In this document: in pieces, positions 1-64,000 of the stretch | How the letters are laid out: every line of letters begins with the position of its first letter | Numbering within the stretch: the stretch's first letter is position 1 | NCBI GenBank assembly: GCA_021324635.1 | Contig: JAJPIS010000061.1 | Coordinates: 1 to 64,000 of the forward strand | DNA: 64,000 bases | Origin: Gemmatimonadota bacterium | GTDB taxonomy: Bacteria; Gemmatimonadota; Gemmatimonadetes; Gemmatimonadales; Gemmatimonadaceae | Reading direction: 5' to 3' | Position numbers and translations under genes: made by a program | Notes under the pieces: model-generated | The model's database searches: none | The model's input: the letters and a program-made list of their open reading frames with translations, nothing else | What the model was told of the DNA's origin: nothing

Positions 1-1
1 C

Positions 2-148
2 ACGGTGACCGCCGCGAGCGGGACCGGCTGGGGCGCGACCGCGACGCACGTGGGGCTGGTGGGCGCGACGCCGTCGGGCTGTCACATTGCGGTCGGCACG
101 GCCGCGAGCACGGCGACCGAGAGCGAGGGCGCGCCGTACTGCCCGTAA
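2..148 (+). CDS. type IV pilin-like protein, C-terminal fragment
   Basis: The reading frame is open from base 2 to the TAA at 146-148 and gives the last 48 residues of a protein whose start lies outside the window. The tail has a GWGATATH segment, one Cys in SGCHIAVG and a final Cys two residues before the end (PYCP). A Cys pair bracketing a small Gly/Thr-rich beta region is typical of type IV pilins and pseudopilins, which are inner-membrane-anchored and assemble into pili or secretion pseudopili. The N-terminal methylation motif that would prove it is not visible, so this is a family-level guess. Confidence 0.5.
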   Translation, partial: TVTAASGTGWGATATHVGLVGATPSGCHIAVGTAASTATESEGAPYCP

Positions 149-220
149 GCCTCGCCGCCCGCACGCCGTAGGGGCGGCATACAGGCCGTCCGCTGATCGC
201 GTGCCGCGACAGACGTCGGA

Positions 221-258
221 CCGAGGGCCAGCGCCGATCCACCGGCGCTGGCCCTCGG
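221..258. terminator. bidirectional terminator-like hairpin
   Basis: Perfect 16-bp inverted repeat: left arm 221-236, loop 237-242, right arm 243-258. It sits between the convergent pilin fragment (stop at 148) and the small membrane protein (stop at 263). No T tract follows on either side. It could stop transcription from both sides, or only protect 3' ends. Confidence 0.6.
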
Positions 259-262
259 TGCA

Positions 263-592
263 TCACGGGGGGCCGGAGGGTGGTGAGCCGGATCCGCTCG
301 AGCCGCGACTAACGATCGGCGCACGGATGGCCGCGAGGCGGGCACGACGAATCTTCCGGAGCTGAACCACGACGATGCCCACCGTCAGCACCATCCAGAC
401 GCCGACGAACGTGTTGCGCCGAGCGCCGAAATCGTGGTTCACGCCGAAGGCATAGAAGGCCGCAATCGCGAGTCCGTCGAGGACCGCCACGGCGAGCACC
501 ATCCGCATCAGCTGACGGCGGACCTCTTCGCGTGCGGCGCGGACTACGGCGGGATCGCGGGTGACGGGGGGCGTGGACGAGGGGCTGGTCAC
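263..592 (-). CDS. small two-TM membrane protein of unknown function
   Basis: 109 residues. A charged, Pro/Thr-rich cytoplasmic N-terminus (about 1-28) precedes two hydrophobic helices, about 29-48 (MRMVLAVAVLDGLAIAAFYA) and 64-80 (FVGVWMVLTVGIVVVQL). A basic stretch KIRRARLAAIRAP and a Gly/Ser/Pro tail follow. Codon use and the clean membrane pattern suggest a real gene and not a shadow of the overlapping frames. I do not recognise a family. It lies downstream of cdd on the same strand with about 100 bp between, and is convergent with the pilin gene. Confidence 0.65.
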   Translation of the reverse strand: MTSPSSTPPVTRDPAVVRAAREEVRRQLMRMVLAVAVLDGLAIAAFYAFGVNHDFGARRNTFVGVWMVLTVGIVVVQLRKIRRARLAAIRAPIVSRGSSGSGSPPSGPP

Positions 593-694
593 GGGGAGGG
601 GCGGGTGACGGAGAGGAGAGACCGCGACCCGTGCAAGTTACAGTCGGAATGCCAACCGCGCCGCACAGACCCGAGCCGTCGAGCGGCACATCGA

Positions 695-1153
695 TCACGG
701 CTGGCGACTCAGGTGCTCCGGTCGAAACGCGTCGGGGAGCAGGTCGATCAGCCGCCAGCGGCGCTCCTCGCTGCCGCTCACGCTCACGACCGCCAGGGTC
801 GGAACGAACTCGACGAGTGCTTGGCGGCAGCCGCCACACGGCGGGGTCGGCGCGCTGGCATCGGTGACGACGACGAGCAGCGTGAAGGCCCGGACTCCGG
901 CGGCGACGGCCGCCATCAGTGCGCCCCGTTCGGCGCACAGGGAGGACGGGTACGCCGCGTTCTCGACATTGCACCCCGCGAACACCGATCCATCCGTCCC
1001 CACGAGCGCCGCGCCCACACGGAACCTCGAGTACGGCGCATACGCCTGGCTCTGCGCCCGGCGCGCGGCTGCGATCGCGCGCTCGAGTGTGGCCCCGTCC
1101 ACCGCGTCGGCCGCTGGTCGATGTGACGCACTCGGTTCGCTCATCGCGCTCAT
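695..1153 (-). CDS. cdd: cytidine deaminase
   Basis: 152 residues. It hydrolyses cytidine and deoxycytidine to uridine forms in pyrimidine salvage (cytosol). The zinc site is complete and of the small tetrameric all-Cys type: C73-A-E75 (SLCAERG) with the catalytic Glu, and P-C106-G-G-C109-R-Q. The FxxGCNVENA substrate motif is at about 58-66. The ATG at 1153 overlaps the TGA of the upstream membrane gene (ATGA), so translation is probably coupled to the O-antigen-ligase-like gene. A second in-frame ATG lies three codons later. Confidence 0.95.
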
Positions 1154-2961
1154 CGGGTGTGGGTGGAGCAGGCGGCAAGGAGGCGCCTGGGCTCGGGAGC
1201 GCTGGGATACAGCGCCCGGGCCGCGCGGGCGTGCACGCGCGAGCGGCTGCACGCTCGGCCCTTCTCGTACGCTTCGGCGAGGCGCAGGTGAATCCGATAG
1301 CTGCCCGGGTCGGCGCGCGACGCGAGCTCGAGCGTGTGATCCGCCGCGCCGGTCCGCGGTGCGGCACTGTACAGCGCCATGGCGGTGATGGCCGAGGCGC
1401 TCCGAAAGGTCGCGTAGCCGCCGGCCGCGACGACGGCGAGCAGGGCGATGCTGCGCGCCGCCGCCGGAAACGGGACGTCGACGTAGGGGGCCGGCTCGGG
1501 GAACAGCGTTCCAGCCAGCGCGCCGAGGATTCCCCAGGCAACGAGGCCGGGTGCGGGGAGGAGGAGCACCGCGTCGAACGCGCCGACCGTGAGCACGGCG
1601 ACGATCGTCGCGATGAGCGTCAGCGCGGTGAGGAGGCGATCGAGTCGCGCGTCGTCGACCGCGGCGGCCGAGCTGCGCGCGGCCGCGACCACGAGCCCCG
1701 CCAGGGCGAGCACGAGACACATCGTCGCCACCAGACCGCGCTCGGAGATGAACGCGGCCCAGTCGCTGCTCGGCCACGGATTGGCGGTCATGCCATCGTC
1801 GGGGTCCAGCGACGGATCGTTGCGCGACGCCACCCGAGGATAGGCGACCGACCAATTGCCCGGCCCCACCCCCAGCAGTGGGTGGGTGAGCGCGAGCCGC
1901 GCCGTGTTCCCATACTGCACGAGGCGACCGTGGCCGCTCCCCGCCCGATAGTTGGCGACGCCGATCACCGAATCCAGGTAGGGAGAGGCACTGCGCCAGT
2001 TGAGCGTATTGGGCAGTCGCACCGCGAGGCCGACGCCGAGCAGTGCGCTGCCCACGAGGACAGCGCTACGGCGAGCGACCTGCCGGCCGCGCAGCGATCC
2101 AGCGGCGTCGCTGCCTGCGCGACGCCCGCCCCGCGCCGGGGACTCAACGCGAGTCGCCGGTCGTGACCGGCGGCCGTCGGCCGGGCCGTCACGCCGCCGC
2201 CGATGCGCGCGCGAGGCGCGCCAGGCCGAGCGCGCGCCGGGGAGGACACTCGCCGCGGCGAGCGCCGTCGCGATCCATGCGGCGCGGGACCGGGAGAGGA
2301 CGAGGGCGGCCGCGACGATGCCGATCGCCGTAGCGCCGATCAGCATGCCGCCCGCCCGTCGCGCGCGGAGCGCGCAGAGGACGAGCGGCGGCAGTCCGAT
2401 CGCGGCCAGGTGGGCCACGAAGTTCCGGTTGCCGAGCGTGCCACCGGGCGACCGGTTGATGCTGAAGAACTCGCTCTCGACGCCGTACGCCTGGAGGAGC
2501 GAGGTGATCGCGGCGACCATGACGGCGGCGCCGAAGACCGCCAGGAGCGGACGCGTCCAGCCACTGCGGGCGAGCGCCTGACTCGTGAGGAATGCGGCGA
2601 TTGCGGAGGCGCTCACGGCGAGTGCGCGACCCGCGAGCCAGCCGTTTGCGGCCATCGAGGCGGAGAGAGCGCTCAGCGCGAGAAACGTCACGAGGAGGGT
2701 GTCGACCCGCGTGAGCGTCGCGGTGGACTGTCCTCGCGTGCCGGGACCCGGCCGACGCCCCGGGCTGAGCAAGGCGGCCGCCGCGGCCACGCCCGCGGTG
2801 ACGTGGAGGACGAGCTCCTTCGGGACGAAGTAGCGGTCCAGATCGAAAGCCTTGTACGGGAGCGCGACCAGCACCACGCCGATGCCGCCCAGGGCCAACG
2901 CGCCGAGGGCGAGTGTCGGCGCTCGGCGCACTGCCGGTCGCACGTCGGCCGGAATCATCAC
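1150..2961 (-). CDS. O-antigen ligase/polymerase-like membrane protein with C-terminal TPR-like region
   Basis: 603 residues with many hydrophobic helices from about residue 15 to 510, as in the WaaL/Wzy family that joins or polymerises surface glycans at the outer face of the inner membrane. The periplasmic-loop region contains [11 protein letters not shown] and later [11 protein letters not shown], which resemble the Wzy_C conserved H-x(3)-GxGxGxx pattern. After the last helix, about 525-600 is an Ala-rich helical tail ([19 protein letters not shown]) resembling TPR units. No glycan cluster surrounds it. The downstream partner is cdd (4-bp overlap), which is functionally unrelated. Confidence 0.75.
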
Positions 2962-3087
2962 AGTAATAATGACGACCGGGTCGGCGCGGGTGCACGCGCG
3001 CCGCGTGCCTGGCGTCCGTCACCGGCGCGCGGCACCGGCGCGTGGGGGTGTGGCCGCGGGCGATGTGGCCGGGCACCCCCCCGGACG

Positions 3088-5442
3088 TCAGCGGCCGCCG
3101 GCCGGGAGGTTCTCTCCGAGGAAGCGCTGGAGCAGCTCCAGCAGGTGGCGCGACGTATTGTGTCCTTCGCAGATGCAGTGGCTGCGATTGGGGTAGTCCA
3201 TCATCGTGAACGGCTTGTTTGCCGCCACCAGGGCGTTGATCAGTGCCTCGGTGTTCTGGTAGTGCACATTGTCGTCGCCCGAGCCGTGGACGACGAGCAG
3301 TCGGCCGCGCAGGCTGTCGGCGTAGGTGATCGGTGACGCGCGCCGATACGCGTCGGCGTTGTCGGCGGGGAGACCCATGTACCGCTCACTGTAGATCGTG
3401 TCGTAGTACTCCTGCTCGGTGACGGGTGCGACCGCCATCCCCATCGTGTACACGCTCGGCGAGTGGAAGAGGAGGTCCAGCGTCATCGTCCCGCCATTGC
3501 TCCAGCCCCAGACGCCGACCCGCGTCGCGTCGGCGTAGCTGCGCTGGAGGAGCGCGCGCGCGGCCGCCGTCTGATCGCGCGTGTCGACGACCCCGATCTG
3601 CTTGTAGAGCGCCTTGCGCCACGCACGGCCGCGCGGCGCCGGCGTCCCACGGTTGTCGACGCTGGCGACGATATAGCCCTGCTGGGCGAACATCACGTTG
3701 AGCAGATAGGAGAAGCTGTTCCACTCATCGAGAACGGTCGCCTGCGCCGGGCCCCCATAGACCGTGAAGAAGACGGGGTATCGCTTCGTGGAGTCGAACG
3801 CCGGGGGACGCATGATCCAGGCATCGAAGCTGAGGCCGGATTCCCCGCCGCGCGAGCCGTCGAGACGCGTGAACTCGACCGGCTCCCGGGCCAGCGCCGA
3901 CACCGTGCTCTTGAGGTGGGCGTTGTCGACCAGCGTCCGGACGGTGGTGTGCGCGGGAAGCCGGATGAGCTCCGTCGTCGGGGGCGTGTCGAACGTCGAC
4001 CAGGTGTGGATCGCCCAGCGTGCATCCGGCGAGATGTCGTAGTGGTGCACGCCGCGCTCGCCGGCGGGGGTCACCCGCTCCGGCCGACCGGTCCCGTCCA
4101 GCCGGGAGCGGTAGAGGTAGACCTGCGTCGCGTTGTCAGGGGACGCCAGGTAGTACACGAGACCCCGTGCCGTATCGATCGCCTGGATGAACGGGGAGCC
4201 GAACGGGCTGTTCGGCTCTGTGAGGTCGAAGGCTCCCGGGGTGAGCAGCTTGGTCTCCCGCCCGTCGCGTGAGACGAGGTAGGCGTGACGCCACCCATCC
4301 CGCTCGCTCACCCAGACGAACTGCCGGCCGCCGTTCACCCAGTGGACCTCGTCATCGACGTCGACCCACGCGGAGTCCTGCTCGGTGAGGACCGGGTGGA
4401 CGGCACCGGTCTGCGCATCGCCAGCCATGACGACAAGGGTGTCCTGGAGGCGATTGAGGTGCTGCAACACGATCTCGCGGGAGTTGGCCGCCCAGCTCAT
4501 GCGGGCGATATACGTGTTGCGAGGGTCGCCCGGGACAGCGAACCAGCGAGTCGTCCCGCCTGTCGCGGGCACGACACCGACCCGCCCCGCGGAGTTGGTC
4601 GTGCCGGCCTTGGGGTACTGAACCGGCTTGACGAAGGAGTACAGGGAATCCGTGTCGTCGATGAGGTCGAAGTCGCGGACACCGCTCGCGTCGAGCTGCC
4701 AGTACGCGATCTGTCGACCGTCAGGACTCCATCGGAAGCCGTCGCGGAGGTTCAGCTCCTCCTCGTAGACCCAATCGAACGTGCCGTTGATCACCGTCGG
4801 GGACCCATCGCTCGTCAGCCGTGTGATCTGGCCACTGGCGAGGTCTTCGATATACAGATTGTGCTCCCGCACGTAGGCGACGCGACGTCCATCGGGCGCG
4901 AACTTCGCGAACATGAGGGATGAGGGCGGCGCATCGCCTCCCAACTGCTTCAGCGTGCCCCTCGTTCGGTCGTAGACCCAGTAGTCGCCGCGCGTGTTCT
5001 CGCGCCAGACGCGGCGCGAGTTCGCGAACAGCAGTGCGCGCGAGCCGTCGGGCGACCAGAAGTAGTTCTCGACGTCGATCGGCTCCGACGCGCCGGCCGG
5101 GGTGAGCTTGGCGGCGGGAATCAGCACCGTCCGGGTGCCGCTCGCGGCGTCATGTCGCACGATGTCGGCACCGCGGGTGCCATCCGTCGCGGGCTCGAGG
5201 GCCGTGTAGGCGCCCGACGTGCCGGGGAACCAGTGAATCGACCCCAGCTGATCTTCCTGGAAATCGGGGGTCGTGAAGATCCGATCGAGCGTGATGCGCG
5301 ATGGGTCCGGGGATTGCCCGCCCACCTGGGCGCGCGCCCGCGCCCAGGGCGACGCGGACGTCACGAGGGCGAGGGCGAGCGCGATGCGTGTGCTGGACCG
5401 CCGGCAGCTTCCGAAAACCGTCGTTGGGAGGTGCATCCCCAA
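3088..5442 (-). CDS. dipeptidyl peptidase IV-type S9 serine peptidase, secreted
   Basis: 784 residues, the usual DPP-IV length. It removes N-terminal Xaa-Pro/Ala dipeptides. A signal peptide occupies about 1-38 (IALALALVTS to ARAQ). The N-terminal beta-propeller has several SPDGR-type blades and the DWVYEEEL motif whose Glu pair holds the substrate amino group in true DPP-IV enzymes. The C-terminal alpha/beta hydrolase has the nucleophile in GWSNGG (S648), Asp in HGSGDDNVH and His in NRSHCICEG, so the triad looks intact. The start is ATG 5442 or the ATG two codons on. It is likely periplasmic and used in peptide scavenging. Confidence 0.93.
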   Translation of the reverse strand: MGMHLPTTVFGSCRRSSTRIALALALVTSASPWARARAQVGGQSPDPSRITLDRIFTTPDFQEDQLGSIHWFPGTSGAYTALEPATDGTRGADIVRHDAASGTRTVLIPAAKLTPAGASEPIDVENYFWSPDGSRALLFANSRRVWRENTRGDYWVYDRTRGTLKQLGGDAPPSSLMFAKFAPDGRRVAYVREHNLYIEDLASGQITRLTSDGSPTVINGTFDWVYEEELNLRDGFRWSPDGRQIAYWQLDASGVRDFDLIDDTDSLYSFVKPVQYPKAGTTNSAGRVGVVPATGGTTRWFAVPGDPRNTYIARMSWAANSREIVLQHLNRLQDTLVVMAGDAQTGAVHPVLTEQDSAWVDVDDEVHWVNGGRQFVWVSERDGWRHAYLVSRDGRETKLLTPGAFDLTEPNSPFGSPFIQAIDTARGLVYYLASPDNATQVYLYRSRLDGTGRPERVTPAGERGVHHYDISPDARWAIHTWSTFDTPPTTELIRLPAHTTVRTLVDNAHLKSTVSALAREPVEFTRLDGSRGGESGLSFDAWIMRPPAFDSTKRYPVFFTVYGGPAQATVLDEWNSFSYLLNVMFAQQGYIVASVDNRGTPAPRGRAWRKALYKQIGVVDTRDQTAAARALLQRSYADATRVGVWGWSNGGTMTLDLLFHSPSVYTMGMAVAPVTEQEYYDTIYSERYMGLPADNADAYRRASPITYADSLRGRLLVVHGSGDDNVHYQNTEALINALVAANKPFTMMDYPNRSHCICEGHNTSRHLLELLQRFLGENLPAGGR

Positions 5443-5595
5443 CGATACACGGCCGGCACCCTGCCCGCAGCTAGGCCGCCGTGCCCCTGACGCGCCTCGC
5501 GCGCCGATCGCGCGATCGGTCGTGCGCCGCGGGCGCGATCGCGGGTGTCCCGCGCAGCGGTCGCCGCGCGCGTCGCCGGCGCCCGCGTGCGGCGA

Positions 5596-7170
5596 TCAGT
5601 TCTCGCGGACGCCGAGGCCCGTCTTCGTCCACACGACGACCGTCGTGCAGCCGGTGGATCCGAGCGTTTCGGCTCCCGCTGCGTTGGGGCCGGGGAGCGA
5701 CCGGACGCGGAACTCGACCGGCACCGCGGCCGGCCCGTAGATCTCGATCCCCGCCAGCTCCTCCGGCTGGAACATCGCATCGAGTTCGCCCTGGATGATC
5801 CGATTGAAGGGCTGTCCGTCGAGCACGTATACGAGGCAGCTTCCGGGGCCGTGCGTGGGCACCAGGTCGACGCCACCCTCGTCGTAGGAGAGGCGTACCT
5901 CCCCCACGTTCGCGAACAGCTCGGAGAATCGCTGCGCGTGTTTGGCCTCGATCTGATCCGCCGTCATGAACTGGCCGATGCCAGCGTGCTCCCGGCGGTC
6001 GAATCCGACCCGGGCATATCCGACCTGGAGCTGCTGCACCTGCACGAGCACGGGACTCATCACGTATGCCGGAGTCAACATCGCGATCGTCACATGCTGC
6101 GGCTCTCGGTTGGTCAGCTCGACCACGGCCGATACCGGCTCGAATCCGACGGATCGCACGACCACCATGTGCGTGCCGCTCGGCAAGCGCCGCATGCTGA
6201 ATGAGCCGGCGCGGTCGGTCACCGCGGAGTCGCTCGTCCCCTCCACGAACGCGGTCGCGCCCACGAGCGGGCTGCCATCGGGTCGCCGCACGTCGCCGTC
6301 CAGCACGGCGTGCCCGACGGGCCCATTGCGGCTCCCTTGACCCACGGTTGGTGTGGCGGTGGGGAGGTGGAGCGTTGCCATCGTGACGATGCGGTTGTCG
6401 AGCTCGATCTCGCGTTCCACGACCGTCGGATTGGGCTGAGCGCCGGCACCCTGCACCGCCGCCGGCCGGATCGCCCGCAGCAGACCCGACAGCCCGGCGG
6501 GTAGCCCGCAGAACCGGAACTCGCCACTCCGGTCGGTCGTCGTCTCGCGGTGATACGGTGCGACGCGGATGTCGCGTCCGCGGAAGCTGGTCTCGACCCA
6601 CGACAGGTTGACGACCGCGTCGGGGATCGGCTCCTCTGTCTCGGGGTCGAGCACCCGACCCACGACGACGGCGACGCCGCTGTCGGCCGGCGGGGTTGGC
6701 CGGGCGGCGTCACGACAGAGTGCTCGGCGGATGGTGCGGCCCGACGGCGTCGCCATGGAGAGCAGGACTGGACGCCCCGGCGCCAACCGCACGGGTTGGC
6801 TGGCCAGGGACGTACCCAGGGAATCGAGGATCGGGTGGAAAATCCCGAGGCGGACCCGGCCGGCCGTGACACTGTCGAGCCGGAAGCGGCCGATGGAGTC
6901 GGTGACCGCCTCGCGCGATTGCCCGTCGAGGAGCACGACGGCGCCCGCCAGCGGGCCGCCGTGGATGCTGTCACCGATGAAGCCGGTGACGGACGTCGTC
7001 GGGGCTACAGTACCGCCACTGACGGTCAGTCGCGACGTCGGCTTCTGCGCGGCGGTGCGACCGGGCCAGAGCGGCATGGCGCCGCTCGCGATCGCCGCCG
7101 CGGCAGCCGCGCGGGTCCAGCCTCGAGTGAGGGAGCAGGCGTGCCGGCCAGGAGGCAGCGGGTGGCGCAT
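5596..7170 (-). CDS. secreted carboxypeptidase-regulatory-like protein with plug-like C-terminus
   Basis: 524 residues. The ATG at 7170 has GGAGG 4-5 nt upstream. A signal peptide ends near AAQKPT (about 42). Three beta-sandwich repeats of the CarboxypepD_reg type follow, each with a G-x-PLxGAxV...T(D)xxGxFxL pattern, at about 60-115, 165-235 and 290-350. The last 150 residues (GQFMTADQIEAKH, YVLDGQPFN) look like a TonB-receptor plug domain without any barrel. Such proteins are common in Bacteroidota and Gemmatimonadota. The role is probably surface adhesion or substrate presentation. The specific ligand is unknown. Confidence 0.75.
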   Translation of the reverse strand: MRHPLPPGRHACSLTRGWTRAAAAAAIASGAMPLWPGRTAAQKPTSRLTVSGGTVAPTTSVTGFIGDSIHGGPLAGAVVLLDGQSREAVTDSIGRFRLDSVTAGRVRLGIFHPILDSLGTSLASQPVRLAPGRPVLLSMATPSGRTIRRALCRDAARPTPPADSGVAVVVGRVLDPETEEPIPDAVVNLSWVETSFRGRDIRVAPYHRETTTDRSGEFRFCGLPAGLSGLLRAIRPAAVQGAGAQPNPTVVEREIELDNRIVTMATLHLPTATPTVGQGSRNGPVGHAVLDGDVRRPDGSPLVGATAFVEGTSDSAVTDRAGSFSMRRLPSGTHMVVVRSVGFEPVSAVVELTNREPQHVTIAMLTPAYVMSPVLVQVQQLQVGYARVGFDRREHAGIGQFMTADQIEAKHAQRFSELFANVGEVRLSYDEGGVDLVPTHGPGSCLVYVLDGQPFNRIIQGELDAMFQPEELAGIEIYGPAAVPVEFRVRSLPGPNAAGAETLGSTGCTTVVVWTKTGLGVREN

Positions 7171-7303
7171 CGGTCCTCCCCAAACTGGGCTACCAAAGTG
7201 TTGCAGGTCTCACGCCCACGCCAGCGGCTGTCCTGTTGTCGGTCGCCGGCGATCCCCGTCGTCGCCGCGGCGCCTGCCGACCGCGCCGGCTTACCGCCGA
7301 CGG

Positions 7304-8611
7304 CTAGTCCTCGTAGACCCGGAAGGCGGCGCAGGTATTGTGGCCCCCGAATCCGAACGCGTTGCTCAGGGCGACACGCACCTCCCGGTGGGCGGGCTTG
7401 TTGAGCACGTAGCACAGGTCAGCGCACTCGGGGTCCCGCTCCGTGACATTGATCGTGGGCGGGACGACACTGTGGACGATCGACAGAAGTGATGCGATCG
7501 CCTCCACGGCTCCGGCCGCGCCGAGCATGTGGCCGGTCATGCTCTTGGTGGAGGTCGCGCTGAGCTTGCGGGCGTGGGGACCGAACACGGCCTGCACGGC
7601 CCGGCTTTCGGCGGTGTCACCGAGCGGCGTGGACGTCGCGTGCATGTTGATGGCGTCGACTTCCTCGGGGGCGATGCCTCCATCCTCCAGGATCCGCTCC
7701 ATCGCGAGCCGGGCGCCCAGCCCCTCGGGGTGTGGCGCGGTGATATGGTGCGCGTCCGCGGACGCGCCGACGCCCACCACCTCTGCGTAGATCCGTGCGC
7801 CGCGACGCCGAGCATGCTCGACCGATTCGAGCACGAGCGCGCCGGCGCCGTCGCCCATCACGAAGCCATCGCGTTGCTTGTCGAAGGGTCGGGAGGCGTG
7901 CTCCGGATCGTCGTTCCGGGTGGAGAGCGCGTGCATGGACGCGAACCCACCGAGGCCGAGCTCACAGATCGCGGCTTCGGCGCCCCCGCACAGGATGAGA
8001 TCCGCCTCGCCGTTCCGGATCGAGGCGGTACCATCCGCGATGTTGTGATTGCCTGTCGCGCAGGCGCTGACGACGCAGTGGTTCGGCCCGCGGAAGCCGT
8101 GCCGGATCGCGATGAACCCGCTCGCCATGTCCGGGATCATCATCGGGATGAAGAAGGGCGACAGCCGGCGCGGACCCCCCTTGAGGTACGCCTGGGTCTG
8201 CTCCTGAAACGTCTGGAGCCCTCCGATCCCGCTTCCGAAGATCACGCCCGCCCGCTCTCGCGCGAGGGGGGACAGCGTGTCGGGACCGATCCCGGCGTCC
8301 TTGAGGGCCTCGTCGGCCGCTGCGGCCGCGAACTGTGCGAAGCGATCGAGTCGCTGCGCCTGTTTGCGGTCGAGGTAATTCAGCGGGTCGAAGCCCTTGA
8401 CCTCACAGGCGAAATGGGTCGTGAACGCCGACGCGTCGAAGCCCGTGATCCGTGCCGCACCGCTCTGGGAGGCGAGCATCGCCTCCCAGAAGCTCGGGGC
8501 GGACAGGCCGAGCGGCGTGATGGCTCCGATGCCCGTGACGACGACGCGCGGGCGACCGCGCGGGTCCGTCGCCTGGCCGTTCGAGGAGGCGGGACGAGGC
8601 GCGACGATCAA
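7304..8611 (-). CDS. fabF: beta-ketoacyl-ACP synthase II
   Basis: 435 residues. It condenses malonyl-ACP with acyl-ACP in fatty-acid elongation (cytosol). The Cys-His-His triad is present: Cys in SACATGNH, first His in MHATSTPLGD, second His in KSMTGHMLGAAG. The N-terminal VVVTGIGAITPLG and C-terminal ALSNAFGFGGHN are diagnostic of the FabF group. The start is a TTG at 8611 without a clear ribosome site. A later start just before VVVTGIG would remove about 22 non-conserved residues. No acpP or fabG neighbour is present, so it is a stand-alone copy. Confidence 0.95.
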   Translation of the reverse strand: MIVAPRPASSNGQATDPRGRPRVVVTGIGAITPLGLSAPSFWEAMLASQSGAARITGFDASAFTTHFACEVKGFDPLNYLDRKQAQRLDRFAQFAAAAADEALKDAGIGPDTLSPLARERAGVIFGSGIGGLQTFQEQTQAYLKGGPRRLSPFFIPMMIPDMASGFIAIRHGFRGPNHCVVSACATGNHNIADGTASIRNGEADLILCGGAEAAICELGLGGFASMHALSTRNDDPEHASRPFDKQRDGFVMGDGAGALVLESVEHARRRGARIYAEVVGVGASADAHHITAPHPEGLGARLAMERILEDGGIAPEEVDAINMHATSTPLGDTAESRAVQAVFGPHARKLSATSTKSMTGHMLGAAGAVEAIASLLSIVHSVVPPTINVTERDPECADLCYVLNKPAHREVRVALSNAFGFGGHNTCAAFRVYED

Positions 8612-8698
8612 GGTCGGTCCACGCGACCGAACGGGTCACGCGAACGCCCGGCCGGATGAGGAGTCGAGGTCCGAAGTCGCATTGCCACGGAATATCAC

Positions 8699-8731
8699 AG
8701 GGGGCACGGCGCAGTGTAAACCATGCCCCCT
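8699..8731 (-). terminator. hairpin downstream of the 50-aa membrane protein gene
   Basis: Arms 8721-8731 and 8699-8709 form an 11-bp stem around an 11-nt loop. Read on the minus strand, the only imperfect pair is a G-U wobble, while on the plus strand it would be a C-A mismatch. That fits an RNA made from the minus strand, such as the transcript of the gene at 8829-8981. No T run follows. Confidence 0.4.
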
Positions 8732-8828
8732 GGAGGCGAGGCCGGGCCGCTCGACGGCTGCCCGACCAGCCGCGCACCGCCCCGAACGGTTTCCCGTCCG
8801 GCGCGATGCGCGTCGAGCGGAGTCGGCG

Positions 8829-8981
8829 CTAGACCGTTGTGCGGCGGCCGGCGATCAAGTTGTAGATCACGGCGATGATCGCCACAATCAGAAGAATGTG
8901 GATCAGCCCACTCGCCACGTGGAACACGCCGAACCCCAGAATCCACCCGATGAACAGAATGACCGCAATGGTCCACAGCAT
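8829..8981 (-). CDS. 50-aa lmo0937-like (DUF5670-type) membrane protein
   Basis: 50 residues, almost all hydrophobic, in two segments (LWTIAVILFIGWILGFGVFHV and about 26-43) and ending GRRTTV. The pattern MLWTIAVxLFxxWxLGF with HILLxxAxIxxxxxLxxGRR is that of the small lmo0937/DUF5670 family, often stress-associated and of unknown function. The ATG at 8981 has GGAGG at 8988-8992 with a 6-nt spacer. This marks the true start, although the frame extends further upstream. Confidence 0.85.
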   Translation of the reverse strand: MLWTIAVILFIGWILGFGVFHVASGLIHILLIVAIIAVIYNLIAGRRTTV

Positions 8982-9218
8982 ATCCGGCCTCCCGATTGGG
9001 AATTGGTCGCGACCGTCTCGCCCATGGCTCGGCCCGGCCGCGCCGACTGCTCGGGCGAAGGGCATTTCCCATGCCGATGCCGGTCCGGGGCCCACGGGCG
9101 GACGCGGGGCCCCGCCGGCCAGCCACCCCGGCCGTACGGTCGGCGCCCAGGCGCCTAGTCCCCGGCCGTGCCAGGCGGGTCTCTATCGCCCGGGCGCTGC
9201 GGCGCCATATTTGGGCCT

Positions 9219-10547
9219 GTGACGAGCGCTCCGGTCATCATCCCGCTCCCCAGGATCGGCCCGGCGCCGGAGCCTCGGCACCGCGCGTTCATGGAGGTCC
9301 TCGCGAACGACGGGTCGTCGCCGCGGGACTGGAACGCGGCCCGCGCCGGCCTGCTGGTCCTCCGGCACGTGGACGCCTGGGCGAGTGGCGAGTGGCTTCC
9401 GAACCAACTGTTCGCCGAGCGCGAGGCGGTGGCGGGCGCGGTCGCCGAGGTGGGCGCCGAGGACCCCTTTCGGGGGCTCCTGGCGGCCGTCCTGGCCCGC
9501 ACCGCGCGGGAGTGGACCCGGGGCCCCGACGGGCAGCCGGCGGCGCGGGCGCCCCGCTTTTCGCGTGTATCGGCGCCACTGCTCGCCTACGGGCGGGCCC
9601 TCGAGTTCGCGTCCCAGTGGAGTCTTGCGGCCGACGTCTACCTGACCGTCTGGGAGGGGACCGGCCCTCAGGCGCCCGGAGCCGACGCGGCGGACCTGGA
9701 GTCCGCCGCGATCGCGGCCCAGCGACTGGGCATTTGCTACAGGACGCTGGGCGAGCTGGATCGCGCGTGCGCAGCCTATGGCGAGGCGGAAAACATCGCC
9801 CGGCAGCGCGGCGACCAGGAAATGGTCCTGAGTGCGCGACTCGGACTGGCCAAAGTGGTCCAGGACCGGGGCAACTTTCCCCTCGCCGATCAGCGGTTCG
9901 CTGAGATCCTGGGCGACGCGACGACTGCCAGGCTTCAAGACATTCGTGCCCGCGCGTATCACAACCGGGGTGAGCTCGCCTACTCCCGCGGCGCCTACTG
10001 CAACGCGGTCGAATGGATGTTCGAGGCCTGGGCGCTCCAGCGGGACGCCAACGAGCGTGAGCGGGTGCTCTGCGACCTCGCACTCGCGCTGCTGGGAGCC
10101 GGATATCGGAGCCTAGCGCGGCACGCCTACCAGGTGCTCGCGTCGACCGGAGGCGAGCCGTGGACCCGCTGGATCGCGACCATCAACCTGCTCGAGATCG
10201 CGACGTTGGACGGCGATGAAATGGAATTTGGGCGGCACCGGCGGACGCTGCGAGAGGTGGCGCTCCCGCCGCGGCTCGCGGCGAACTTCTCCTATTACGC
10301 GGGGTTGGGGGACGCTGCTTTCGGGCGCGCCGACCATGCATCCGCGGAACTGGAGCGCGCTATGACGATCGCGCGGCAACACGGGTTCGGAGAACTCTAC
10401 GTCAAGGCCGAAGCGGCGCTGACCGACGTGCTCCGCGGTGCGGCTACGCCGCCGCGAGACGCCGGGGCGCCGCTCCCCCCTGAATACGCGTACATTAGCG
10501 AGGCACTGCACGAGGCGTGGGCAGGTGCGGCGATCGGAGCGCACTGA
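9219..10547 (+). CDS. tetratricopeptide-repeat protein of unknown function
   Basis: 442 residues from GTG 9219. An ATG at 9168 in the same frame would add 17 poorly structured residues. The protein is all-helical. From about 170 to 400 it has TPR-like units such as AQRLGICYRTLGELDRACAA, the GLAKVVQDRGNF unit and HNRGELAYSRGAYCNAVEWM. There is no signal peptide or TM segment, so it is cytosolic and probably a protein-interaction scaffold. An AT-rich hexamer CATATT ends 7 nt before the GTG, at the place expected for a -10 box of a leaderless mRNA, but no -35 is clear. It is convergent with the small lipoprotein gene at 10684-10821, with the AraC-like regulator beyond. Confidence 0.75.
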   Translation: MTSAPVIIPLPRIGPAPEPRHRAFMEVLANDGSSPRDWNAARAGLLVLRHVDAWASGEWLPNQLFAEREAVAGAVAEVGAEDPFRGLLAAVLARTAREWTRGPDGQPAARAPRFSRVSAPLLAYGRALEFASQWSLAADVYLTVWEGTGPQAPGADAADLESAAIAAQRLGICYRTLGELDRACAAYGEAENIARQRGDQEMVLSARLGLAKVVQDRGNFPLADQRFAEILGDATTARLQDIRARAYHNRGELAYSRGAYCNAVEWMFEAWALQRDANERERVLCDLALALLGAGYRSLARHAYQVLASTGGEPWTRWIATINLLEIATLDGDEMEFGRHRRTLREVALPPRLAANFSYYAGLGDAAFGRADHASAELERAMTIARQHGFGELYVKAEAALTDVLRGAATPPRDAGAPLPPEYAYISEALHEAWAGAAIGAH

Positions 10548-10631
10548 CGGGACCGCATCCGACGCAGAACAGCGCGCCGGCCCGGTTGGCGGGTAGGGTT
10601 CGGACCGGCTTCTGACCCGCCGGGGTCGTGT

Positions 10632-10656
10632 GGGGCGCGCCTCGCGAGCGCGCCCC
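10632..10656. terminator. bidirectional terminator-like hairpin
   Basis: Perfect 9-bp arms 10632-10640 and 10648-10656 (GGGGCGCGC / GCGCGCCCC) around a 7-nt loop, between the convergent TPR gene and the small lipoprotein gene. No T run is present. Confidence 0.4.
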
Positions 10657-10683
10657 CCGACGCCAGCAGGTCAGCCCATAGGT

Positions 10684-10821
10684 TCAGCAGTGATTGCTGC
10701 TGCCGGAGCCGACGCCCGGTTGACAGTCGCCGTGGATCGGGGCAGTCGGTGAGGCGCACGCGGCGAGGCCTGCGAGGGCCAGGGTGGCGAGAGCGAGGAC
10801 GGTGCGGCGGCCGATGCGCAT
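10684..10821 (-). CDS. 45-aa putative lipoprotein with two extra cysteines
   Basis: 45 residues. A basic start (MRIGRR) is followed by a hydrophobic stretch (TVLALATLALAGL) and the lipobox LAAC (Cys21). The mature peptide would be only 25 residues, with Cys at 32 and at the very last position (45) and the segment GVGSGSSNHC. The ATG at 10821 has a GAGG 5-6 nt upstream. Export and lipidation, then retention in a membrane, are predicted. It sits between a TPR gene and a divergent AraC-like regulator. I do not recognise a family. It could also be a secreted signal or disulfide-bonded peptide. Confidence 0.55.
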   Translation of the reverse strand: MRIGRRTVLALATLALAGLAACASPTAPIHGDCQPGVGSGSSNHC

Positions 10822-10990
10822 GTATACCTCAGGCACGAGAGTGGGTGGGACGGGGGGTGACCTGTCCCAACAGAATCGCGCCCAAGGGCGCAGCCGCGCA
10901 GCACCGGATCGGAACCATCTGCGGCGAGAACGGAACCTGGTGGCGCCGCCGCTCGGCGAATCCGAGCGCGGGGCGCCCGGAGACGCGAGG

Positions 10991-11845
10991 ATGCTGATCG
11001 TCGCTCGGCTCGCCCCGGCCCTACAGACTCGGCTCCGCATCGCGGCGGGCGCCGAGTACAGGCTCCTGGCAGCGGATTCCTGGGTCGCGTTCCGCCATCT
11101 CGTGCGGAGCAGTCCGGCGCAGGTCGCGGTCGCCGACCCGTGTGCCGATGGACAGGACGAAAGTCGAACGGCGCCGGCCATCGCGGCGATCGGCGCCGCC
11201 GCCGCGGTCACCACGGTGTTCGTGTATGCCACCATCACTCCCGCAGCGACACGCGCCATGCTCGCGCTGAGCGCGAGCGGCATTCGCCACTTCGTGCTCA
11301 GCGGGGTAGACGATGAGCCATCCCGGTTCCGCGAGCAACTCGAGATGTTTCGGGCACCCGGGCTGGAGGAAGAGGTGCTCGCGCCGGTGCTCGCGGCACT
11401 CGGCGAAGTCCGCGCCCCGCCGTCGGTCCGTGAGGCGCTGCGGGCGCTCTTCCGGGCCCCGCGCCGCTACGAGACGGCGGAACAGTTGGCCGATGCAGCC
11501 GGCGTGTCGCGTCAGTATCTGAATCGGTGCCTGGCCGACGCGGGCCTGGTCCCGGCACGCGTCATGGTCGCCGCCGCGCGCGTGCTTCGGGCCTACCAGT
11601 ACGCCCGCGTCCCCGGGCTCACGATCGCCGACGTCGCGGCTCGGCTTCGCTACGCCGACACGCGCACGCTCGTCCGCCACGTGCGGGAAGTCGTTGGGGC
11701 GACGCTCCCCGCGTGGAGCGCCACGACACCGGCCGCTGCCTGTGTCGCACAGATCACGGCCCGACTGGGGCTCGGGACTCGGCGTCCGCTGTACCTCGTG
11801 GGCGGCAGCGAGCGCCGAGTCGGACGGGCCATTGGCGGTCGCTGA
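10991..11845 (+). CDS. AraC-like helix-turn-helix transcriptional regulator
   Basis: 284 residues from the ATG at 10991. The open frame continues upstream to 10784, but that part is Arg-rich and overlaps the divergent lipoprotein gene. The N-terminal about 130 residues form an alpha/beta domain that may be a degenerate receiver (TTVFVYATITPAATRAML). The C-terminal part has a two-HTH pattern, ETAEQLADAAGVSRQYLNR then LTIADVAARLRYADTRTLVR, as in the AraC family. It may control the divergent small lipoprotein gene, with which it shares a 169-bp spacer. Confidence 0.7.
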   Translation: MLIVARLAPALQTRLRIAAGAEYRLLAADSWVAFRHLVRSSPAQVAVADPCADGQDESRTAPAIAAIGAAAAVTTVFVYATITPAATRAMLALSASGIRHFVLSGVDDEPSRFREQLEMFRAPGLEEEVLAPVLAALGEVRAPPSVREALRALFRAPRRYETAEQLADAAGVSRQYLNRCLADAGLVPARVMVAAARVLRAYQYARVPGLTIADVAARLRYADTRTLVRHVREVVGATLPAWSATTPAAACVAQITARLGLGTRRPLYLVGGSERRVGRAIGGR

Positions 11846-11926
11846 GTCGCGCCGGGCCGGCACCATCCGCGCCCGGCCCCTCGGGCCCGGATCGGCGCCA
11901 CGGCCTGTCGCCCCGGGCGAGTCGAC

Positions 11927-13267
11927 ATGCTGAGCGCAACCGCGGACCCCCTGGCGCCCCCGTCCCCGCCGGCGCCGCGGCGCCGAGGGCTGTCGCTCAC
12001 CCAGTGGATCCTCGTCTCGATGGTGCTGGGAAGCCTCATCGGATGGCTCTTTCCGGCGGCCGGCGTCGCCCTCAAGCCGCTGTCGACCATCTTCCTGCGG
12101 CTCATCGAGTCGCTCGTCGTGCCCCTGATCTTCAGCACCCTGGTGGTGGGGATCGCGGGGCATGGCGACGATCTCCGGCGCGTCGGGCGCCTCGCGTTCT
12201 GGACGCTGCTCTTCTTCGAGGCGATGACGACGCTCGCGCTCGTGATCGGGCTCCTCGCGGGGAACATCGGCAGGCCCGGAACGGGAGTCGTGCTCGAGCA
12301 GGGACCCGGAGGAGCCGGCCCGCAGCTCGCCACCCGAGCGGTGACCCTGGCCGGTGCGTTGGAGCGCCTCGTCCCGCGCAGCATCGCCGAAGCGGCGGCC
12401 GCAAACGACGTTCTTCAGGTCGTCGTGTTCGCGGTCCTGTTCGCCGTTGCCCTGGTGCGCGTCCCGCGAGAGAGCCGGACGGTGATGCTGACGCTGTGCC
12501 GCAGCCTCGCGGACGTGTCGTTCAAGATGGTCGGGTTCGTGATGCTCTATGCACCGATCGGCATCGGGGCCGCGCTGGCGGCCACGATCGGCCAGAGCGG
12601 GCCGGGTGTGCTGGTCGGCCTCGGCAAGCTCGTGCTCACGATCTACGTGGCGCTGATCGTGTTCGTCCTCGCGGTGCTGCTCCCGGTGACTCTCGCCTGC
12701 CGCGTGCCGCTCCGGGCGTTCCTCCGAGCGGTGCGCGAGCCCGCGCTGATCGCGTTCTCGACCTCGACATCGGAAGCTGCCTTACCCCGAGCGATGGAGA
12801 CGATGGAAGCGCTCGGCGTCCCGCCGCGAATCGTGGGGTTCGTGATCCCCACCGGCTACTCCTTCAACCTGACCGGGAGTACGCTGTACGTCGCGGTCGC
12901 GGCCTTGTTCGCGGCACAGGCGGGCCGCGTGCCGCTCCCACTCAGCGCGCAACTCCTGTTGATGTTGACGCTGATGCTGTCGAGCAAGGGCATCGCCGGC
13001 GTCCCGCGGGCCTCGCTCGTGATGCTCTCCGGCGCGCTCGGGACGGTCGGGCTGCCCCTCCAGGCCGTGGCCGTGATGCTGGGGGTCGACGCATTCAACG
13101 ACATGGGGCGCACGACGGTGAACGTCGTGGGCAACTGTCTGGCGGCTGCCGTCATGGCTCGCTGGGAGGGCGTGAACCTGGCCGTCGGCAACGAGAGCCC
13201 CGGCCCGCGCGACGCGTCGGTGACTCCAGTGGGGACGGAGGCGGTGGCGGGGGCGGAGACACCCTGA
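11927..13267 (+). CDS. dicarboxylate/amino acid:cation symporter (DAACS family)
   Basis: 446 residues, inner membrane. Conserved transport motifs are present: the serine-rich hairpin FSTSTSEAALP, the NLTGSTLY helix break (the usual residue after NL is Asp, here Thr), LSSKGIAGVP, and the substrate/cation-site segment DMGRTTVNVVGN. These place it with GltP, GltT and DctA. The Thr in place of Asp next to the sodium site may change ion coupling. The first 30 residues are Pro-rich and cytosolic. It is convergent with the phosphomannomutase gene 37 bp away. Confidence 0.92.
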   Translation: MLSATADPLAPPSPPAPRRRGLSLTQWILVSMVLGSLIGWLFPAAGVALKPLSTIFLRLIESLVVPLIFSTLVVGIAGHGDDLRRVGRLAFWTLLFFEAMTTLALVIGLLAGNIGRPGTGVVLEQGPGGAGPQLATRAVTLAGALERLVPRSIAEAAAANDVLQVVVFAVLFAVALVRVPRESRTVMLTLCRSLADVSFKMVGFVMLYAPIGIGAALAATIGQSGPGVLVGLGKLVLTIYVALIVFVLAVLLPVTLACRVPLRAFLRAVREPALIAFSTSTSEAALPRAMETMEALGVPPRIVGFVIPTGYSFNLTGSTLYVAVAALFAAQAGRVPLPLSAQLLLMLTLMLSSKGIAGVPRASLVMLSGALGTVGLPLQAVAVMLGVDAFNDMGRTTVNVVGNCLAAAVMARWEGVNLAVGNESPGPRDASVTPVGTEAVAGAETP

Positions 13268-13304
13268 CCTGCCGCGCGCGCCGGACCGGCGTCGAACGCT
13301 GCCC

Positions 13305-14747
13305 CTACACCCCCGACAGCGTCACACCCTGGGCACGGAGCCACGCCTCCATCTCGTCCTGGATCTGATGCAGGCGGGCGTCCGTGCGGGCCTCGAAGCG
13401 AAGCACGAGCGCCGGCTGGGTGTTCGATGCCCGGATCAATCCCCACCCGTCCCCGAACAGGACGCGGGCGCCATCGACCGTGATCACCTGGTGCGTGGCC
13501 GACCAATGTTCGACCGCGCGTGCCACGATCCCGAACTTCCGGTCATCGGGGCAATCGACGCGAAGCTCGGGAGAGATGGGGTAGACCGGGACACCCTCGA
13601 GCAGCTCGGCAACCGAGCGCCCCGTGCGGGCGATGATGGCGAGGAGCCGCCCGGCCGCATAGAGGGCGTCGTCGAAGCCGTAATACCCGTCGGCGATGTA
13701 CATGTGCCCGGAGAGCTCGCCGGCCAGCGGCGCATGCAGCTCGTGCATCTTCGCCTCGATCAGCGAGTGACCCGTCTTCCACATGACCGGAGTGCCACCG
13801 GCGGCGCGGATCGCCTCCTCGAGCGCGAGGGAAGACTTGACATCGAAGATCACCGGCGCGCCCCGGTACTGCGGCTTGGCCAGAATGTCGCGCGCATAGA
13901 TCGCGAGTACCCGGTCACCCCACACGATCGCTCCGGAGCCGTCGACGACTCCGATCCGATCGGCGTCGCCGTCGAGTGCGAGGCCCGCGTCGGCCGGAGC
14001 GCCGGAGGCAGCGGCCGCGCGCACGGCGGCCTGGAGATCGGCGAGGTTCGCCGCCTGGCTCGGGTCAGGCTGGCGATGCGGGAATGTCCCGTCACTCTCG
14101 CAGAGGATGCACTGCGTCGTCGTGACGCCGAGTCGCTGGAGCAGCCGCGGGCCGACGAGGGCGCCGACGCCGTTGGCACAGTCGAGCGCGACACGGAGCG
14201 GCCGAGGGAGAGGGCCTCCAATCCGGTCGACGAGGTCGTCGAGATACGCGTCGAGGACGGGTGTCTGGCGCACCGTTCCCCGCCCGGTCACCTGGCGGCC
14301 CTCGCGGATGAATGTGAGGAGCTGTTGGATCTCGTCCCCGAACAACGCGCGCCGGCCGACGCACATCTTGAAGCCGTTGTAGGGAGCGGGGTTGTGCGAG
14401 GCGGTGATCTGGACGCCTCCAACGACCCCGAGCCGTTCCAGGCTCCAGTACAGCGCGGGCGTCGGCACCACGCCGACGTCGATCACGTCCAGCCCCGAGC
14501 CGGTGAGCGCGTCGGCGAGGGCATCGTGCAGCGCCCCGCCGCTCGGCCGGTTGTCACGGCCGATCGCCAGCGCCCCACGTATGCCTGCGTCGGCCAGGTA
14601 TACGGCGAAGGCACGGCCGACGGCCCGGGCCGTGTCCGGGGTCAACTCGGACCCGGCGATTCCTCTGATGTCATATTCCCGGAAGATCTGCGGGGGCGCG
14701 TACGGAGCGGCGGCGGTCGGTGGTGTCGGTGCCGGCAGGGCGGTCAT
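13305..14747 (-). CDS. phosphomannomutase/phosphoglucomutase
   Basis: 480 residues from ATG 14747. A TTG at 14774 in frame would add nine. It interconverts hexose 1- and 6-phosphates for surface polysaccharide precursors. The four active-site loops are all visible in order: TASHNPAPYNGFK (phosphoserine), DGDADRIGVVDG (metal), GELSGHMYI (sugar recognition) and RASNTQPALVLR (phosphate). The length matches AlgC/ManB-type bifunctional enzymes (about 460). No glycan operon surrounds it. Confidence 0.93.
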   Translation of the reverse strand: MTALPAPTPPTAAAPYAPPQIFREYDIRGIAGSELTPDTARAVGRAFAVYLADAGIRGALAIGRDNRPSGGALHDALADALTGSGLDVIDVGVVPTPALYWSLERLGVVGGVQITASHNPAPYNGFKMCVGRRALFGDEIQQLLTFIREGRQVTGRGTVRQTPVLDAYLDDLVDRIGGPLPRPLRVALDCANGVGALVGPRLLQRLGVTTTQCILCESDGTFPHRQPDPSQAANLADLQAAVRAAAASGAPADAGLALDGDADRIGVVDGSGAIVWGDRVLAIYARDILAKPQYRGAPVIFDVKSSLALEEAIRAAGGTPVMWKTGHSLIEAKMHELHAPLAGELSGHMYIADGYYGFDDALYAAGRLLAIIARTGRSVAELLEGVPVYPISPELRVDCPDDRKFGIVARAVEHWSATHQVITVDGARVLFGDGWGLIRASNTQPALVLRFEARTDARLHQIQDEMEAWLRAQGVTLSGV

Positions 14748-14899
14748 ATCGGTCGAGTGAGGAGAGTCGGCCAACCGTAGGTGTCGCGCGTGGGGCAGGG
14801 GCGGGCGACCGGGTCAGCCGGTCGGGTTACTCCGGTGCAACTTCCCGGCCTCGGCGGACGTAAGGCAAGCGTGGGCGCTCTCATTCCTGGAGGTACGCC

Positions 14900-15103
14900 A
14901 TGGCCGGGCCAGGGTCGACCGGCAATGTGATCGCGGCGCTCGCCAGCTTCTTCATCCCGGGCTTGGGGCAGCTTCTCCAGGGCCGGCTGCTGATGGCGGT
15001 CGTGCAATTCATCCTCGCCGGAGTGCTCTGGGTGGTATGGCTGGGATGGGCGGTGCATCTCTGGTCGACCCTCGACGCGGCGTTGTACCGCCCGTCCGCC
15101 TGA
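14900..15103 (+). CDS. small TM2-like membrane protein
   Basis: 67 residues with two hydrophobic segments separated by a tight turn. The first holds the SFFIPGLGQLLQGR signature seen in short TM2/IPGLGQ membrane proteins, and the second is rich in Trp/Val/Leu. GGAGG at 14889-14893 lies 6 nt before the ATG at 14900. It is 11 bp upstream of the CPBP protease gene, so the two are probably co-transcribed. Function unknown. Confidence 0.8.
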   Translation: MAGPGSTGNVIAALASFFIPGLGQLLQGRLLMAVVQFILAGVLWVVWLGWAVHLWSTLDAALYRPSA

Positions 15104-15114
15104 GGACCGACGCC

Positions 15115-16041
15115 ATGGCCGCGACGCCCGACATGCCCGTGCCGTACGAGGCGCAGACGCCGCTCACCCGCTTCTTCGTCGGTCGGCGAAGCGAGGTGCG
15201 GGCCGGCTGGCGGCTCGTTCTCTACATCGTGATGGTGCTCGTGCTGAGCCGCGTGCTGCTGTTCGCGGCGCGCGCGATCCCGGCGCTCGGACGCGCGCTT
15301 CAGGGCGCGCCGGGCCTGCTCACACCGGGGCCCCAGATCCTCCAGGAGGCCATCCAGCTCGCAATCGTGCTCGTCCCGGCCGTCGTCATGGGGCGGCTCG
15401 AGCGCCGCTCCCTCGCGGACTACGGGCTGCCCGGCCGGGGCGCGTTCGGCAAGCACTTCTGGATCGGCATGCTCTGGGGGCTCTGCCTCATCAGCGCCGT
15501 CATCGGCGGTATCGCCCTCTTCCGCGGCTACGACATCAGCGGGCTCGCGCTCTCGGCGGGTGCGATCGTGGAGTACGGGCTCCTCTGGTTGGTTGGATTC
15601 ACTCTCGTGGGGTTCTTCGAGGAGTTCACGTTCCGCGGGTACACGCAATTCACGCTCGCATCGGGAGTCGGCTTCTGGCCGGCGGCGGTGATTCTCTCGG
15701 CGGCGTTCGGGGGCGCTCACCTGTTCAACCCGGGCGAGGGGTTGGTCGGCGCGCTTCAGGTCTTCCTGATCGCGATGTTCTTCTGCCTGACCCTGCGCCG
15801 CACGGGCACGCTCTGGTTCGCGATCGGAGTCCACGCGGCATTCGATTGGGGGGAGACGTTTCTCTACTCCGTCCCGAACAGCGGGCTCAGGGCCGCGGGC
15901 CATCTCTTCGCATCATCGCTGCACGGAGCGCCGTGGCTGACGGGCGGGAGTGTCGGCCCGGAAGGAAGCGTGATCTGCTTCGTCCTCGTGGCTCTGTCGA
16001 TCCTCCTGTTTGCTCGCCTCTATCCCCGCGCTCGCGCCTGA
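15115..16041 (+). CDS. CPBP-family intramembrane metalloprotease
   Basis: 308 residues, eight or so hydrophobic segments. The CPBP (Abi/Rce1-like) motifs are present: FEEFTFRGY (EExxxR), GGAHLFNPG and GVHAAFDWGE with its conserved His and Asp. The start ATG 15115 is preceded by TGAGGA with an 8-nt spacer, and the longer frame upstream overlaps the small membrane gene. The family includes prenyl-protein proteases and bacteriocin self-immunity proteins. The substrate here cannot be told. Confidence 0.9.
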   Translation: MAATPDMPVPYEAQTPLTRFFVGRRSEVRAGWRLVLYIVMVLVLSRVLLFAARAIPALGRALQGAPGLLTPGPQILQEAIQLAIVLVPAVVMGRLERRSLADYGLPGRGAFGKHFWIGMLWGLCLISAVIGGIALFRGYDISGLALSAGAIVEYGLLWLVGFTLVGFFEEFTFRGYTQFTLASGVGFWPAAVILSAAFGGAHLFNPGEGLVGALQVFLIAMFFCLTLRRTGTLWFAIGVHAAFDWGETFLYSVPNSGLRAAGHLFASSLHGAPWLTGGSVGPEGSVICFVLVALSILLFARLYPRARA

Positions 16042-16076
16042 GGGGACGCGAAGGCGAGGCCCGCATTGCAGCGGTG

Positions 16077-16105
16077 TTGACGGCGGTGGGTGAGCGGTCT
16101 ATCTT
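16077..16105 (+). promoter_or_regulatory. his operon promoter, sigma-70 type
   Basis: TTGACG at 16077-16082 and TATCTT at 16100-16105 are separated by exactly 17 nt. The expected transcription start is about 16111-16113, which coincides with the GTG of the leader peptide at 16113. This is the clearest housekeeping-type promoter of its region. Confidence 0.75.
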
Positions 16106-16112
16106 CGTTCCC

Positions 16113-16211
16113 GTGTCCGCCATCGTCCGTCATCACCATCACCATGTCCATCTCCACGGCCCACGGGCCGCGGCGAGGCATGCGCACATGGATGATCGGC
16201 GAATGATCTGA
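16113..16211 (+). CDS. hisL: histidine operon leader peptide
   Basis: 32 codons, GTG 16113 to TGA 16209-16211. The peptide begins MSAIVR and then has five consecutive His (residues 7-11), with further His at 13, 15, 23 and 25: nine His in 32 residues, seven of them in a nine-residue window. There is no ribosome-binding site and the predicted transcription start is at the start codon, so translation is probably leaderless. It lies 106 bp before hisG and just upstream of a terminator hairpin. This is the arrangement of the enteric his leader, where ribosome stalling at His codons senses charged tRNA-His. Confidence 0.8.
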   Translation: MSAIVRHHHHHVHLHGPRAAARHAHMDDRRMI

Positions 16212-16275
16212 GAGCACCGACTCCCACGACAGCTGCGCAAGACCGCCACGGCCCGTCCGAATCCGGATGGGCCGT
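16154..16275 (+). promoter_or_regulatory. his attenuator: competing RNA structures ahead of hisG
   Basis: Three pairings can be drawn. (a) A pause-type hairpin, 16154-16161 with 16166-16173 (7 of 8 pairs, 4-nt loop), overlapping His codons 13-15. (b) An antiterminator, 16163-16173 with 16246-16256 (10 of 11 pairs). (c) The terminator, 16248-16259 with 16264-16275. Pairing (b) excludes both (a) and (c). A ribosome stalled at the His run would cover the left arm of (a), free 16163-16173 and let (b) form, so that hisG is transcribed. With enough charged tRNA-His, (a) and (c) form. The pairings are read directly. The mechanism is inferred by analogy. Confidence 0.65.
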
Positions 16276-16278
16276 TTT
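16248..16278 (+). terminator. intrinsic terminator of the his leader
   Basis: A 12-bp stem (16248-16259 / 16264-16275, one G-U pair) closes a 4-nt loop and is followed by TTTT at 16275-16278. It ends 39 nt before the hisG start codon and is one of the few hairpins in this GC-rich window with a proper T run. Confidence 0.85.
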
Positions 16279-16317
16279 CGTTGTGCCGGATAGCTCCGCC
16301 CGCCCCTCGCCCCCGAC

Positions 16318-17211
16318 ATGCTTCGTATCGCCCTACCCAACAAAGGACGTCTCGCCGCCGACGCGCGGACTCTCTTCGCCGACGCCGGCCTCGAAGTCCG
16401 ATCGGCAGGCGAGCGCGCGCTCACGGCGTCACTCGGTGGCGAGTTCCGCGCGATCTTCGTCCGCGCACAGGATGTACCGGAGCTGGTGGCCGACGGCGCG
16501 GCCGACGCCGGCGTGACCGGCTGGGATCTCGTGTGCGAAGCCGAGCGCCGGCTCGACATGCTGCTCGACCTGGAGTTCGGCCGCTGTCGGATCGTCGTCG
16601 CCGCCCGTGACGAGAGCGGGATCCGATCCGTGGACGACCTCGCCGACGCGAGTCCGCCGCACCGGGTCGCGACCGTTTTTCCGCGGATCACGAGGCGCTT
16701 CTTCGGCGAGCGGGGTCGGCCGGTCGACATCGTGACCATCTCCGGCGCGGTGGAAGTCGCGCCCCACCTCGGCATCGCCGATGTCGTTGTCGACCTGACG
16801 TCGACCGGGTCGACGCTGGCGATGAACGGGCTCCGAGAGATCGGGACCATCCTCGAGTCGTCCGCGCGCCTCGTCGGGGCGCCGCAGGGGGCGTCGCTGC
16901 AATGCGCGTCCGCGCGACGCCCCGGCCTGCGCGACGGGCTGGATGACCTGACGACGGCGCTGAGCGCCGTGCTACGCGCCCGGGGTCAGCGCTACCTCAT
17001 GGCCAACGTCCCGCGTGCCGCGCTGGATCGAGTGAAGGCCGTGCTGCCGGGGCTCCGCGGCCCGACGGTTGTCGACGTGCTGAACGGCGGCCGCTTCGTG
17101 GCGGTGCACGCCGTGGTGCCCGCGGCAGGGGTCTACCGAACGATCTCGGCGCTCAAGGCGCTCGGCGGCGAAGGCATTCTCGTGACCCGCATCGAGCGAC
17201 TCACCCCATGA
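16318..17211 (+). CDS. hisG: ATP phosphoribosyltransferase, long form
   Basis: 297 residues. First step of histidine synthesis: ATP plus PRPP gives phosphoribosyl-ATP (cytosol). The start LRIALPNKGRL, the DAGVTGWDLV motif and the PRPP-binding segment VVDLTSTGSTL are typical. The length and the C-terminal domain (about 215-297, ending ALKALGGEGILVTRIE) show the HisG-long type, whose ACT-like tail binds histidine for feedback inhibition, so no HisZ is needed. The ATG is at 16318. The TGA overlaps the ATG of hisDC. Confidence 0.96.
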   Translation: MLRIALPNKGRLAADARTLFADAGLEVRSAGERALTASLGGEFRAIFVRAQDVPELVADGAADAGVTGWDLVCEAERRLDMLLDLEFGRCRIVVAARDESGIRSVDDLADASPPHRVATVFPRITRRFFGERGRPVDIVTISGAVEVAPHLGIADVVVDLTSTGSTLAMNGLREIGTILESSARLVGAPQGASLQCASARRPGLRDGLDDLTTALSAVLRARGQRYLMANVPRAALDRVKAVLPGLRGPTVVDVLNGGRFVAVHAVVPAAGVYRTISALKALGGEGILVTRIERLTP

Positions 17212-19733
17212 GCGCGACGATCCGCTCGGACCGGCCGGCGTGCGAGTCGGCGACCCCGCCAGTGGTGTTTCGCGTGCGCGGCGACGTTCTGGAGCTGTCG
17301 CCGGTCGACCGGCGAGCGCTCTTCGACCGCTCGACCGGGAGCGATGAGAGCGTCCGGGCAGCGGTGCGGGATATCGTCGACCGGGTGCGCCGCGAGGGCG
17401 ACGCCGCCCTCGTGGCACTCGCGCGGCAGTTCGAGGGGGTCGAGTTGACGGCCCTCGAAGTGACGCGTGCGGCCTGTGACGCGGCGCTGGCGGAGCTCGA
17501 CGGCCCCGCGCGTGCCGCACTGGTGCGCGCCGCCCGCAACATCCGCTCGGCGCACGCGGCGTGGATGCCGGTCGGCGGTGAGGTCGAGACGGAGCCGGGT
17601 GTCCGGGTGGAACGGCGCCCCGATCCGCTGGACCGCGTCGGCGTGTACGCGCCTGGCGGTCGCGCGAGCTATCCCTCGAGCGTGCTCATGGGCGCGATTC
17701 CCGCGCGTGTCGCCGGCGTGCGCGAGGTCGTGCTCTGTACGCCGCCGGGCCCGCACGGGACACCATCGCGCGTGATCCTCGCGGCGGCAGCGGTAGCGGA
17801 TGTCGACCGCGTGTTCGCGATCGGCGGGGCCGGCGCGATCGCCGCGATGGCGTTCGGGACGGGGTCGGTTCCCCGCGTCGACCGCATCGTCGGCCCGGGG
17901 AACGCGTACGTGGCCGAAGCGAAAAGTCAGGTCGCCGGGGTCGTCGCCACCGACGCGCCAGCCGGCCCGAGCGAGCTGCTCGTGCTGGCCGACGCTACGA
18001 CCGATGCGGATTTCGTGGCGGCCGAAGTGGTGGCCCAGGCCGAGCACGACCCGCGGGCGTCGGTCGTCATCGTCGTCGTCGGCGAACGGACCGGATCGTA
18101 CCCGGAGCACCTGGCGGCGGTCATCGCCAGTCGCGCTGACGCTGCCGCGCGGCGAGCGATCGTGCTCCAGGCGCTCGCCGAGAGGGGTGCACTGCTGACT
18201 GCCCGGAGTCTGGACGCCGCGGTCGCGTTCGCAAACGCGTGGGCGCCCGAGCACCTGCTGATCGCAGTGGAGAGTCCGGAGGCACTCGTCTCCCGGATCC
18301 GTGGGGCGGGGACCATCGCGGTCGGCCCGACATCCTCCGTCGTCTTCGGGGACTACATGACGGGCGCGAATCATGTGCTCCCGACGGGCGGGCTGGCGCG
18401 CAGCTACGGCGGCCTGTCGACGCTGGACTTCGTGCGGTGGACCACGATTCAACGCGTGAGTCGGAGCGCGGCGTCGGCAATGGCCGACGACGTCGCCCTG
18501 TTGGCCGAGGCTGAGCAGTTGCCCGCGCACGCCGCCGCCGCACGGGGCGCAGCCCACGCCGCCGTCCGGACCGGTTTCCGCGCGGCCTACGGCCGCATCG
18601 GGCGTTATGTCGGCGCAGGCGTTCCGGGTTCGCCGGTCGAGCTGAGCGACAACACGAACCTCTGGGGCGCACCGCCGTCGGCCGCCCGCGCGATCGAGGA
18701 CACGGGTGCCCGCGTGTCGCGCTACCCTGCGGCGTACGCCGACGCACTGGTCGCCGCGCTCGCGGACTACGCCGGCGTGAGCGTGGACATGGTCGTCACC
18801 GGCTGTGGATCGGACGACGTCCTCGACGCCGCAATGCGGGCGCTCGGCGAGCCCGGCGACCGCGTCGCGCTTCCCGACCCCACCTTTCCGATGGCGGCGA
18901 CGATCGCCCGCATGAACGGGCTGGTCCCCGTGGCCGTGCCGCTGACGGCCGAGCACACGGTCGATGTCGACGCACTCGCGGCCGTGGGCGCACGGCTCAT
19001 CTATCTCGCGACCCCGAGCAACCCGACAGGGATCGCATGTGCCCCCGACACCCTGCGGAGATTGACAGGGCGTGCGCCTGGATTCGTGATCGTCGACGAG
19101 GCATACGCGGAGTTCACAGGGCGCGACCGTGGGTGCGCGCTCGATCTCGTCGCGACGAGTCCGAGGCTCCTGGTCGTGCGCACGCTGTCCAAAGCCTGGG
19201 GTCTGGCTGGTCTCCGCATCGGTTACGCCGTCGGACAGCCTGCGCTCGTCGCCGAAGTCGAAAAAGCACGCGGCCCATACAAGGTGAGTGTGGTCGCGGA
19301 GCAGGCGGCGCTGGCTGCGCTGGCCCACGATCGGGCGTGGATGGCGAGATGTGTGGCGGCGGCGGCCGACGGTCGCGCCCGACTCGCGACAGCCCTCTCG
19401 GACCTGGGGCTCCGGACGCTGCCCTCGCACGCGAACTTCCTCCTCGTCCCCATCGAGGGGCCGACCGGAAGTGCCCGACGCTTCGCGTCGGCGCTGCGCG
19501 CCCTGGGGGTCGGGGTTCGGGCGTACGATGCGCTCACCGGGATCGGTGACGCGATCAGGGTCACCGTCGGGCCCTGGCCCATGATGGAGCGCCTCCTCGA
19601 GGCCGTGGCGACGGTCCTCGCGGCGGGCGACGCGGTCGTCGGGTCGGCAGATGCCGCGCGCTCGCCAGCGTCACGACGCCCGCCCGACACGCCGTCCTGC
19701 GAGTTCCCGCGAGCGGGAGCGGTCCAGCCGTGA
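17208..19733 (+). CDS. hisDC: histidinol dehydrogenase / histidinol-phosphate aminotransferase fusion
   Basis: 841 residues in one uninterrupted frame. Residues about 20-445 are HisD (histidinol to histidine, NAD, zinc): GPGNAYVAEAKSQVAG, PAGPSELLVLAD and the catalytic E348-H349 in PEHLLIAVE. Residues about 475-815 are HisC (imidazole-acetol phosphate to histidinol phosphate, PLP): LSDNTNLWG, ATPSNPTG, VIVDEAYAEF and the PLP lysine K662 in LSKAWGLAGLRIGYA. About 30 Ala/Gly/Arg-rich residues link them. The two steps are not consecutive: a phosphatase step lies between. ATGA overlap with hisG and GTGA overlap with hisH. Confidence 0.95.
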   Translation: MSATIRSDRPACESATPPVVFRVRGDVLELSPVDRRALFDRSTGSDESVRAAVRDIVDRVRREGDAALVALARQFEGVELTALEVTRAACDAALAELDGPARAALVRAARNIRSAHAAWMPVGGEVETEPGVRVERRPDPLDRVGVYAPGGRASYPSSVLMGAIPARVAGVREVVLCTPPGPHGTPSRVILAAAAVADVDRVFAIGGAGAIAAMAFGTGSVPRVDRIVGPGNAYVAEAKSQVAGVVATDAPAGPSELLVLADATTDADFVAAEVVAQAEHDPRASVVIVVVGERTGSYPEHLAAVIASRADAAARRAIVLQALAERGALLTARSLDAAVAFANAWAPEHLLIAVESPEALVSRIRGAGTIAVGPTSSVVFGDYMTGANHVLPTGGLARSYGGLSTLDFVRWTTIQRVSRSAASAMADDVALLAEAEQLPAHAAAARGAAHAAVRTGFRAAYGRIGRYVGAGVPGSPVELSDNTNLWGAPPSAARAIEDTGARVSRYPAAYADALVAALADYAGVSVDMVVTGCGSDDVLDAAMRALGEPGDRVALPDPTFPMAATIARMNGLVPVAVPLTAEHTVDVDALAAVGARLIYLATPSNPTGIACAPDTLRRLTGRAPGFVIVDEAYAEFTGRDRGCALDLVATSPRLLVVRTLSKAWGLAGLRIGYAVGQPALVAEVEKARGPYKVSVVAEQAALAALAHDRAWMARCVAAAADGRARLATALSDLGLRTLPSHANFLLVPIEGPTGSARRFASALRALGVGVRAYDALTGIGDAIRVTVGPWPMMERLLEAVATVLAAGDAVVGSADAARSPASRRPPDTPSCEFPRAGAVQP

Positions 19734-20437
19734 GCGGCCCGATCGTGAGCGGCCCGGCGCGGCGTCCGTCTCGAGTGGTGATCCTGGACCACGGATCCGG
19801 GAACATCCACTCGCTGGCCAAAGGTCTCCGGGCAGCGGGCGCCGAGCTCCGCATCGAGTCGCCGTCGGCCACTGCGCTCGATGCGGACCTGATCGTGCTC
19901 CCCGGCGTCGGTGCCTTCTCGGCGGCCGCCGAACGGCTCGCCGCGATCCGCACCCGGATGCGGGATGCGCTCGGGCGTGATGTCGCAGCGCTCGGGATCT
20001 GCCTCGGCATGCAACTCCTCTTCGAGGAGAGCGAGGAGGGGCCAGGCCGCGGCCTCGGCGTCCTCGCGGGGCGTGTGACGCGACTCGGCGCGGCCCGCGT
20101 GCCACACATGGGCTGGAACGCGGTGGAGCGCGCGCAGGGGTCGCCGTGGCCCGGAATGGGCTCGGACGATCCCGCGCTCGCCCGAGCCGGTCTCGTGGAG
20201 GCGTACTTTGCACACGGCTACGCCTGCCGTCCAACCGATCCGTCGTGCGTGACGGCGTGGACCTCCGTCGCGGGGGATCGGTTCCCGTCGGTCGTCCGAG
20301 CGGGCTCGGTCGTCGGTACGCAATTCCATCCCGAGAAGAGTGGGGCGCCGGGTCTCGAGTTCCTGCGGGCGGTCGTGGACGATGTTCGGCCCCGTGTCTG
20401 TCGCGCTGCCGGCAGCGCGTGGAGTGCCCCACGATGA
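19730..20437 (+). CDS. hisH: imidazole glycerol phosphate synthase, glutaminase subunit
   Basis: 235 residues. A class I glutamine amidotransferase that feeds ammonia to HisF. The catalytic Cys is in GICLGMQLLFE and the His-Glu pair in GTQFHPEKSG. VVILDHGSGNIHS near the N-terminus and PHMGWNAVE are HisH signatures. Start GTG 19730 (GTGA overlap with hisDC). The first about 14 residues and the last about 20 extend beyond the usual fold. Confidence 0.95.
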   Translation: MSGPIVSGPARRPSRVVILDHGSGNIHSLAKGLRAAGAELRIESPSATALDADLIVLPGVGAFSAAAERLAAIRTRMRDALGRDVAALGICLGMQLLFEESEEGPGRGLGVLAGRVTRLGAARVPHMGWNAVERAQGSPWPGMGSDDPALARAGLVEAYFAHGYACRPTDPSCVTAWTSVAGDRFPSVVRAGSVVGTQFHPEKSGAPGLEFLRAVVDDVRPRVCRAAGSAWSAPR

Positions 20438-21153
20438 TCGCGATCCCTGCCGTCGACGTGCGCGAAGGTGCCTGCGTCCAACTCGTGGGCGGGGTGCCCG
20501 GCGACGAGCGCGTGCGTATGCCCGATCCGGTCGCGGCCGCGGAGGGGTGGGCCCGGCTCGGCTTCCGACGGCTGCACGTCGTCGACCTCGATGCCGCACT
20601 CGGCACCGGCTCCAACGCGCCGACCATCCGGGCCGTCGTGGCGGCGAGCGCGATTCCGGCGCAGGTGGGGGGCGGCGTCCGTGGTGACGCGGATATCACG
20701 GACTGGCTCGCCGCGGGCGCCGCGTCGGTGATCATCGGCACGCGGGCGCTGGAGGAGCCGGAGTGGCTGGAGGGCATCGCCTGGCGCCATCCGGGACGCC
20801 TCGTCGTCGCGGCCGACGTGCGGGAGCGCGCGGTCGTCGTCCGCGGCTGGACACGTGCACTCCGACTCGATATCCACGCCGCCCTCCAGGCTCTCGCGCC
20901 ACTCCCGCTGGCAGGTGTGCTCGTCACTGCGGTCCACCGGGAGGGGCAGATGCGCGGTCCGGACGTGCGCCTCGTCGACCTGGTCGTGCGTGAATCCGCG
21001 GCCCCCGTGTATGCGGCCGGCGGTGTCGGGTCCCTGCGTGACCTCGACCGGCTCGCCGGGGCCGGCGTGGCCGGGGTGGTGATCGGGATGGCGCTGTACA
21101 CCGGCGCGCTGGACGCGCGCACGGTCGCCGAGGCATTCGGCGGTGGGCAATGA
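20434..21153 (+). CDS. hisA: ProFAR isomerase (phosphoribosylformimino-AICAR-P isomerase)
   Basis: 239 residues, (beta/alpha)8 barrel. It opens the ribose ring of ProFAR (Amadori rearrangement). The general base Asp is in AIPAVDVREG, the second Asp in VVAADVRERAVVVRGW, and phosphate-binding glycines in VGGGVRGDAD and AAGGVGSL. ATGA overlap with hisH at 20434 fixes the start, although the open frame runs further upstream. Confidence 0.95.
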   Translation: MIAIPAVDVREGACVQLVGGVPGDERVRMPDPVAAAEGWARLGFRRLHVVDLDAALGTGSNAPTIRAVVAASAIPAQVGGGVRGDADITDWLAAGAASVIIGTRALEEPEWLEGIAWRHPGRLVVAADVRERAVVVRGWTRALRLDIHAALQALAPLPLAGVLVTAVHREGQMRGPDVRLVDLVVRESAAPVYAAGGVGSLRDLDRLAGAGVAGVVIGMALYTGALDARTVAEAFGGGQ

Positions 21154-21722
21154 CGAGCGATGCGGGGCGGGACCCGAGCGCACCGATCGTGGTCGAGCGC
21201 CGGACGCGTGAGACAGCCGTCCGCGTCCAGGTCGCCGAGGGCACGCTCCTGGCCGACGCGCGCGCCGTCATCCGCACCGGAGAGGCCTTCCTCGACCACA
21301 TGCTCGTGACCCTCGCCCGGTACGCAGCGGTCGATCTCCGCATCGAAGCGTCGGGAGACCTCCGGCACCACCTGGTCGAAGACGTCGCGATCGCCGTCGG
21401 CACGGCGATCGCGCGCCATCAACCTGCCAACAGCGCACGCTACGGCCACTGGACGATCCCGATGGACGATGCTCTGGTCGAGGTCGCGCTCGACCTCGGC
21501 GGACGGCCGTACTATCGCGGCCCCCTCCCGAGCCGACTGTACGATCACTGGATGCGGTCCTTCTCGGACCATGCGCGAGCCACGCTCCACGTGCGGGTCG
21601 TCCGCGGACGCGACCGACACCACGTGATCGAGGCGGCGTTCAAGGGCCTCGGGGTTGCACTGCGCCAGGCGTTGTGCGCCACCCCGACGACCATGAGCAC
21701 GAAGGGGCCGGTGACATGGTGA
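21150..21722 (+). CDS. hisB: imidazoleglycerol-phosphate dehydratase (monofunctional)
   Basis: 190 residues. It dehydrates IGP to imidazole-acetol phosphate with two Mn ions. The paired metal motifs are kept, FLDHML, RHHLVED (usually DDHHTVED) and DRHHVIEAAFK, as is RYGHWTIPMDDAL. The sequence is more divergent than the other His enzymes but keeps the ligands. There is no histidinol-phosphate phosphatase domain, so that step must come from elsewhere. ATGA overlap with hisA. Confidence 0.92.
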   Translation: MTSDAGRDPSAPIVVERRTRETAVRVQVAEGTLLADARAVIRTGEAFLDHMLVTLARYAAVDLRIEASGDLRHHLVEDVAIAVGTAIARHQPANSARYGHWTIPMDDALVEVALDLGGRPYYRGPLPSRLYDHWMRSFSDHARATLHVRVVRGRDRHHVIEAAFKGLGVALRQALCATPTTMSTKGPVTW

Positions 21723-21768
21723 CGTGGTCCGCGGAGTCGCGCACGGCGGGAGCACCGCGGCCGTGCTG

Positions 21769-22602
21769 ATGCGACGCCTCGTCGTCTGCCTCGACGTGGA
21801 CGCGGGTCGGGTCGTGAAGGGGACCCGGTTTCAGCGGCTCCGCGAGATCGGCGATCCGGTCGTGCTCGCGGAGCGGTACGCCAGGCAGGGAGCGGACGAG
21901 ATCGTGCTCCTCGACATCTCGGCCACAGCGGCACACCGGACGCCCATCCACGGTGCCATGGCGGAGGTCGTGCGCCGGGCCGCCGAGCGGTTGTGGGTAC
22001 CGCTCACCGTAGGCGGTGGGATTCGGTCGGTGGAGGACGTCGACGCGGCCCTGCGGGCCGGCGCCGACAAAGTCGCCATCAACTCGGCGGCCGTGCGTCG
22101 ACCGGCCGTGCTGACCGAGGCGGCGACACGATTCGGCGCCCAGTGTGTCGTCGCGAGCATCGATGCTCGACGCGCACCGGTAGCCGCGGCCGGCGATGCG
22201 GGGCCCGACCCGTGGCGCGTCGTCGTGCGCGGCGGGCGGACGCCCACGAACCTTGGCGCGGTCGACTGGGCACGCACGTGCGTCGGGCATGGCGCCGGTG
22301 AGCTGCTGGTGACGAGCATCGACGCCGACGGCACCCGCGGCGGCTACGATCTCGACCTCACCCGGACGATCGCGGACGCCGTGACTGTCCCGGTGGTCGC
22401 CTCGGGGGGCGCCGGCAGCGCGGCCGACGTGTGCGCCGTGCTTCAGCAGGGGCGCGCCGACGCGGCACTCGTCGCAGGCATCGTCCACGATGGCGTCGAG
22501 ACGGTCTCGGGCCTCAAGCGGGCGATGGCGGCTGCAGGGCTGCCGGTGCGCGGGTGGCCGGCCACTCGACCGGCGCGGGCCGAGGTGGGGCCGACCCCGT
22601 GA
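21769..22602 (+). CDS. hisF: imidazole glycerol phosphate synthase, cyclase subunit
   Basis: 277 residues from ATG 21769, (beta/alpha)8 barrel. It makes IGP and AICAR from PRFAR and ammonia supplied by HisH. Catalytic Asp residues lie in VVCLDVDAGRVVKG and TSIDADGTRGGYD, with VGGGIRSVED and VASGGAGSA binding phosphate. In-frame GTGs at 21724 (2 nt after the hisB stop) and 21763 are alternative starts. The ATG matches the conserved family N-terminus best. An insertion of about 10 residues (ARRAPVAAAGDAG) follows the VVASID strand. Confidence 0.93.
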   Translation: MRRLVVCLDVDAGRVVKGTRFQRLREIGDPVVLAERYARQGADEIVLLDISATAAHRTPIHGAMAEVVRRAAERLWVPLTVGGGIRSVEDVDAALRAGADKVAINSAAVRRPAVLTEAATRFGAQCVVASIDARRAPVAAAGDAGPDPWRVVVRGGRTPTNLGAVDWARTCVGHGAGELLVTSIDADGTRGGYDLDLTRTIADAVTVPVVASGGAGSAADVCAVLQQGRADAALVAGIVHDGVETVSGLKRAMAAAGLPVRGWPATRPARAEVGPTP

Positions 22603-23228
22603 GCTGGACGGAAGTGCTCGACCCGGGCACCCTCGATTTCGGCAAAGCCGGTGGGCGGATCACGGTGGTGACGCAGGACGCCGCCACGGGCGCCGTGCTC
22701 ATGGTCGCCCAGGCCGATCGTGAGGCGCTCGAGCGCACGCTGGCGACCGGAGAGATGCACTACACCTCGCGCACACGCGGCCTGTGGCACAAGGGTGCGA
22801 CGAGCGGGAACCGGCAACGAGTCGTCTCGCTCACAACCGACTGCGATCGGGACGCAGTACTGGCGCGCGTCCGTCCGATGGGTCCCACATGCCACGCCGG
22901 CCCGATGTCGTGCTTCGGCGCTGTGGCCCTGCACGCCGACGCGGTCGCTGACCTGGACGGCACGGTCGACGCCCGCGCCGAGGCGCTGGAAGACGGTGCG
23001 AGCTACACGCGGCGCCTACTCGCCGATCGGAACCTGCGGGTGAAGAAGCTGGGCGAAGAGACGGCTGAACTGGTCCTTGCCTGCGCAGACGGCGATGCAC
23101 GGCGCGCCTGCGAGGAGGCTGCCGACGTCATCTACCACCTACTCGTCGCCCTGCACGGCGCGGGCGGCGACTGGCGGCAGGTGCAACGCATCCTGGCCGC
23201 CCGGGCCGCCCGCGCCCCCGGCGCGTGA
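22599..23228 (+). CDS. hisIE: bifunctional phosphoribosyl-AMP cyclohydrolase / phosphoribosyl-ATP pyrophosphatase
   Basis: 209 residues from GTG 22599 (GTGA overlap with hisF). HisI half (about 1-115): GLWHKGATSGN, then zinc/Mg ligands in TTDCDRDAVL and GPTCHAGPMSCF. HisE half (about 125-205): RVKKLGEETAELVLA and EEAADVIYHLLVAL, the helical MazG-like metal site. It carries out steps 2 and 3 of the pathway. Last gene of the operon. The stop lies inside a duplicated 17-bp palindromic unit. Confidence 0.95.
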   Translation: MSWTEVLDPGTLDFGKAGGRITVVTQDAATGAVLMVAQADREALERTLATGEMHYTSRTRGLWHKGATSGNRQRVVSLTTDCDRDAVLARVRPMGPTCHAGPMSCFGAVALHADAVADLDGTVDARAEALEDGASYTRRLLADRNLRVKKLGEETAELVLACADGDARRACEEAADVIYHLLVALHGAGGDWRQVQRILAARAARAPGA

Positions 23229-23253
23229 GCGCCGCCGGCGCGTGAGCGCCGCC
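23220..23253. repeat. tandem 17-bp palindromic repeat at the hisIE stop
   Basis: The unit GGCGCGTGAGCGCCGCC occurs twice head to tail (23220-23236 and 23237-23253). Each copy contains an inverted repeat GGCGC-GTGA-GCGCC, so two small hairpins can form back to back between the convergent hisIE and DUF4397 genes. The first TGA is the hisIE stop and the second is its duplicate, out of frame by the 17-bp length. It may act as a two-way terminator. Confidence 0.7.
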
Positions 23254-23264
23254 GCTGCCCGGCG

Positions 23265-23999
23265 CTATCTCGCGTCGGGCAGGTTGATCGCGTGGAGCGG
23301 CAGCCCGCCGCCGAGGTTATCCATGACGACGACCGTCCGGACCGCCCCATTGTTCAGGGAGTTCAGCGTGTCGTCGACAGCGACCGTCCGCGAACCCGCC
23401 TGGGTCATGCGGATCTCCCACGAACCCGGGGCGAGCAGCTGGTATACCGAAGCCGCCTTGAACTGGAGGCCGCCGATCAGCGGGGTCGTGGGGAGCGTGT
23501 CGCCGACCGCGCTCGCGTACACGTCGAGCGCCCCGCCGCTCGGGGCGACATTGACGAACCGGAGCTTGATGGCCGTCGTCACCGGCGCGGTGTTCGAGTC
23601 GGACGTGAACAGCGTCGTGATGTTGGCCGCCGGCCCGACCGCGTAGAACGTGAAGGTGTGGTTGGGCGTGATCGTGACGGTCGTATTGATCAGCACATGG
23701 GTGGAGTCGCCCTTGGGCGTGACCTGAATCGGCGCCGCCGAGCTGGTGTCCTCCACGATGTAGGACGTTCCCTTGAGGAACACGAGTCCGGAGATGGCCT
23801 TGCTGTTCTCCGCGTAGAAGTCGAAGGCGCGGGCGTCCGCGACCGCGTGGACGAATCGCAGGAGCGCCTTCCCTGCTGGGGGCTGGGTAGGCCCGCCGCC
23901 ACCGCCGCCACCGCCGCCGCCACTGCTGCTACAGCTCGTGCTGCCGACGGCGAAAACCGCCGCGACGCCAAGGGCGAGCGGCACACTCCGACCTCGCAT
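23265..23999 (-). CDS. DUF4397-domain secreted protein, probable lipoprotein
   Basis: 244 residues. ATG 23999 with AGGAGGA at 24009-24015. A signal peptide ends at GSTSC (weak lipobox), followed by a Ser/Gly tract with ten consecutive Gly. Two beta-rich repeats of the DUF4397 type follow: [20 protein letters not shown] at about 48 and [19 protein letters not shown] at about 145. They share the pattern LRFVxxxxxxxxxDVY. The domain is found in surface proteins of Bacteroidota, Firmicutes and Gemmatimonadota with no known activity. Confidence 0.85.
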
Positions 24000-24363
24000 A
24001 GGTGCGAATCCTCCTCGAGTGGTTGCCCGGCGCCCGCGCGGACATCCGCGCAGGTGGCCGGTACGGCTCAGCCAGAGAGCAATTGTCGGGCCCGCATGCT
24101 GGAGCCCGCGGTCCGCCCTGGCGCGGGCGGAGTGGCGGTGCGCGGCTCCGGCCGGCGGTATGGCGCTCGTCGAGCAAGCGCCAAGCCGCGGGGGGGGGAG
24201 CGGTGCGGACAAATTCGACAGTCCGCAGGAGGGCAGCCGCCCGACGCCGGTCAGATTTGCTAACTTGTGTTGGGGCGCGCGATCGGAGTGGGGCGCCGAG
24301 TGTCTTGCGCCCCCGACCCGCGTACGTCCAGTGCGGTTGCGGACCTGTCGTGAGGAGCGATCG
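24000..24363. other. divergent intergenic region between DUF4397 gene and mmsA
   Basis: 364 bp without a supported gene. It holds the ribosome sites of both genes, a run of ten G at about 24190-24199 and an operator-like inverted repeat: TGCGGAC at 24204-24210 and GTCCGCA at 24221-24227 around a ten-base AT-richer core (AAATTCGACA). No convincing -35/-10 pair was found. Confidence 0.5.
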
Positions 24364-25926
24364 ATGACGAGGGCGAGCGGTGCGGCGAGCAGGGTGGGGG
24401 GCGATGTCGCGAGCAGAGGTCAGGGGATGTCCGCCGGAGGAGGCGGCCGATCCGGCGATCTGCACGTGCCGCACTACATCGGCGGGACATGGCAGCGGTC
24501 GGCGGCGGCGGAGCTCGTCGACGTCATCAATCCGGCCACCGGCGAGCTCCTCGCCCGCACGCCTCTCGCGTCCGCGGACGAGGTGGACGCCGCCGTCCAC
24601 GCGGCGGTCTCGGCCTTTCCGGCGTGGCGCCGAACGCCACCCGGCGAGCGGATCCAGTACCTGTTCAGGCTCAGGGGGCTGCTCGAGGAGCATCTCGACG
24701 AGCTCGCGCGCGTGATCACACTCGAGAATGGCAAGACGCTGGCGGAGGCGCGGGCCGAGCTCCGGCGGGGCATCGAGAACGTCGAAGTGGCCTGCGGCAT
24801 CCCGATGCTGATGCAGGGCTACAACCTGGAGGACGTGACACCCGGGGTCGACGAGACGCTGATCCGCCAGCCGCTCGGGGTCGTCGCGGCGATCACGCCC
24901 TTCAACTTCCCGGCGATGATCCCCTTCTGGTTCCTGCCATACGCCGTCGCCTGCGGCAACACCCTGGTGCTCAAGCCGTCGGAGCGCGTGCCCCTCACGA
25001 TGCGCCTGGCCATGGAGCTGATCGAGCGTACGGGGATCCCGGCCGGCGTCATCAACGTGGTCAACGGGGGCCGGACGGCGGTCGAGGCGCTCTGCGACCA
25101 TCCGATGGTGCGGGCCGTGAGCTTCGTCGGGTCGACGCCGGTCGCCAAGGCCGTGTACACCCGGGCGGCAGCGAGCGGGAAACGCATGCAGTGCCAGGGC
25201 GGGGCGAAGAACTTCGTCATCGTCCTCCCGGACGCCGATATGCAGCTGGCGACCCAGATCATCGCCGACAGCGCCTTCGGATGTGCGGGGCAGCGGTGCC
25301 TCGCCGTGTCCGTCGCCGTCACGGTCGGGGACGCGCAGCGGACCTTCGGGGATGCCATCGCCGCTGCGGCGGCGTCGCTCCGCGTCGGGGACGGACTGGA
25401 CAGCAGCGTGCAGATGGGGCCCGTGATCGGTGTCGAGAGTCAGCGTCGCATCGAGACCCTGATCGATCAGGGGGCGAGGGACGGCGCGCGGGTACGTGTC
25501 GACGGCCGAGGGGCCCGGATCGCGGGGCGGGAGCGCGGGTCGTTCGTGAAGCCGACGATCCTCGACGGACTCCCGCCGACGAGCACCTTGGCGGAGACAG
25601 AAGTCTTTGGTCCGGTGCTCAGTCTCGTCCACGCGGACTCGGTGGACCAGGCACTCGAGCTGCTGGCTCGGAGCCCGTACGGCAATCAGGCGTCGCTGTT
25701 CACGACCAGCGGCGCGGCCGCCCGCCGGTTTCGCTACGAGGCACCGGCAGGCAACATCGGCATCAACATCGGCGTCGCGGCCCCAATGGCGTATTTCCCG
25801 TTCAGCGGCTGGAAGGAGAGCTTCTTCGGCATCCTCCACGGCCAGGGGCGCGACGCGGTCGAGTTCTACACGGAGTCCAAGGTCGTGATCGAGCGCTGGT
25901 CACGGCAGGAGACGCGGAAGTTCTGA
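24364..25926 (+). CDS. mmsA: CoA-acylating methylmalonate/malonate-semialdehyde dehydrogenase
   Basis: 520 residues. AGGAG at 24353-24357 marks ATG 24364. It oxidises (methyl)malonate semialdehyde with NAD and CoA to propionyl- or acetyl-CoA plus CO2. The NAD site [10 protein letters not shown], the active Cys in [22 protein letters not shown] and the MMSDH-type tail [16 protein letters not shown] are present. The N-terminus is about 30 residues longer than usual, Gly/Ser-rich, and could be shortened if the GTG or ATG inside is used. It is convergent with the amine-catabolism operon at 25961-30905. Confidence 0.9.
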
Positions 25927-25960
25927 GCCGGCTCGGCGGGCCGCAGGCCACCGAGGACGG

Positions 25961-28009
25961 CTACAGCGCCTTGCTGGCGGGGAGCTCCGAGACGGCGCGC
26001 CATGCCTGATCGATCGCGACGTCGGTGTACGCGGTCGCGCCCGAGTCGGAGTTGGCGATCGTGATCCGGCCGAACGGCCTCCGGCCGATCTCGTGCGGGG
26101 CCTGGCCGGGCGGCCACTCAGGGTCGAACAGCGGGTTGTACTCGTAGCCGTACCCGTGCGGCCAGCGGTTCACCATGATGGCGACGATGTCGCGCGCCGG
26201 ATCGAAGCCGCCCGCGCCGAGCGCGCGCGCCAGCTGATCGCGGATCTCACGCTCGAACGTCTCGAACGTCGTCCCGAGTAGCTCGGTGCGACCGGCAATC
26301 TGCTGCTCCCGGACGGGCAGTCCGGGCTTGCACGGCGTGCGCACGAGGTGGAGCAGCGTCGGCTCGTCGGGCGTCCGCGGGCTGCTGTAGCGGCCGATGT
26401 TCACGGTCCAGTTCAGGCTGACCGACGACCAGTAGGCGCCCGGTGCACTGATGCTCGAGACACCGAGCCGCTGAAATGCGCGCCAGCTCCGGATGCCGAC
26501 GCTCGCGTAGACGAGGGGAACCTTGACGAGATAGTGCAGCGCCCGCTTCTGCGGGTCGGGGAGCTCGGGGCAGAGATACGGGATCATCATGTTCCACCCC
26601 GCGAGCACGACGCTCGCCCCCCGGACGGCGAACACGATGGGATGCCGTCCGTCCGACGGCGTGTACAGAACCTCGACGTCGGCCGCCGAGCTGGGATCGC
26701 CGACGTGCCGCACGCGGATCGCCATGCTGTTGAGGCGGATGCGAACCGGTGACTGCGGCCGATCGAGTGCGGCGTAGTTCGCGATTGCCGTCACGATGTC
26801 TTCGGCCGTGTCGCCCGTCAGGGCGCCGGGCACGAGTCGCCGCACGAGTGCTCGCGCGATCGAGGCATTCCCATCGGGGAAGTGGAACCGGTACGACCCG
26901 CCGGTCGCATAGCCGGCCGCCGTGTAGCTCATCCGCGGCGCGGCGCCGGGCGCAAGGCCGAGGCCCTGAAATCCCGGGAGTCCCATCGCCCAACAATCCA
27001 GTGCCGGCTGGGCGTCGATGCCGACGCCCCACTCGCCGTGCGTGCGCGTCTGGTAGAAGCGGACCGCCTCTGGCCGCGCGCCGACCACGGTGAGCAGGAA
27101 GTCCTTGTAGCTGATCCGCGACAGCTTGGCCTTCTTCTCCGCCGAGGAGAGGCCCGGCATGAAGTCCGTCGTGCCCTCCTCGATGCGGAGCACATCGTGC
27201 TGCGCCTCGGGTGAGAGCGGTGTCCGGGCAAGGAATTCCGGCCACCCGCTACCTGCGCCAGGTCGGCCACCGCGCCCGCCGCGCGGGACGCCGACGGCCA
27301 GCCGATCCTGACCGAACGTCTCCCGATCGAAGAAGACCGCGGGGTGCAATCCGAGGGACGGGTACAGGTGGTCGTCCGTTGCCGTCGAGGCGAGCGCCGG
27401 CGGATCGATCCCCAGCTCCCGGAGCAACCCGTCCGCGACGCGACTGTACGGGGTCGGACTGTCGATGTCCAGCGTGCCGCCGTTCAAGAGGAGCATGCGG
27501 CGCCCGATGTGGAACTCGTTGCGCTTGGCGTGTCCGCCGAAATCGTCGTGGTTGTCGAGGATGAGGATCCGGGCCGCAGGATTGCGGGCGCGATAGAAGT
27601 ACGCCGCCGCCAGCCCGCTGATCCCACCGCCGACCACGATCAGGTCGTACCGCTCGCCGACATCGACCGGCCGCCCGGCCGTCTGCCAGAAGCGGCCGTC
27701 CCGGACCGCGTGTGCCGCCTCGAACGAGCCCGGATGGCTCCCGCGCAGTCCGGTCCGAGTCGGCGGATAGTATCCCGGCTCGTCCTGTGGGCCAGGCCCG
27801 GGGGGCTCTCGCCCGCGCTCGTGGCCCGCGCCCGCGGGTGCCAACGGGTCGATCCATCGACCGGCCAGGAGTCCACCCACACCCAGCGCGACCCCGTTGA
27901 CGAAGTCTCGCCGCGTGATATCCCGATCCATTCCCAGCGCACGATCCCGTGCGCCGTCGCTGGCCGCCCAGGGCCCGGGCGGGGGGTCAGGCGTGTCGGT
28001 ATCGGTCAC
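25961..28009 (-). CDS. Tat-exported FAD-dependent amine dehydrogenase, spermidine-dehydrogenase-like
   Basis: 682 residues. The N-terminus carries DITRRDFVNGVALGVGG, a twin-arginine signal (about 29-60). The dinucleotide fold follows at about 125: LIVVGGGISGLAAAYFYRA, then DNHDDFGGHAKRNEF, a pattern of the SpdH flavoproteins that oxidise spermidine in Pseudomonas. The length is close to that family (about 620) plus a long export region. The start is GTG 28009. ATG 27931, just before the Tat motif, is an alternative. It lies 13 bp after the permease gene on the same strand. The substrate is inferred from the family only. Confidence 0.8.
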   Translation of the reverse strand: MTDTDTPDPPPGPWAASDGARDRALGMDRDITRRDFVNGVALGVGGLLAGRWIDPLAPAGAGHERGREPPGPGPQDEPGYYPPTRTGLRGSHPGSFEAAHAVRDGRFWQTAGRPVDVGERYDLIVVGGGISGLAAAYFYRARNPAARILILDNHDDFGGHAKRNEFHIGRRMLLLNGGTLDIDSPTPYSRVADGLLRELGIDPPALASTATDDHLYPSLGLHPAVFFDRETFGQDRLAVGVPRGGRGGRPGAGSGWPEFLARTPLSPEAQHDVLRIEEGTTDFMPGLSSAEKKAKLSRISYKDFLLTVVGARPEAVRFYQTRTHGEWGVGIDAQPALDCWAMGLPGFQGLGLAPGAAPRMSYTAAGYATGGSYRFHFPDGNASIARALVRRLVPGALTGDTAEDIVTAIANYAALDRPQSPVRIRLNSMAIRVRHVGDPSSAADVEVLYTPSDGRHPIVFAVRGASVVLAGWNMMIPYLCPELPDPQKRALHYLVKVPLVYASVGIRSWRAFQRLGVSSISAPGAYWSSVSLNWTVNIGRYSSPRTPDEPTLLHLVRTPCKPGLPVREQQIAGRTELLGTTFETFEREIRDQLARALGAGGFDPARDIVAIMVNRWPHGYGYEYNPLFDPEWPPGQAPHEIGRRPFGRITIANSDSGATAYTDVAIDQAWRAVSELPASKAL

Positions 28010-28022
28010 GGCTCGGCGCCCC

Positions 28023-29498
28023 TCACCCCTGAGCGACCCGCGCCGCCGGCGCTGCGACCTCGATCGCCCGACCGCCGCCGCGGCGGATCGCTCGGTGATA
28101 GAGGAGCGCCGCGAGCCCCAGGAAGATCAACGTGCCCACGATCATCTTCGTCTCGAACACCCACCCCGACTCGCCGCCTCCGGGCGGGATGAACGCCAGC
28201 ACCGCGCCGATCGCGGAGACGAGCGTGCCCGCGACGCCGGCAAAGAGCAGCGTCGGCCGCCGGTACCGGACGACGACGAAGTCGTGCCTCAGCGCCAGCG
28301 CGATGAGGGCGATGAACACATAGATGTACGGCAGTAGCTGCAACACCACGGCGAGTAGCAGAAGGATCCTGTATCCCTCCTGCACTGTCGACCCGAAGAA
28401 GCTCATCGCCAGCACCGCGCACGATGCGATTCCCTGCACGATGAGCGAGACGTAGGGTGTCGCGTAGCGCGGGTGCAGCTTACCGAGAGCGGCCGGAAGG
28501 TAGTGGTCGAGCCCCGCGACGAACGGAATGCGCGCCGCTCCGGCCAACCATGCTGACGTCGCGCCGGCGATGGCGATCGTGAGGAGCAGGGCGACTGGCG
28601 GCACGATCCAGCTGATGCCGATCCTGTCGGCCATTCGCCCGACCGCCTGCACGATCCCCTGCACGGCGCCGATCTCCTTGGCCGGCATGGCGAGCAGCAC
28701 CGCAATCGTCGCAGCGGCGTACAGCGAGCCGGCGATGAGGCCGCCCCAGACGACCGCGCGAGGCAGCGTCCGCCGGGGCTCCTGGATCTCGTCTCCCATG
28801 ACCGACGCCAACTCCAGCCCGACGAGGGAGAAGCAGATGACACCGAAGGTACCGACGAGGTGCCACTGCATGCCGCCGACACGGAAATCCCGGGCGTGGA
28901 GTGGAATCCCGTGCGCGCGCGAGACCGCCACCGCCAGGGCGACGAGCAGCACGGCGGCGGCCGCCGACCCGATACCGCCCACGTTGTTGACCCATTTCCC
29001 GATCCGCAGGCCGAGCACATTGACGCCCGTCATGAGCCAGAGCACCAGCGTGGCCATGATCGATACATAGGCCGTGTCGTTGCCGAGCGCCGCCATCTTC
29101 GCGCCACCGATGAAGACGGAGATGCCGACGACGTAGAGCACGAGCGTCGGGATGTAGAACACGTTGTTGGTCCAGTAGCACCAGCCCGAAATGAAGCCGT
29201 GGAAATCGCCGAACACCTCCTTTGTCCAGAGATACACACCGCCTTCGTGCGGGTACCGCGTGGACAGCTCGATGACGGCGAGACCCTGCGGCACGAAAAA
29301 GAATGCCAGGGCCAGGAGCCACATCCACACGGTGACCGGCCCGCTGGCGGCGATGACCGGCACCGTGTTGAGGTTCAGGATGGCAACGACGAACAACAGG
29401 ACGAGATCCCGCTGCCCGAGTGCCCGCGCCAGCCGCGGGACGGCGGACGGCGTCCGGCCGCCCGCCGCCGCCAGCGCGACTTCGAGACTCTCGGGCAC
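28023..29498 (-). CDS. APC-family amino acid/polyamine permease
   Basis: 491 residues, about 12 TM segments, inner membrane. The opening helix VAILNLNTVPVIAASGP and the next, FFVPQGLAVIELSTRYPHEGG, match the APC (LeuT-fold) pattern with the unwound helix 1 and E-L-x-x-x-P-x-E-G-G. It sits in a three-gene operon with an aminotransferase (9 bp upstream) and the FAD amine dehydrogenase (13 bp downstream), so uptake of the amine or amino acid they degrade is likely. The start is GTG 29498. Confidence 0.87.
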   Translation of the reverse strand: MPESLEVALAAAGGRTPSAVPRLARALGQRDLVLLFVVAILNLNTVPVIAASGPVTVWMWLLALAFFFVPQGLAVIELSTRYPHEGGVYLWTKEVFGDFHGFISGWCYWTNNVFYIPTLVLYVVGISVFIGGAKMAALGNDTAYVSIMATLVLWLMTGVNVLGLRIGKWVNNVGGIGSAAAAVLLVALAVAVSRAHGIPLHARDFRVGGMQWHLVGTFGVICFSLVGLELASVMGDEIQEPRRTLPRAVVWGGLIAGSLYAAATIAVLLAMPAKEIGAVQGIVQAVGRMADRIGISWIVPPVALLLTIAIAGATSAWLAGAARIPFVAGLDHYLPAALGKLHPRYATPYVSLIVQGIASCAVLAMSFFGSTVQEGYRILLLLAVVLQLLPYIYVFIALIALALRHDFVVVRYRRPTLLFAGVAGTLVSAIGAVLAFIPPGGGESGWVFETKMIVGTLIFLGLAALLYHRAIRRGGGRAIEVAAPAARVAQG

Positions 29499-29507
29499 GT
29501 CGGCGGC

Positions 29508-30905
29508 TCAGGTGGCCGCGGCCGACAGCTCGCGCTCGCCGCTCGACGGCGCCGACCGGGCCCGCTGTGCCCGGGCCACCAGTGGCGCGACCTCGGCGAA
29601 CACGGCCAAATGGCGATCGATATCGGCCTCGCTGTGAGCCACCGAGATGCTCCACTGCTCATCCCACCAGTACGGCTGCGGGATGACGCCGCGGTTGGTC
29701 ATCGCGAACCAGTAGTGCCGCCAGCTCTCGGTGTCGGCCGCGAGCCAATCCCGATAGGTCCGGATCGGCCGGTCGAAGAACATCAGCGCGCCGTTCGATC
29801 CGGCGCCGATCACGTACGCTCGCAATCCACTTCGATCGATCTCGGCGCGGTAGCCCTCGACGAGGCGCGTATTGAGGCGCGTGACGTGCTCGTACGCGGC
29901 CGGCGTCAGCACCTCCCGGAACGTCGCGAGCCCCGCCGCCATGGCGACCGGGTTGGTGTTGTAGGTCCCGCCGTGGAACACCTTGTGGTCGGCGATGAGG
30001 TTCATGATCGCCCGCGTCGCGGCGAACGCCGCGAGTGAAAAGCCGCCCCCGATCGACTTCGCGAGGCAGATGATGTCGGGCTTCACGCCGAAGTACTCAC
30101 AGGCGCCGCCGCGCGCGAGCTTGGCGCCGGTCTTGACCTCGTCGAAGATGAGCAGCGCGCCGTGCGCACGTGTGATCTCACGCAGCCGCTGATGATACCC
30201 CGGGTCCGGCATGAGGATGCCGACATTCATCATGATCGGCTCGACGATGACGGCTGCGATCTCCCCCGGGTACCTGGCGAAAAGGCGCTCGACCCCTTCC
30301 GGGTCGTTGAACTGCGCCACGAGCGTGTTGGCGAGCGTCGCCCGCGTGATCCCCAGCCCGCCGGGCACCGACGTCGGCATCGCGGGGTCGCCGATCTCCG
30401 GCGCCTTGGGCTTGACCGATACGAGCGCCGAGTCATGCAGTCCGTGGTAGCCGCCCTCCATCTTGATGATGCGCTCACGCCCGGTCGCGGCGCGCGCGAG
30501 CCGAACCGCGTGCATGGTGGCCTCGGTGCCGCTGTTGCCGAATCGCACCATCTCGACCGGGAATCGCGCGCAGATCTCCTCGGCGAGGGCGTTCTCCGCG
30601 TCATGCGGCATGCCGAACATCGTTCCGGTCTCGAGCTTCGCGCGGACGGCGCGGACCACGGCCGGATGGCAGTGCCCGGCCATCAGGGCGCCGAAGCACA
30701 TGTTGAAATCGATGTACTCGTTGCCGTCGATGTCGCGGATCCGGGATCCCTTGCCGTCCCGGACGTGCAGCGGGTACGGCTCGTACGACCGGTAGTTGCT
30801 GGCGACCCCGAGCGGCAGTCGCGTGGACGCCGTGGTGTGTGCGGCGCGCGATCTCGGGGTGCGCTGGATATAGGTGTCGATCTCGTGCTGGAGCGTGTCG
30901 GGCAT
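29508..30905 (-). CDS. class III PLP aminotransferase (HemL-like, probable beta-amino acid or omega-transaminase)
   Basis: 465 residues. ATG 30905 has AGAGGAGA upstream. Fold-type I motifs: RFGNSGTEATMHAVRLARA, EGGYHGLHDS, IVEPIMMN, LLIFDEVKTG and the PLP Lys in CLAKSIGGGFS. It resembles glutamate-1-semialdehyde aminomutase, but no heme genes are nearby. With a permease, an amine dehydrogenase and a malonate-semialdehyde dehydrogenase around it, a transaminase acting on beta-alanine or a related amino acid is more likely. Confidence 0.82.
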   Translation of the reverse strand: MPDTLQHEIDTYIQRTPRSRAAHTTASTRLPLGVASNYRSYEPYPLHVRDGKGSRIRDIDGNEYIDFNMCFGALMAGHCHPAVVRAVRAKLETGTMFGMPHDAENALAEEICARFPVEMVRFGNSGTEATMHAVRLARAATGRERIIKMEGGYHGLHDSALVSVKPKAPEIGDPAMPTSVPGGLGITRATLANTLVAQFNDPEGVERLFARYPGEIAAVIVEPIMMNVGILMPDPGYHQRLREITRAHGALLIFDEVKTGAKLARGGACEYFGVKPDIICLAKSIGGGFSLAAFAATRAIMNLIADHKVFHGGTYNTNPVAMAAGLATFREVLTPAAYEHVTRLNTRLVEGYRAEIDRSGLRAYVIGAGSNGALMFFDRPIRTYRDWLAADTESWRHYWFAMTNRGVIPQPYWWDEQWSISVAHSEADIDRHLAVFAEVAPLVARAQRARSAPSSGERELSAAAT

Positions 30906-31395
30906 GGCGGTCTCCTCTGGGGCCCCATCCGTGTCCGGCCCCGCCGCTCGGCGCGCGGAACGGGCGCGTAGCGCGTCGGCGACGCGTACGTCGGCGCCAG
31001 GCGTCGGCCCGTGGGACGGGCGTGCAGCGGGCGGGGACGTACGACAGAGCCGGAGCACCTGGACCCCGGGTGGTGTGACGGCGAAGCTGATCGATGGCAC
31101 GGCGGTGTGTGACCCACACCGCTGACCGGCGCCTGCTGCTACCGCGCGAGATGCCGCGCTGCGCTATCCACTCCGCTGGGGGCCATCGGGACGCCGGATC
31201 TGGGACAGGCGCCTGGGATAGGGCCAGAGGTCCCGGCGTGCGACTCCACGAGGTGCTGCTATTAAGGGGTACTGCGCTGGGCGTACCCTGTCCAGCCGTC
31301 GTCGGGCGGCCAACCGAGGGTTGGCGCGCCGGGACTGCCGCGGACGGCACCGGGCGACCGCATCGGATCCGCTCCGACGCCCGTGTCCGCCCCGC
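30906..31395. other. 490-bp gene-free region upstream of the aminotransferase operon
   Basis: No supported reading frame. It contains an operator-like inverted repeat at 31102-31122 (8-bp arms GCGGTGTG / CACACCGC, 5-nt spacer), a 7-bp hairpin at 31309-31325 that may end the molybdopterin-subunit transcript, and an AT-rich stretch at about 31260-31268 (TATTAAGG). The last lies in the right place for a minus-strand promoter of the aminotransferase operon. Confidence 0.5.
31102..31122. promoter_or_regulatory. operator-like palindrome upstream of aminotransferase operon
   Basis: GCGGTGTG (31102-31109) and its exact complement CACACCGC (31115-31122) flank five bases. It lies about 200 bp upstream of the aminotransferase start. 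It has the size and symmetry of a dimeric regulator site, but no regulator gene is adjacent. Confidence 0.35.
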
Positions 31396-33729
31396 CTACG
31401 GCCGTCCGGGTCCCTCCGACACCGAGCTCACCGGGGCCGCCGCCATGGCCTGCTTGACCCGGGTGGGCGTGAACGGCAACTCGCGCAGCCGGGCGCCGGT
31501 CGCATCGAAGACGGCGTTCGCGATGGCCGCCGCGACCGGGCAGGCAGCCGGCTCACCCGCGCCCCACGCGGGAGCGTCCCGGCGATCGAGCAGAGCGATG
31601 TCGATCGCGTCAGGCACGGCGGGGAAGGTGAGGATCGGGTAGCTGGACCAGTCGACACTGGTCACGCCCGAGGGGCCCCAGGTGACGCGTTCCTCGAGCG
31701 TCCGGCTGATGGACTGGATCGTCGCTCCCTCGATCTGATTCCGGAGCCCGTCGGGGTTGACGACGAGGCCGCAGTCGTGCGCCACGGCCATGCGCCGGAC
31801 GCGAATGGCGCCGGACTCCGGGTCGACCTCGACGGTCGCGACCGTCGCGACATAGGCGAAGGCATTCTCGTATTGAAGGAACGCGATGCCGCGGCCGGTC
31901 AGCGCCGCGGTCGCCGATCCGCGGCGGCGGGGTGCTGGTGAGGGCCGCCGGTCCCAGCGTGCGAGGTCGGCGGCCCGCTCCAGAACGGCCGCGGCGCGCG
32001 GGTCCCGCAGATGACGCAACCGGAACTGCACGGGATCCGTCCTGGCACGCGCGGCCAGCTCGTCCATGAAAGACTCGATCGCGAAGACATTGGCGGGCGC
32101 GCCCAGCCCGCGCATCGCCGACGGCCGGAGCACGCTCTCGTGCGTCCAGCGCACAGCGACCCGGTTGTTGGGAACGGCGTACGAGTGCGGCGCGTTGCGG
32201 TCGCCGCCCACGGTGCCGAGGACGAGCCCGCGCCCCATGAGCTGCCCGGCGAGCAGGTTCGACGCCTTGCCACCGGGCCGACTCGCGTGAGTGGGCGTCG
32301 TGACCATGTAGTCCCACGCGACGATGTCGCCGCGCCCGTCGAGCCCCGCGCGTACCTGCATCAGCATCGCGGGCCCCTTGGGGTCCCACCCGAGCTCCTC
32401 CTGACGCGACCACTGCACGCGTACCGGACGTCCGATGGCCTGGGAGAGCACCGCCGCGTCGGCGGCCGCGTCATCGGCCCCGTTGTGCCCGTAGCAGCCC
32501 GAGGCCTCGGTCCAGATGACCGACACGACAGCCGCCGGCACGCCCAACAGGTCGGCGATGGCGTCGCGCAGCGCGTAGGCCCCCTGTGTGCCGGACCAGA
32601 CCGTCACCCCGTCGCTGCGAACGTCGGCGACGGCACAGGACGGCCCGATCGAGCCGTGGCTCTGGTACGGTGTGCGATACTCGGCCGTGTGCTGGACGGC
32701 GGCTCCCCGCAGGGCGGCCGCCACGTCACCGACATTCGCGAGCGATTCGGGCGGTGCCGTGTCGGCCCGCATGCGATCGTACAGCGCCTCATACGCCGCA
32801 TCGCCGGCCTCGGACCCGAGCGTCCCGGACCCCCAGACGGCCCGCAGCGCCCGGGCGGCGTCGATCGCCTGCTCCTCGCGCTCCGCCACCACGCCCAGGA
32901 AGTCGCCCCGTCGCACGACGCGGACGGCGCCGGGCAGGTTCTGCACCGACGTCTCGTCGACCGACTGCAGCGTCGCGCCGGGTGCAGGCGGCCGAACGAC
33001 TCGGCCGTGCAGCATGCCCGGGATGCGGACGTTGTGAACGTAGAGGTGCGTCCCGAAGATCTTGTCGGGGAGATCGAGTCGGGGACTCGGTTGGCCGACA
33101 ACCGTATACTCGGCTGGGCGCTTGAGCGGCGCGTGCGGGTCGACCGCGCGATCGAAGCGGTGGCCGGCGAAGAGCGCACCGAACGAGACCGACGCCTCGC
33201 CACCATCGGCAATCGCCACGACCCCGTGGCGGACCTCCAATCGCTCGACCGGCGCCCCGAGGCGTGTGGCGGCGAGTGCGACCAGGATCTGTCGAGCCGT
33301 GGCGGCCGCCCGCCGCACGGCGGGTCCCGCGGTCTGGACTGTCTTGCTGCCGGTCGTCGACCCCTGGTTGGGCGTGCGACCCGTCGTCCCTTGAACGACC
33401 GTGATGCTCGCGACGGGGAAATCCAACTCCTCCGCGACGATCTGCGCGAGTGCCGTCTGCACGCCGGTCCCGAGCTCGACCTTCCCGCTGTAGAGCGTGA
33501 CACCGCCGTCAGCGCCGATCGCGAGCCAGGAATCGAGCGCGTCGAGCGGCGGTTCGCCCGCGGGCGCGCTCGGGTCGCCGGGCCGACTCGCGGCCGCGCG
33601 GCGCGGCGCGCCACCCACGTCGGTCGCCGCCATCACGCGCCAGTATGACACGTCCCCCGCCGACGCGAACGCCACGACCAGCGCCCCGGCCGTGCCGACG
33701 AATCGTCGCCGCGAGATATCTGCGCTCAT
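31396..33729 (-). CDS. molybdopterin-binding subunit, isoquinoline 1-oxidoreductase/xanthine dehydrogenase family
   Basis: 777 residues. Starts MSADISRRRFVGTAG, a Tat signal that would export the folded holoenzyme with its small subunit. Large-subunit features: SGKVELGTGVQTALAQIVAEE, QGTTGRTPNQGSTTGSKT, PSAMRGLGAPANVFAIESF and the catalytic-Glu region GAGEPAACPVAAAIANAVF. This is the IorB-type arrangement (no FAD subunit), which passes electrons to a periplasmic cytochrome. The ATG overlaps the stop of the 2Fe-2S gene. It hydroxylates an N-heterocycle or aldehyde. The substrate is unknown. Confidence 0.9.
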   Translation of the reverse strand: MSADISRRRFVGTAGALVVAFASAGDVSYWRVMAATDVGGAPRRAAASRPGDPSAPAGEPPLDALDSWLAIGADGGVTLYSGKVELGTGVQTALAQIVAEELDFPVASITVVQGTTGRTPNQGSTTGSKTVQTAGPAVRRAAATARQILVALAATRLGAPVERLEVRHGVVAIADGGEASVSFGALFAGHRFDRAVDPHAPLKRPAEYTVVGQPSPRLDLPDKIFGTHLYVHNVRIPGMLHGRVVRPPAPGATLQSVDETSVQNLPGAVRVVRRGDFLGVVAEREEQAIDAARALRAVWGSGTLGSEAGDAAYEALYDRMRADTAPPESLANVGDVAAALRGAAVQHTAEYRTPYQSHGSIGPSCAVADVRSDGVTVWSGTQGAYALRDAIADLLGVPAAVVSVIWTEASGCYGHNGADDAAADAAVLSQAIGRPVRVQWSRQEELGWDPKGPAMLMQVRAGLDGRGDIVAWDYMVTTPTHASRPGGKASNLLAGQLMGRGLVLGTVGGDRNAPHSYAVPNNRVAVRWTHESVLRPSAMRGLGAPANVFAIESFMDELAARARTDPVQFRLRHLRDPRAAAVLERAADLARWDRRPSPAPRRRGSATAALTGRGIAFLQYENAFAYVATVATVEVDPESGAIRVRRMAVAHDCGLVVNPDGLRNQIEGATIQSISRTLEERVTWGPSGVTSVDWSSYPILTFPAVPDAIDIALLDRRDAPAWGAGEPAACPVAAAIANAVFDATGARLRELPFTPTRVKQAMAAAPVSSVSEGPGRP

Positions 33730-34217
33730 GGCCGGCGCTCCTTGTGTCCGTTGCGGCGCGGCGGCGCCGCGCGCCGCACGGCGCGGAGGATCCGGAGGTG
33801 TGAGCCGCACCGGCAGAGATTCCCGGCGAGCGCCGTGCGGATCTGCTCCTCGGTCGGGTCGGGTGTGGCGGCCAGGAGCGCAGCGGCCGTCATCACCATC
33901 CCGCTCAGGCAGTAGCCGCACTGCCCGGCCTGTTCCTCGAGAAACGCGCGTTGAAGCGGGTGGGGCGAGTCGGCCGTGCCGAGCCCTTCGACCGTGCGAA
34001 CTGGGCGGTCCTTGACCGCGCTCACGGGGAGCGTGCACGACCGCACGGCCTCGGTCCCGAGGTGCACCGTGCATGCGCCGCACTGCCCCAATCCGCAGCC
34101 GAACTTGGGCCCGTTCAACTGGAGCTCGTTGCGCAGGACGTAGAGCAACGGCGTCTCGGGCGCGGCCGCCGTCTCGTGGCGGGTGCCGTTGACCGTCAGG
34201 ACGATCGGATCCCTCAT
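33726..34217 (-). CDS. (2Fe-2S)-binding subunit of the molybdenum hydroxylase
   Basis: 163 residues from ATG 34217, which has GAGG just upstream (a GTG at 34235 is possible). Two iron-sulfur clusters are visible. The ferredoxin-like one is at FGCGLGQCGACTVH plus RSCTLPV, and the helical one at QCGYCLSGMVM plus NLCRCG. It partners the molybdopterin subunit, whose ATG overlaps its TGA. It has no signal of its own, so export would be by hitch-hiking on the Tat signal of the large subunit. Confidence 0.93.
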   Translation of the reverse strand: MRDPIVLTVNGTRHETAAAPETPLLYVLRNELQLNGPKFGCGLGQCGACTVHLGTEAVRSCTLPVSAVKDRPVRTVEGLGTADSPHPLQRAFLEEQAGQCGYCLSGMVMTAAALLAATPDPTEEQIRTALAGNLCRCGSHLRILRAVRRAAPPRRNGHKERRP

Positions 34218-34431
34218 CGATGCCTCAGAGTGCACGCGCGGAGCGGAGCGAGGTCGTTCCCTAAGCTACGCCGGAGCACGGCCAAAGGGGGTCGGCGGCC
34301 GCCCTCCGGACGGGGCGGTCGAACGTTATGGGCTTCTAATAGGGCACGCCGCCAGGGTGACTGGGGCGGCGCCGGATCGTCTTCCAGTGCACCGGTTCGA
34401 TACGTCGCTCGCCTCCGAACGCCCTTCCCTC

Positions 34432-34845
34432 ATGCGCCGCTCTCTTCTCCTTGCCGTGCTGGCTTCGTTCACTGCTGCTCTTCCGGCGTTCGCCCAGGCG
34501 CGCCAGGTCGCCAGCAGCCCAACCGATCGGGGACAGACCCAGGAGCAGACCTTCTTCGAGTTTCAGGTCGAGAAGCCTGCCGAGTCCCGCCCGGGGAACC
34601 CCCGGCCGCAATACCCGTTCGCCCTGCTCAGCCGGGCCCGGAGCGGCGAAGTGACCGCCGAGTTCGTGGTCGATACGACCGGCCGCGTGGATATGAGCAC
34701 CTTCCAGGTCGTGAAGTCGACGGACAACGCCTTCAGCACGTCAGTGCGGAACGCGGTGGCGGCGATGCGCTTCTACCCGGCGGAGATCGCCGGCCACAAA
34801 GTGCGGGAGCTTGCCCAGCAGCACTTCGTCTTCGCGGCCCAGTAA
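34432..34845 (+). CDS. secreted TonB C-terminal-domain protein
   Basis: 137 residues. Signal peptide [22 protein letters not shown]. The rest, about 40-137, is a TonB_C-type domain: [20 protein letters not shown] and [20 protein letters not shown]. It lacks the usual N-terminal TM anchor and Pro-rich spacer, so it is probably a periplasmic protein and not an energy transducer. The start ATG 34432 is chosen from the signal sequence. The longer frame from 34183 overlaps the promoter region and the divergent 2Fe-2S gene. A related gene lies at 61899. Confidence 0.8.
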
Positions 34846-34879
34846 CCGGCCCCCCGCGCAGCGTGTGAGGCCTTCGCCG

Positions 34880-36826
34880 ATGGTGCGCGCGCGCCTGGGC
34901 CGGATAGCGAAGCTGAGCTTCGCGCAGAAGATCCTGATCCTTCCCGGCATCGCGGCGCTCGCGCTCTTGCTCGTCGTCGGGATCACGATCGGATCGGACC
35001 GGATCAATCGGCAGCACCTCATGTCGATCCGGGACGGGTACTACCCCTCGGTCCAGGGGAGTCGCAGCCTCCAGGAGATCCTGGTCGCCCTCCAGCGCGC
35101 GTACGACGACGCGGTGCAGGAGGCCAATCCGATCCGCCTCCGCCAGGCCGACCAGTTGGCGAAGAGCTTCGAGGACACCCGGAGTCACCTTCTCCGGAAC
35201 GCCGTCGCCGATCAGGCGGCACTCGACTCGATCGGGCGTCAGTTCACCGCCTACGTGCAGGTCGCGACGGCGTCGACGACGCGGCTCATCGCGGGCGACC
35301 GCAGCCTGCGGGTCATCGCCGCCAAGGACTCGGCGACCGACGCCTACACCACGATCCGGCGCGCGCTCGGCGACCTGACCGAGCGCGACACCAAGGCGAT
35401 CGACCAGGCGTTCATGGCCGCCGATCAGGTCCAGCGGGCTACATTCCAGCGCATCGTCCTTCTGGCGATCGCGGCGACCCTCATGCTCGGCGTGCTCGCG
35501 GTCTTCGCGGTCCGATCGTTGACGCAACCCATGCTGGCGGCCGTGCAAGCGGCAGATCGCATCGCGCACGGCGACATGACGGCCACGATCGAGATTCGGT
35601 CGGACGACGAGATCGGGCAGTTGCTCGCCTCGATGCAGGCGATGCTCACCTATCTCCACGAGATGGCGGCGGCCGCCGAGGCCATCGCGCGGGGCGACAT
35701 GACGCAGCAGGTCACCCCGCGGTCGGAGGCCGACCGGTTCGGGCACGCGTTCGCGGCGATGAGCGCTTACCTCCGGGAGATGGCCTCGGTCGCGGAGCGT
35801 GTCGCCGGTGGGGACCTGAGCGTCGCGATTCAGCCCCGGTCGGACGAGGACATGCTCGGCCGGGCGTTCGCGATGATGGCCGGCTACCTGCGCGAGATGG
35901 CGGGGGTGAGCCGGGAGATCGCGGACGGGAACGTCGGCGTTCGGGTCGGGCCGCGGTCCGCCGCGGATACCTTCGCCCACGCCTTCGTCGGGATGACGGA
36001 GACCCTCGCCCGCACGGCCACGTCGCTCCGCGGGAGCGCGGGGGCGATCGCCGCGGCGGCGACCCAGGTCGCCGGGTCAGCGCACAGCCTCTCCGAGGGC
36101 ACGCGCGACGAGACAGCCGCCGTCCAGAGTACCCTGGCCGAAGTCGAGCGACTGAGCGCGCTCGCGGCCCGGACCGCGCAACATGGCGGCGACCTGCGGG
36201 CGATGGCCGAACGGGATGTGCGGAAGATGGAGGAAGGGAGTGCCGCGATCCGCGACACGATCGAGATGATGCGCACGATCCTGGCACGGATCGCGGTGAT
36301 CGACGAGATCGCGACCGAGACCAACGTGCTGGCGCTCAACGCGTCGATCGAGGCCGCGCGGGCGGGGGACCAGGGGCGCGGGTTCGCCGTCGTGGCGACC
36401 GAGGTGCGGGCACTCGCCGAGCGCAGCCGCCGGACCGCCGTCGATATCCGGGAGATGGCGGCCGCCAGCGAGCAGATCACCACGCGATCGGCGACGATCC
36501 TGACCGAGCTCGAACAGTCGATGGCGGGGACCGGCACGATCGTCGGCGACGTATCCGCCGCCGCCGGCGAGCAGTCGCGTGGCATCGGCGCCATCACCGT
36601 CGCGATGCAGCGGATCAACAGCGTCGCCAGTCAAAACAGCACGTCGGCGGAGGATCTGGCCGCCACCGCCCAGGAGATGGCTGCCCAGGCCGAAGCGATG
36701 CAGGAGCTCGTGCACTTCTTCCGCGTCCCGGGCGACGCTCCCCAGCCCGCGCCTGGCGGAAATGGCACCCACGCTCCCGCCGGGAACGGGCTCGTGCCTG
36801 CGGGCCGGCCCGCGCACTCCGCGTAG
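34880..36826 (+). CDS. methyl-accepting chemotaxis protein with four tandem HAMP-like units
   Basis: 648 residues. TM1 about 17-38, a helical periplasmic sensor about 39-190 without a PAS/Cache signature, TM2 about 192-211. Then come four repeats of about 40 residues, starting [16 protein letters not shown] (231), [16 protein letters not shown] (272), [16 protein letters not shown] (311) and [16 protein letters not shown] (350), each followed by a helix LREMA-type. This is a poly-HAMP array. The signalling hairpin tip is at about 475 ([20 protein letters not shown]). A flexible Pro/Gly tail ends the protein. No che genes are nearby. Confidence 0.92.
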
Positions 36827-36844
36827 CGGGCGGCGTCCACCGCG

Positions 36845-37387
36845 TCAGCGGCCGAAGCGACCCTCGACGTGGCCCTTTGCGAGCAGGTGGCCGCGCATCG
36901 AGAACACGAGCCGGGCACCGCTCATCGATGGGCTCGCCCCCTGGATCGAGGGGATGTCGAGCGCATAGACCGTGAAGATGTACCGGTGCGGGGCGTCGCC
37001 CGGCGGCGGGCAGGGGCCACCCCACGCGGCCGTGCCGTAGTCCGTCATCCCCTGTACGGTCCCGCGCGGTAAACCCTTCGTGGCCGCGCCCTCCTCCAGG
37101 CTGGTGACACTGGCGGGGATGTCGGCCACGACCCAGTGCCAGAACCCGCATCCGGTCGGCGCGTCGGGGTCGAAGCAGGTGAGGGCGAAGCTTCGCGTCT
37201 CCGCGGGCGCGCCCGTCCACGCGAGCTGTGGTGACACATTCTCCCCGCCGCATCCCGATAGCGCGACGCGGCGCGGAATCGACCCACCGGCCTCGAACGT
37301 CGCGCTCGTGACGCGCAGCTCCTTCCCGCCGGGCGCTTCATCAGGCGACCGAACAGTATCCTGGCGGTGTCTCACTGGGGATGTCAT
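36845..37387 (-). CDS. YbhB/YbcL family Raf-kinase-inhibitor-like protein
   Basis: 180 residues. GAGGAG lies 7 nt before ATG 37387. PEBP-family motifs: LSCGGEN-like GCGGENVSPQLAWTGAP, CFDPDAPTGCGFWHWVVADIP and GGPCPPPGDAPHRYIFTVYAL. The His and Asp residues of the anion-binding pocket are kept. Bacterial members bind small anionic or phospholipid-like ligands, and their roles are not settled. Cytosolic. Convergent with the MCP gene (18 bp apart). Confidence 0.93.
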   Translation of the reverse strand: MTSPVRHRQDTVRSPDEAPGGKELRVTSATFEAGGSIPRRVALSGCGGENVSPQLAWTGAPAETRSFALTCFDPDAPTGCGFWHWVVADIPASVTSLEEGAATKGLPRGTVQGMTDYGTAAWGGPCPPPGDAPHRYIFTVYALDIPSIQGASPSMSGARLVFSMRGHLLAKGHVEGRFGR

Positions 37388-37583
37388 GCGCTGTCTCCTC
37401 GCGCGGGTCCCGCCGCCGAGCGCTTGCGACCGCGCCGGGCGTGTGCAAGAACTGTGAATGGCTGACCGGTGTACGGAGGCGCGTCCGGTATCTAGAATAG
37501 GGCGAGACACATGTGTGGGGTAGCGCCGGCGGGGGGGCGGGGGGCGGGCGGGGTCGGAATGGCAGCGCGGCGGGCCGGCGGGC

Positions 37584-37622
37584 ATGTCGGCGCCGTGGTC
37601 GGCGTCAATGTCGGCGCCGTGG
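37584..37622. repeat. 15-bp direct repeat upstream of tldD
   Basis: ATGTCGGCGCCGTGG occurs at 37584-37598 and 37608-37622, a 24-bp period. The sequence GGCGCC in each copy is itself palindromic. It lies 45-80 bp before tldD in its presumed leader. It could be a regulator site or a simple duplication. Confidence 0.5.
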
Positions 37623-37666
37623 ATCGGGTCGCGGCACGCGGCCGCAGGACTTCCTTGGAGGGGTGA

Positions 37667-39313
37667 GTGACGGATCGTCGCGAGTTTCTCAAGCAGGGAA
37701 CGGCTGCCGCGGCACTGGTGGTGGCCCACACGCGGAGCGGCCGACTGTGGGCCCTTCCCCAATTCGGCGTGGCGAGCGAGACGCTGCCGCGCGCGGCGGC
37801 GGACCTCGCGGGTGACCCTCCCGCGATCAACGCCCTGCTGCTGGCCGCGATCAACGCCGCGCAGATGGCCGGCGCGCAGTACGCGGACGCCCGGATCCAG
37901 CGGCTCCAGCAGAACTTCGTCCTGACCCGCGAGCACCAGATCCTCAACGTCGTGGACACCGACACCCTCGGGTGCGGCGTCCGTGCCCTCGTCGACGGGA
38001 CCTGGGGTTTCGCGGCGACCCGGGCCCTGACCGAGGACGGCGTGCGCACGGCCGCGCAGCATGCCGTGTCGACCGCGCGTGCGAGCCGGATCGCCCGTGA
38101 CCGGCCCGTCGAGCTCGCCCCGGCCGAGGCGCACCCGAACGCCTCGTGGACCAGCCACTTCACCGTCGACCCCTGGTCGATCCCGCTCGAGCAGAAAGCG
38201 GAGCTGCTGCTCCGCGCCAACGCCGAGGCGTTGAAGGCGACCAATGTGAAGTTTGTGAACAGCGGTCTCTTCTTCGTCAAAGAGGAGCGGAACTTCGCGT
38301 CGACCCTGGGCTCGACGATCCGCCAGACTGTCGTGCGAAGCTACCCGACCATGCAGATCACGGCGATCTCGCCCGACCGGACCGACTTCCAGCTCCGACA
38401 GAACGTCCTCGCTCCAATGGGGCGTGGGTGGGAGTACGTCCTGGAGGCCGACCTGGTCGCGCACGCGCAGAAGTGGGGAGAAGAGGCGAACGAACGGCTC
38501 TCGGCCAAGCCGGTCGACGTGGGACGCTACGATCTCGTGCTCCACCCTTCGAACCTCTGGCTCACCATCCACGAGTCGATCGGCCACCCGACCGAGCTCG
38601 ACCGGGCGATGGGATACGAGGCGAACTATGCGGGGACGAGCTTCGTGGCTCCGCCCGAGAAGATGCTCGGGCAATTCCGGTATGGCCCCTCGTTCATGAA
38701 CATCCAGGGCGATCGGGCGCAGCCGGGGGCGCTGTCGACGATCGGATACGACGACGATGGTGTCGTACCCGACACCTTCCTGCTCATCAAGGGCGGCGTC
38801 GTCAATGATTACCAGACGACGCGCGAGCAGGCGACCTGGCTGCGCTGGTGGTACGACAAGCAGGGGCGCCCGATCCGCTCACACGGCTGCTGCCACTCGC
38901 AGAGCTGGGGGGACGTGCAGTTCCAGCGCATGCCCAACGTGTCGCTGCTCCCGGGCGCGCAGGACCACTCGTGGGACGACCTCATTGCCGCGACCGACCG
39001 CGGCATTGCCATCGTCGGTGATGGCTCGTTCTCGATCGACCAGCAGCGGTACAACGCGCAGTTCAGCGGCCAACTGTTCTACGAGATTCGCGGCGGCAAG
39101 ATCGTCGGGATGCTCAAGGACGTGGCCTATCAGATCCGAACTCCCGACTTCTGGAACTCGATGAAGATGATCGGCGGCAAGCGGAGCTACGAGGTGAATG
39201 GCAGCTTCTTCGACGGAAAGGGCCAACCGCCGCAGAGTAACGCGGTCAGCCACGGCGCCGTCCCCGCCCGCTTCGCGCAAGTCAACGTCATCAATACGGG
39301 GAGGAAAGCGTGA
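37667..39313 (+). CDS. tldD: TldD-type metallopeptidase, exported
   Basis: 548 residues. GTG 37667 with GGAGG at 37657-37661. The N-terminus TDRREFLKQGTAAAALVVA is a Tat signal, which cytosolic E. coli TldD lacks. The zinc motif H302-E-S-I-G-H307 (HExxxH) is present, with the third ligand expected among the Cys/His of SHGCCHSQ (about 408). TldD works with TldE to trim peptides or unfolded proteins. Here the partner follows with a 4-bp overlap, and the operon continues into moxR. Confidence 0.9.
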   Translation: MTDRREFLKQGTAAAALVVAHTRSGRLWALPQFGVASETLPRAAADLAGDPPAINALLLAAINAAQMAGAQYADARIQRLQQNFVLTREHQILNVVDTDTLGCGVRALVDGTWGFAATRALTEDGVRTAAQHAVSTARASRIARDRPVELAPAEAHPNASWTSHFTVDPWSIPLEQKAELLLRANAEALKATNVKFVNSGLFFVKEERNFASTLGSTIRQTVVRSYPTMQITAISPDRTDFQLRQNVLAPMGRGWEYVLEADLVAHAQKWGEEANERLSAKPVDVGRYDLVLHPSNLWLTIHESIGHPTELDRAMGYEANYAGTSFVAPPEKMLGQFRYGPSFMNIQGDRAQPGALSTIGYDDDGVVPDTFLLIKGGVVNDYQTTREQATWLRWWYDKQGRPIRSHGCCHSQSWGDVQFQRMPNVSLLPGAQDHSWDDLIAATDRGIAIVGDGSFSIDQQRYNAQFSGQLFYEIRGGKIVGMLKDVAYQIRTPDFWNSMKMIGGKRSYEVNGSFFDGKGQPPQSNAVSHGAVPARFAQVNVINTGRKA

Positions 39314-40760
39314 GCGCGCCCGGAGACACCTCGCTCATGGGCCGCCGCGCGGCCGTGGCGCGGGGGCTGTCGGCGGCGGCCGGTGCGGGGCGGCGGTCGA
39401 CGCCGGCCGGGGCCGACTTCGCGATCCTCTCGCGTGAGGAGTTGGAGGGCATCGCCGAGCGTGGCCTCAAGCGCTCGACCGCCGACGGGTGCGAGATCGA
39501 CGTCATCAGCACCGTACGAGGCAACACGCGCTTCGCGGCCAACCAGCTCGCCACCACCGGCGACGTTGTCGACACGACCGTCGTCGTCGAGAGCTGGTTC
39601 GGGCCGAAGCACGCGAGGGTGCAGGTCAACGACATCTCCGATGACGCCGTGGCGGCCGCGGTCGCGCGGTCGGAGCAGCTCGCGCATCTCGCGCCCGACG
39701 ACCCGGAGGCGATGCCAGCTCTGGGGCCGCAGACGATCCGTCCCGTGCCGGCGTACTTCGAGGCGACGGCGGCAGTGACGCCTGCCGACCGCGCTCGGGC
39801 GGCGCTCACCGTGCTCGAGTCGGCGCGGGCCGCCGCAGGCGAGCAGGCGATCAGGGCGGCCGGCTACATCGTGGTGACCGCGCGGGCGACGGTCGTGGCC
39901 AACAAGGCCGGCCTCTCTGCGTATCATCGGAGCACCGACGCCAACTACACGCTCACCGTCCGCACCGCCGACGGGCTGGGCTCCGGGTGGGCCGGGGCCG
40001 ACGAGCACGAGTGGGCGAAGCTGGACCCACAGGCGGTCGCCCAGCGCGCGGTCGAGAAAGCGCATCGCTCACGCAACGCCGTCGCCGTGGAGCCCGGGCG
40101 CTACACGGTGATCCTCGAGCCGCAGGCGGTGGGGGACCTCGTGCAGCTGCTGGGCTTCTCCCTCGATGCGCGGCTCGCCGACGAGGGACGGAGTCCGTTC
40201 GTCAACCCGGCCGGGGGCAGCAAGATCGGCCAGAAGGTGGCCGACTCGCGCGTCACGCTCTTCTCCGATCCGGCCGACCCGCAACTGTTGTCGACGGCAT
40301 TCGACGGCGAGGGCTTCCCGCTGGGTCGTCAGGTCTGGATCCAGGACGGCGTGCTCGCGAATCTCTCCTACACGCGCTTCTGGGCGCAGAAGCAGGGGAA
40401 GCCATTCACCGGACGCTTCAACTCGCTCAAGCTCGCCGGCGGCCCGACCCCGATGGAGGAAATGATCAAGGGGACGGAGCGGGGCATTCTCGTCACGCGA
40501 TTCTGGTATCTCCGCTCGGTCGATCCGCGCACCGCGCTGTTTACCGGGCTGACCCGGGACGGTACGTTCCTCATCGAGCACGGTGAGATCACGCACCCGG
40601 TGAAGAACTTCCGCTTCAACGACTCGCCGATCTTTCTGCTCAACAACATCGAGGCGATCGGGCCGGCGGCGCGCCTCGCGGGGACCGAGTCGGGCGGGGA
40701 CATCGCCATGCCCGTCGTGAAGGCGCACGACTTCAACTTTACAAGCCTCTCCGACGCTGT

Positions 40761-40764
<4 letters not shown>
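39310..40764 (+). CDS. tldE: TldE/PmbA-type partner subunit
   Basis: 484 residues. Start GTG 39310 inside the tldD stop (GTGA). It has the PmbA/TldD fold but no HExxxH, as expected for the non-catalytic subunit: TRFAANQLATTGD, the region RYTVILEPQAVGDLVQLLGF (where TldD has its zinc motif) and ILLNNIEAIG-like IFLLNNIEAIG near the end. The N-terminus MGRRAAVARGLSAAAGAG looks like a weak Tat/Sec remnant. The stop overlaps the start of moxR (GTGA). Confidence 0.88.
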
Positions 40765-41769
<1,005 letters not shown>

Positions 41770-41783
<14 letters not shown>

Positions 41784-42699
41784 GACGCCGGCGACCGTCT
41801 CCCCTTCGGCGCTCGCCGACGTCGGCCCGCTCCTCGACGCGCTTCGCGGTGTCCAGTGGCCGGCACAGGGCCGACTGGACGCTGGGCCGCCGGGGGTACA
41901 CCATTCCCGGAGGCGGAGCACGGGCTCCGAGCTCACGGAGTATCGCCCGTACCGTCAGGGCGACGATCCGCGCCGGCTGGACTGGAAGCTGCTGGCGCGC
42001 ACCGACCGCGCCTTCGTCCGTATCACCGACGACCACGCGATCTGGCCGACGATGCTGATCGTCGACGCCAGCGCCTCGATGGCGTTCCCGACAGATGGGC
42101 GAACCAAGTGGCAGGTGGCCCGCGCACTCGCGCTGGGCCTCGCGTCGGTAGCCCACGCCGGGGGTGACCCGGTGGGGCTCATGGTCGCCTCGGGTGACGA
42201 GCTCGCGCGGTTCCCGCCGACGACTCGTCGCGACACGGTGGCGGCGCTGGCGGCCGTCCTCGGCACGGTCGCACCTCGAGGGGTCGCCCATCTCGGGCGA
42301 TGCCTCGCACGGGCGGGGACGTTCACTCGGGGGCGGAGCGGGCGGGTCGTCGTCATTGGCGATTTCCTCGATCCGGATGTGCCCGCCCTGGTGCGAGCAG
42401 CACGCACGAGCGACGGCGAATGGTACGCCATCCATCTCGTCGCGCGGGCGGAGCTCGATCCGCCGACCGACGCACAGGTCGTCAGCGACCCCGAGGACCC
42501 GACGGTGCGGCGCACGTGGACGTCTCGGACGCGGGCGGCGTACGACGACGCGTTCCGGGCGTGGCGGGCGGGGCTCCAGGCGGAGTGGCTCGCGGCAGGG
42601 GCGTCCTTTCTGCTCGCGACCACCGATGACCCCGCGGATCGCCTCGTGCGCCGAGTCACGCGACTCGCATTCGATCGGACGGTGCCCGCCATCCGATGA
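41770..42699 (+). CDS. DUF58-domain protein (MoxR partner)
   Basis: 309 residues. ATG 41770 lies inside the end of moxR. The DUF58 core EYRPYRQGDDPRRLDWKLLA is at about 56, followed by a VWA-like metal site MLIVDASASMAFP (DxSxS variant) at about 96. No TM segment, so cytosolic or membrane-associated. DUF58 proteins are the usual substrates or adaptors of MoxR. ATGA overlap with the BatA-like gene. Confidence 0.92.
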
Positions 42700-43952
42700 C
42701 GTTCGGCGCGCCTGCGTTTCTGCTCGTGAGCGCCGTGGCGGCGGCGGCGATCGGGGCGCTGCACCTCATCACCCTGCGTGAGCCGCGCGGCACGATGCTG
42801 CCGACCGCGCGCTTCGTACCGAGCGGCACGAGCGTCGTCCGGCGGTGGATCCGACGACCGACCGACGGCCCGCTCCTCGCCTGTCGACTCGCCGCCGTCT
42901 GCCTCACCGGACTCGCCTTCGCGCGCCCCCGGCCGCGCGAGCCGCGCGTCGCGCTCGTCACGATCGTGGCGGCCGACCGCTCGGACGATGTCGCCGATCT
43001 CGGCGCGGTGGCCGACAGCGCGCGCCGTTGGACCGGGATGGAGGCCGCGGACGGCAGCGGTGCGGGCGCTCGACGGCGTGTGCTCCTGGTGCTCTTCGAT
43101 TCCTCGGCGCGCCTCGTCGAGTCGCACGTCGAGGATTCACTGGCGCGGCTCGCCGGGCCGCACGTCGCAGGGGGAGTAGTGAGCGGGATGCGGCACGGCT
43201 CGATCAGCACTGCCCTCGTGGCGGCGATGCAGGCCGCAGGGCGGTGGCGGGACCGCGCCGACTCGGTCGAGATGGTCCTGATCTCGCCGCTCGCCGCGGA
43301 CGAGGAGGATGCAGCGACTGGGCCGCTCCGGGCCCAGTGGGCCGGTCGGATCGGCGTCGTCCGGGTCGCCGAGCGGCCGGCGCCGCGCCCTGACAGAATG
43401 GCGCGACCGGTGGTGGATTGGCCGCCGGACGGACGCGCCGCGCACACCGTGCCCCGGGTGCCGGCGGACAGTGTCGGCGCGGTCGTCGCCGGCGATGTCG
43501 TCGTGGTCGCCGCGTTCGCGAGGCCCTGGCGGCTCGACGGGGCAGGTGGGCGCGTCGTCGCCCGCTGGAGCGACGGCGACCCTGCGGCCGTCGAGCGCGC
43601 CAGACGTGCCCCGGGCTCGTCGACGCCGGGTTCCTGCGAGCGCGACGTCGCGATTCCCATCCCGGCCGAGGGCGACCTCACACTGCGCCCGGAATTTCGC
43701 CGACTCCAGGCAGCGCTCCACGCACCGTGCGGGGCGGCCGACGACCCGCCGCCGGGCGGCCGGGCCCCGCTCGCCTGGACGGGCGCCGGCGCCGTGAGTC
43801 CGACGCGGGTCGCGATGGCGAGTGTCGGGAGGGGCGTTGATGCGGAGCCTCCGCGGCGGTCATGGCTCGGCGCGCTGTTGCTCGCCCTCGCGGCGTTGGC
43901 ACTGCTCGCCGAGCTGGCGATCCGGCGTGGCGCCGCCCGGCGGCCGGCATGA
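42696..43952 (+). CDS. BatA-like membrane protein with aerotolerance-regulator N-terminus
   Basis: 418 residues. The first 70 residues have the BatA_N pattern, a helix (FLLVSAVAAAAIGALHLIT) with REPRGTMLPTARF and a second helix. A soluble alpha/beta region of VWA size follows (ATIVAADRSDDVADLG) but without a clear MIDAS motif. One more TM helix (about 388-408) precedes a basic tail. The soluble domain probably lies in the cytoplasm or periplasm between anchors. Start overlaps DUF58 and stop overlaps the next gene, both ATGA. Confidence 0.78.
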   Translation: MTFGAPAFLLVSAVAAAAIGALHLITLREPRGTMLPTARFVPSGTSVVRRWIRRPTDGPLLACRLAAVCLTGLAFARPRPREPRVALVTIVAADRSDDVADLGAVADSARRWTGMEAADGSGAGARRRVLLVLFDSSARLVESHVEDSLARLAGPHVAGGVVSGMRHGSISTALVAAMQAAGRWRDRADSVEMVLISPLAADEEDAATGPLRAQWAGRIGVVRVAERPAPRPDRMARPVVDWPPDGRAAHTVPRVPADSVGAVVAGDVVVVAAFARPWRLDGAGGRVVARWSDGDPAAVERARRAPGSSTPGSCERDVAIPIPAEGDLTLRPEFRRLQAALHAPCGAADDPPPGGRAPLAWTGAGAVSPTRVAMASVGRGVDAEPPRRSWLGALLLALAALALLAELAIRRGAARRPA

Positions 43953-46075
43953 GCCGGGCCGGCGGTGCGACCAGGCGAGGTCCGGCCGCGGGCCCGGAGG
44001 TCCTGGTGCGCCGCGCACGCGCGGGGCTGGCCGGTGTGGCACTGGTGTCGGCCGCGTTCTGGGGGGTGGCCGCGGCGATGCTCGCACGCACGGTGGCGGG
44101 TGTGAGCGTGGGAGTGATCGCCGGGGCCGTGGCGGCCGGTCTGGTGGTCTGGCGCGCGCGCGCCGTGCGGTCGCCTGCCGAGGTGGCGCTCTGGATCGAG
44201 GCGCGCGTGCCCGCGCTCCGGTACGCCCTGGTCACGGCGATCGACCGCCGATCGGGCGGGACGGGCGAGGACGCGGGCGCGGGCGACGTACTGAGGCGCG
44301 CCGTGACCGACGCACAGGTGGATCTGATCGGCCTGCTCCGGCGCGCCGGATCACGCCACCTGCTCCCCGCGGCCGGCGGGTGCCTCGCCGCGATCCTGCT
44401 CGTCAGGCAGGTCACTCCGCCAGCGAGTGGGCGCCATGTCGCGCGCGGGGCGCACACCCTGGCTGACGTGCGGAGTCGGCTCTCGCCGATCACCGTTGTC
44501 ATCAGGCCGCCGGCCTATGCCAGGCTGCCCGCGCGTGCGCTGCGCGACCCGGCCGACGTCGCGGGGCTCGCGGGGAGCACGGTGCTCGTCCGCGGGCCCG
44601 GTGTTCCGGACGGGCTCGCGGCGACCTTCGAGGGCCAGGCTGGGCTCCCGGGGCCGGCCGCCGCGGTAGGGGGCTCCCCGAACCCGAGCGGAGGGACGAG
44701 CCGTACGTCGCGGGTGACGACGACGCTCGCCGTGCGCCCGGGGGCGGACGCAAGCGGCACGGGGTGGCAGGTCGTTGTCGGGATGCCCGAGGGTCCGGCC
44801 CTGCTGCGGATCAGGGATGCGAGCCGAGCGGCGGCGGAGCGATTGCTGATCCTCGCCCCCCAGCGCGATGCGCCGCCGGCCGTGGAGCTCATCCGGCCCT
44901 CGGCCGATACCGTGCTGGCAGCGGCCACCGGGGAGATTCCGCTCGAAGCTCACGCGAGCGATGACATCGGGCTCGCCGACGGCGCCTTCGAGGTCATCGT
45001 CACTGCAGGATCCGAGGAAAGCGGTGGTGTGCACGGTCGGGTGCTGACGCTCGGCCAGGTGCAGCTGTCGGCGGATGCGCATCGTCGCGAGGCCACACTC
45101 GTTGGCACGCTTCGCCTCGGTGCGCTCGCGCTCGGGCCCGGAACCGTCCTCTCGGTCCGAGCGATCGCGCACGACGGGAACGCGATCGAAGGTCCCGGGG
45201 TCGGGACGTCCGACACGCGGACGATCCGGATCGCGACGAAGGAGGAGGCCGACTCGATCGCCGTGCCGGGAGCCGCGCCGACTGTCAGCGACCGCTCACT
45301 CGAGAGCGAGCGCGCGATCGTGCTCGCGACGACGGCGCTGCTCCGGCGCCTGGCGCGCGCCCCGGCCCTTCCGAAGGACTCGCTCGTGGAGCGCACACGC
45401 CGTCTTGCCGGCCGCCAGGACGGCGTGCGGAGCGCCCTCACGGGGCTTCTCTCGGGCGGCGACGAGGGACAGATCCCGGTCGCTGACGCGCTGACCGCTC
45501 CCGAGCGGGCGCTCCTCGATTCCGCCCTGCGCGCGATGACGGACGCCGCGAGCGAGCTTGGTGCCATCGCGCCGCGCCGGGCGCTGCCGCTCGAACAGCG
45601 CGCCGCGACGATGCTGGACAGCGCGCGCGGGCTCGCGCCCAGGGTGTACATGCGGAGTCGTCCGCCGCGGATCGTGGTCGATGTGGGGCGCGTGCGGCTC
45701 ACCGGCACCGAGCACCCGCAGCCGGGGCCCCGGGCGCGCGGGCCGGTCCCCGATGTCAGCGCGGACCGGTGGCTGGCGCGCCTGGCGGCCCCCCTCGCGG
45801 CTCTTGCACGCGCGGGAGAAGAAGGGGCGAGCTCCGCGACGGCGGCGGAGTCCGCGCTCGGCGGTCCGGCCGCGCTCCGCGCGGTGATCGATTCGCTCGC
45901 CGTCATCCGGGTCGATGCCATGGCACCTGATCCGCCGCTCGGCGCGGCCCTCGGCGACCTGCTGACCGCCATTCGCGACGGGCGGGACGCGCGCGATGCA
46001 CTTGCCCACACGCGGACAGTCATCGGTGCAGGGCTCGAGGGTCGGGCGGGGCTCTCCGAGTGGATCCTACCATGA
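43949..46075 (+). CDS. large membrane protein, DUF4175-like
   Basis: 708 residues from ATG 43949 (ATGA overlap). Two TM helices at about 20-70 (GLAGVALVSAAFWGVAAAML and VGVIAGAVAAGLVVW) and a third at about 130-146 (LPAAGGCLAAILLV). A long extracytoplasmic part with beta-rich and helical segments follows. The layout (N-terminal TM pair, then large periplasmic region rich in Ala/Arg helices) resembles DUF4175 proteins found in MoxR loci. I cannot assign a biochemical role. Confidence 0.65.
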   Translation: MSRAGGATRRGPAAGPEVLVRRARAGLAGVALVSAAFWGVAAAMLARTVAGVSVGVIAGAVAAGLVVWRARAVRSPAEVALWIEARVPALRYALVTAIDRRSGGTGEDAGAGDVLRRAVTDAQVDLIGLLRRAGSRHLLPAAGGCLAAILLVRQVTPPASGRHVARGAHTLADVRSRLSPITVVIRPPAYARLPARALRDPADVAGLAGSTVLVRGPGVPDGLAATFEGQAGLPGPAAAVGGSPNPSGGTSRTSRVTTTLAVRPGADASGTGWQVVVGMPEGPALLRIRDASRAAAERLLILAPQRDAPPAVELIRPSADTVLAAATGEIPLEAHASDDIGLADGAFEVIVTAGSEESGGVHGRVLTLGQVQLSADAHRREATLVGTLRLGALALGPGTVLSVRAIAHDGNAIEGPGVGTSDTRTIRIATKEEADSIAVPGAAPTVSDRSLESERAIVLATTALLRRLARAPALPKDSLVERTRRLAGRQDGVRSALTGLLSGGDEGQIPVADALTAPERALLDSALRAMTDAASELGAIAPRRALPLEQRAATMLDSARGLAPRVYMRSRPPRIVVDVGRVRLTGTEHPQPGPRARGPVPDVSADRWLARLAAPLAALARAGEEGASSATAAESALGGPAALRAVIDSLAVIRVDAMAPDPPLGAALGDLLTAIRDGRDARDALAHTRTVIGAGLEGRAGLSEWILP

Positions 46076-46151
46076 CCGTGGGAGCATCCCGAGGTGTGAT
46101 CTTCGACCTCTCCGATCCGGCACACGCTCGCCGTGCCTGCGGTCGTCGCGC

Positions 46152-46763
46152 ATGAGCCGCTTCGTCTTCGCCACCGGCCGGTACGCGTCCGGCGACTGGG
46201 ACTCGGCCCCGCTCGTCCCCGCCAACCTGATCGACTCCGTCGCCCGCTACACGTCGATCGACGTGGCGCCCGCCGGCGCCGTCGTTGCCCTCGACACGCC
46301 CGCGCTGTTCGACTACCCGCTGGTCTATCTCACCGGGCATCTGCCGTTCCGGCTCACCGAGCGCGAGCGCGCCAATGTGCGCCGGTATCTCGACCGGGGC
46401 GGCATGCTCTTCATCGACGACCACAACCACGACGTGGGCGGGATTTTTCACCGCACGGCGACCGAGGAGATCGGACGCACTGCGGGCCCGCTGGTCGATC
46501 TGCCGAACGACCACGAGCTGTACTCGTGCTTTTTCCGCTTCCCGGACGGACCGCCGGCGACGAGCCACGAGCTGAATGGCTGGGGAGACAACCTGGTCCA
46601 CGACCACTTGCAGGCCGTCGTGCGGGAGCGCCGCATCCTCGTGCTCTACTCCAGCAAGGACTACAGCTCGGAGTGGGGCTATCACGCCGAGTCGAAGCGA
46701 TTGCAGTCGGTCGACAACACGCGGTTCGGCGTGAACGTCGTGGTCTACGCCCTGACGCGATGA
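46152..46763 (+). CDS. DUF4159-domain protein
   Basis: 203 residues. The fold is a GATase-like/flavodoxin-like alpha/beta: RFVFATGRYASGDWD at the start, YLTGHLPFRLTERERANVRR and RGGMLFIDDHNHDV, then VLYSSKDYSSEWGYH. The DUF4159 signature (Y-x-T-G-H, G-G-x-L-x-x-D-D) is evident. No signal peptide with this start. A 76-bp gap separates it from the previous gene, the largest in the cluster. Confidence 0.85.
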   Translation: MSRFVFATGRYASGDWDSAPLVPANLIDSVARYTSIDVAPAGAVVALDTPALFDYPLVYLTGHLPFRLTERERANVRRYLDRGGMLFIDDHNHDVGGIFHRTATEEIGRTAGPLVDLPNDHELYSCFFRFPDGPPATSHELNGWGDNLVHDHLQAVVRERRILVLYSSKDYSSEWGYHAESKRLQSVDNTRFGVNVVVYALTR

Positions 46764-46767
46764 TGCC

Positions 46768-48075
46768 ATGAGCGCTCGCGCCGCGTTCGAGCGGCTCCTC
46801 CGGCTTGTCGCCATCGCGGCCCTGCTGGCGTCGGTCTGGCTCGCGTGGCCACGGACTGGGCGCGATGCCGCGGGCGGCACCTGGGCCCTGCCGCTCGATC
46901 AGCGCGCGCGCTCGGCGGCACTGCGTCGCTGGACGACCGGACCGGCGCCCAACGCCGTGGATGCGCTCGTGCGCGATCTCCCGGGTGGCGTGGACCGGGA
47001 CTGGCTGGCGGCACTCGCCGGCACCGGGACGCGGGTGACGTGGCGGGTAGCGGGGACCGCACCGCTGGCCGACGCGGCAATGGTCGTGGAGCCGCTCCCC
47101 GACCCTTCGGGCGTGGTGCGCGTCGGTGTGGCGGCCCCGGCAGGTGCAGCGGTCGTCGTGCGGGACGCGACCGGGCCGATCGGCGCAGTCGCGCGGGTGA
47201 GTGGCGTGGGCGCGGTCTTTCGCGGACGGACGGTCGGCGGCATGCTCGACGCCACCGTTGCCGGTGTCGTCGCCCGTGTCGGTCCGGGCGACTCGCTCGT
47301 GCTGCGTCCGCTCCTCGTCGCCGGTCCCGCAGGGTGGGAGACCAAGTTCCTTGTCCGAGCGCTGGAGGAAGACGGGTGGGCTGTCGACACGAGGCTGACC
47401 GTGGCGCCGCGTGCGGTCGTCGGGCAGGGGGCCGCGCCGGTGCTCGACACGGCGCGATACGCGGCCGTGATCGTGGTCGACCGTCCGGCCACGCTCGACG
47501 CCGCGGCATTGGGCCGCTATGCGCGGTCGGGCGGCGGCGTGATTCTCGTCGGCGAAGCGCCGAGCGCGTTTCCGGACGTAGCCGTCGGGCCCCTCGGTCC
47601 GCGGCTCCCCGGTCGCCGAGTCATCCCCGCGAGCGACCCGCGCGGCGCGCTCGCGGCCGATCCGATCGCCGGACTACGGCGGGGTGCGACGGCGACCGAC
47701 AGACGGGGGGAGGGCGGCCTCGTGACCGGCGCGGTCCGCCGGCTGGGGGGCGGGCGCGTCCTTCAGATCGGCTACGAGGACAGCTGGCGCTGGCGGTTGG
47801 CTGGCGGTGACAGCGGTATGGCCGCCCATCGGCGCTGGTGGGCGTCACAGGTGAGTGGGGTCGCGTACGCGCCGGCGCTCCCTCGGGCGCTGTCGTCGGA
47901 CCGCGACCCCGCTCCGCTCGCGTCGTGGATCGCCCGCTTCGGGGCGCCGGCCGCCGTGCCGATCGCCGGCACGCGGCGGCCGCCCGTTCAGCCGTTCGCG
48001 TCGTGGCTGTTCGCGGTCGCCATTGCCGCGATCGCAGTCGAGATCGCGTCGCGGCGGCTACGCGGGGCCGGATAG
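46768..48075 (+). CDS. membrane-anchored GATase-like protein of the MoxR locus
   Basis: 435 residues. N-terminal TM helix (LLRLVAIAALLASVWLAW), a soluble domain with an alpha/beta core typical of class-I-glutamine-amidotransferase-like folds (YAAVIVVDRPATLDAAALGRY, RSGGGVILVGEAPSAF, GGGRVLQIGYEDSWRW) but no catalytic Cys, and a C-terminal TM helix (ASWLFAVAIAAIAVEIA). Such proteins close many MoxR/DUF58/BatA loci. It starts 4 bp after the DUF4159 gene. Last gene of the cluster, convergent with the LVIVD gene. Confidence 0.72.
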   Translation: MSARAAFERLLRLVAIAALLASVWLAWPRTGRDAAGGTWALPLDQRARSAALRRWTTGPAPNAVDALVRDLPGGVDRDWLAALAGTGTRVTWRVAGTAPLADAAMVVEPLPDPSGVVRVGVAAPAGAAVVVRDATGPIGAVARVSGVGAVFRGRTVGGMLDATVAGVVARVGPGDSLVLRPLLVAGPAGWETKFLVRALEEDGWAVDTRLTVAPRAVVGQGAAPVLDTARYAAVIVVDRPATLDAAALGRYARSGGGVILVGEAPSAFPDVAVGPLGPRLPGRRVIPASDPRGALAADPIAGLRRGATATDRRGEGGLVTGAVRRLGGGRVLQIGYEDSWRWRLAGGDSGMAAHRRWWASQVSGVAYAPALPRALSSDRDPAPLASWIARFGAPAAVPIAGTRRPPVQPFASWLFAVAIAAIAVEIASRRLRGAG

Positions 48076-48112
48076 CGAACGTTCCGGCCCCGTCGTCGCA
48101 CGCGGTTCCGCG

Positions 48113-49549
48113 CTACGGCATCGCGGCCGGTTTACCGGCCGGCGCTTGCGCGCCTTCCGGGCCGTGGTCGTAGTCCTGGACGCTGGAGATGTTCGGCATC
48201 CCCCAGTCGTGGCCGTTCCATCCGTTGAAGCCGTCCATCTTGAAGAACCAGACCCCCGTGTTGGAGTCGCTGATCATGATCAGCCCATCGCGATTCCGGA
48301 TGTCGATCCCGAAGGCGCCCTGCATGACGCTCGTGCCCTCCCACGCGGGTGGACCGCCGAAGCCGTGCTCGTGCGTGCACTGGCAGGTGTAGTACCAGCC
48401 GACAGTGACCGGGTGGGTGGGATCGTACATGCTGAAGACCTGAAGGCCGTCCTCGTAGCTCGATGCGAAGACGAACGGCCAGCGGACCTCGTGGTTGTGC
48501 ACGAGGTCGTGCCAGTCGGGCGTCCATGCTCCGACGGGGCGCGTGATCGTCTGCACCTTCCCCTGCAAGCCGGGCTGGAGGTCGAAGATGCGGATTGGCG
48601 CGTACTCGTATTCCGTCTCGGCGATGCCGTAGCGTCCCGTCGGGTCGGGCGTGAACGTGTGGCCGAAGGCGATCCCCGCCGAGCCGGTGATCGACGTGAT
48701 CAGCTTGGGCTGCTTGATGTTGCTGATGTCGTAGACGTAGTACCCGCCACGCCCGGCCCCGTAGAACTTGTCCTGATGCGTGGCCGGATCGTAGGCGAGG
48801 TAGAAATCGTGGTAGCCGAAGCGGCCGAAGCGGGAGTTCGTCTCCGTCTCCGGCACTGGGAACTCGGACACCTTCCACTGCGCGGTGTCGGGTGTGCTCA
48901 CCACCTTGGCCAGGTCGTAGACGTTGGTGTGTGGCCCATTGACGGTGGTGACCAGGTAGATGTGACCGTCGGAGTGGCGGTAGATGAACGTGTTGTGGAA
49001 CCCGCCCGGCTCGGCGGCGTCCCGGAGGCGGGCCACGATCCTGATCTTCGTCGTGTCGGGGAGACCGGTGACGTCGGCGACGACCGCACCCAGATCCGCA
49101 TCCGGTGTGCCGGGCGAGAACTGGAGCGACTGCACGTAGTAGTAGCGGTTGTTGAGCTTGAAGTACTTCCCGTCCATGCCGCCCAGGCCCTGATGCAGCT
49201 CGGGCTGCTCGATGCTCCAGTGGTAGAGGACCTTGACGTTGGCGAGGTCGCGGAGATCGATGATCGTGAAGCCAGGGCGGTCGCGCGCCTGCGAGACGTA
49301 GGCGTAGGGCCGGGTCGGATCCTGCTCGATCTCGTCGTCCATCACGCGGAAGTAGCCGCCGAGCGGGATGTGCCCGACGAGGTGCATGTTGGGGCTTCCG
49401 CCGATCTTGACCCCTGGCAGCACACCCGGTGGGGCGTCTCCCGGCGCGCCCGGTGCGCCCTGGGCGCGCGCTGCTGCCGACATGGCGACGACGGCGATAC
49501 TGACGCCGAGCGCCGCCACCGCGGTACGACGGACAGGCATCGACCTCAC
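48113..49549 (-). CDS. secreted LVIVD-repeat beta-propeller protein
   Basis: 478 residues from GTG 49549, which has GGAGG 5 nt upstream. ATG 49540 is the alternative. Signal peptide to about AARAQ. The mature part is a seven- or eight-bladed propeller of LVIVD type with blade ends such as YVSQARDRPGFTIIDLRDL, YYVYDISNIKQPKLI and LQVFSMYDPTHPVTVGW. The cluster YYTCQCTHEHGF with two Cys and two His could bind a metal. The role is unknown. Related proteins are surface or periplasmic. Confidence 0.85.
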   Translation of the reverse strand: MRSMPVRRTAVAALGVSIAVVAMSAAARAQGAPGAPGDAPPGVLPGVKIGGSPNMHLVGHIPLGGYFRVMDDEIEQDPTRPYAYVSQARDRPGFTIIDLRDLANVKVLYHWSIEQPELHQGLGGMDGKYFKLNNRYYYVQSLQFSPGTPDADLGAVVADVTGLPDTTKIRIVARLRDAAEPGGFHNTFIYRHSDGHIYLVTTVNGPHTNVYDLAKVVSTPDTAQWKVSEFPVPETETNSRFGRFGYHDFYLAYDPATHQDKFYGAGRGGYYVYDISNIKQPKLITSITGSAGIAFGHTFTPDPTGRYGIAETEYEYAPIRIFDLQPGLQGKVQTITRPVGAWTPDWHDLVHNHEVRWPFVFASSYEDGLQVFSMYDPTHPVTVGWYYTCQCTHEHGFGGPPAWEGTSVMQGAFGIDIRNRDGLIMISDSNTGVWFFKMDGFNGWNGHDWGMPNISSVQDYDHGPEGAQAPAGKPAAMP

Positions 49550-49875
49550 GACGACCTCCCCTTGAGTTGTGTCGGCCGACTCGCCGTCGGCCCTTCCGCC
49601 GGCGTCGATCTGGATGCGCCGCGCCTGCGTGGAAGCCGCGCGGCGTGAACCCTGGCCAATCGGCGCCATGCTACGCGCGGGCGCGGAGAAGGTCAAGAGA
49701 CGGCCGCATGTTTATTCGCCCGGGCGCGGCCAGACCCATGGGCGCCAATCCGTTCGCGCGAGTCCCCAGAAGCGACATCGGGCGCCCGGCGCCTGACGGC
49801 CGAGCGACGCCGAGGCATGCATGCATATAGTTGCAGGCCGAGCGGCACCGGCGGCGGCCGACGTGCCGGGTATCG
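49550..49875. other. gene-free region between the MarR gene and the LVIVD gene
   Basis: 326 bp without a supported gene. It contains a 10-bp self-complementary GCATGCATGC (49815-49824) that runs into TATATG/ATATAG, the most AT-rich spot. On the minus strand this could be a -10 region for the LVIVD gene, with a leader of about 270 nt, or an operator. Nothing else is clear. Confidence 0.45.
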
Positions 49876-50352
49876 CTAGATGGCGCGCGCGTCGCGTCCG
49901 GTGCGGACGGAGCCGGGGATGTGGCGGATGCGGAGGAGCGCACGGCGCAGCAGCTCGGGCAGCTCGTCCCGCTCGTATGGTGAGAAGTCGGAGAGCGTCT
50001 CGCTCTCGATCCGCCTCACGCGGGAGAGGCCTTGCTGGAGCACCGCCCGCCCGCGTGGCGTGAGCTCGAGCCGGTTCATGCGCCCGTGGGTCGGGTGCGG
50101 GCGCCGGGCGAGATATCCCTCGGTCTCCAGCTTGACGACGGTCAGACTCATGTTCTGCGGCGTGACGCCGCTGAGACGGGCGAGGTGAGCGGTCGAGAAG
50201 GATTCGTCCCGCGCGAGGTGAGCGAGTGCGCCGAGCTGCGAGAGCGTCAGGTTCAGCTCGGCCAGCGATGCGGACATCTCCTGCTGCATCGCGTGGGCGA
50301 GCTGCCAGAGGAGGTAGCTGACCTGCTCGCGCGGGTCCGGGACCGAGGGCAT
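49876..50352 (-). CDS. MarR-family transcriptional regulator
   Basis: 158 residues from ATG 50352. Winged helix: LTLSQLGALAHLARDESFS, then STAHLARLSGVTPQNMSLTVVKLETEGYL (recognition helix) and the wing RRPHPTHGRMNRLELTPRG, where canonical MarR has D-x-R-D/S-x-R. Dimerisation helices are at both ends. It lies 29 bp after the MarR-GNAT gene on the same strand, so two MarR proteins are probably co-expressed. Likely targets are the shared divergent promoter at 51371-51405 or the LVIVD gene. Confidence 0.92.
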   Translation of the reverse strand: MPSVPDPREQVSYLLWQLAHAMQQEMSASLAELNLTLSQLGALAHLARDESFSTAHLARLSGVTPQNMSLTVVKLETEGYLARRPHPTHGRMNRLELTPRGRAVLQQGLSRVRRIESETLSDFSPYERDELPELLRRALLRIRHIPGSVRTGRDARAI

Positions 50353-50381
50353 CGATACCAGAGTAACGCCGGGCCGGCGTT

Positions 50382-51356
50382 TCACAACCAGGTATGCCGG
50401 GTATCGCCTGCGGCATCGAGGTCGAGTTCCCAGGATTGACCGACGAGCGAATGACCAAAGCTCTGGTGCGGTTCCTCGGACACGAGGCGGAAGCCGGCGC
50501 GCTCGTAGATCCGGCGCGCGCTCACCAGGACGTCGTTGGTCCACAGCGTGATGCGGTCGTACCCCGCCTGACGGGCGAAGCGAATGCACTCGGTCACGAG
50601 ATGCCGCCCGAGCCCCGTGCCGCGGGCCCACGGCTCGACGAAAAGCAGGCGCAGCTTGGCGATCTGATCGGTGTCGCGCACGACCATCACGCACCCGGCC
50701 CGCTCGCCCTCCCGCTCGGCGATCCAGCAGTGCTCGCGCCGCGGATCGAAGTGGCGGATGAAGCTTGCCGCGATCTCGGCGACCAGTGCCTCAAAGCGTG
50801 CATCCCACCCGTACTCCTGTGCGTACAGCACACCGTGCCGATGCACGATCCAGCCAATGTCGCCCGGGCGATGCGGGCGAAGGACGAACGGCGAGTCGGC
50901 GGGGCGCCGCGGATCGAGCAGTCGCTCGATCGACGCCATTGCGCCGACAAGGGACTCCTGCTCGCCGGGCGCGAGATGCGCGAGGAGCGCCCGGGCCGCC
51001 TGGTGCGATCGGGCGTCGAGGTCCGCGGCCGTGGCGCGGCCGCGGGGCGTGAGCGTGATCACCCGCCGACGCCCGTCGGTCGCGGACACCCTGCGCTCGA
51101 CCAGCCCGCGCTGCTCGAGTCGCCGCACCAGACGACTCAGGTAGCCGGGGTCGATCCCCAACTCCACGTTCAGCTCCGCCGCGGTCGACGCACGCCGCTG
51201 GGCGAGCTCGTACAGGATCCGGGCGGCGGTCAGGGGGAAGGGGCTCTGGAGCAGCCCCTCGTCGAGCAGCCCGATGCGCCGCGTGTAGGCGCGGTTGAAG
51301 CGGCGGACGAGCTCCGCGCGACGTCCGCTCTCATCGTCGGCCTGGCCCACGCTCAT
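50382..51356 (-). CDS. MarR-type regulator fused to GNAT N-acetyltransferase
   Basis: 324 residues from ATG 51356. Residues about 1-155 are a MarR domain (ELNVELGIDPGYLSRLVRRL, then RRVSATDGRRRVITLTPRG, the canonical wing). Residues about 165-320 are a GNAT domain with the acetyl-CoA loop EPWARGTGLGRHLV and the end ARRIYERAGFRLVSEE. This fusion type is known, and acetylation of a small amine or self-acetylation are both possible. GGGAG abuts the ATG closely, so a slightly different start cannot be excluded. Two palindromic boxes lie 15-50 bp upstream, indicating autoregulation. Confidence 0.93.
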   Translation of the reverse strand: MSVGQADDESGRRAELVRRFNRAYTRRIGLLDEGLLQSPFPLTAARILYELAQRRASTAAELNVELGIDPGYLSRLVRRLEQRGLVERRVSATDGRRRVITLTPRGRATAADLDARSHQAARALLAHLAPGEQESLVGAMASIERLLDPRRPADSPFVLRPHRPGDIGWIVHRHGVLYAQEYGWDARFEALVAEIAASFIRHFDPRREHCWIAEREGERAGCVMVVRDTDQIAKLRLLFVEPWARGTGLGRHLVTECIRFARQAGYDRITLWTNDVLVSARRIYERAGFRLVSEEPHQSFGHSLVGQSWELDLDAAGDTRHTWL

Positions 51357-51370
51357 GCTCCCGAATGTTG

Positions 51371-51405
51371 TTGCTGAAAGCAAGTAATTCAGTTGCTCGG
51401 AGCAA
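51371..51405. promoter_or_regulatory. two MarR-type operator boxes in the divergent gap
   Basis: TTGCT-N3-AGCAA occurs twice: 51371-51383 (spacer GAA) and 51393-51405 (spacer CGG). The second extends to a perfect 17-bp palindrome, AGTTGCTC-G-GAGCAACT (51391-51407). The centres are 22 bp apart, about two helical turns, so two dimers would bind the same DNA face. The stretch is AT-rich against the local GC background and lies between the MarR-GNAT gene (start 51356) and the SLOG gene (start 51592). Confidence 0.75.
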
Positions 51406-51591
51406 CTAATTAGCCCAGCGGCCCGGCCGGTGGCAAGCCGGGCCGGCCGGCGGGGCCGGAGGGCCCGGGTTCGACGGATCGGCAGCGGGGATCGGCAGCG
51501 CCATCGGCAGCCCGCGTCAGTGGTGCCCTGGGGCACATCGGTGGCAGATTGGGGGGGAGACCACCGGCTGACCCCCGCCCGCCGCGTCCCC

Positions 51592-53523
51592 ATGGTTGCC
51601 CTCCGCACGCCCCCGCGCCCACGCCTGGTTTTGCGGGTCGGTGTCACCGGACATCGACTCAATCGGCTGCTGGAGGGCGACGTCGACTTGCCTGGGGTCG
51701 AGGGCGAGGTCCGGGCGGTGCTCGCCGAGATCAAGCGGGCGGTGACGCACTGCGCGACCCAGTACGCGCTCGCCTATGAGCCCGAGCCCGAGCTGATCCT
51801 CATCTCACCGCTCGCCGAAGGCGCGGACCAGATCGTCGCCACGGCCGCCGTCGAGATGGGCTACCGGCTGCATGTTCCGCTGCCCTGTGTCGCGCGCCGC
51901 TACGTCGCAGGGTTTCAGGGACCGACGGTGCCGATTGCCGAGGACCCGTGCACGGCGTTCGAGCGGCTGATGCGTCACGCGGAGTCCGTCCAGGTGCTCG
52001 ATGGCCGTCCCGACGCGACACTCGACGGAGCGGCCTACGCGGCAGTGGGTCGCGCTGTCCTGCGCCACGCCGACATCCTCATCGCCGTCTGGGATCGATC
52101 CCCGGCTGAAGGCGCGGGCGGTACGGGGGCAGTCGTGTCGCAGGCGCGCGCGTGGGATCTCCCCGTGGTGCTCCTCGATCCGCGTGCCCCGGGGCGGTGG
52201 CGACTCGACGCCGATGGGCTGGACGCACCGGCGGCCCGATCGGAGACCCGCGACCTCGCCGGCGCCATCGGCCGCATCCTCGCTCCTCCGTCGCCCTCAC
52301 CCGAGGATGAGTCGGACGACCGTAGGCGGCCCCGGGGCATGGTGGCCCAGGCGGTGGGCCAGGAGAACGTCGCGCCCGCGCTCGTCCAGTATCTCCACAC
52401 CAAGCCTACCGGGAAGATCGGAGGCCTGTTCAACGCCCTCGTCGCACTCTGGGCGTTCGAGTGGCCATTCCGTGCGGCTCCGGTGCGACTCGGCCAGCGT
52501 TCGATCGAGCGTGCCCGGTTGGCGTGGGACCGGACGTGGGCTGTCCCGACCCCGATCACCCCTCGCATCGCCGAGCCGGTGTCCCGGTTGCTCCGCGAGT
52601 ACTTCGCCTGGGCCGACGGCCTGGCGGAGCGATTCGGCACGGCGCACCGCGACGTCTCGACGGCGGCGTACGTCTTCGCGCCCCTGTCGGTGGTGGTGGC
52701 GGTCAGCGCGCAGATGGCGTGGGGTGACGGGCACACGGCGGCGTTGATCCAGGCGGCCGTCGTCTGCGTGATCCTGTTCGTGAACGTCCTGCTCTACTGG
52801 CAGGCGGTCGACGCCGGCTATCACGCCCGGTGGATCGATTACCGGTCGCTCGCCGAGGAGCTTCGGTACCTCGCGTTTCTCTGGCCGCTGGGTCGACCAC
52901 TGCGGTTCGTCGGATCCGCGGGACTCAGCGGCGAGGCGGCGACCGAAGCGAATCACTTCGCCTGGATCGCGTGGTACGGACGGGCTGTCGCCCGGCAGGG
53001 CGGGCTGTTTCCGGCCGTCTTCACACCCGACATGCTCGACGACTGCCGTGACATGCTGATCGACCGCTTTCTGCGCCCGCAATGCCACTATCACGGGCGG
53101 ACGCAGCGTCGCTTCCGCGTCGTCCAGGCCCGGTTGCACCGGACGGCGCTGGCGCTCTTTGCCGCCGCCTTCGCGCTCGCGCTGATCGATTTCATCTGGG
53201 CCGTCCGTGGACGGGCGCTCCCGAGCCGGACCGATCTGACCGGCATTTTCGGCTTTGGACTCTGCGCGGCCGCCCTCGCCGCGACCCTGCCGTACGTCGC
53301 CACGGCGCTCCACGGGTTCCAGAGCCAGGGGGATTTCTGGAACCTGGCGCGCCGCTCGGAGCGCATGTGCAAGCAGCTCGAGCCGCTCATGGAGACCGCT
53401 GCGCGGACGCCCCCGGCGGTCGAGACGCTCGGCGACCTGGCGGAAGATGCGGCCGACGTGATGCGTGATGAGGTCCTGAACTGGCGAGTGTTCGTGCGGC
53501 TCAAGCCGCCCTCGCTCGCCTGA
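51592..53523 (+). CDS. SLOG-domain protein with C-terminal four-TM (SLATT-like) region
   Basis: 643 residues from ATG 51592. No ribosome site is clear, and GTG starts upstream are possible. Residues about 10-205 are a Rossmann-like SLOG domain: LRVGVTGHRLNRL at the start, ELILISPLAEGADQIVA and the nucleotide-loop segment RHADILIAVWDRSPAEGAGGTGAVV. SLOG domains bind nucleotides or NAD-derived ligands. TM helices lie at about 357-380, 381-407, 516-539 and 548-576, each pair followed by a charged helical part, as in SLATT effectors. Twelve bp before the TIR gene. Confidence 0.75.
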   Translation: MVALRTPPRPRLVLRVGVTGHRLNRLLEGDVDLPGVEGEVRAVLAEIKRAVTHCATQYALAYEPEPELILISPLAEGADQIVATAAVEMGYRLHVPLPCVARRYVAGFQGPTVPIAEDPCTAFERLMRHAESVQVLDGRPDATLDGAAYAAVGRAVLRHADILIAVWDRSPAEGAGGTGAVVSQARAWDLPVVLLDPRAPGRWRLDADGLDAPAARSETRDLAGAIGRILAPPSPSPEDESDDRRRPRGMVAQAVGQENVAPALVQYLHTKPTGKIGGLFNALVALWAFEWPFRAAPVRLGQRSIERARLAWDRTWAVPTPITPRIAEPVSRLLREYFAWADGLAERFGTAHRDVSTAAYVFAPLSVVVAVSAQMAWGDGHTAALIQAAVVCVILFVNVLLYWQAVDAGYHARWIDYRSLAEELRYLAFLWPLGRPLRFVGSAGLSGEAATEANHFAWIAWYGRAVARQGGLFPAVFTPDMLDDCRDMLIDRFLRPQCHYHGRTQRRFRVVQARLHRTALALFAAAFALALIDFIWAVRGRALPSRTDLTGIFGFGLCAAALAATLPYVATALHGFQSQGDFWNLARRSERMCKQLEPLMETAARTPPAVETLGDLAEDAADVMRDEVLNWRVFVRLKPPSLA

Positions 53524-53535
53524 CGGAGACATCCG

Positions 53536-54831
53536 ATGTCGTTCCCTCCCATGGCCGCCAGCACGATTACGACGACGGCTCCGATGATCTTCCTCAGCTA
53601 CCGCCGCGACGACAGCGCGGGGCACGTCGGACGCCTCTACGACGCACTCAGCGCCAAGTTCGGCGCGCAGCGGATCTTCGTCGACATCGATCACATCAGC
53701 CCCGGCCAGGACTTCGTCCAGGTCGTGGACGAGGCGGTCGCCCGCTGCGCCGTGCTGCTGGTCGTCATCGGGAAGCGATGGGCGGGCTCCGGCCGCGTCG
53801 GCAAGCGTCGCGTCGACGACCCCGGCGACTTCGTTCGCCTCGAGGTCGCGGGCGGGCTCGCGCGACAGGGACTACGGGTCATCCCGGTGCTCGTGGGTGG
53901 GGCGACGATGCCCGGGCCCGCGGAATTGCCCGACAATATCAAGGACCTCGCGCGGCGGAACGCGATCGAGCTGAGCGACACCCGCTGGCGAGAGGACGTC
54001 GCGCGACTCATCACGGAATTGGACCGCGCGCTGGGCCCCGCGCTCACACCTCGCGAGCCGAGCCCCGCCCGGCCCAGGAGCATCACGGTACCGGTCGCGT
54101 TGCCGGCCGGGCTCCCGGCCACCCTGCGGCCGTGGATGAAGTGGAGTGCGGGCGCGGTGGCGGTGCTCCTCGCGGCTCTCATCGTCCGGGGCGCGGTCGC
54201 TGGGCGCGGCGGGACGACGACACCGGCCGCCGTGACCGTCGCGCCCGCGCAGGTGACGATCGCCCCCGACCCGCCGAAGCCACTTCCGGCGCAGATCGAG
54301 CGGGCAGGGGAGTCGACGCTCTCCGACGCTCGACGCGCCTGGCGGCCGGATGCCATGCTGACCCAGATCACGGCCCGACTCCAGAGCACGTCCGCCCCGA
54401 GCGGCCCGTACGAAATCGACTACTACTTTCGGTCGCCCACGGATGGAGCCGGCCTGGAGATCGTCACCAACACGCCGGCCGGTGCCACCTCCAAGCACCT
54501 CGCGGCCGCCGGAGGAGCGGCGCTGCAACCGCTCGCGCCGGGCTTCGTCGACCTGCCCGCAGCCGTGCGCACGGCGCGCGACTCGGGCCTCCAGGGTGAC
54601 GTGCGGCTCGCGATCGTGAGCGCAGGCTTCGGTGGCCGTCTCGGGAAGCCCACCTGGCTGCTCAAGGGCACCGCCGGGGATGAGACGCGGTCGTTCTTCG
54701 TCGACGGCACAACCGGCGCGCTCCTCCACGGGAGCTTTGGGATGCCCGGCGCCGGGGCGACCGCCGGCGGCGCGTCATCCCGCCATCAGAACCCGATTCA
54801 GGCTTTCAAGGGACTCTTTCACAAGCACTGA
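53536..54831 (+). CDS. TIR-domain membrane protein
   Basis: 431 residues. GGAG lies 7-8 nt before ATG 53536. TIR domain about 17-165: MIFLSYRRDDSAGHVGRLYD, IFVDIDHISPGQDF, the putative catalytic Glu E103 in FVRLEVAGGLA and RVIPVLVGGA. Bacterial TIR domains often cleave NAD or signal through its products. A single TM helix at about 203-222 follows, then a Thr/Pro/Val linker and an extracytoplasmic domain about 245-405 with a beta-rich pattern that I do not recognise. Probably co-transcribed with the SLOG protein. Confidence 0.85.
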   Translation: MSFPPMAASTITTTAPMIFLSYRRDDSAGHVGRLYDALSAKFGAQRIFVDIDHISPGQDFVQVVDEAVARCAVLLVVIGKRWAGSGRVGKRRVDDPGDFVRLEVAGGLARQGLRVIPVLVGGATMPGPAELPDNIKDLARRNAIELSDTRWREDVARLITELDRALGPALTPREPSPARPRSITVPVALPAGLPATLRPWMKWSAGAVAVLLAALIVRGAVAGRGGTTTPAAVTVAPAQVTIAPDPPKPLPAQIERAGESTLSDARRAWRPDAMLTQITARLQSTSAPSGPYEIDYYFRSPTDGAGLEIVTNTPAGATSKHLAAAGGAALQPLAPGFVDLPAAVRTARDSGLQGDVRLAIVSAGFGGRLGKPTWLLKGTAGDETRSFFVDGTTGALLHGSFGMPGAGATAGGASSRHQNPIQAFKGLFHKH

Positions 54832-54881
54832 CCGCACCGACCGCACACTGACCGGCGCCGGCCGCGGTCGCCCGAGAAGGC

Positions 54882-56057
54882 TCAGGTCGCGGTGACGGCC
54901 GGGGCAGGGTCCGCGCCGACGATCTCGGCGTAGCCCTGCGGGTCGGTCGCGCCCTCGGTGTTGATGAGCGCCACCGTCACCGCCGGCTCGAGGCCCAACT
55001 CGGTGCGCCCCCGGGCGTCGGAGGCGACGTCCAGCAGCCCGGCGAGCCCCGCCGCACCGGATTCGCCGGCGACGACGCCGTCGCGGGCGAGGAGTCGCAT
55101 CGCGTCACGTGTCCGCTCGTCCGGGATGGAGATGGCGGCGTGCAGGCCGTCGCGGAGCACCGGCCAGGCCGCCGTCGAGATCTGCTGGGATCGGAGCCCG
55201 GCCATGATGGTGAAAGAGTCGGCGACCTGCGTGGGCTCGCCGGCGGCGATGGACGCCTGCACACAATTCGAGCCGGCGGGCTCCACCGAGGCGATCCGGG
55301 TCGACGCCCCCTGCCGGCGAAAGAAGGTGATCGCGCTCGAGGCGAGGGCGCCCACCCCCGCCTGCACGAGCAGCACATCGGGCGCGCTCCCCAGCTGATC
55401 GACGAGTTCCTGAAAGAGCGTCTCGTAACCCGCGCTCACGTCACCGACGAAGGCCGCGGCGGCGGGAGGCTCGTCCCCGGACGCGGTGTCGGCGCACAAC
55501 CACCACCCCTCGGCGCCCGCGGCCGCGGCGGCGGCGTGCACGGCGGCCGAGTAGCCCTGGGCGACGCGCCTCACCTGCGCGCCATGAGACTCGATCGCCG
55601 CGATGCGATCGGCGACCATGTCCGCCGGGACGTAGATCACGCACGCAAACCCGAGCCGCTCGGCCATGGCCGCGATCCCACGACCGTGATTGCCGTCGGT
55701 GGCCGTGCACAGCGTGACCCGACCAAGCTGCCGGGCACGGCTCTGGAGCTCGTCGAAGGGCACGACGCGGTCGGCGGCCTGAGCCGTGGCGCGAACGATC
55801 GCCTGGTGCAGCGCCCAGGAGCCTCCCAGCACCTTGTACGCGGGCAACCCGATGCGGACTGCCTCGTCCTTGATGACCACCTTGCCGACGCGGAGTGCCG
55901 CGGCGACCCGACGGAGCGGGACGAGCGGCGTCGCCTGATACCCGGGGATGGTGCGGTGGAAGTCGATCGGCCGCACCGAGGCCGCCGCATGGGCTGCCGT
56001 GCGGCGCGTCCGGTGGGTGTTGATCACGAGCTGTGGGGCGGCCGACTCGGTCGTCAC
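54882..56057 (-). CDS. dpaL: diaminopropionate ammonia-lyase
   Basis: 391 residues (E. coli YgeX 398). A PLP enzyme of fold type II that turns 2,3-diaminopropionate into pyruvate and two ammonia. FHRTIPGYQATPLVPL, the PLP Lys in RIGLPAYKVLGGS, CTATDGNHGRGIA and the C-terminal INTEGATDP are diagnostic. Start GTG 56057. It is divergent from the DAP/lysine operon, sharing a 187-bp spacer, but the substrate is a different diamino acid. A serine/threonine deaminase-like activity cannot be excluded. Confidence 0.87.
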   Translation of the reverse strand: MTTESAAPQLVINTHRTRRTAAHAAASVRPIDFHRTIPGYQATPLVPLRRVAAALRVGKVVIKDEAVRIGLPAYKVLGGSWALHQAIVRATAQAADRVVPFDELQSRARQLGRVTLCTATDGNHGRGIAAMAERLGFACVIYVPADMVADRIAAIESHGAQVRRVAQGYSAAVHAAAAAAGAEGWWLCADTASGDEPPAAAAFVGDVSAGYETLFQELVDQLGSAPDVLLVQAGVGALASSAITFFRRQGASTRIASVEPAGSNCVQASIAAGEPTQVADSFTIMAGLRSQQISTAAWPVLRDGLHAAISIPDERTRDAMRLLARDGVVAGESGAAGLAGLLDVASDARGRTELGLEPAVTVALINTEGATDPQGYAEIVGADPAPAVTAT

Positions 56058-56063
56058 GTGTAG

Positions 56064-56141
56064 GGCCTCTCCGGATGGGGTGCGGGTCTCGTGAAGATAT
56101 ACGAAATGGCGGGGGCGTTTGCCTTCGTCCTCGGAGAGGCC
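56064..56141. promoter_or_regulatory. long-range inverted repeat in the dpaL/dapE divergent spacer
   Basis: GGCCTCTCCG (56064-56073) and CGGAGAGGCC (56132-56141) are exact complements, 58 bp apart. They bracket the stretch holding AAGATATACGAAAT, the AT-rich part of the spacer. It could be two half-sites of a DNA-looping regulator or an RNA stem in the dpaL or dapE leader. A TATCTT at 56160-56165 resembles the his -10 box, but no matching -35 is present. Confidence 0.4.
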
Positions 56142-56244
56142 TGTGGTGCCGTGCGCCGCTATCTTGTTCGGGTTCGTTCATGCTCACCTGGACTGCGCGA
56201 TGTGCCTCGATCACACACCGGCGGGCCCGTGATCCCGCCTCGAG

Positions 56245-57294
56245 ATGTCGGAGACTGACGCCATCGATGTCGTCGCGCTGGCGGCGGAGCTCATCGCCAT
56301 CCCGTCGGTCTCCGGAGACGAGGGTCGCGTCGTCGCCTACATCGAGCGGTGGCTCGCAGCGCGGGGGTGGCGGGTCTCGATTCAGGAGGTGTCGCCGGGT
56401 CGAGGCAACCTGTGGGCCCTCCGCGACCACGAGCGGTCCGGATCAGCGCCGGCGGTGACGCTGTCGACGCACCTGGATACGGTGCCGCCCCACGTCCCGC
56501 CGCGGGTGGAAGGGCCGCACCTCTTCGGGCGGGGCGCCTGCGACGCCAAGGGAATCGCCGCGGCCATGCTCGCCGCGGCCGACGGGCTGGCGCGCCGGGG
56601 CGAGGATCGTGTGGGGCTGCTCTTTGTCGTCGGAGAGGAGCGCGGGTCCGATGGCGCGGTCGCGGCACGCGCCCTGACCGACGGACTGCCGCCGGCCAGA
56701 CGGTTCCTGATCAACGGCGAGCCGACGGAGAGCCGACTCGCAACGGGCGCGAAGGGCTCCCTCAGGGTGCTGATCCGCACGGCCGGGCGTGAGGCGCATT
56801 CCGCCTACCCGGCCCTCGGCTGCTCGGCGATCGATTCGCTCGTGCGGCTCCTATCGGATCTCCCCGAGCTGTCCCTTCCGAGTGATCCTGTGTTGGGGGA
56901 GACGACGATCAACGTCGGCGTGATCCGCGGCGGCACGGCCGCGAACATCATCGCCGGCTCGGCCGAGGCCGAATTGCTCGTGCGGCTGGTGGGCGATGTG
57001 GAGGCCGTCCGGTGTGCATTGGACAGCTGGGCCGCCGGCCGCGCCACCCTGACGTACGGCACGTGCATCCCGCCGCAGTACTTTCACACCGTGCCCGGAT
57101 ATCCCACCGCGCCGGTCGCATTCACCTCCGACATCCCGCTGCTGGACGCCTGGGGCGTTCCGCTGCTCGTGGGGCCGGGATCCATCCACGTCGCGCACAC
57201 GCCGGACGAGTTCATCGGGATCGACGAGCTGCGCGACAGCGTCGCGATGTACCGGAGCCTGGCGGAGACGCTCCTGGCCGGAGTGCCCTCATGA
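56245..57294 (+). CDS. dapE: M20 deacylase, DapE/ArgE-like
   Basis: 349 residues. M20 metallopeptidase fold: first metal ligand in STHLDTVP, bridging Asp in GACDAKGIAA, catalytic Glu pair in VGEERGSDG, dimerisation domain with AGREAHSAYP, and final His in GSIHVAHTPDEF. As first gene of an operon with asd, lysC, dapB and dapA, it most likely removes the N-succinyl or N-acetyl group from LL-diaminopimelate. The specificity cannot be read from the sequence. ATGA overlap with asd. Confidence 0.85.
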   Translation: MSETDAIDVVALAAELIAIPSVSGDEGRVVAYIERWLAARGWRVSIQEVSPGRGNLWALRDHERSGSAPAVTLSTHLDTVPPHVPPRVEGPHLFGRGACDAKGIAAAMLAAADGLARRGEDRVGLLFVVGEERGSDGAVAARALTDGLPPARRFLINGEPTESRLATGAKGSLRVLIRTAGREAHSAYPALGCSAIDSLVRLLSDLPELSLPSDPVLGETTINVGVIRGGTAANIIAGSAEAELLVRLVGDVEAVRCALDSWAAGRATLTYGTCIPPQYFHTVPGYPTAPVAFTSDIPLLDAWGVPLLVGPGSIHVAHTPDEFIGIDELRDSVAMYRSLAETLLAGVPS

Positions 57295-58466
57295 CGGCAT
57301 CGCGACGGACTGCCCCACTGACCGACTCACCCATGCCAACGACTCAGCCCAAGGGGAACGGCCGTGCGCGGGCCGCGGCTCCTCGCCCCCAACCGAGACG
57401 GCACGCGTCTCCAGACCCGGGCCGGCGCTGGCCCGTTGCGGTGCTCGGCGCGACCGGCGCGGTGGGGCAGGCTTTCCTGCGCCTGCTGGTGCGGCATCCC
57501 TGGTTCGACGTCGTGGAAGTGGCCGCGTCGGAGCGATCGGCGGGGCGGCCGTACGGCGATGTCGCGCGCTGGCTCGAAGGGGACCTGCCCGATCGGATCG
57601 CGGCGCTCCCGGTGCTCTCCTGCGATGTCTCCGCCGTCCGCGCGCCGCTGGTCTTCTCGGCGCTCGACGCCGCGGCCGCGGGCGCGATCGAGCCGGCGTT
57701 CGCGCGGGCTGGCCGCCTGGTCCTCAGCAACGCGAAGAACTTCCGGATGGAGCCCGACGTTCCCCTCGTGATCCCGGAGGTGAATGCCTCGCATCTCGGT
57801 GCGCTCGGCACCCAGCGTAGCCGCCGGGCCTGGAGCGGCGCGATCGTCACGAACGCGAACTGTGCCGCCACCGGCGCGGCGGTCGCCCTCGCGCCCTTGC
57901 ATGCGGCGTTCGGCATCGAGCAGGTGTTCGTCACGACCCTTCAGGCGGTCTCCGGCGCCGGCTATCCGGGGGTGCCATCGCTCGACATCCTCGGCAACGT
58001 GGTGCCGTACATCGCCGACGAGGAGGAGAAGATCGAGCGCGAGCTCCCGAAGCTGCTGGGCGCGTGGACGGGATCGGCCTTCGAGCCGGCGCCGTTCGCC
58101 GTCAGCGCGCAGACGAACCGCGTGCCGGTCGAGCACGGGCACCTGACGTGCCTCTCCGTCAAGCTCGGGACCCGGGCCACGCCCGATGCCGCGATCGAGG
58201 TGCTGCGGGCATGGGAAGGCGATCCCGCGAGCCGTGGGCTGCCGAGCGCGCCCGAGCGGCCGTTGGTGGTGACCGGTGCGGATACGCGCCCACAACCGCG
58301 ACGGGACGCCAATGCCGGCCACGGCATGACCGTCACCGTCGGCCGAGTCCGGCGCGATCCCATTCTCGATCTCCGACTCGTGGCGTTGGCTCACAACGTC
58401 ATCCGCGGTGCGGCTGGTGGATCGATCCTCAACGCCGAGCTGCTCGCCGCGTGCGGGGAGCTATGA
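57291..58466 (+). CDS. asd: aspartate-semialdehyde dehydrogenase, archaeal/fungal type
   Basis: 391 residues. It reduces aspartyl phosphate with NADPH at the lysine/threonine/methionine branch. The NADP loop VAVLGATGAVGQ is at about 47, the nucleophilic Cys in TNANCAATGA, and the signature SGAGYPGVPSLDILGN with PYIADEEEKIE, typical of the archaeal/yeast subclass and not E. coli Asd. The first 45 residues are an unusual Pro/Arg/Thr-rich extension. ATG 57333 would shorten it by 14 residues, but the ATGA overlap at 57291 favours the longer form. Confidence 0.94.
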   Translation: MTASRRTAPLTDSPMPTTQPKGNGRARAAAPRPQPRRHASPDPGRRWPVAVLGATGAVGQAFLRLLVRHPWFDVVEVAASERSAGRPYGDVARWLEGDLPDRIAALPVLSCDVSAVRAPLVFSALDAAAAGAIEPAFARAGRLVLSNAKNFRMEPDVPLVIPEVNASHLGALGTQRSRRAWSGAIVTNANCAATGAAVALAPLHAAFGIEQVFVTTLQAVSGAGYPGVPSLDILGNVVPYIADEEEKIERELPKLLGAWTGSAFEPAPFAVSAQTNRVPVEHGHLTCLSVKLGTRATPDAAIEVLRAWEGDPASRGLPSAPERPLVVTGADTRPQPRRDANAGHGMTVTVGRVRRDPILDLRLVALAHNVIRGAAGGSILNAELLAACGEL

Positions 58467-59911
58467 TCATCACCAAATTCGGCGGCACCTCCGTGGCGTC
58501 GGCCGCGGCGATCCGGGCGACGGCCGAGATCGTGCGGGGTCGGCTCGACCGGCGGCCGGTGGTCGTCGTCTCGGCGCTCGCCGGCGTCACCAATGCCCTG
58601 CTCGGGCTCGCGGAGCAGGCCACGGCCGGACAGGTGCTGACGGCGCTGCACGGGTTGGAGGGGCTCCGCGCCCGCCACCTGGGCGAGGCGGAAGCCCTCC
58701 TGGGCGACGACGGGGCGGCCGGTCTGTGTGCGGAGGTGAGCGCCGAGATCAGCGTGCTGTGCGACGAGCTGGCGCGCCTCCTCGAGGCGTTCTCCGTCCT
58801 GGGGCACCTCACGCCGCGGGCGCTGGACGCGATCGCGGCCACCGGCGAGCTGCTCGCGATGCAGCTCGTCTGGGGCGCCTACTCGGCGGTCGGACTGCCC
58901 GTGGCGGCCGTCGATCCCCGCCGTGTGCTCATCACCGACGCGACCTTCACGCGGGCGGAGCCCAAGCCGGACGCGATCGCAGCGGCCGCCCGGCAGCACG
59001 TCGCAGCGCTGGTCGACGACGGGCGGGTGCCGGTCATCGGCGGGTTCGTCGGCGCGACGGCCGACGGCGTGACGACCACCCTCGGTCGGGGCGGGTCCGA
59101 CTACAGCGCGTCGCTGCTCGGGGCCGCCCTCGGCGCGGACGCGATCGAGATCTGGACCGACGTCGACGGGATGCTCACCGGCGACCCGCGCGTCGTGCAA
59201 GGTGCGCGACTCATCGAGCGCATCCGATTCGACGAGGCATCCGAGCTGGCGACCTTCGGCGCCAAAGTGCTTCACCCGAGCACCATCGCGCCGGCCGTGC
59301 AGCGCGGGATCCCGGTCTTCGTGTACAACACCCATCGTCCCCACGGGATCGGGACACGGATCACCTTCGACGCCCCGCGGCGTCCCGTGACGGCCATCGC
59401 CGCAAAGGCGCCGGTCACCCTGCTCAAGATCAAGTCGGCCCGCATGCTACTCGCCCCAGGATTTCTCCGGCGGATCTTCGAGGCCTTCGAGCGCCATCGT
59501 ACCTCGGCTGACGTCGTTGCAACCTCGGAGGTGTCGCTGTCGGTGACCGTCGACCGCGCAGCCGGGCACGGACGTGACACGGGTGCTCTCGACGCCCTGG
59601 TGACGGATCTCGCGGCGCTCGGCGACGTATCGGTCGAGCACGCGCGGGGGGTCGTGGCCGTCGTCGGCGCCGGGCTCGCGGACGACACCCGGACGATGGC
59701 GCGCGCGCTGGCGGCACTCCACGGTGTGACCGTGCACATGCTGTCGCTGAGCGCGACGGAGCTGAACCTCACGGCGGTCGTCGATGCGGACCAGGTCGGG
59801 TCCGCGATGCGGCGGCTCCACGCCGAGTTCTTCCCGGTCGGTGACCAGGTGGGCGCCGACGGGGAGCTGACGTCCGCCTCGACCTCGGCCTCGGTCGCGG
59901 CGTCGTCGTGA
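58463..59911 (+). CDS. lysC: aspartate kinase
   Basis: 482 residues from ATG 58463 (ATGA overlap with asd). It phosphorylates aspartate in the first step of the pathway. K5-FGGTSV binds ATP, GELLAMQLVWGAY and TLGRGGSDYSAS form the active site, and WTDVDGMLTGDPR follows. About 310-460 holds two ACT domains (VTLLKIKSARM, VVAVVGAGLADDTRTMA) expected to bind lysine or threonine for feedback control. A Ser/Ala/Thr-rich tail ends the protein. Confidence 0.95.
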   Translation: MIITKFGGTSVASAAAIRATAEIVRGRLDRRPVVVVSALAGVTNALLGLAEQATAGQVLTALHGLEGLRARHLGEAEALLGDDGAAGLCAEVSAEISVLCDELARLLEAFSVLGHLTPRALDAIAATGELLAMQLVWGAYSAVGLPVAAVDPRRVLITDATFTRAEPKPDAIAAAARQHVAALVDDGRVPVIGGFVGATADGVTTTLGRGGSDYSASLLGAALGADAIEIWTDVDGMLTGDPRVVQGARLIERIRFDEASELATFGAKVLHPSTIAPAVQRGIPVFVYNTHRPHGIGTRITFDAPRRPVTAIAAKAPVTLLKIKSARMLLAPGFLRRIFEAFERHRTSADVVATSEVSLSVTVDRAAGHGRDTGALDALVTDLAALGDVSVEHARGVVAVVGAGLADDTRTMARALAALHGVTVHMLSLSATELNLTAVVDADQVGSAMRRLHAEFFPVGDQVGADGELTSASTSASVAASS

Positions 59912-60672
59912 GCGGCGTTTCGGAGCGCGGCCCGCGACCTCCCGCGATCGCGATCGTGGGAATGGGTCGGATGGGGCGCGCGATCGACGTGGCGGCCACC
60001 GACGCCGGATGGACCGTGCGGGCGCGGATCGATGCGCACGACTCCATCTCTAGCGAGTCGCTCCGGCGCGCGGACGTGGCGATCGAGTTCACTACCGCGG
60101 CCGCGGCCCCCGACGTCGTGCGGGCGTGTCTCGAGGCCGGGTGCTCGGTGGTCAGCGGCACGACCGGGTGGAGCGGGGGCGGCCCGGGCATCGAGCAGAC
60201 GGTCGAGGCATCGCGCGGCGCATTTCTCTGGACGCCCAATTTCGCGCTCGGCGCCCATCTGCTCGCGGCGGCGGCGGCGTATCTCGGTCGAGCGCTGCGC
60301 GACCAACCAGCCTGGGACGCGGCAGTGATCGAGACCCATCATGCGGCGAAGCGTGACGCGCCGTCCGGCACAGCCCGGTCGATCAGCGATCGGGCGAGCG
60401 CGGCATGGGGCCGGGCGATCCCCGTGACCAGCGTGCGCGTCGGCCAGGTTCCCGGCGTTCACGAGGTCATCTTCGACGCGCCGTTCGAGCAACTGCGCCT
60501 GACCCACTCGGTGCGGGACCGCCGTGTCTTCGCCGAAGGGGCGCTGACGGCGGCGCGATGGCTGGCCGGGCGCCGGGGTGTCTTCTCGATGGATGACGTC
60601 GTCCGGGCGCTACTCGGGGAGGACCCGGGCGGAGCCGAGCACGGCGTGCGATGCGGATCGTCGGGCGTGTAA
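59908..60672 (+). CDS. dapB: 4-hydroxy-tetrahydrodipicolinate reductase
   Basis: 254 residues, GTG 59908 (GTGA overlap with lysC). The nucleotide loop IVGMGRMGRAI is at about 16-26, DVAIEFTTAAAA and VVSGTTGW follow, and the catalytic motif is ETHHAAKRDAPSGTA, with His and Lys intact. The C-terminal part is shorter and more divergent than in E. coli DapB but ends with the expected SVRDRRVFAEGAL and dimer strands. Cytosolic, fourth gene of the DAP operon. Confidence 0.93.
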   Translation: MSGVSERGPRPPAIAIVGMGRMGRAIDVAATDAGWTVRARIDAHDSISSESLRRADVAIEFTTAAAAPDVVRACLEAGCSVVSGTTGWSGGGPGIEQTVEASRGAFLWTPNFALGAHLLAAAAAYLGRALRDQPAWDAAVIETHHAAKRDAPSGTARSISDRASAAWGRAIPVTSVRVGQVPGVHEVIFDAPFEQLRLTHSVRDRRVFAEGALTAARWLAGRRGVFSMDDVVRALLGEDPGGAEHGVRCGSSGV

Positions 60673-60679
60673 CCTTTTC

Positions 60680-61591
60680 ATGCGAGCGATAGCGCGGATG
60701 GATATGCAGCTGGCCGGGTGCGGCACGGCCCTCGTGACCCCGTTCCTGCGCGATGGCGCGCTCGACGAGGCGGCTCTCCGGGCGTTCGTGGAGTGGCAGA
60801 TCGGTGAGGGGATCGACTTCCTCGTGCCGTGCGGGTCGACCGGCGAAGCGGCGACACTCGACCTCGACGAGCATCGGCGGGTGGTGGCGATCACGGTCGA
60901 GCAGGCAGCGGGGCGCGTCCCGGTGGTGGCTGGGGCGGGGTCGAACGACACCCGGCGGGCGATCGTGTACTCGCGGGCAATGGCCGCGGCCGGCGCCACG
61001 CATCTGCTGCACGTGGCGCCGATGTACAACAAGCCGCCCCAGCGGGGGCTCGTCGCGCACTTCCGCGCCATCGCCGAGGCGGTGGATCTCCCGATCGTGA
61101 TCTACAACGTGCCCGGTCGCACGGCGGTCAACATCGAAGCGGCGACCACGCTCGAGCTGGCGGAGGTACCGGGCATCGTCGCCACCAAGGAAGCGTCGGG
61201 CGATCTGGCCCAGATCACCGAGGTTATCCGGCACCGGCCGCCCGGCTTCCGTGTCCTCTCCGGGGACGACGCCCTGACACTCGCGGTCATCGCCGCCGGG
61301 GGGGACGGCGTCATCTCCGTCGTCTCGAACGCGACGCCGCGGCGCATGCGAGCCCTGGTCGCTCGGGCCTGCGCGGGCGATCTGGCGGGCGCGCGGGCGG
61401 ATCATCTCGCGCTCACACCGTGGATGCGGGCCGCATTCGTCGAGTCGAACCCGCTACCGGTCAAGGCGGCACTCCACCTCATGGGGCGGATGGGGCCGCA
61501 TCACCGGCTGCCACTCGTGCCGCTGGCCGAGCGCCACCTCCCGGTTCTGCGGGCCAGCCTCGTTGCGGCCGGCGCGGTGCCGCCGGCCTGA
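60680..61591 (+). CDS. dapA: 4-hydroxy-tetrahydrodipicolinate synthase
   Basis: 303 residues from ATG 60680. ATG 60698 and 60704 are in frame and fit the family N-terminus (LAGCGTALVTPF) better. It condenses pyruvate with aspartate semialdehyde. The Schiff-base Lys is in ATKEASGDLAQ, the Tyr in VIYNVPGRTAVN, GSTGEAATL binds substrate and APMYNKPPQRG is typical. Only 7 bp after dapB and last gene of the operon. dapD (or dapH), dapF and lysA are not in this window. Confidence 0.95.
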   Translation: MRAIARMDMQLAGCGTALVTPFLRDGALDEAALRAFVEWQIGEGIDFLVPCGSTGEAATLDLDEHRRVVAITVEQAAGRVPVVAGAGSNDTRRAIVYSRAMAAAGATHLLHVAPMYNKPPQRGLVAHFRAIAEAVDLPIVIYNVPGRTAVNIEAATTLELAEVPGIVATKEASGDLAQITEVIRHRPPGFRVLSGDDALTLAVIAAGGDGVISVVSNATPRRMRALVARACAGDLAGARADHLALTPWMRAAFVESNPLPVKAALHLMGRMGPHHRLPLVPLAERHLPVLRASLVAAGAVPPA

Positions 61592-61898
61592 CCCGACCAG
61601 CCCCCCGTTCACACTACTGCTACAGGTCGGGCGGTCGGCGGGACGCCGAACCGGCGGCGTGCGCCGGGCGGGCCGACTGCGGGTCGGTTGCGGGCCGGTC
61701 ACGCCGGCCGTCCGGGAGGAAGAAATGACCGCGTGGGGAGGAGGGCGATCCCGGTCATACGGGGTTGTGCGCGGCCCTCGTGCATTGGCCAGGACCGCGC
61801 GTTAGAGTACAGGGAAGGTGGGCGGCTTCGCGGTGCATCTGCGGCGGCGCTCACGGGCGTACGGACTCTACCGGAGATGCGGCTCCGGGGAGGGCGGC
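61592..61898. other. gene-poor gap between dapA and the TonB-domain gene
   Basis: 307 bp. The only item of note is a possible 26-codon reading frame at 61725-61805. No clear terminator with a T run and no consensus promoter was found. Confidence 0.4.
61725..61805 (+). CDS. possible 26-aa small protein
   Basis: ATG 61725 is preceded by a strong GGGAGGA (61714-61720) with a 4-nt spacer. 26 codons to TAG 61803-61805 encode an Arg/Gly-rich, basic peptide with one Trp and no hydrophobic segment. The good ribosome site is the only support. It could be chance in a GC-rich gap. Confidence 0.2.
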   Translation: MTAWGGGRSRSYGVVRGPRALARTAR

Positions 61899-62618
61899 AT
61901 GCTGGCACGGTTGATCACCCCGAAGACCTCTCCGCTCTGGTCACCGCCCGCGGTCCTCGCGGCAGCGGTGATGTCGCTGCTTCAGCTCAGCGCGACCATG
62001 CCCCGTCGGTCGCCCGAGTCGCGGCCGCGCTTGGCCGGCGGGACCGGCTACCAGACGCCGGTCTACATCCTCCCGATCCTCCCCAAGCCGAACGATCGCC
62101 CGCGTGCGGAGCGGGTGCAGTTCCTGGCGATCCGTGGGTCCGGCGCGGCCGGACCGAGTGGGATCGGGAGCGCCCCGCGGCGCAAACCCGCCGTCGCACC
62201 GCATCCTCGGTCGACTGCGCAGCAGGAGGCTCCCCGTCCGCCGGACGACTCCCGCGGCAAGGTCTACATCATGCCGGAAGTCGACCGGGCCGTCGTGCGC
62301 GATCCGTCGAGCGCCGCGCCGGAATATCCGGAGTTCCTCCGCGAGCAGGGGATCGAGGGGCTCGTCGTGGTCAAGTTCGTCGTCGACACCGACGGACTGG
62401 CGGATAGCGCATCGCTGCGCGTGCTGGCGAGCTCTCATCCGGCGTTCACCGAGGCCCTTCGGGCGGCGTTGCCGAAGATGAAGTTCGTTCCGGCGGCGAT
62501 CGACGGGCGCTCGGTGCGGCAGCTCGTGGAACAGCAGTTCCGGTTCGTGATCACCAAGGTCGACACCATCTCGGCGTCGGCCGCCCGCGCCCGCAACCGC
62601 CGACACGAGCGGTCCTGA
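61899..62618 (+). CDS. TonB-family energy transducer-like protein
   Basis: 239 residues. GGGGAGG lies just before ATG 61899. An N-terminal TM helix about 15-31 (PPAVLAAAVMSLLQLSA) anchors it. A long Pro/Arg/Ala-rich periplasmic spacer (about 35-130) follows, then a TonB_C domain about 145-228: GLVVVKFVVDTDGLADSASL and LPKMKFVPAAIDGRSVRQLV. No exbB/exbD is next to it. Similar to the C-terminal domain of the protein at 34432. Confidence 0.82.
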   Translation: MLARLITPKTSPLWSPPAVLAAAVMSLLQLSATMPRRSPESRPRLAGGTGYQTPVYILPILPKPNDRPRAERVQFLAIRGSGAAGPSGIGSAPRRKPAVAPHPRSTAQQEAPRPPDDSRGKVYIMPEVDRAVVRDPSSAAPEYPEFLREQGIEGLVVVKFVVDTDGLADSASLRVLASSHPAFTEALRAALPKMKFVPAAIDGRSVRQLVEQQFRFVITKVDTISASAARARNRRHERS

Positions 62619-62701
62619 CCCCGCCCCAGGCCGGACACTCGGTCCAATTTGGGCGCACGATCCGGGCAGCCGGCTGACGCGTCGGCGCCCAGGTTGACGG
62701 C

Positions 62702-63451
62702 ATGACAACGGACACGCCGCGGATCGCGGATGGTGCCTCGACTGCCGAGGCGGTCGCGCGGGTCGAGGCGCTCGACTGGGCTCGGGTCGGCCGGGAGCTC
62801 GACGAGCGCGGGAACGCCGTGCTCGTGCGTCTGCTCACTCCCGCACAGTGCCAGGCGCTGCGGGCGGGCTACAGCGACGACGGCCAATTCCGCAGCCGTG
62901 TCGTGATGGCGCGCCACGGGTTCGGGAGCGGCGAATACAAGTATTTCGCCTATCCGCTCCCGCCACTGATCGCGGCGCTCCGGACCACATTGTACAGTCG
63001 ACTCGCTCCAGTGGCGAACCACTGGAACCAGGTGCTGGGGAGCGCACTCCGCTTTCCCGACACGCACGCCGCGTTCCTGGCGCAATGTCACGCCGCCGGG
63101 CAGCGGAGGCCGACACCACTCCTGCTCCGGTACGACCCTGGAGACTACAACTGCCTGCATCAGGACCTGTACGGCGCGCACGTGTTTCCCCTGCAGGTGA
63201 CTCTCCTGTTGGCCGAGCCGGGGCGAGACTTCGAGGGGGGCGAGTTCGCGCTCACGGAGCAGCGCCCGCGGATGCAGTCGCGAGTCGAGGTCGTGCCGTT
63301 GCGTGAGGGTGACGCGGTGGTGTTCGCAGTGCACCACCGGCCTATCCAGGGCGCGCGCGGCGCGTACCGCGTCAATCTCCGTCACGGCGTGAGTCGGATC
63401 CGGACCGGGCACCGCCACACCCTCGGGATCATCTTCCACGACGCGGCATAG
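62702..63451 (+). CDS. 2OG-Fe(II) oxygenase
   Basis: 249 residues. Jelly-roll dioxygenase: the iron ligands are H-x-D in NCLHQDLYGAHVFPLQ and the distal His in VNLRHGVSRIRTGHRHTLGIIFH, with an Arg for 2-oxoglutarate in the same stretch. FEGGEFALTEQRPR and EGDAVVFAVHHRP are typical of the prolyl-hydroxylase-like group (PF09859-type). Cytosolic, substrate unknown. It has its own gap upstream and stands before the MerR gene. Confidence 0.88.
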   Translation: MTTDTPRIADGASTAEAVARVEALDWARVGRELDERGNAVLVRLLTPAQCQALRAGYSDDGQFRSRVVMARHGFGSGEYKYFAYPLPPLIAALRTTLYSRLAPVANHWNQVLGSALRFPDTHAAFLAQCHAAGQRRPTPLLLRYDPGDYNCLHQDLYGAHVFPLQVTLLLAEPGRDFEGGEFALTEQRPRMQSRVEVVPLREGDAVVFAVHHRPIQGARGAYRVNLRHGVSRIRTGHRHTLGIIFHDAA

Positions 63452-63491
63452 GGCAGCCGCGGGTCGCGGGCTCGTGGCATCGGCTGCGGCG

Positions 63492-63522
63492 TTGACTTCG
63501 AGTACACTCGAAGTGTTATCCT
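63492..63522 (+). promoter_or_regulatory. MerR-type promoter with palindromic operator in a 19-bp spacer
   Basis: TTGACT (63492-63497) and TATCCT (63517-63522) are 19 bp apart, the overlong spacing typical of MerR-regulated promoters. A perfect palindrome fills the spacer: ACTTCGAGT (63495-63503), AC, ACTCGAAGT (63506-63514). The MerR-family gene starts 53 bp downstream, so autoregulation by DNA distortion is the natural reading. Confidence 0.85.
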
Positions 63523-63575
63523 CGGGGGACCACGCGCGCTCGTGTCCCGCTCCCGCCGCCACCGGCCGAGGCCGC

Positions 63576-63998
63576 ATGAAAGACGAGTCGTTGACGATCG
63601 GTCAGGTGGCCAAAGGCGCCGGCCTCCGTCCGTCCGCCATCCGGTACTACGAGTCGGAGGGCCTCGTACCGATGGCCCGGCGCGTCAACGGCCGGAGGCT
63701 TTACGACCGAAGCGTGTTCGAGACGCTCGCCCTCATCCGCCTGGCACACGAGGCCGGGTTCACGATCGCGGAGACGCGCACGCTGATGCACGGGTTCGAC
63801 CGGGCAACCCCGGCCTCGGCCCGGTGGCAGCGGATGGCGCGACAGAAGCTCACGGAAGTCCGCGAGCGGATCGAGCGTGCCCAGCGCATGCAAGGTCTAC
63901 TCGAGGGCCTGCTCGAGTGCGAGTGCGAGACCCTCGGCCAGTGCGTCCGTCCGCGTCTGACGCAACTCGCTGGGCCTCAATCGCGCCGCCGTCCTTGA
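63576..63998 (+). CDS. MerR-family transcriptional regulator
   Basis: 140 residues from ATG 63576. MerR DNA-binding head: LTIGQVAKGAGLRPSAIRYY, ESEGLVPMARRVNGRRLYD, then the dimerisation helix to about 125. The C-terminal part has LECECETLGQC, three Cys in the pattern C-x-C-x5-C, at the place where metal- or redox-sensing members bind their signal. It does not match the CueR, ZntR or SoxR spacing exactly. The inducer is unknown. It is preceded by its own 19-bp-spacer promoter. Confidence 0.92.
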   Translation: MKDESLTIGQVAKGAGLRPSAIRYYESEGLVPMARRVNGRRLYDRSVFETLALIRLAHEAGFTIAETRTLMHGFDRATPASARWQRMARQKLTEVRERIERAQRMQGLLEGLLECECETLGQCVRPRLTQLAGPQSRRRP

Positions 63999-64000
63999 CT

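Follow-up and report, generated by a model that had tools for sequence, protein, structure and literature searches.

Sequence comparison and RNA folding indicate that the leader of the histidine biosynthesis operon in the window (the whole 64,000-nucleotide stretch of Gemmatimonadota DNA analysed here) is very probably a ribosome-mediated transcription attenuator, one of a set of similar attenuators predicted in this phylum. A short open reading frame (ORF) rich in codons for the product of the pathway precedes the operon, an intrinsic terminator lies between this ORF and the first gene, and structural prediction gives a mutually exclusive antiterminator (pairing 1:2 versus 2:3 versus 3:4) whose strand 1 could be masked by a stalled ribosome.

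Anatomy of the leader

The downstream his operon is complete and runs on the forward strand in the order hisG-hisDC-hisH-hisA-hisB-hisF-hisIE, as assigned by Pfam. hisG (16318–17211; HisG and HisG_C) is the first gene of the operon thought to be regulated, and the hisD-hisC fusion, hisH, hisA, hisB, hisF and hisIE occupy 17208–23228. HisD and HisC are fused in a single 841-aa ORF (17208–19733; Histidinol_dh at 41–446, Aminotran_1_2 at 477–800). Upstream of hisG, on the same strand, the promoter, His-rich frame and terminator named in the original prediction could all be located. The sigma-70-like promoter (16077–16105) comprises a −35 element TTGACG (16077–16082), a 17-bp spacer and a −10 element TATCTT (16100–16105), and is the only such match in 600 bp, where shuffled sequences give 0.0 ± 0.2. 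The leader ORF (hisL, 16113–16211) reads from GTG at 16113 to TGA at 16209–16211 and encodes MSAIVRHHHHHVHLHGPRAAARHAHMDDRRMI, with nine His among its 32 codons, five of them in a row, as can be read directly from the sequence; relatives also have a His-rich ORF. The control codons (16131–16157) are His 7–11 (16131–16145), His 13 (16149–16151) and His 15 (16155–16157), and six His in seven codons are found in 2 of 850 tiles of the window, both at this leader. The terminator (3:4; 16248–16282), identified by hairpin search and covariation, has a 12-bp stem (16248–16259/16264–16275), an AATC loop and a TTTCGTT tail, and is the only hairpin of at least 8 bp with a T tract found in the window.

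The competing pairing required some revision. Originally described as an 11-bp helix between 16163–16173 and 16246–16256, it does exist, but only 10 of the 11 pairs are standard, the remaining one being a C·A mismatch; the helix extends to 16163–16175/16244–16256, with 12 of 13 positions paired. Its arms, assigned by pairing and covariation analysis, are strand 2 (ACGGGCCGCGGCG, 16163–16175), which lies within the ORF, and strand 3 (CGCCACGGCCCGT, 16244–16256), which overlaps the 5′ arm of the terminator. To the elements listed in the original prediction we add a third hairpin, the conserved 1:2 'protector', in which strand 1 (CGGCC, 16157–16161) pairs with 16166–16170 in strand 2.

A further point, absent from the original prediction, is the predicted leaderless nature of the leader mRNA. 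The −10 element ends 7 nt before the GTG, with the start codon at about +1, and its position puts the predicted transcription start (about 16112–16114) on the GTG, such that the mRNA would begin with its start codon. This predicted start is upstream of 16131, a start downstream of that position having been named beforehand as evidence against attenuation. Among the leaders collected below, TTGAC is present at −35 in 89 of 105 (counted from the leader table), mostly with a 17- or 18-bp spacer. Most leaders also have a TANNNT-like −10 just upstream of the start codon; the promoter search admitted only 4–10 nt between these two, so this distance is partly set by design while the quality of the match is not.

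Conservation upstream of hisG

The window genome (G000) falls in one family with G001–G035, and the named hisG relatives are labelled Gemmatimonadota, mostly Gemmatimonadaceae. If the leader is functional, as the original prediction reasoned, the hisG upstream regions of relatives should keep the His codons, and they do: a His-containing leader ORF precedes hisG in 28 of the 29 genome relatives with hisG upstream DNA (one of the 28, L010, has four His codons only), and a His-rich ORF does so in 77/77 of the named loci with enough upstream DNA (80 named loci in all), the two sets overlapping in part. The sole exception among the 29 genome relatives, L013 (G032), has a hisG without a leader; other sequence lies directly upstream of this hisG, which suggests a rearrangement. 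Elsewhere, a split his operon (G117:C210) has a His leader in front of each of hisC and hisG (L142 and L143).

The leaders have in common an HHxHHxHGPTGRG-like peptide, a GGCCCGTC/GACGGGCC terminator and a final His codon that directly adjoins strand 1. Counted from the start codon through the T tract, most are 134–171 nt long. The final His codon has its last nucleotide exactly 6 nt upstream of alignment column 65, which is the A of ACGGG in strand 2, in 46 of 68 aligned leaders. A terminator is nearly always found 3′ of the His-rich ORF in the relatives, and a GC-rich hairpin with a T tract is present in 102 of 103 testable leaders, the exception being L103. The CAAX-protease gene that lies upstream in the window is absent upstream of every other hisG locus (L002–L110), and the element is thus conserved although gene order on that side is not.

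Covariation and folding

Covariation among the relatives, also called for by the original prediction, was found above all shuffles for 1:2 and 3:4 taken together: the 68 leaders contain 38 double-change cells as opposed to 14.9 after shuffling (0/500 as high), with a covariation score of 0.179 compared to 0.120 (0/500). The 1:2 helix is paired in 90% of cells and has two pairs with double changes. The core of 2:3 (columns 66–71/161–166) is paired in 87–99% of leaders and varies little; for 2:3 alone in the His leaders there are six double-changed pairs, with 80 of 500 shuffles as high, and a score reached by 1 of 500. When Tyr, Phe and Thr leaders (see below) are added to the His leaders, the 2:3 score is 0.148 versus 0.084 shuffled (0/500). 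Strands 2/3/4 of these added leaders are typically CACGGG/CCCGTG/CACGGG, the His version being GACGGG/CCCGTC/GACGGG. None of these shuffles allows for kinship among the leaders, and the figures are therefore support for the structure and not proof of it.

Folded without a ribosome, the window leader gives P(1:2) of 1.0 and P(3:4) of 0.98. In a transcript that stops at strand 3 and carries a ribosome footprint on His7–His13, P(2:3) becomes 0.98–1.0; with the ribosome stalled at His15, part of strand 2 is covered and the terminator forms again. In the stalled state 2:3 forms in 66 of the 68 leaders versus 12 when the strand 1–2 segment is shuffled. Masking strand 1 in the full-length leader leaves the terminator as the favoured structure at equilibrium (mean P(3:4) of 0.83 over 68 leaders), and antitermination must therefore be kinetic. 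When the ribosome sits on the stop codon of the window leader and the transcript goes no further than strand 3, equilibrium prefers 2:3 (0.99). The stop codon is 33 nt past strand 2, too distant for a ribosome there to mask that strand; in the fed state, 1:2 therefore has to form first.

We propose that transcription would begin at or next to the GTG, and that the ribosome would load at the 5′ end of the mRNA without a Shine-Dalgarno site. When His-tRNA is ample, the ribosome would clear the ORF, 1:2 would pair and the 3:4 terminator would form, stopping transcription before hisG. When His-tRNA is short, the ribosome would stall on the His codons, covering or disrupting strand 1 together with its surrounding stem; strand 2 could then pair with the emerging strand 3, on kinetics that we infer, and RNA polymerase would read into hisG–hisIE. 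In the wider set of Gemmatimonadota attenuators, the control codons (His, Tyr, Phe, Thr) would match the downstream enzyme. The proposal of his attenuation in Gemmatimonadota has strong comparative support, in that His-codon enrichment is near-universal in the loci examined, the pairings covary and the folding switches as the model predicts.

Distribution of the His leader

A covariance model trained on His leaders only (R1) matches 198 of 395 Gemmatimonadota genomes at E ≤ 0.01, in families f1, f2, f4, f5 and others, a total that is an upper bound since weak matches look like noise where inspected; most f1 matches are far below the cut-off. R1 also matches about 50 of 146 Myxococcota genomes at E < 1e-16, and this version of the leader is common to Gemmatimonadota, Myxococcaceae and Candidatus Eisenbacteria. 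Myxococcus xanthus is among the carriers, with its hisG leader at L071. Four weak matches (L265, L266, L268 and L269; Myxococcus, Corallococcus and Eisenbacteria; E 0.005 to 0.23) contain no leader-like ORF and were set aside as noise. In a quick HisG tree with a midpoint root only, the Myxococcaceae and Archangiaceae rows, apart from the long row L103, form one starred clade (99), which adjoins Gemmatimonadaceae and Eisenbacteria, with the f4 and f5 Gemmatimonadota on the other side. This arrangement fits a transfer, in either direction, of the operon together with its leader. Two records are probably mis-binned or mislabelled: the hisG of a Candidatus Kuenenia record (L053) groups within Gemmatimonadaceae, and that of a Comamonas record (L066) within Myxococcaceae.

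Related leaders with other control codons

Besides His leaders, R1 matched Thr-rich leaders before aspartokinase/homoserine dehydrogenase (E 1.2e-10 and 5.5e-9) and Tyr-rich leaders before Phe-4-hydroxylase or DAHP synthase (E 1.9e-8 to 7e-6). A further model (R2), built mainly from these non-His leaders, together with hand inspection, gave about 65 non-His leaders, including Phe-rich ones before prephenate dehydratase, an abundance that is not independent evidence, leaders of this kind having gone into the training of R2. That training does not, in contrast, account for the way Tyr and Phe divide by gene. Leaders before Phe-hydroxylase contain 13.9% Tyr and 1.0% Phe, those before DAHP synthase 14.3% Tyr and 5.8% Phe, and the three before prephenate dehydratase 13.8% Phe and 2.5% Tyr, while Thr makes up 36% of the three aspartokinase–homoserine dehydrogenase leaders. 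NCBIfam/Pfam assignments of downstream genes in the examples are phenylalanine 4-monooxygenase, 3-deoxy-7-phosphoheptulonate synthase, prephenate dehydratase, bifunctional aspartate kinase/homoserine dehydrogenase I and chorismate mutase-prephenate dehydrogenase. Tyr codons with almost no Phe codons before phenylalanine-4-hydroxylase (L191, L141, L196, L199–L201 and others) suggest that this enzyme serves tyrosine biosynthesis and not Phe breakdown; in the window's genome the hydroxylase was not found with a single relative's protein as query, a weak probe. Some R3 matches (L299, L303–L309, L315) have no control-codon leader, and a fixed sequence pattern for the core proved noisy and missed the window's own leader.

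Two other leaders were also noted. In the window's genome (L316, upstream of position 1501; G000:C4:59587), a Tyr/Trp/Phe-rich leader MVTVSVRRAAALGYWFSGFGYPYRQGAEG... precedes DAHP synthase. It has TTGCGG/TACTGT upstream, is apparently leaderless and shows a four-strand attenuator architecture with a CGGCCCCCGG/CCGGGGGCCG terminator, and, as read from the sequence, strands 2 (GGGGGCCG) and 3 of this leader match each other. The other, seen in one genome (L301, G095:C1:3454248), is a Leu-rich ORF MIPLTALLLGLLILPVLLLG... followed by a GAGGCCCTCTCCCC terminator before a leuA-like gene; it has a different core and no clear leaderless promoter, and is a possible Leu attenuator.

How the His, Tyr, Phe and Thr leaders came to resemble one another allows two readings. 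We lean, if modestly, towards one homologous and modular leaderless family in Gemmatimonadota, in which a core (strand 2 in frame as ACG GGN CGN, strand 3 as GGCCCGT and strand 4 as ACGGGCC) would have had its control codons exchanged and so come to respond to His, Tyr, Tyr/Phe, Phe or Thr, and in which the His version would have moved between Gemmatimonadota, Myxococcaceae and Candidatus Eisenbacteria with the his operon. Alternatively, and as a possibility to be taken seriously even if we would not bet on it, the Tyr, Phe and Thr leaders could be convergent and form no family, a GC-rich phylum defaulting to GGCCCGT/ACGGGCC hairpins (GGCCCGTN..ACGGGCC); the his attenuator would be unaffected. 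Convergence is suggested by a core that is short and GC-rich, by the dependence of the R2 matches on training, and by the different cores of the Leu-rich leader before leuA and of the window genome's own aromatic leader. Against it, the Thr and Tyr leaders were found by the His-only model R1 at the low E-values given above, and promoter-to-start spacing, ORF length and other spacings agree. Such terminators are moreover not abundant, the window holding only one strong example. Finally, strand 2 keeps the same codon phase in 21 of 24 mixed leaders, which favours common ancestry of the codon-swapped set, an ancestry that we regard as likely.

Alternative explanations for the his leader

For the window leader itself, we think it improbable that regulation takes another route, whether ribosome-dependent Rho termination, control of hisG at the level of translation or sensing of something other than His-tRNA, the hairpins then being of secondary importance. 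Some actinobacterial leader-peptide systems do lack intrinsic terminators or do not behave as classical attenuators on mutation (PMC1262725), and the T tract in the window is short and broken; however, the hairpin with its T tract is found in all but one of the testable leaders and covaries, strands 1–4 are arranged as in classical attenuators, the control codons adjoining strand 1, and in several gene classes the choice of control codon goes with the product. It is scarcely credible that the terminator merely ends the upstream CAAX-protease gene, with the His-rich frame a chance intergenic feature. This gene is on the same strand, and its stop (16039–16041) is about 200 nt before the hairpin, but at L002–L110, where it is missing, leader, promoter and terminator are present at similar spacing in nearly all; in addition, the 5′ arm of the terminator is complementary to a segment inside the ORF, and the clustering of His codons is unique in the window. 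Assignment of the terminator to the upstream gene was rejected for want of synteny. A T-box or metabolite riboswitch has hardly any likelihood. The his genes of Firmicutes and Actinobacteria are regulated by T-boxes (PMC9413887), but here the sequence codes for a peptide whose His codons are conserved, and no Rfam family, the T-box covariance model included, matches the window at gathering score, with nothing relevant at E ≤ 10.

Comparison with known attenuators

Like the enterobacterial his attenuator (RF00514), the window leader has a His-codon run in a short ORF, alternation of the 1:2/2:3/3:4 type and an intrinsic terminator before hisG, and the same response to His-tRNA would be expected. 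Unlike it, the leader is predicted to be leaderless and lacks a Shine-Dalgarno site, its ORF extends through strand 2, and it belongs to a different phylum. The Rfam model RF00514 (His_leader) had no match in the window at gathering score and none up to E = 10 for 16060–16340. The original prediction had spoken of independent use of the same logic, which accounts for the leader in part only. No Rfam family, the enteric His_leader included, matches it, and nor is it an invention confined to one lineage, the leader being present in Myxococcaceae and Eisenbacteria as well and its core recurring with other control codons within the phylum.

Most descriptions of amino-acid attenuators come from Proteobacteria, Actinobacteria and some Firmicutes (PMC2965389, PMC9413887), and an origin in gamma-proteobacteria with very few transfers has been suggested (PMC3766115). 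His leader peptides of Firmicutes, before his operons (PMC9413887) and before hisS/hisZ (PMC2965389), are likewise His attenuators outside Proteobacteria and were judged acquired or separately evolved (PMC9413887, PMC2965389); they belong to different lineages, and neither paper mentions Gemmatimonadota or Myxococcota. Our literature search found no paper linking Gemmatimonas or Myxococcus with his attenuation, though earlier computational surveys may list some. Closer in their mode of initiation are C. glutamicum ilvBNC, transcribed from at or next to the leader start codon (PMC11857589), and the leaderless leader peptides trpL, leuL and ilvL of S. lividans (PMC8079986) and trpL of S. meliloti (PMC7298713), all of which share amino-acid-specific codons and attenuator hairpins with the leaders described here. 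In the accessible parts of these three sources, the known leaderless leaders are for Leu, Trp, Ilv, Met and Thr in Actinobacteria and for Trp in Alphaproteobacteria, none being for His, and a shared interchangeable core is not described for them. The window leader thus appears to be a his attenuator in a lineage for which our literature search turned up none, one that is predicted to be leaderless and that seems to belong to a codon-swapped set.

His attenuators that occur throughout the class in Gemmatimonadota and are also found in Myxococcaceae would widen the known range of this regulation and offer a likely case of an operon moving together with its RNA switch. The codon-swapped set amounts to a natural experiment, in which a similar scaffold carries different control codons before matching enzymes. 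As such, it backs the proposed mechanism without experiment, and illustrates a way in which evolution could redirect an attenuator to another amino acid.
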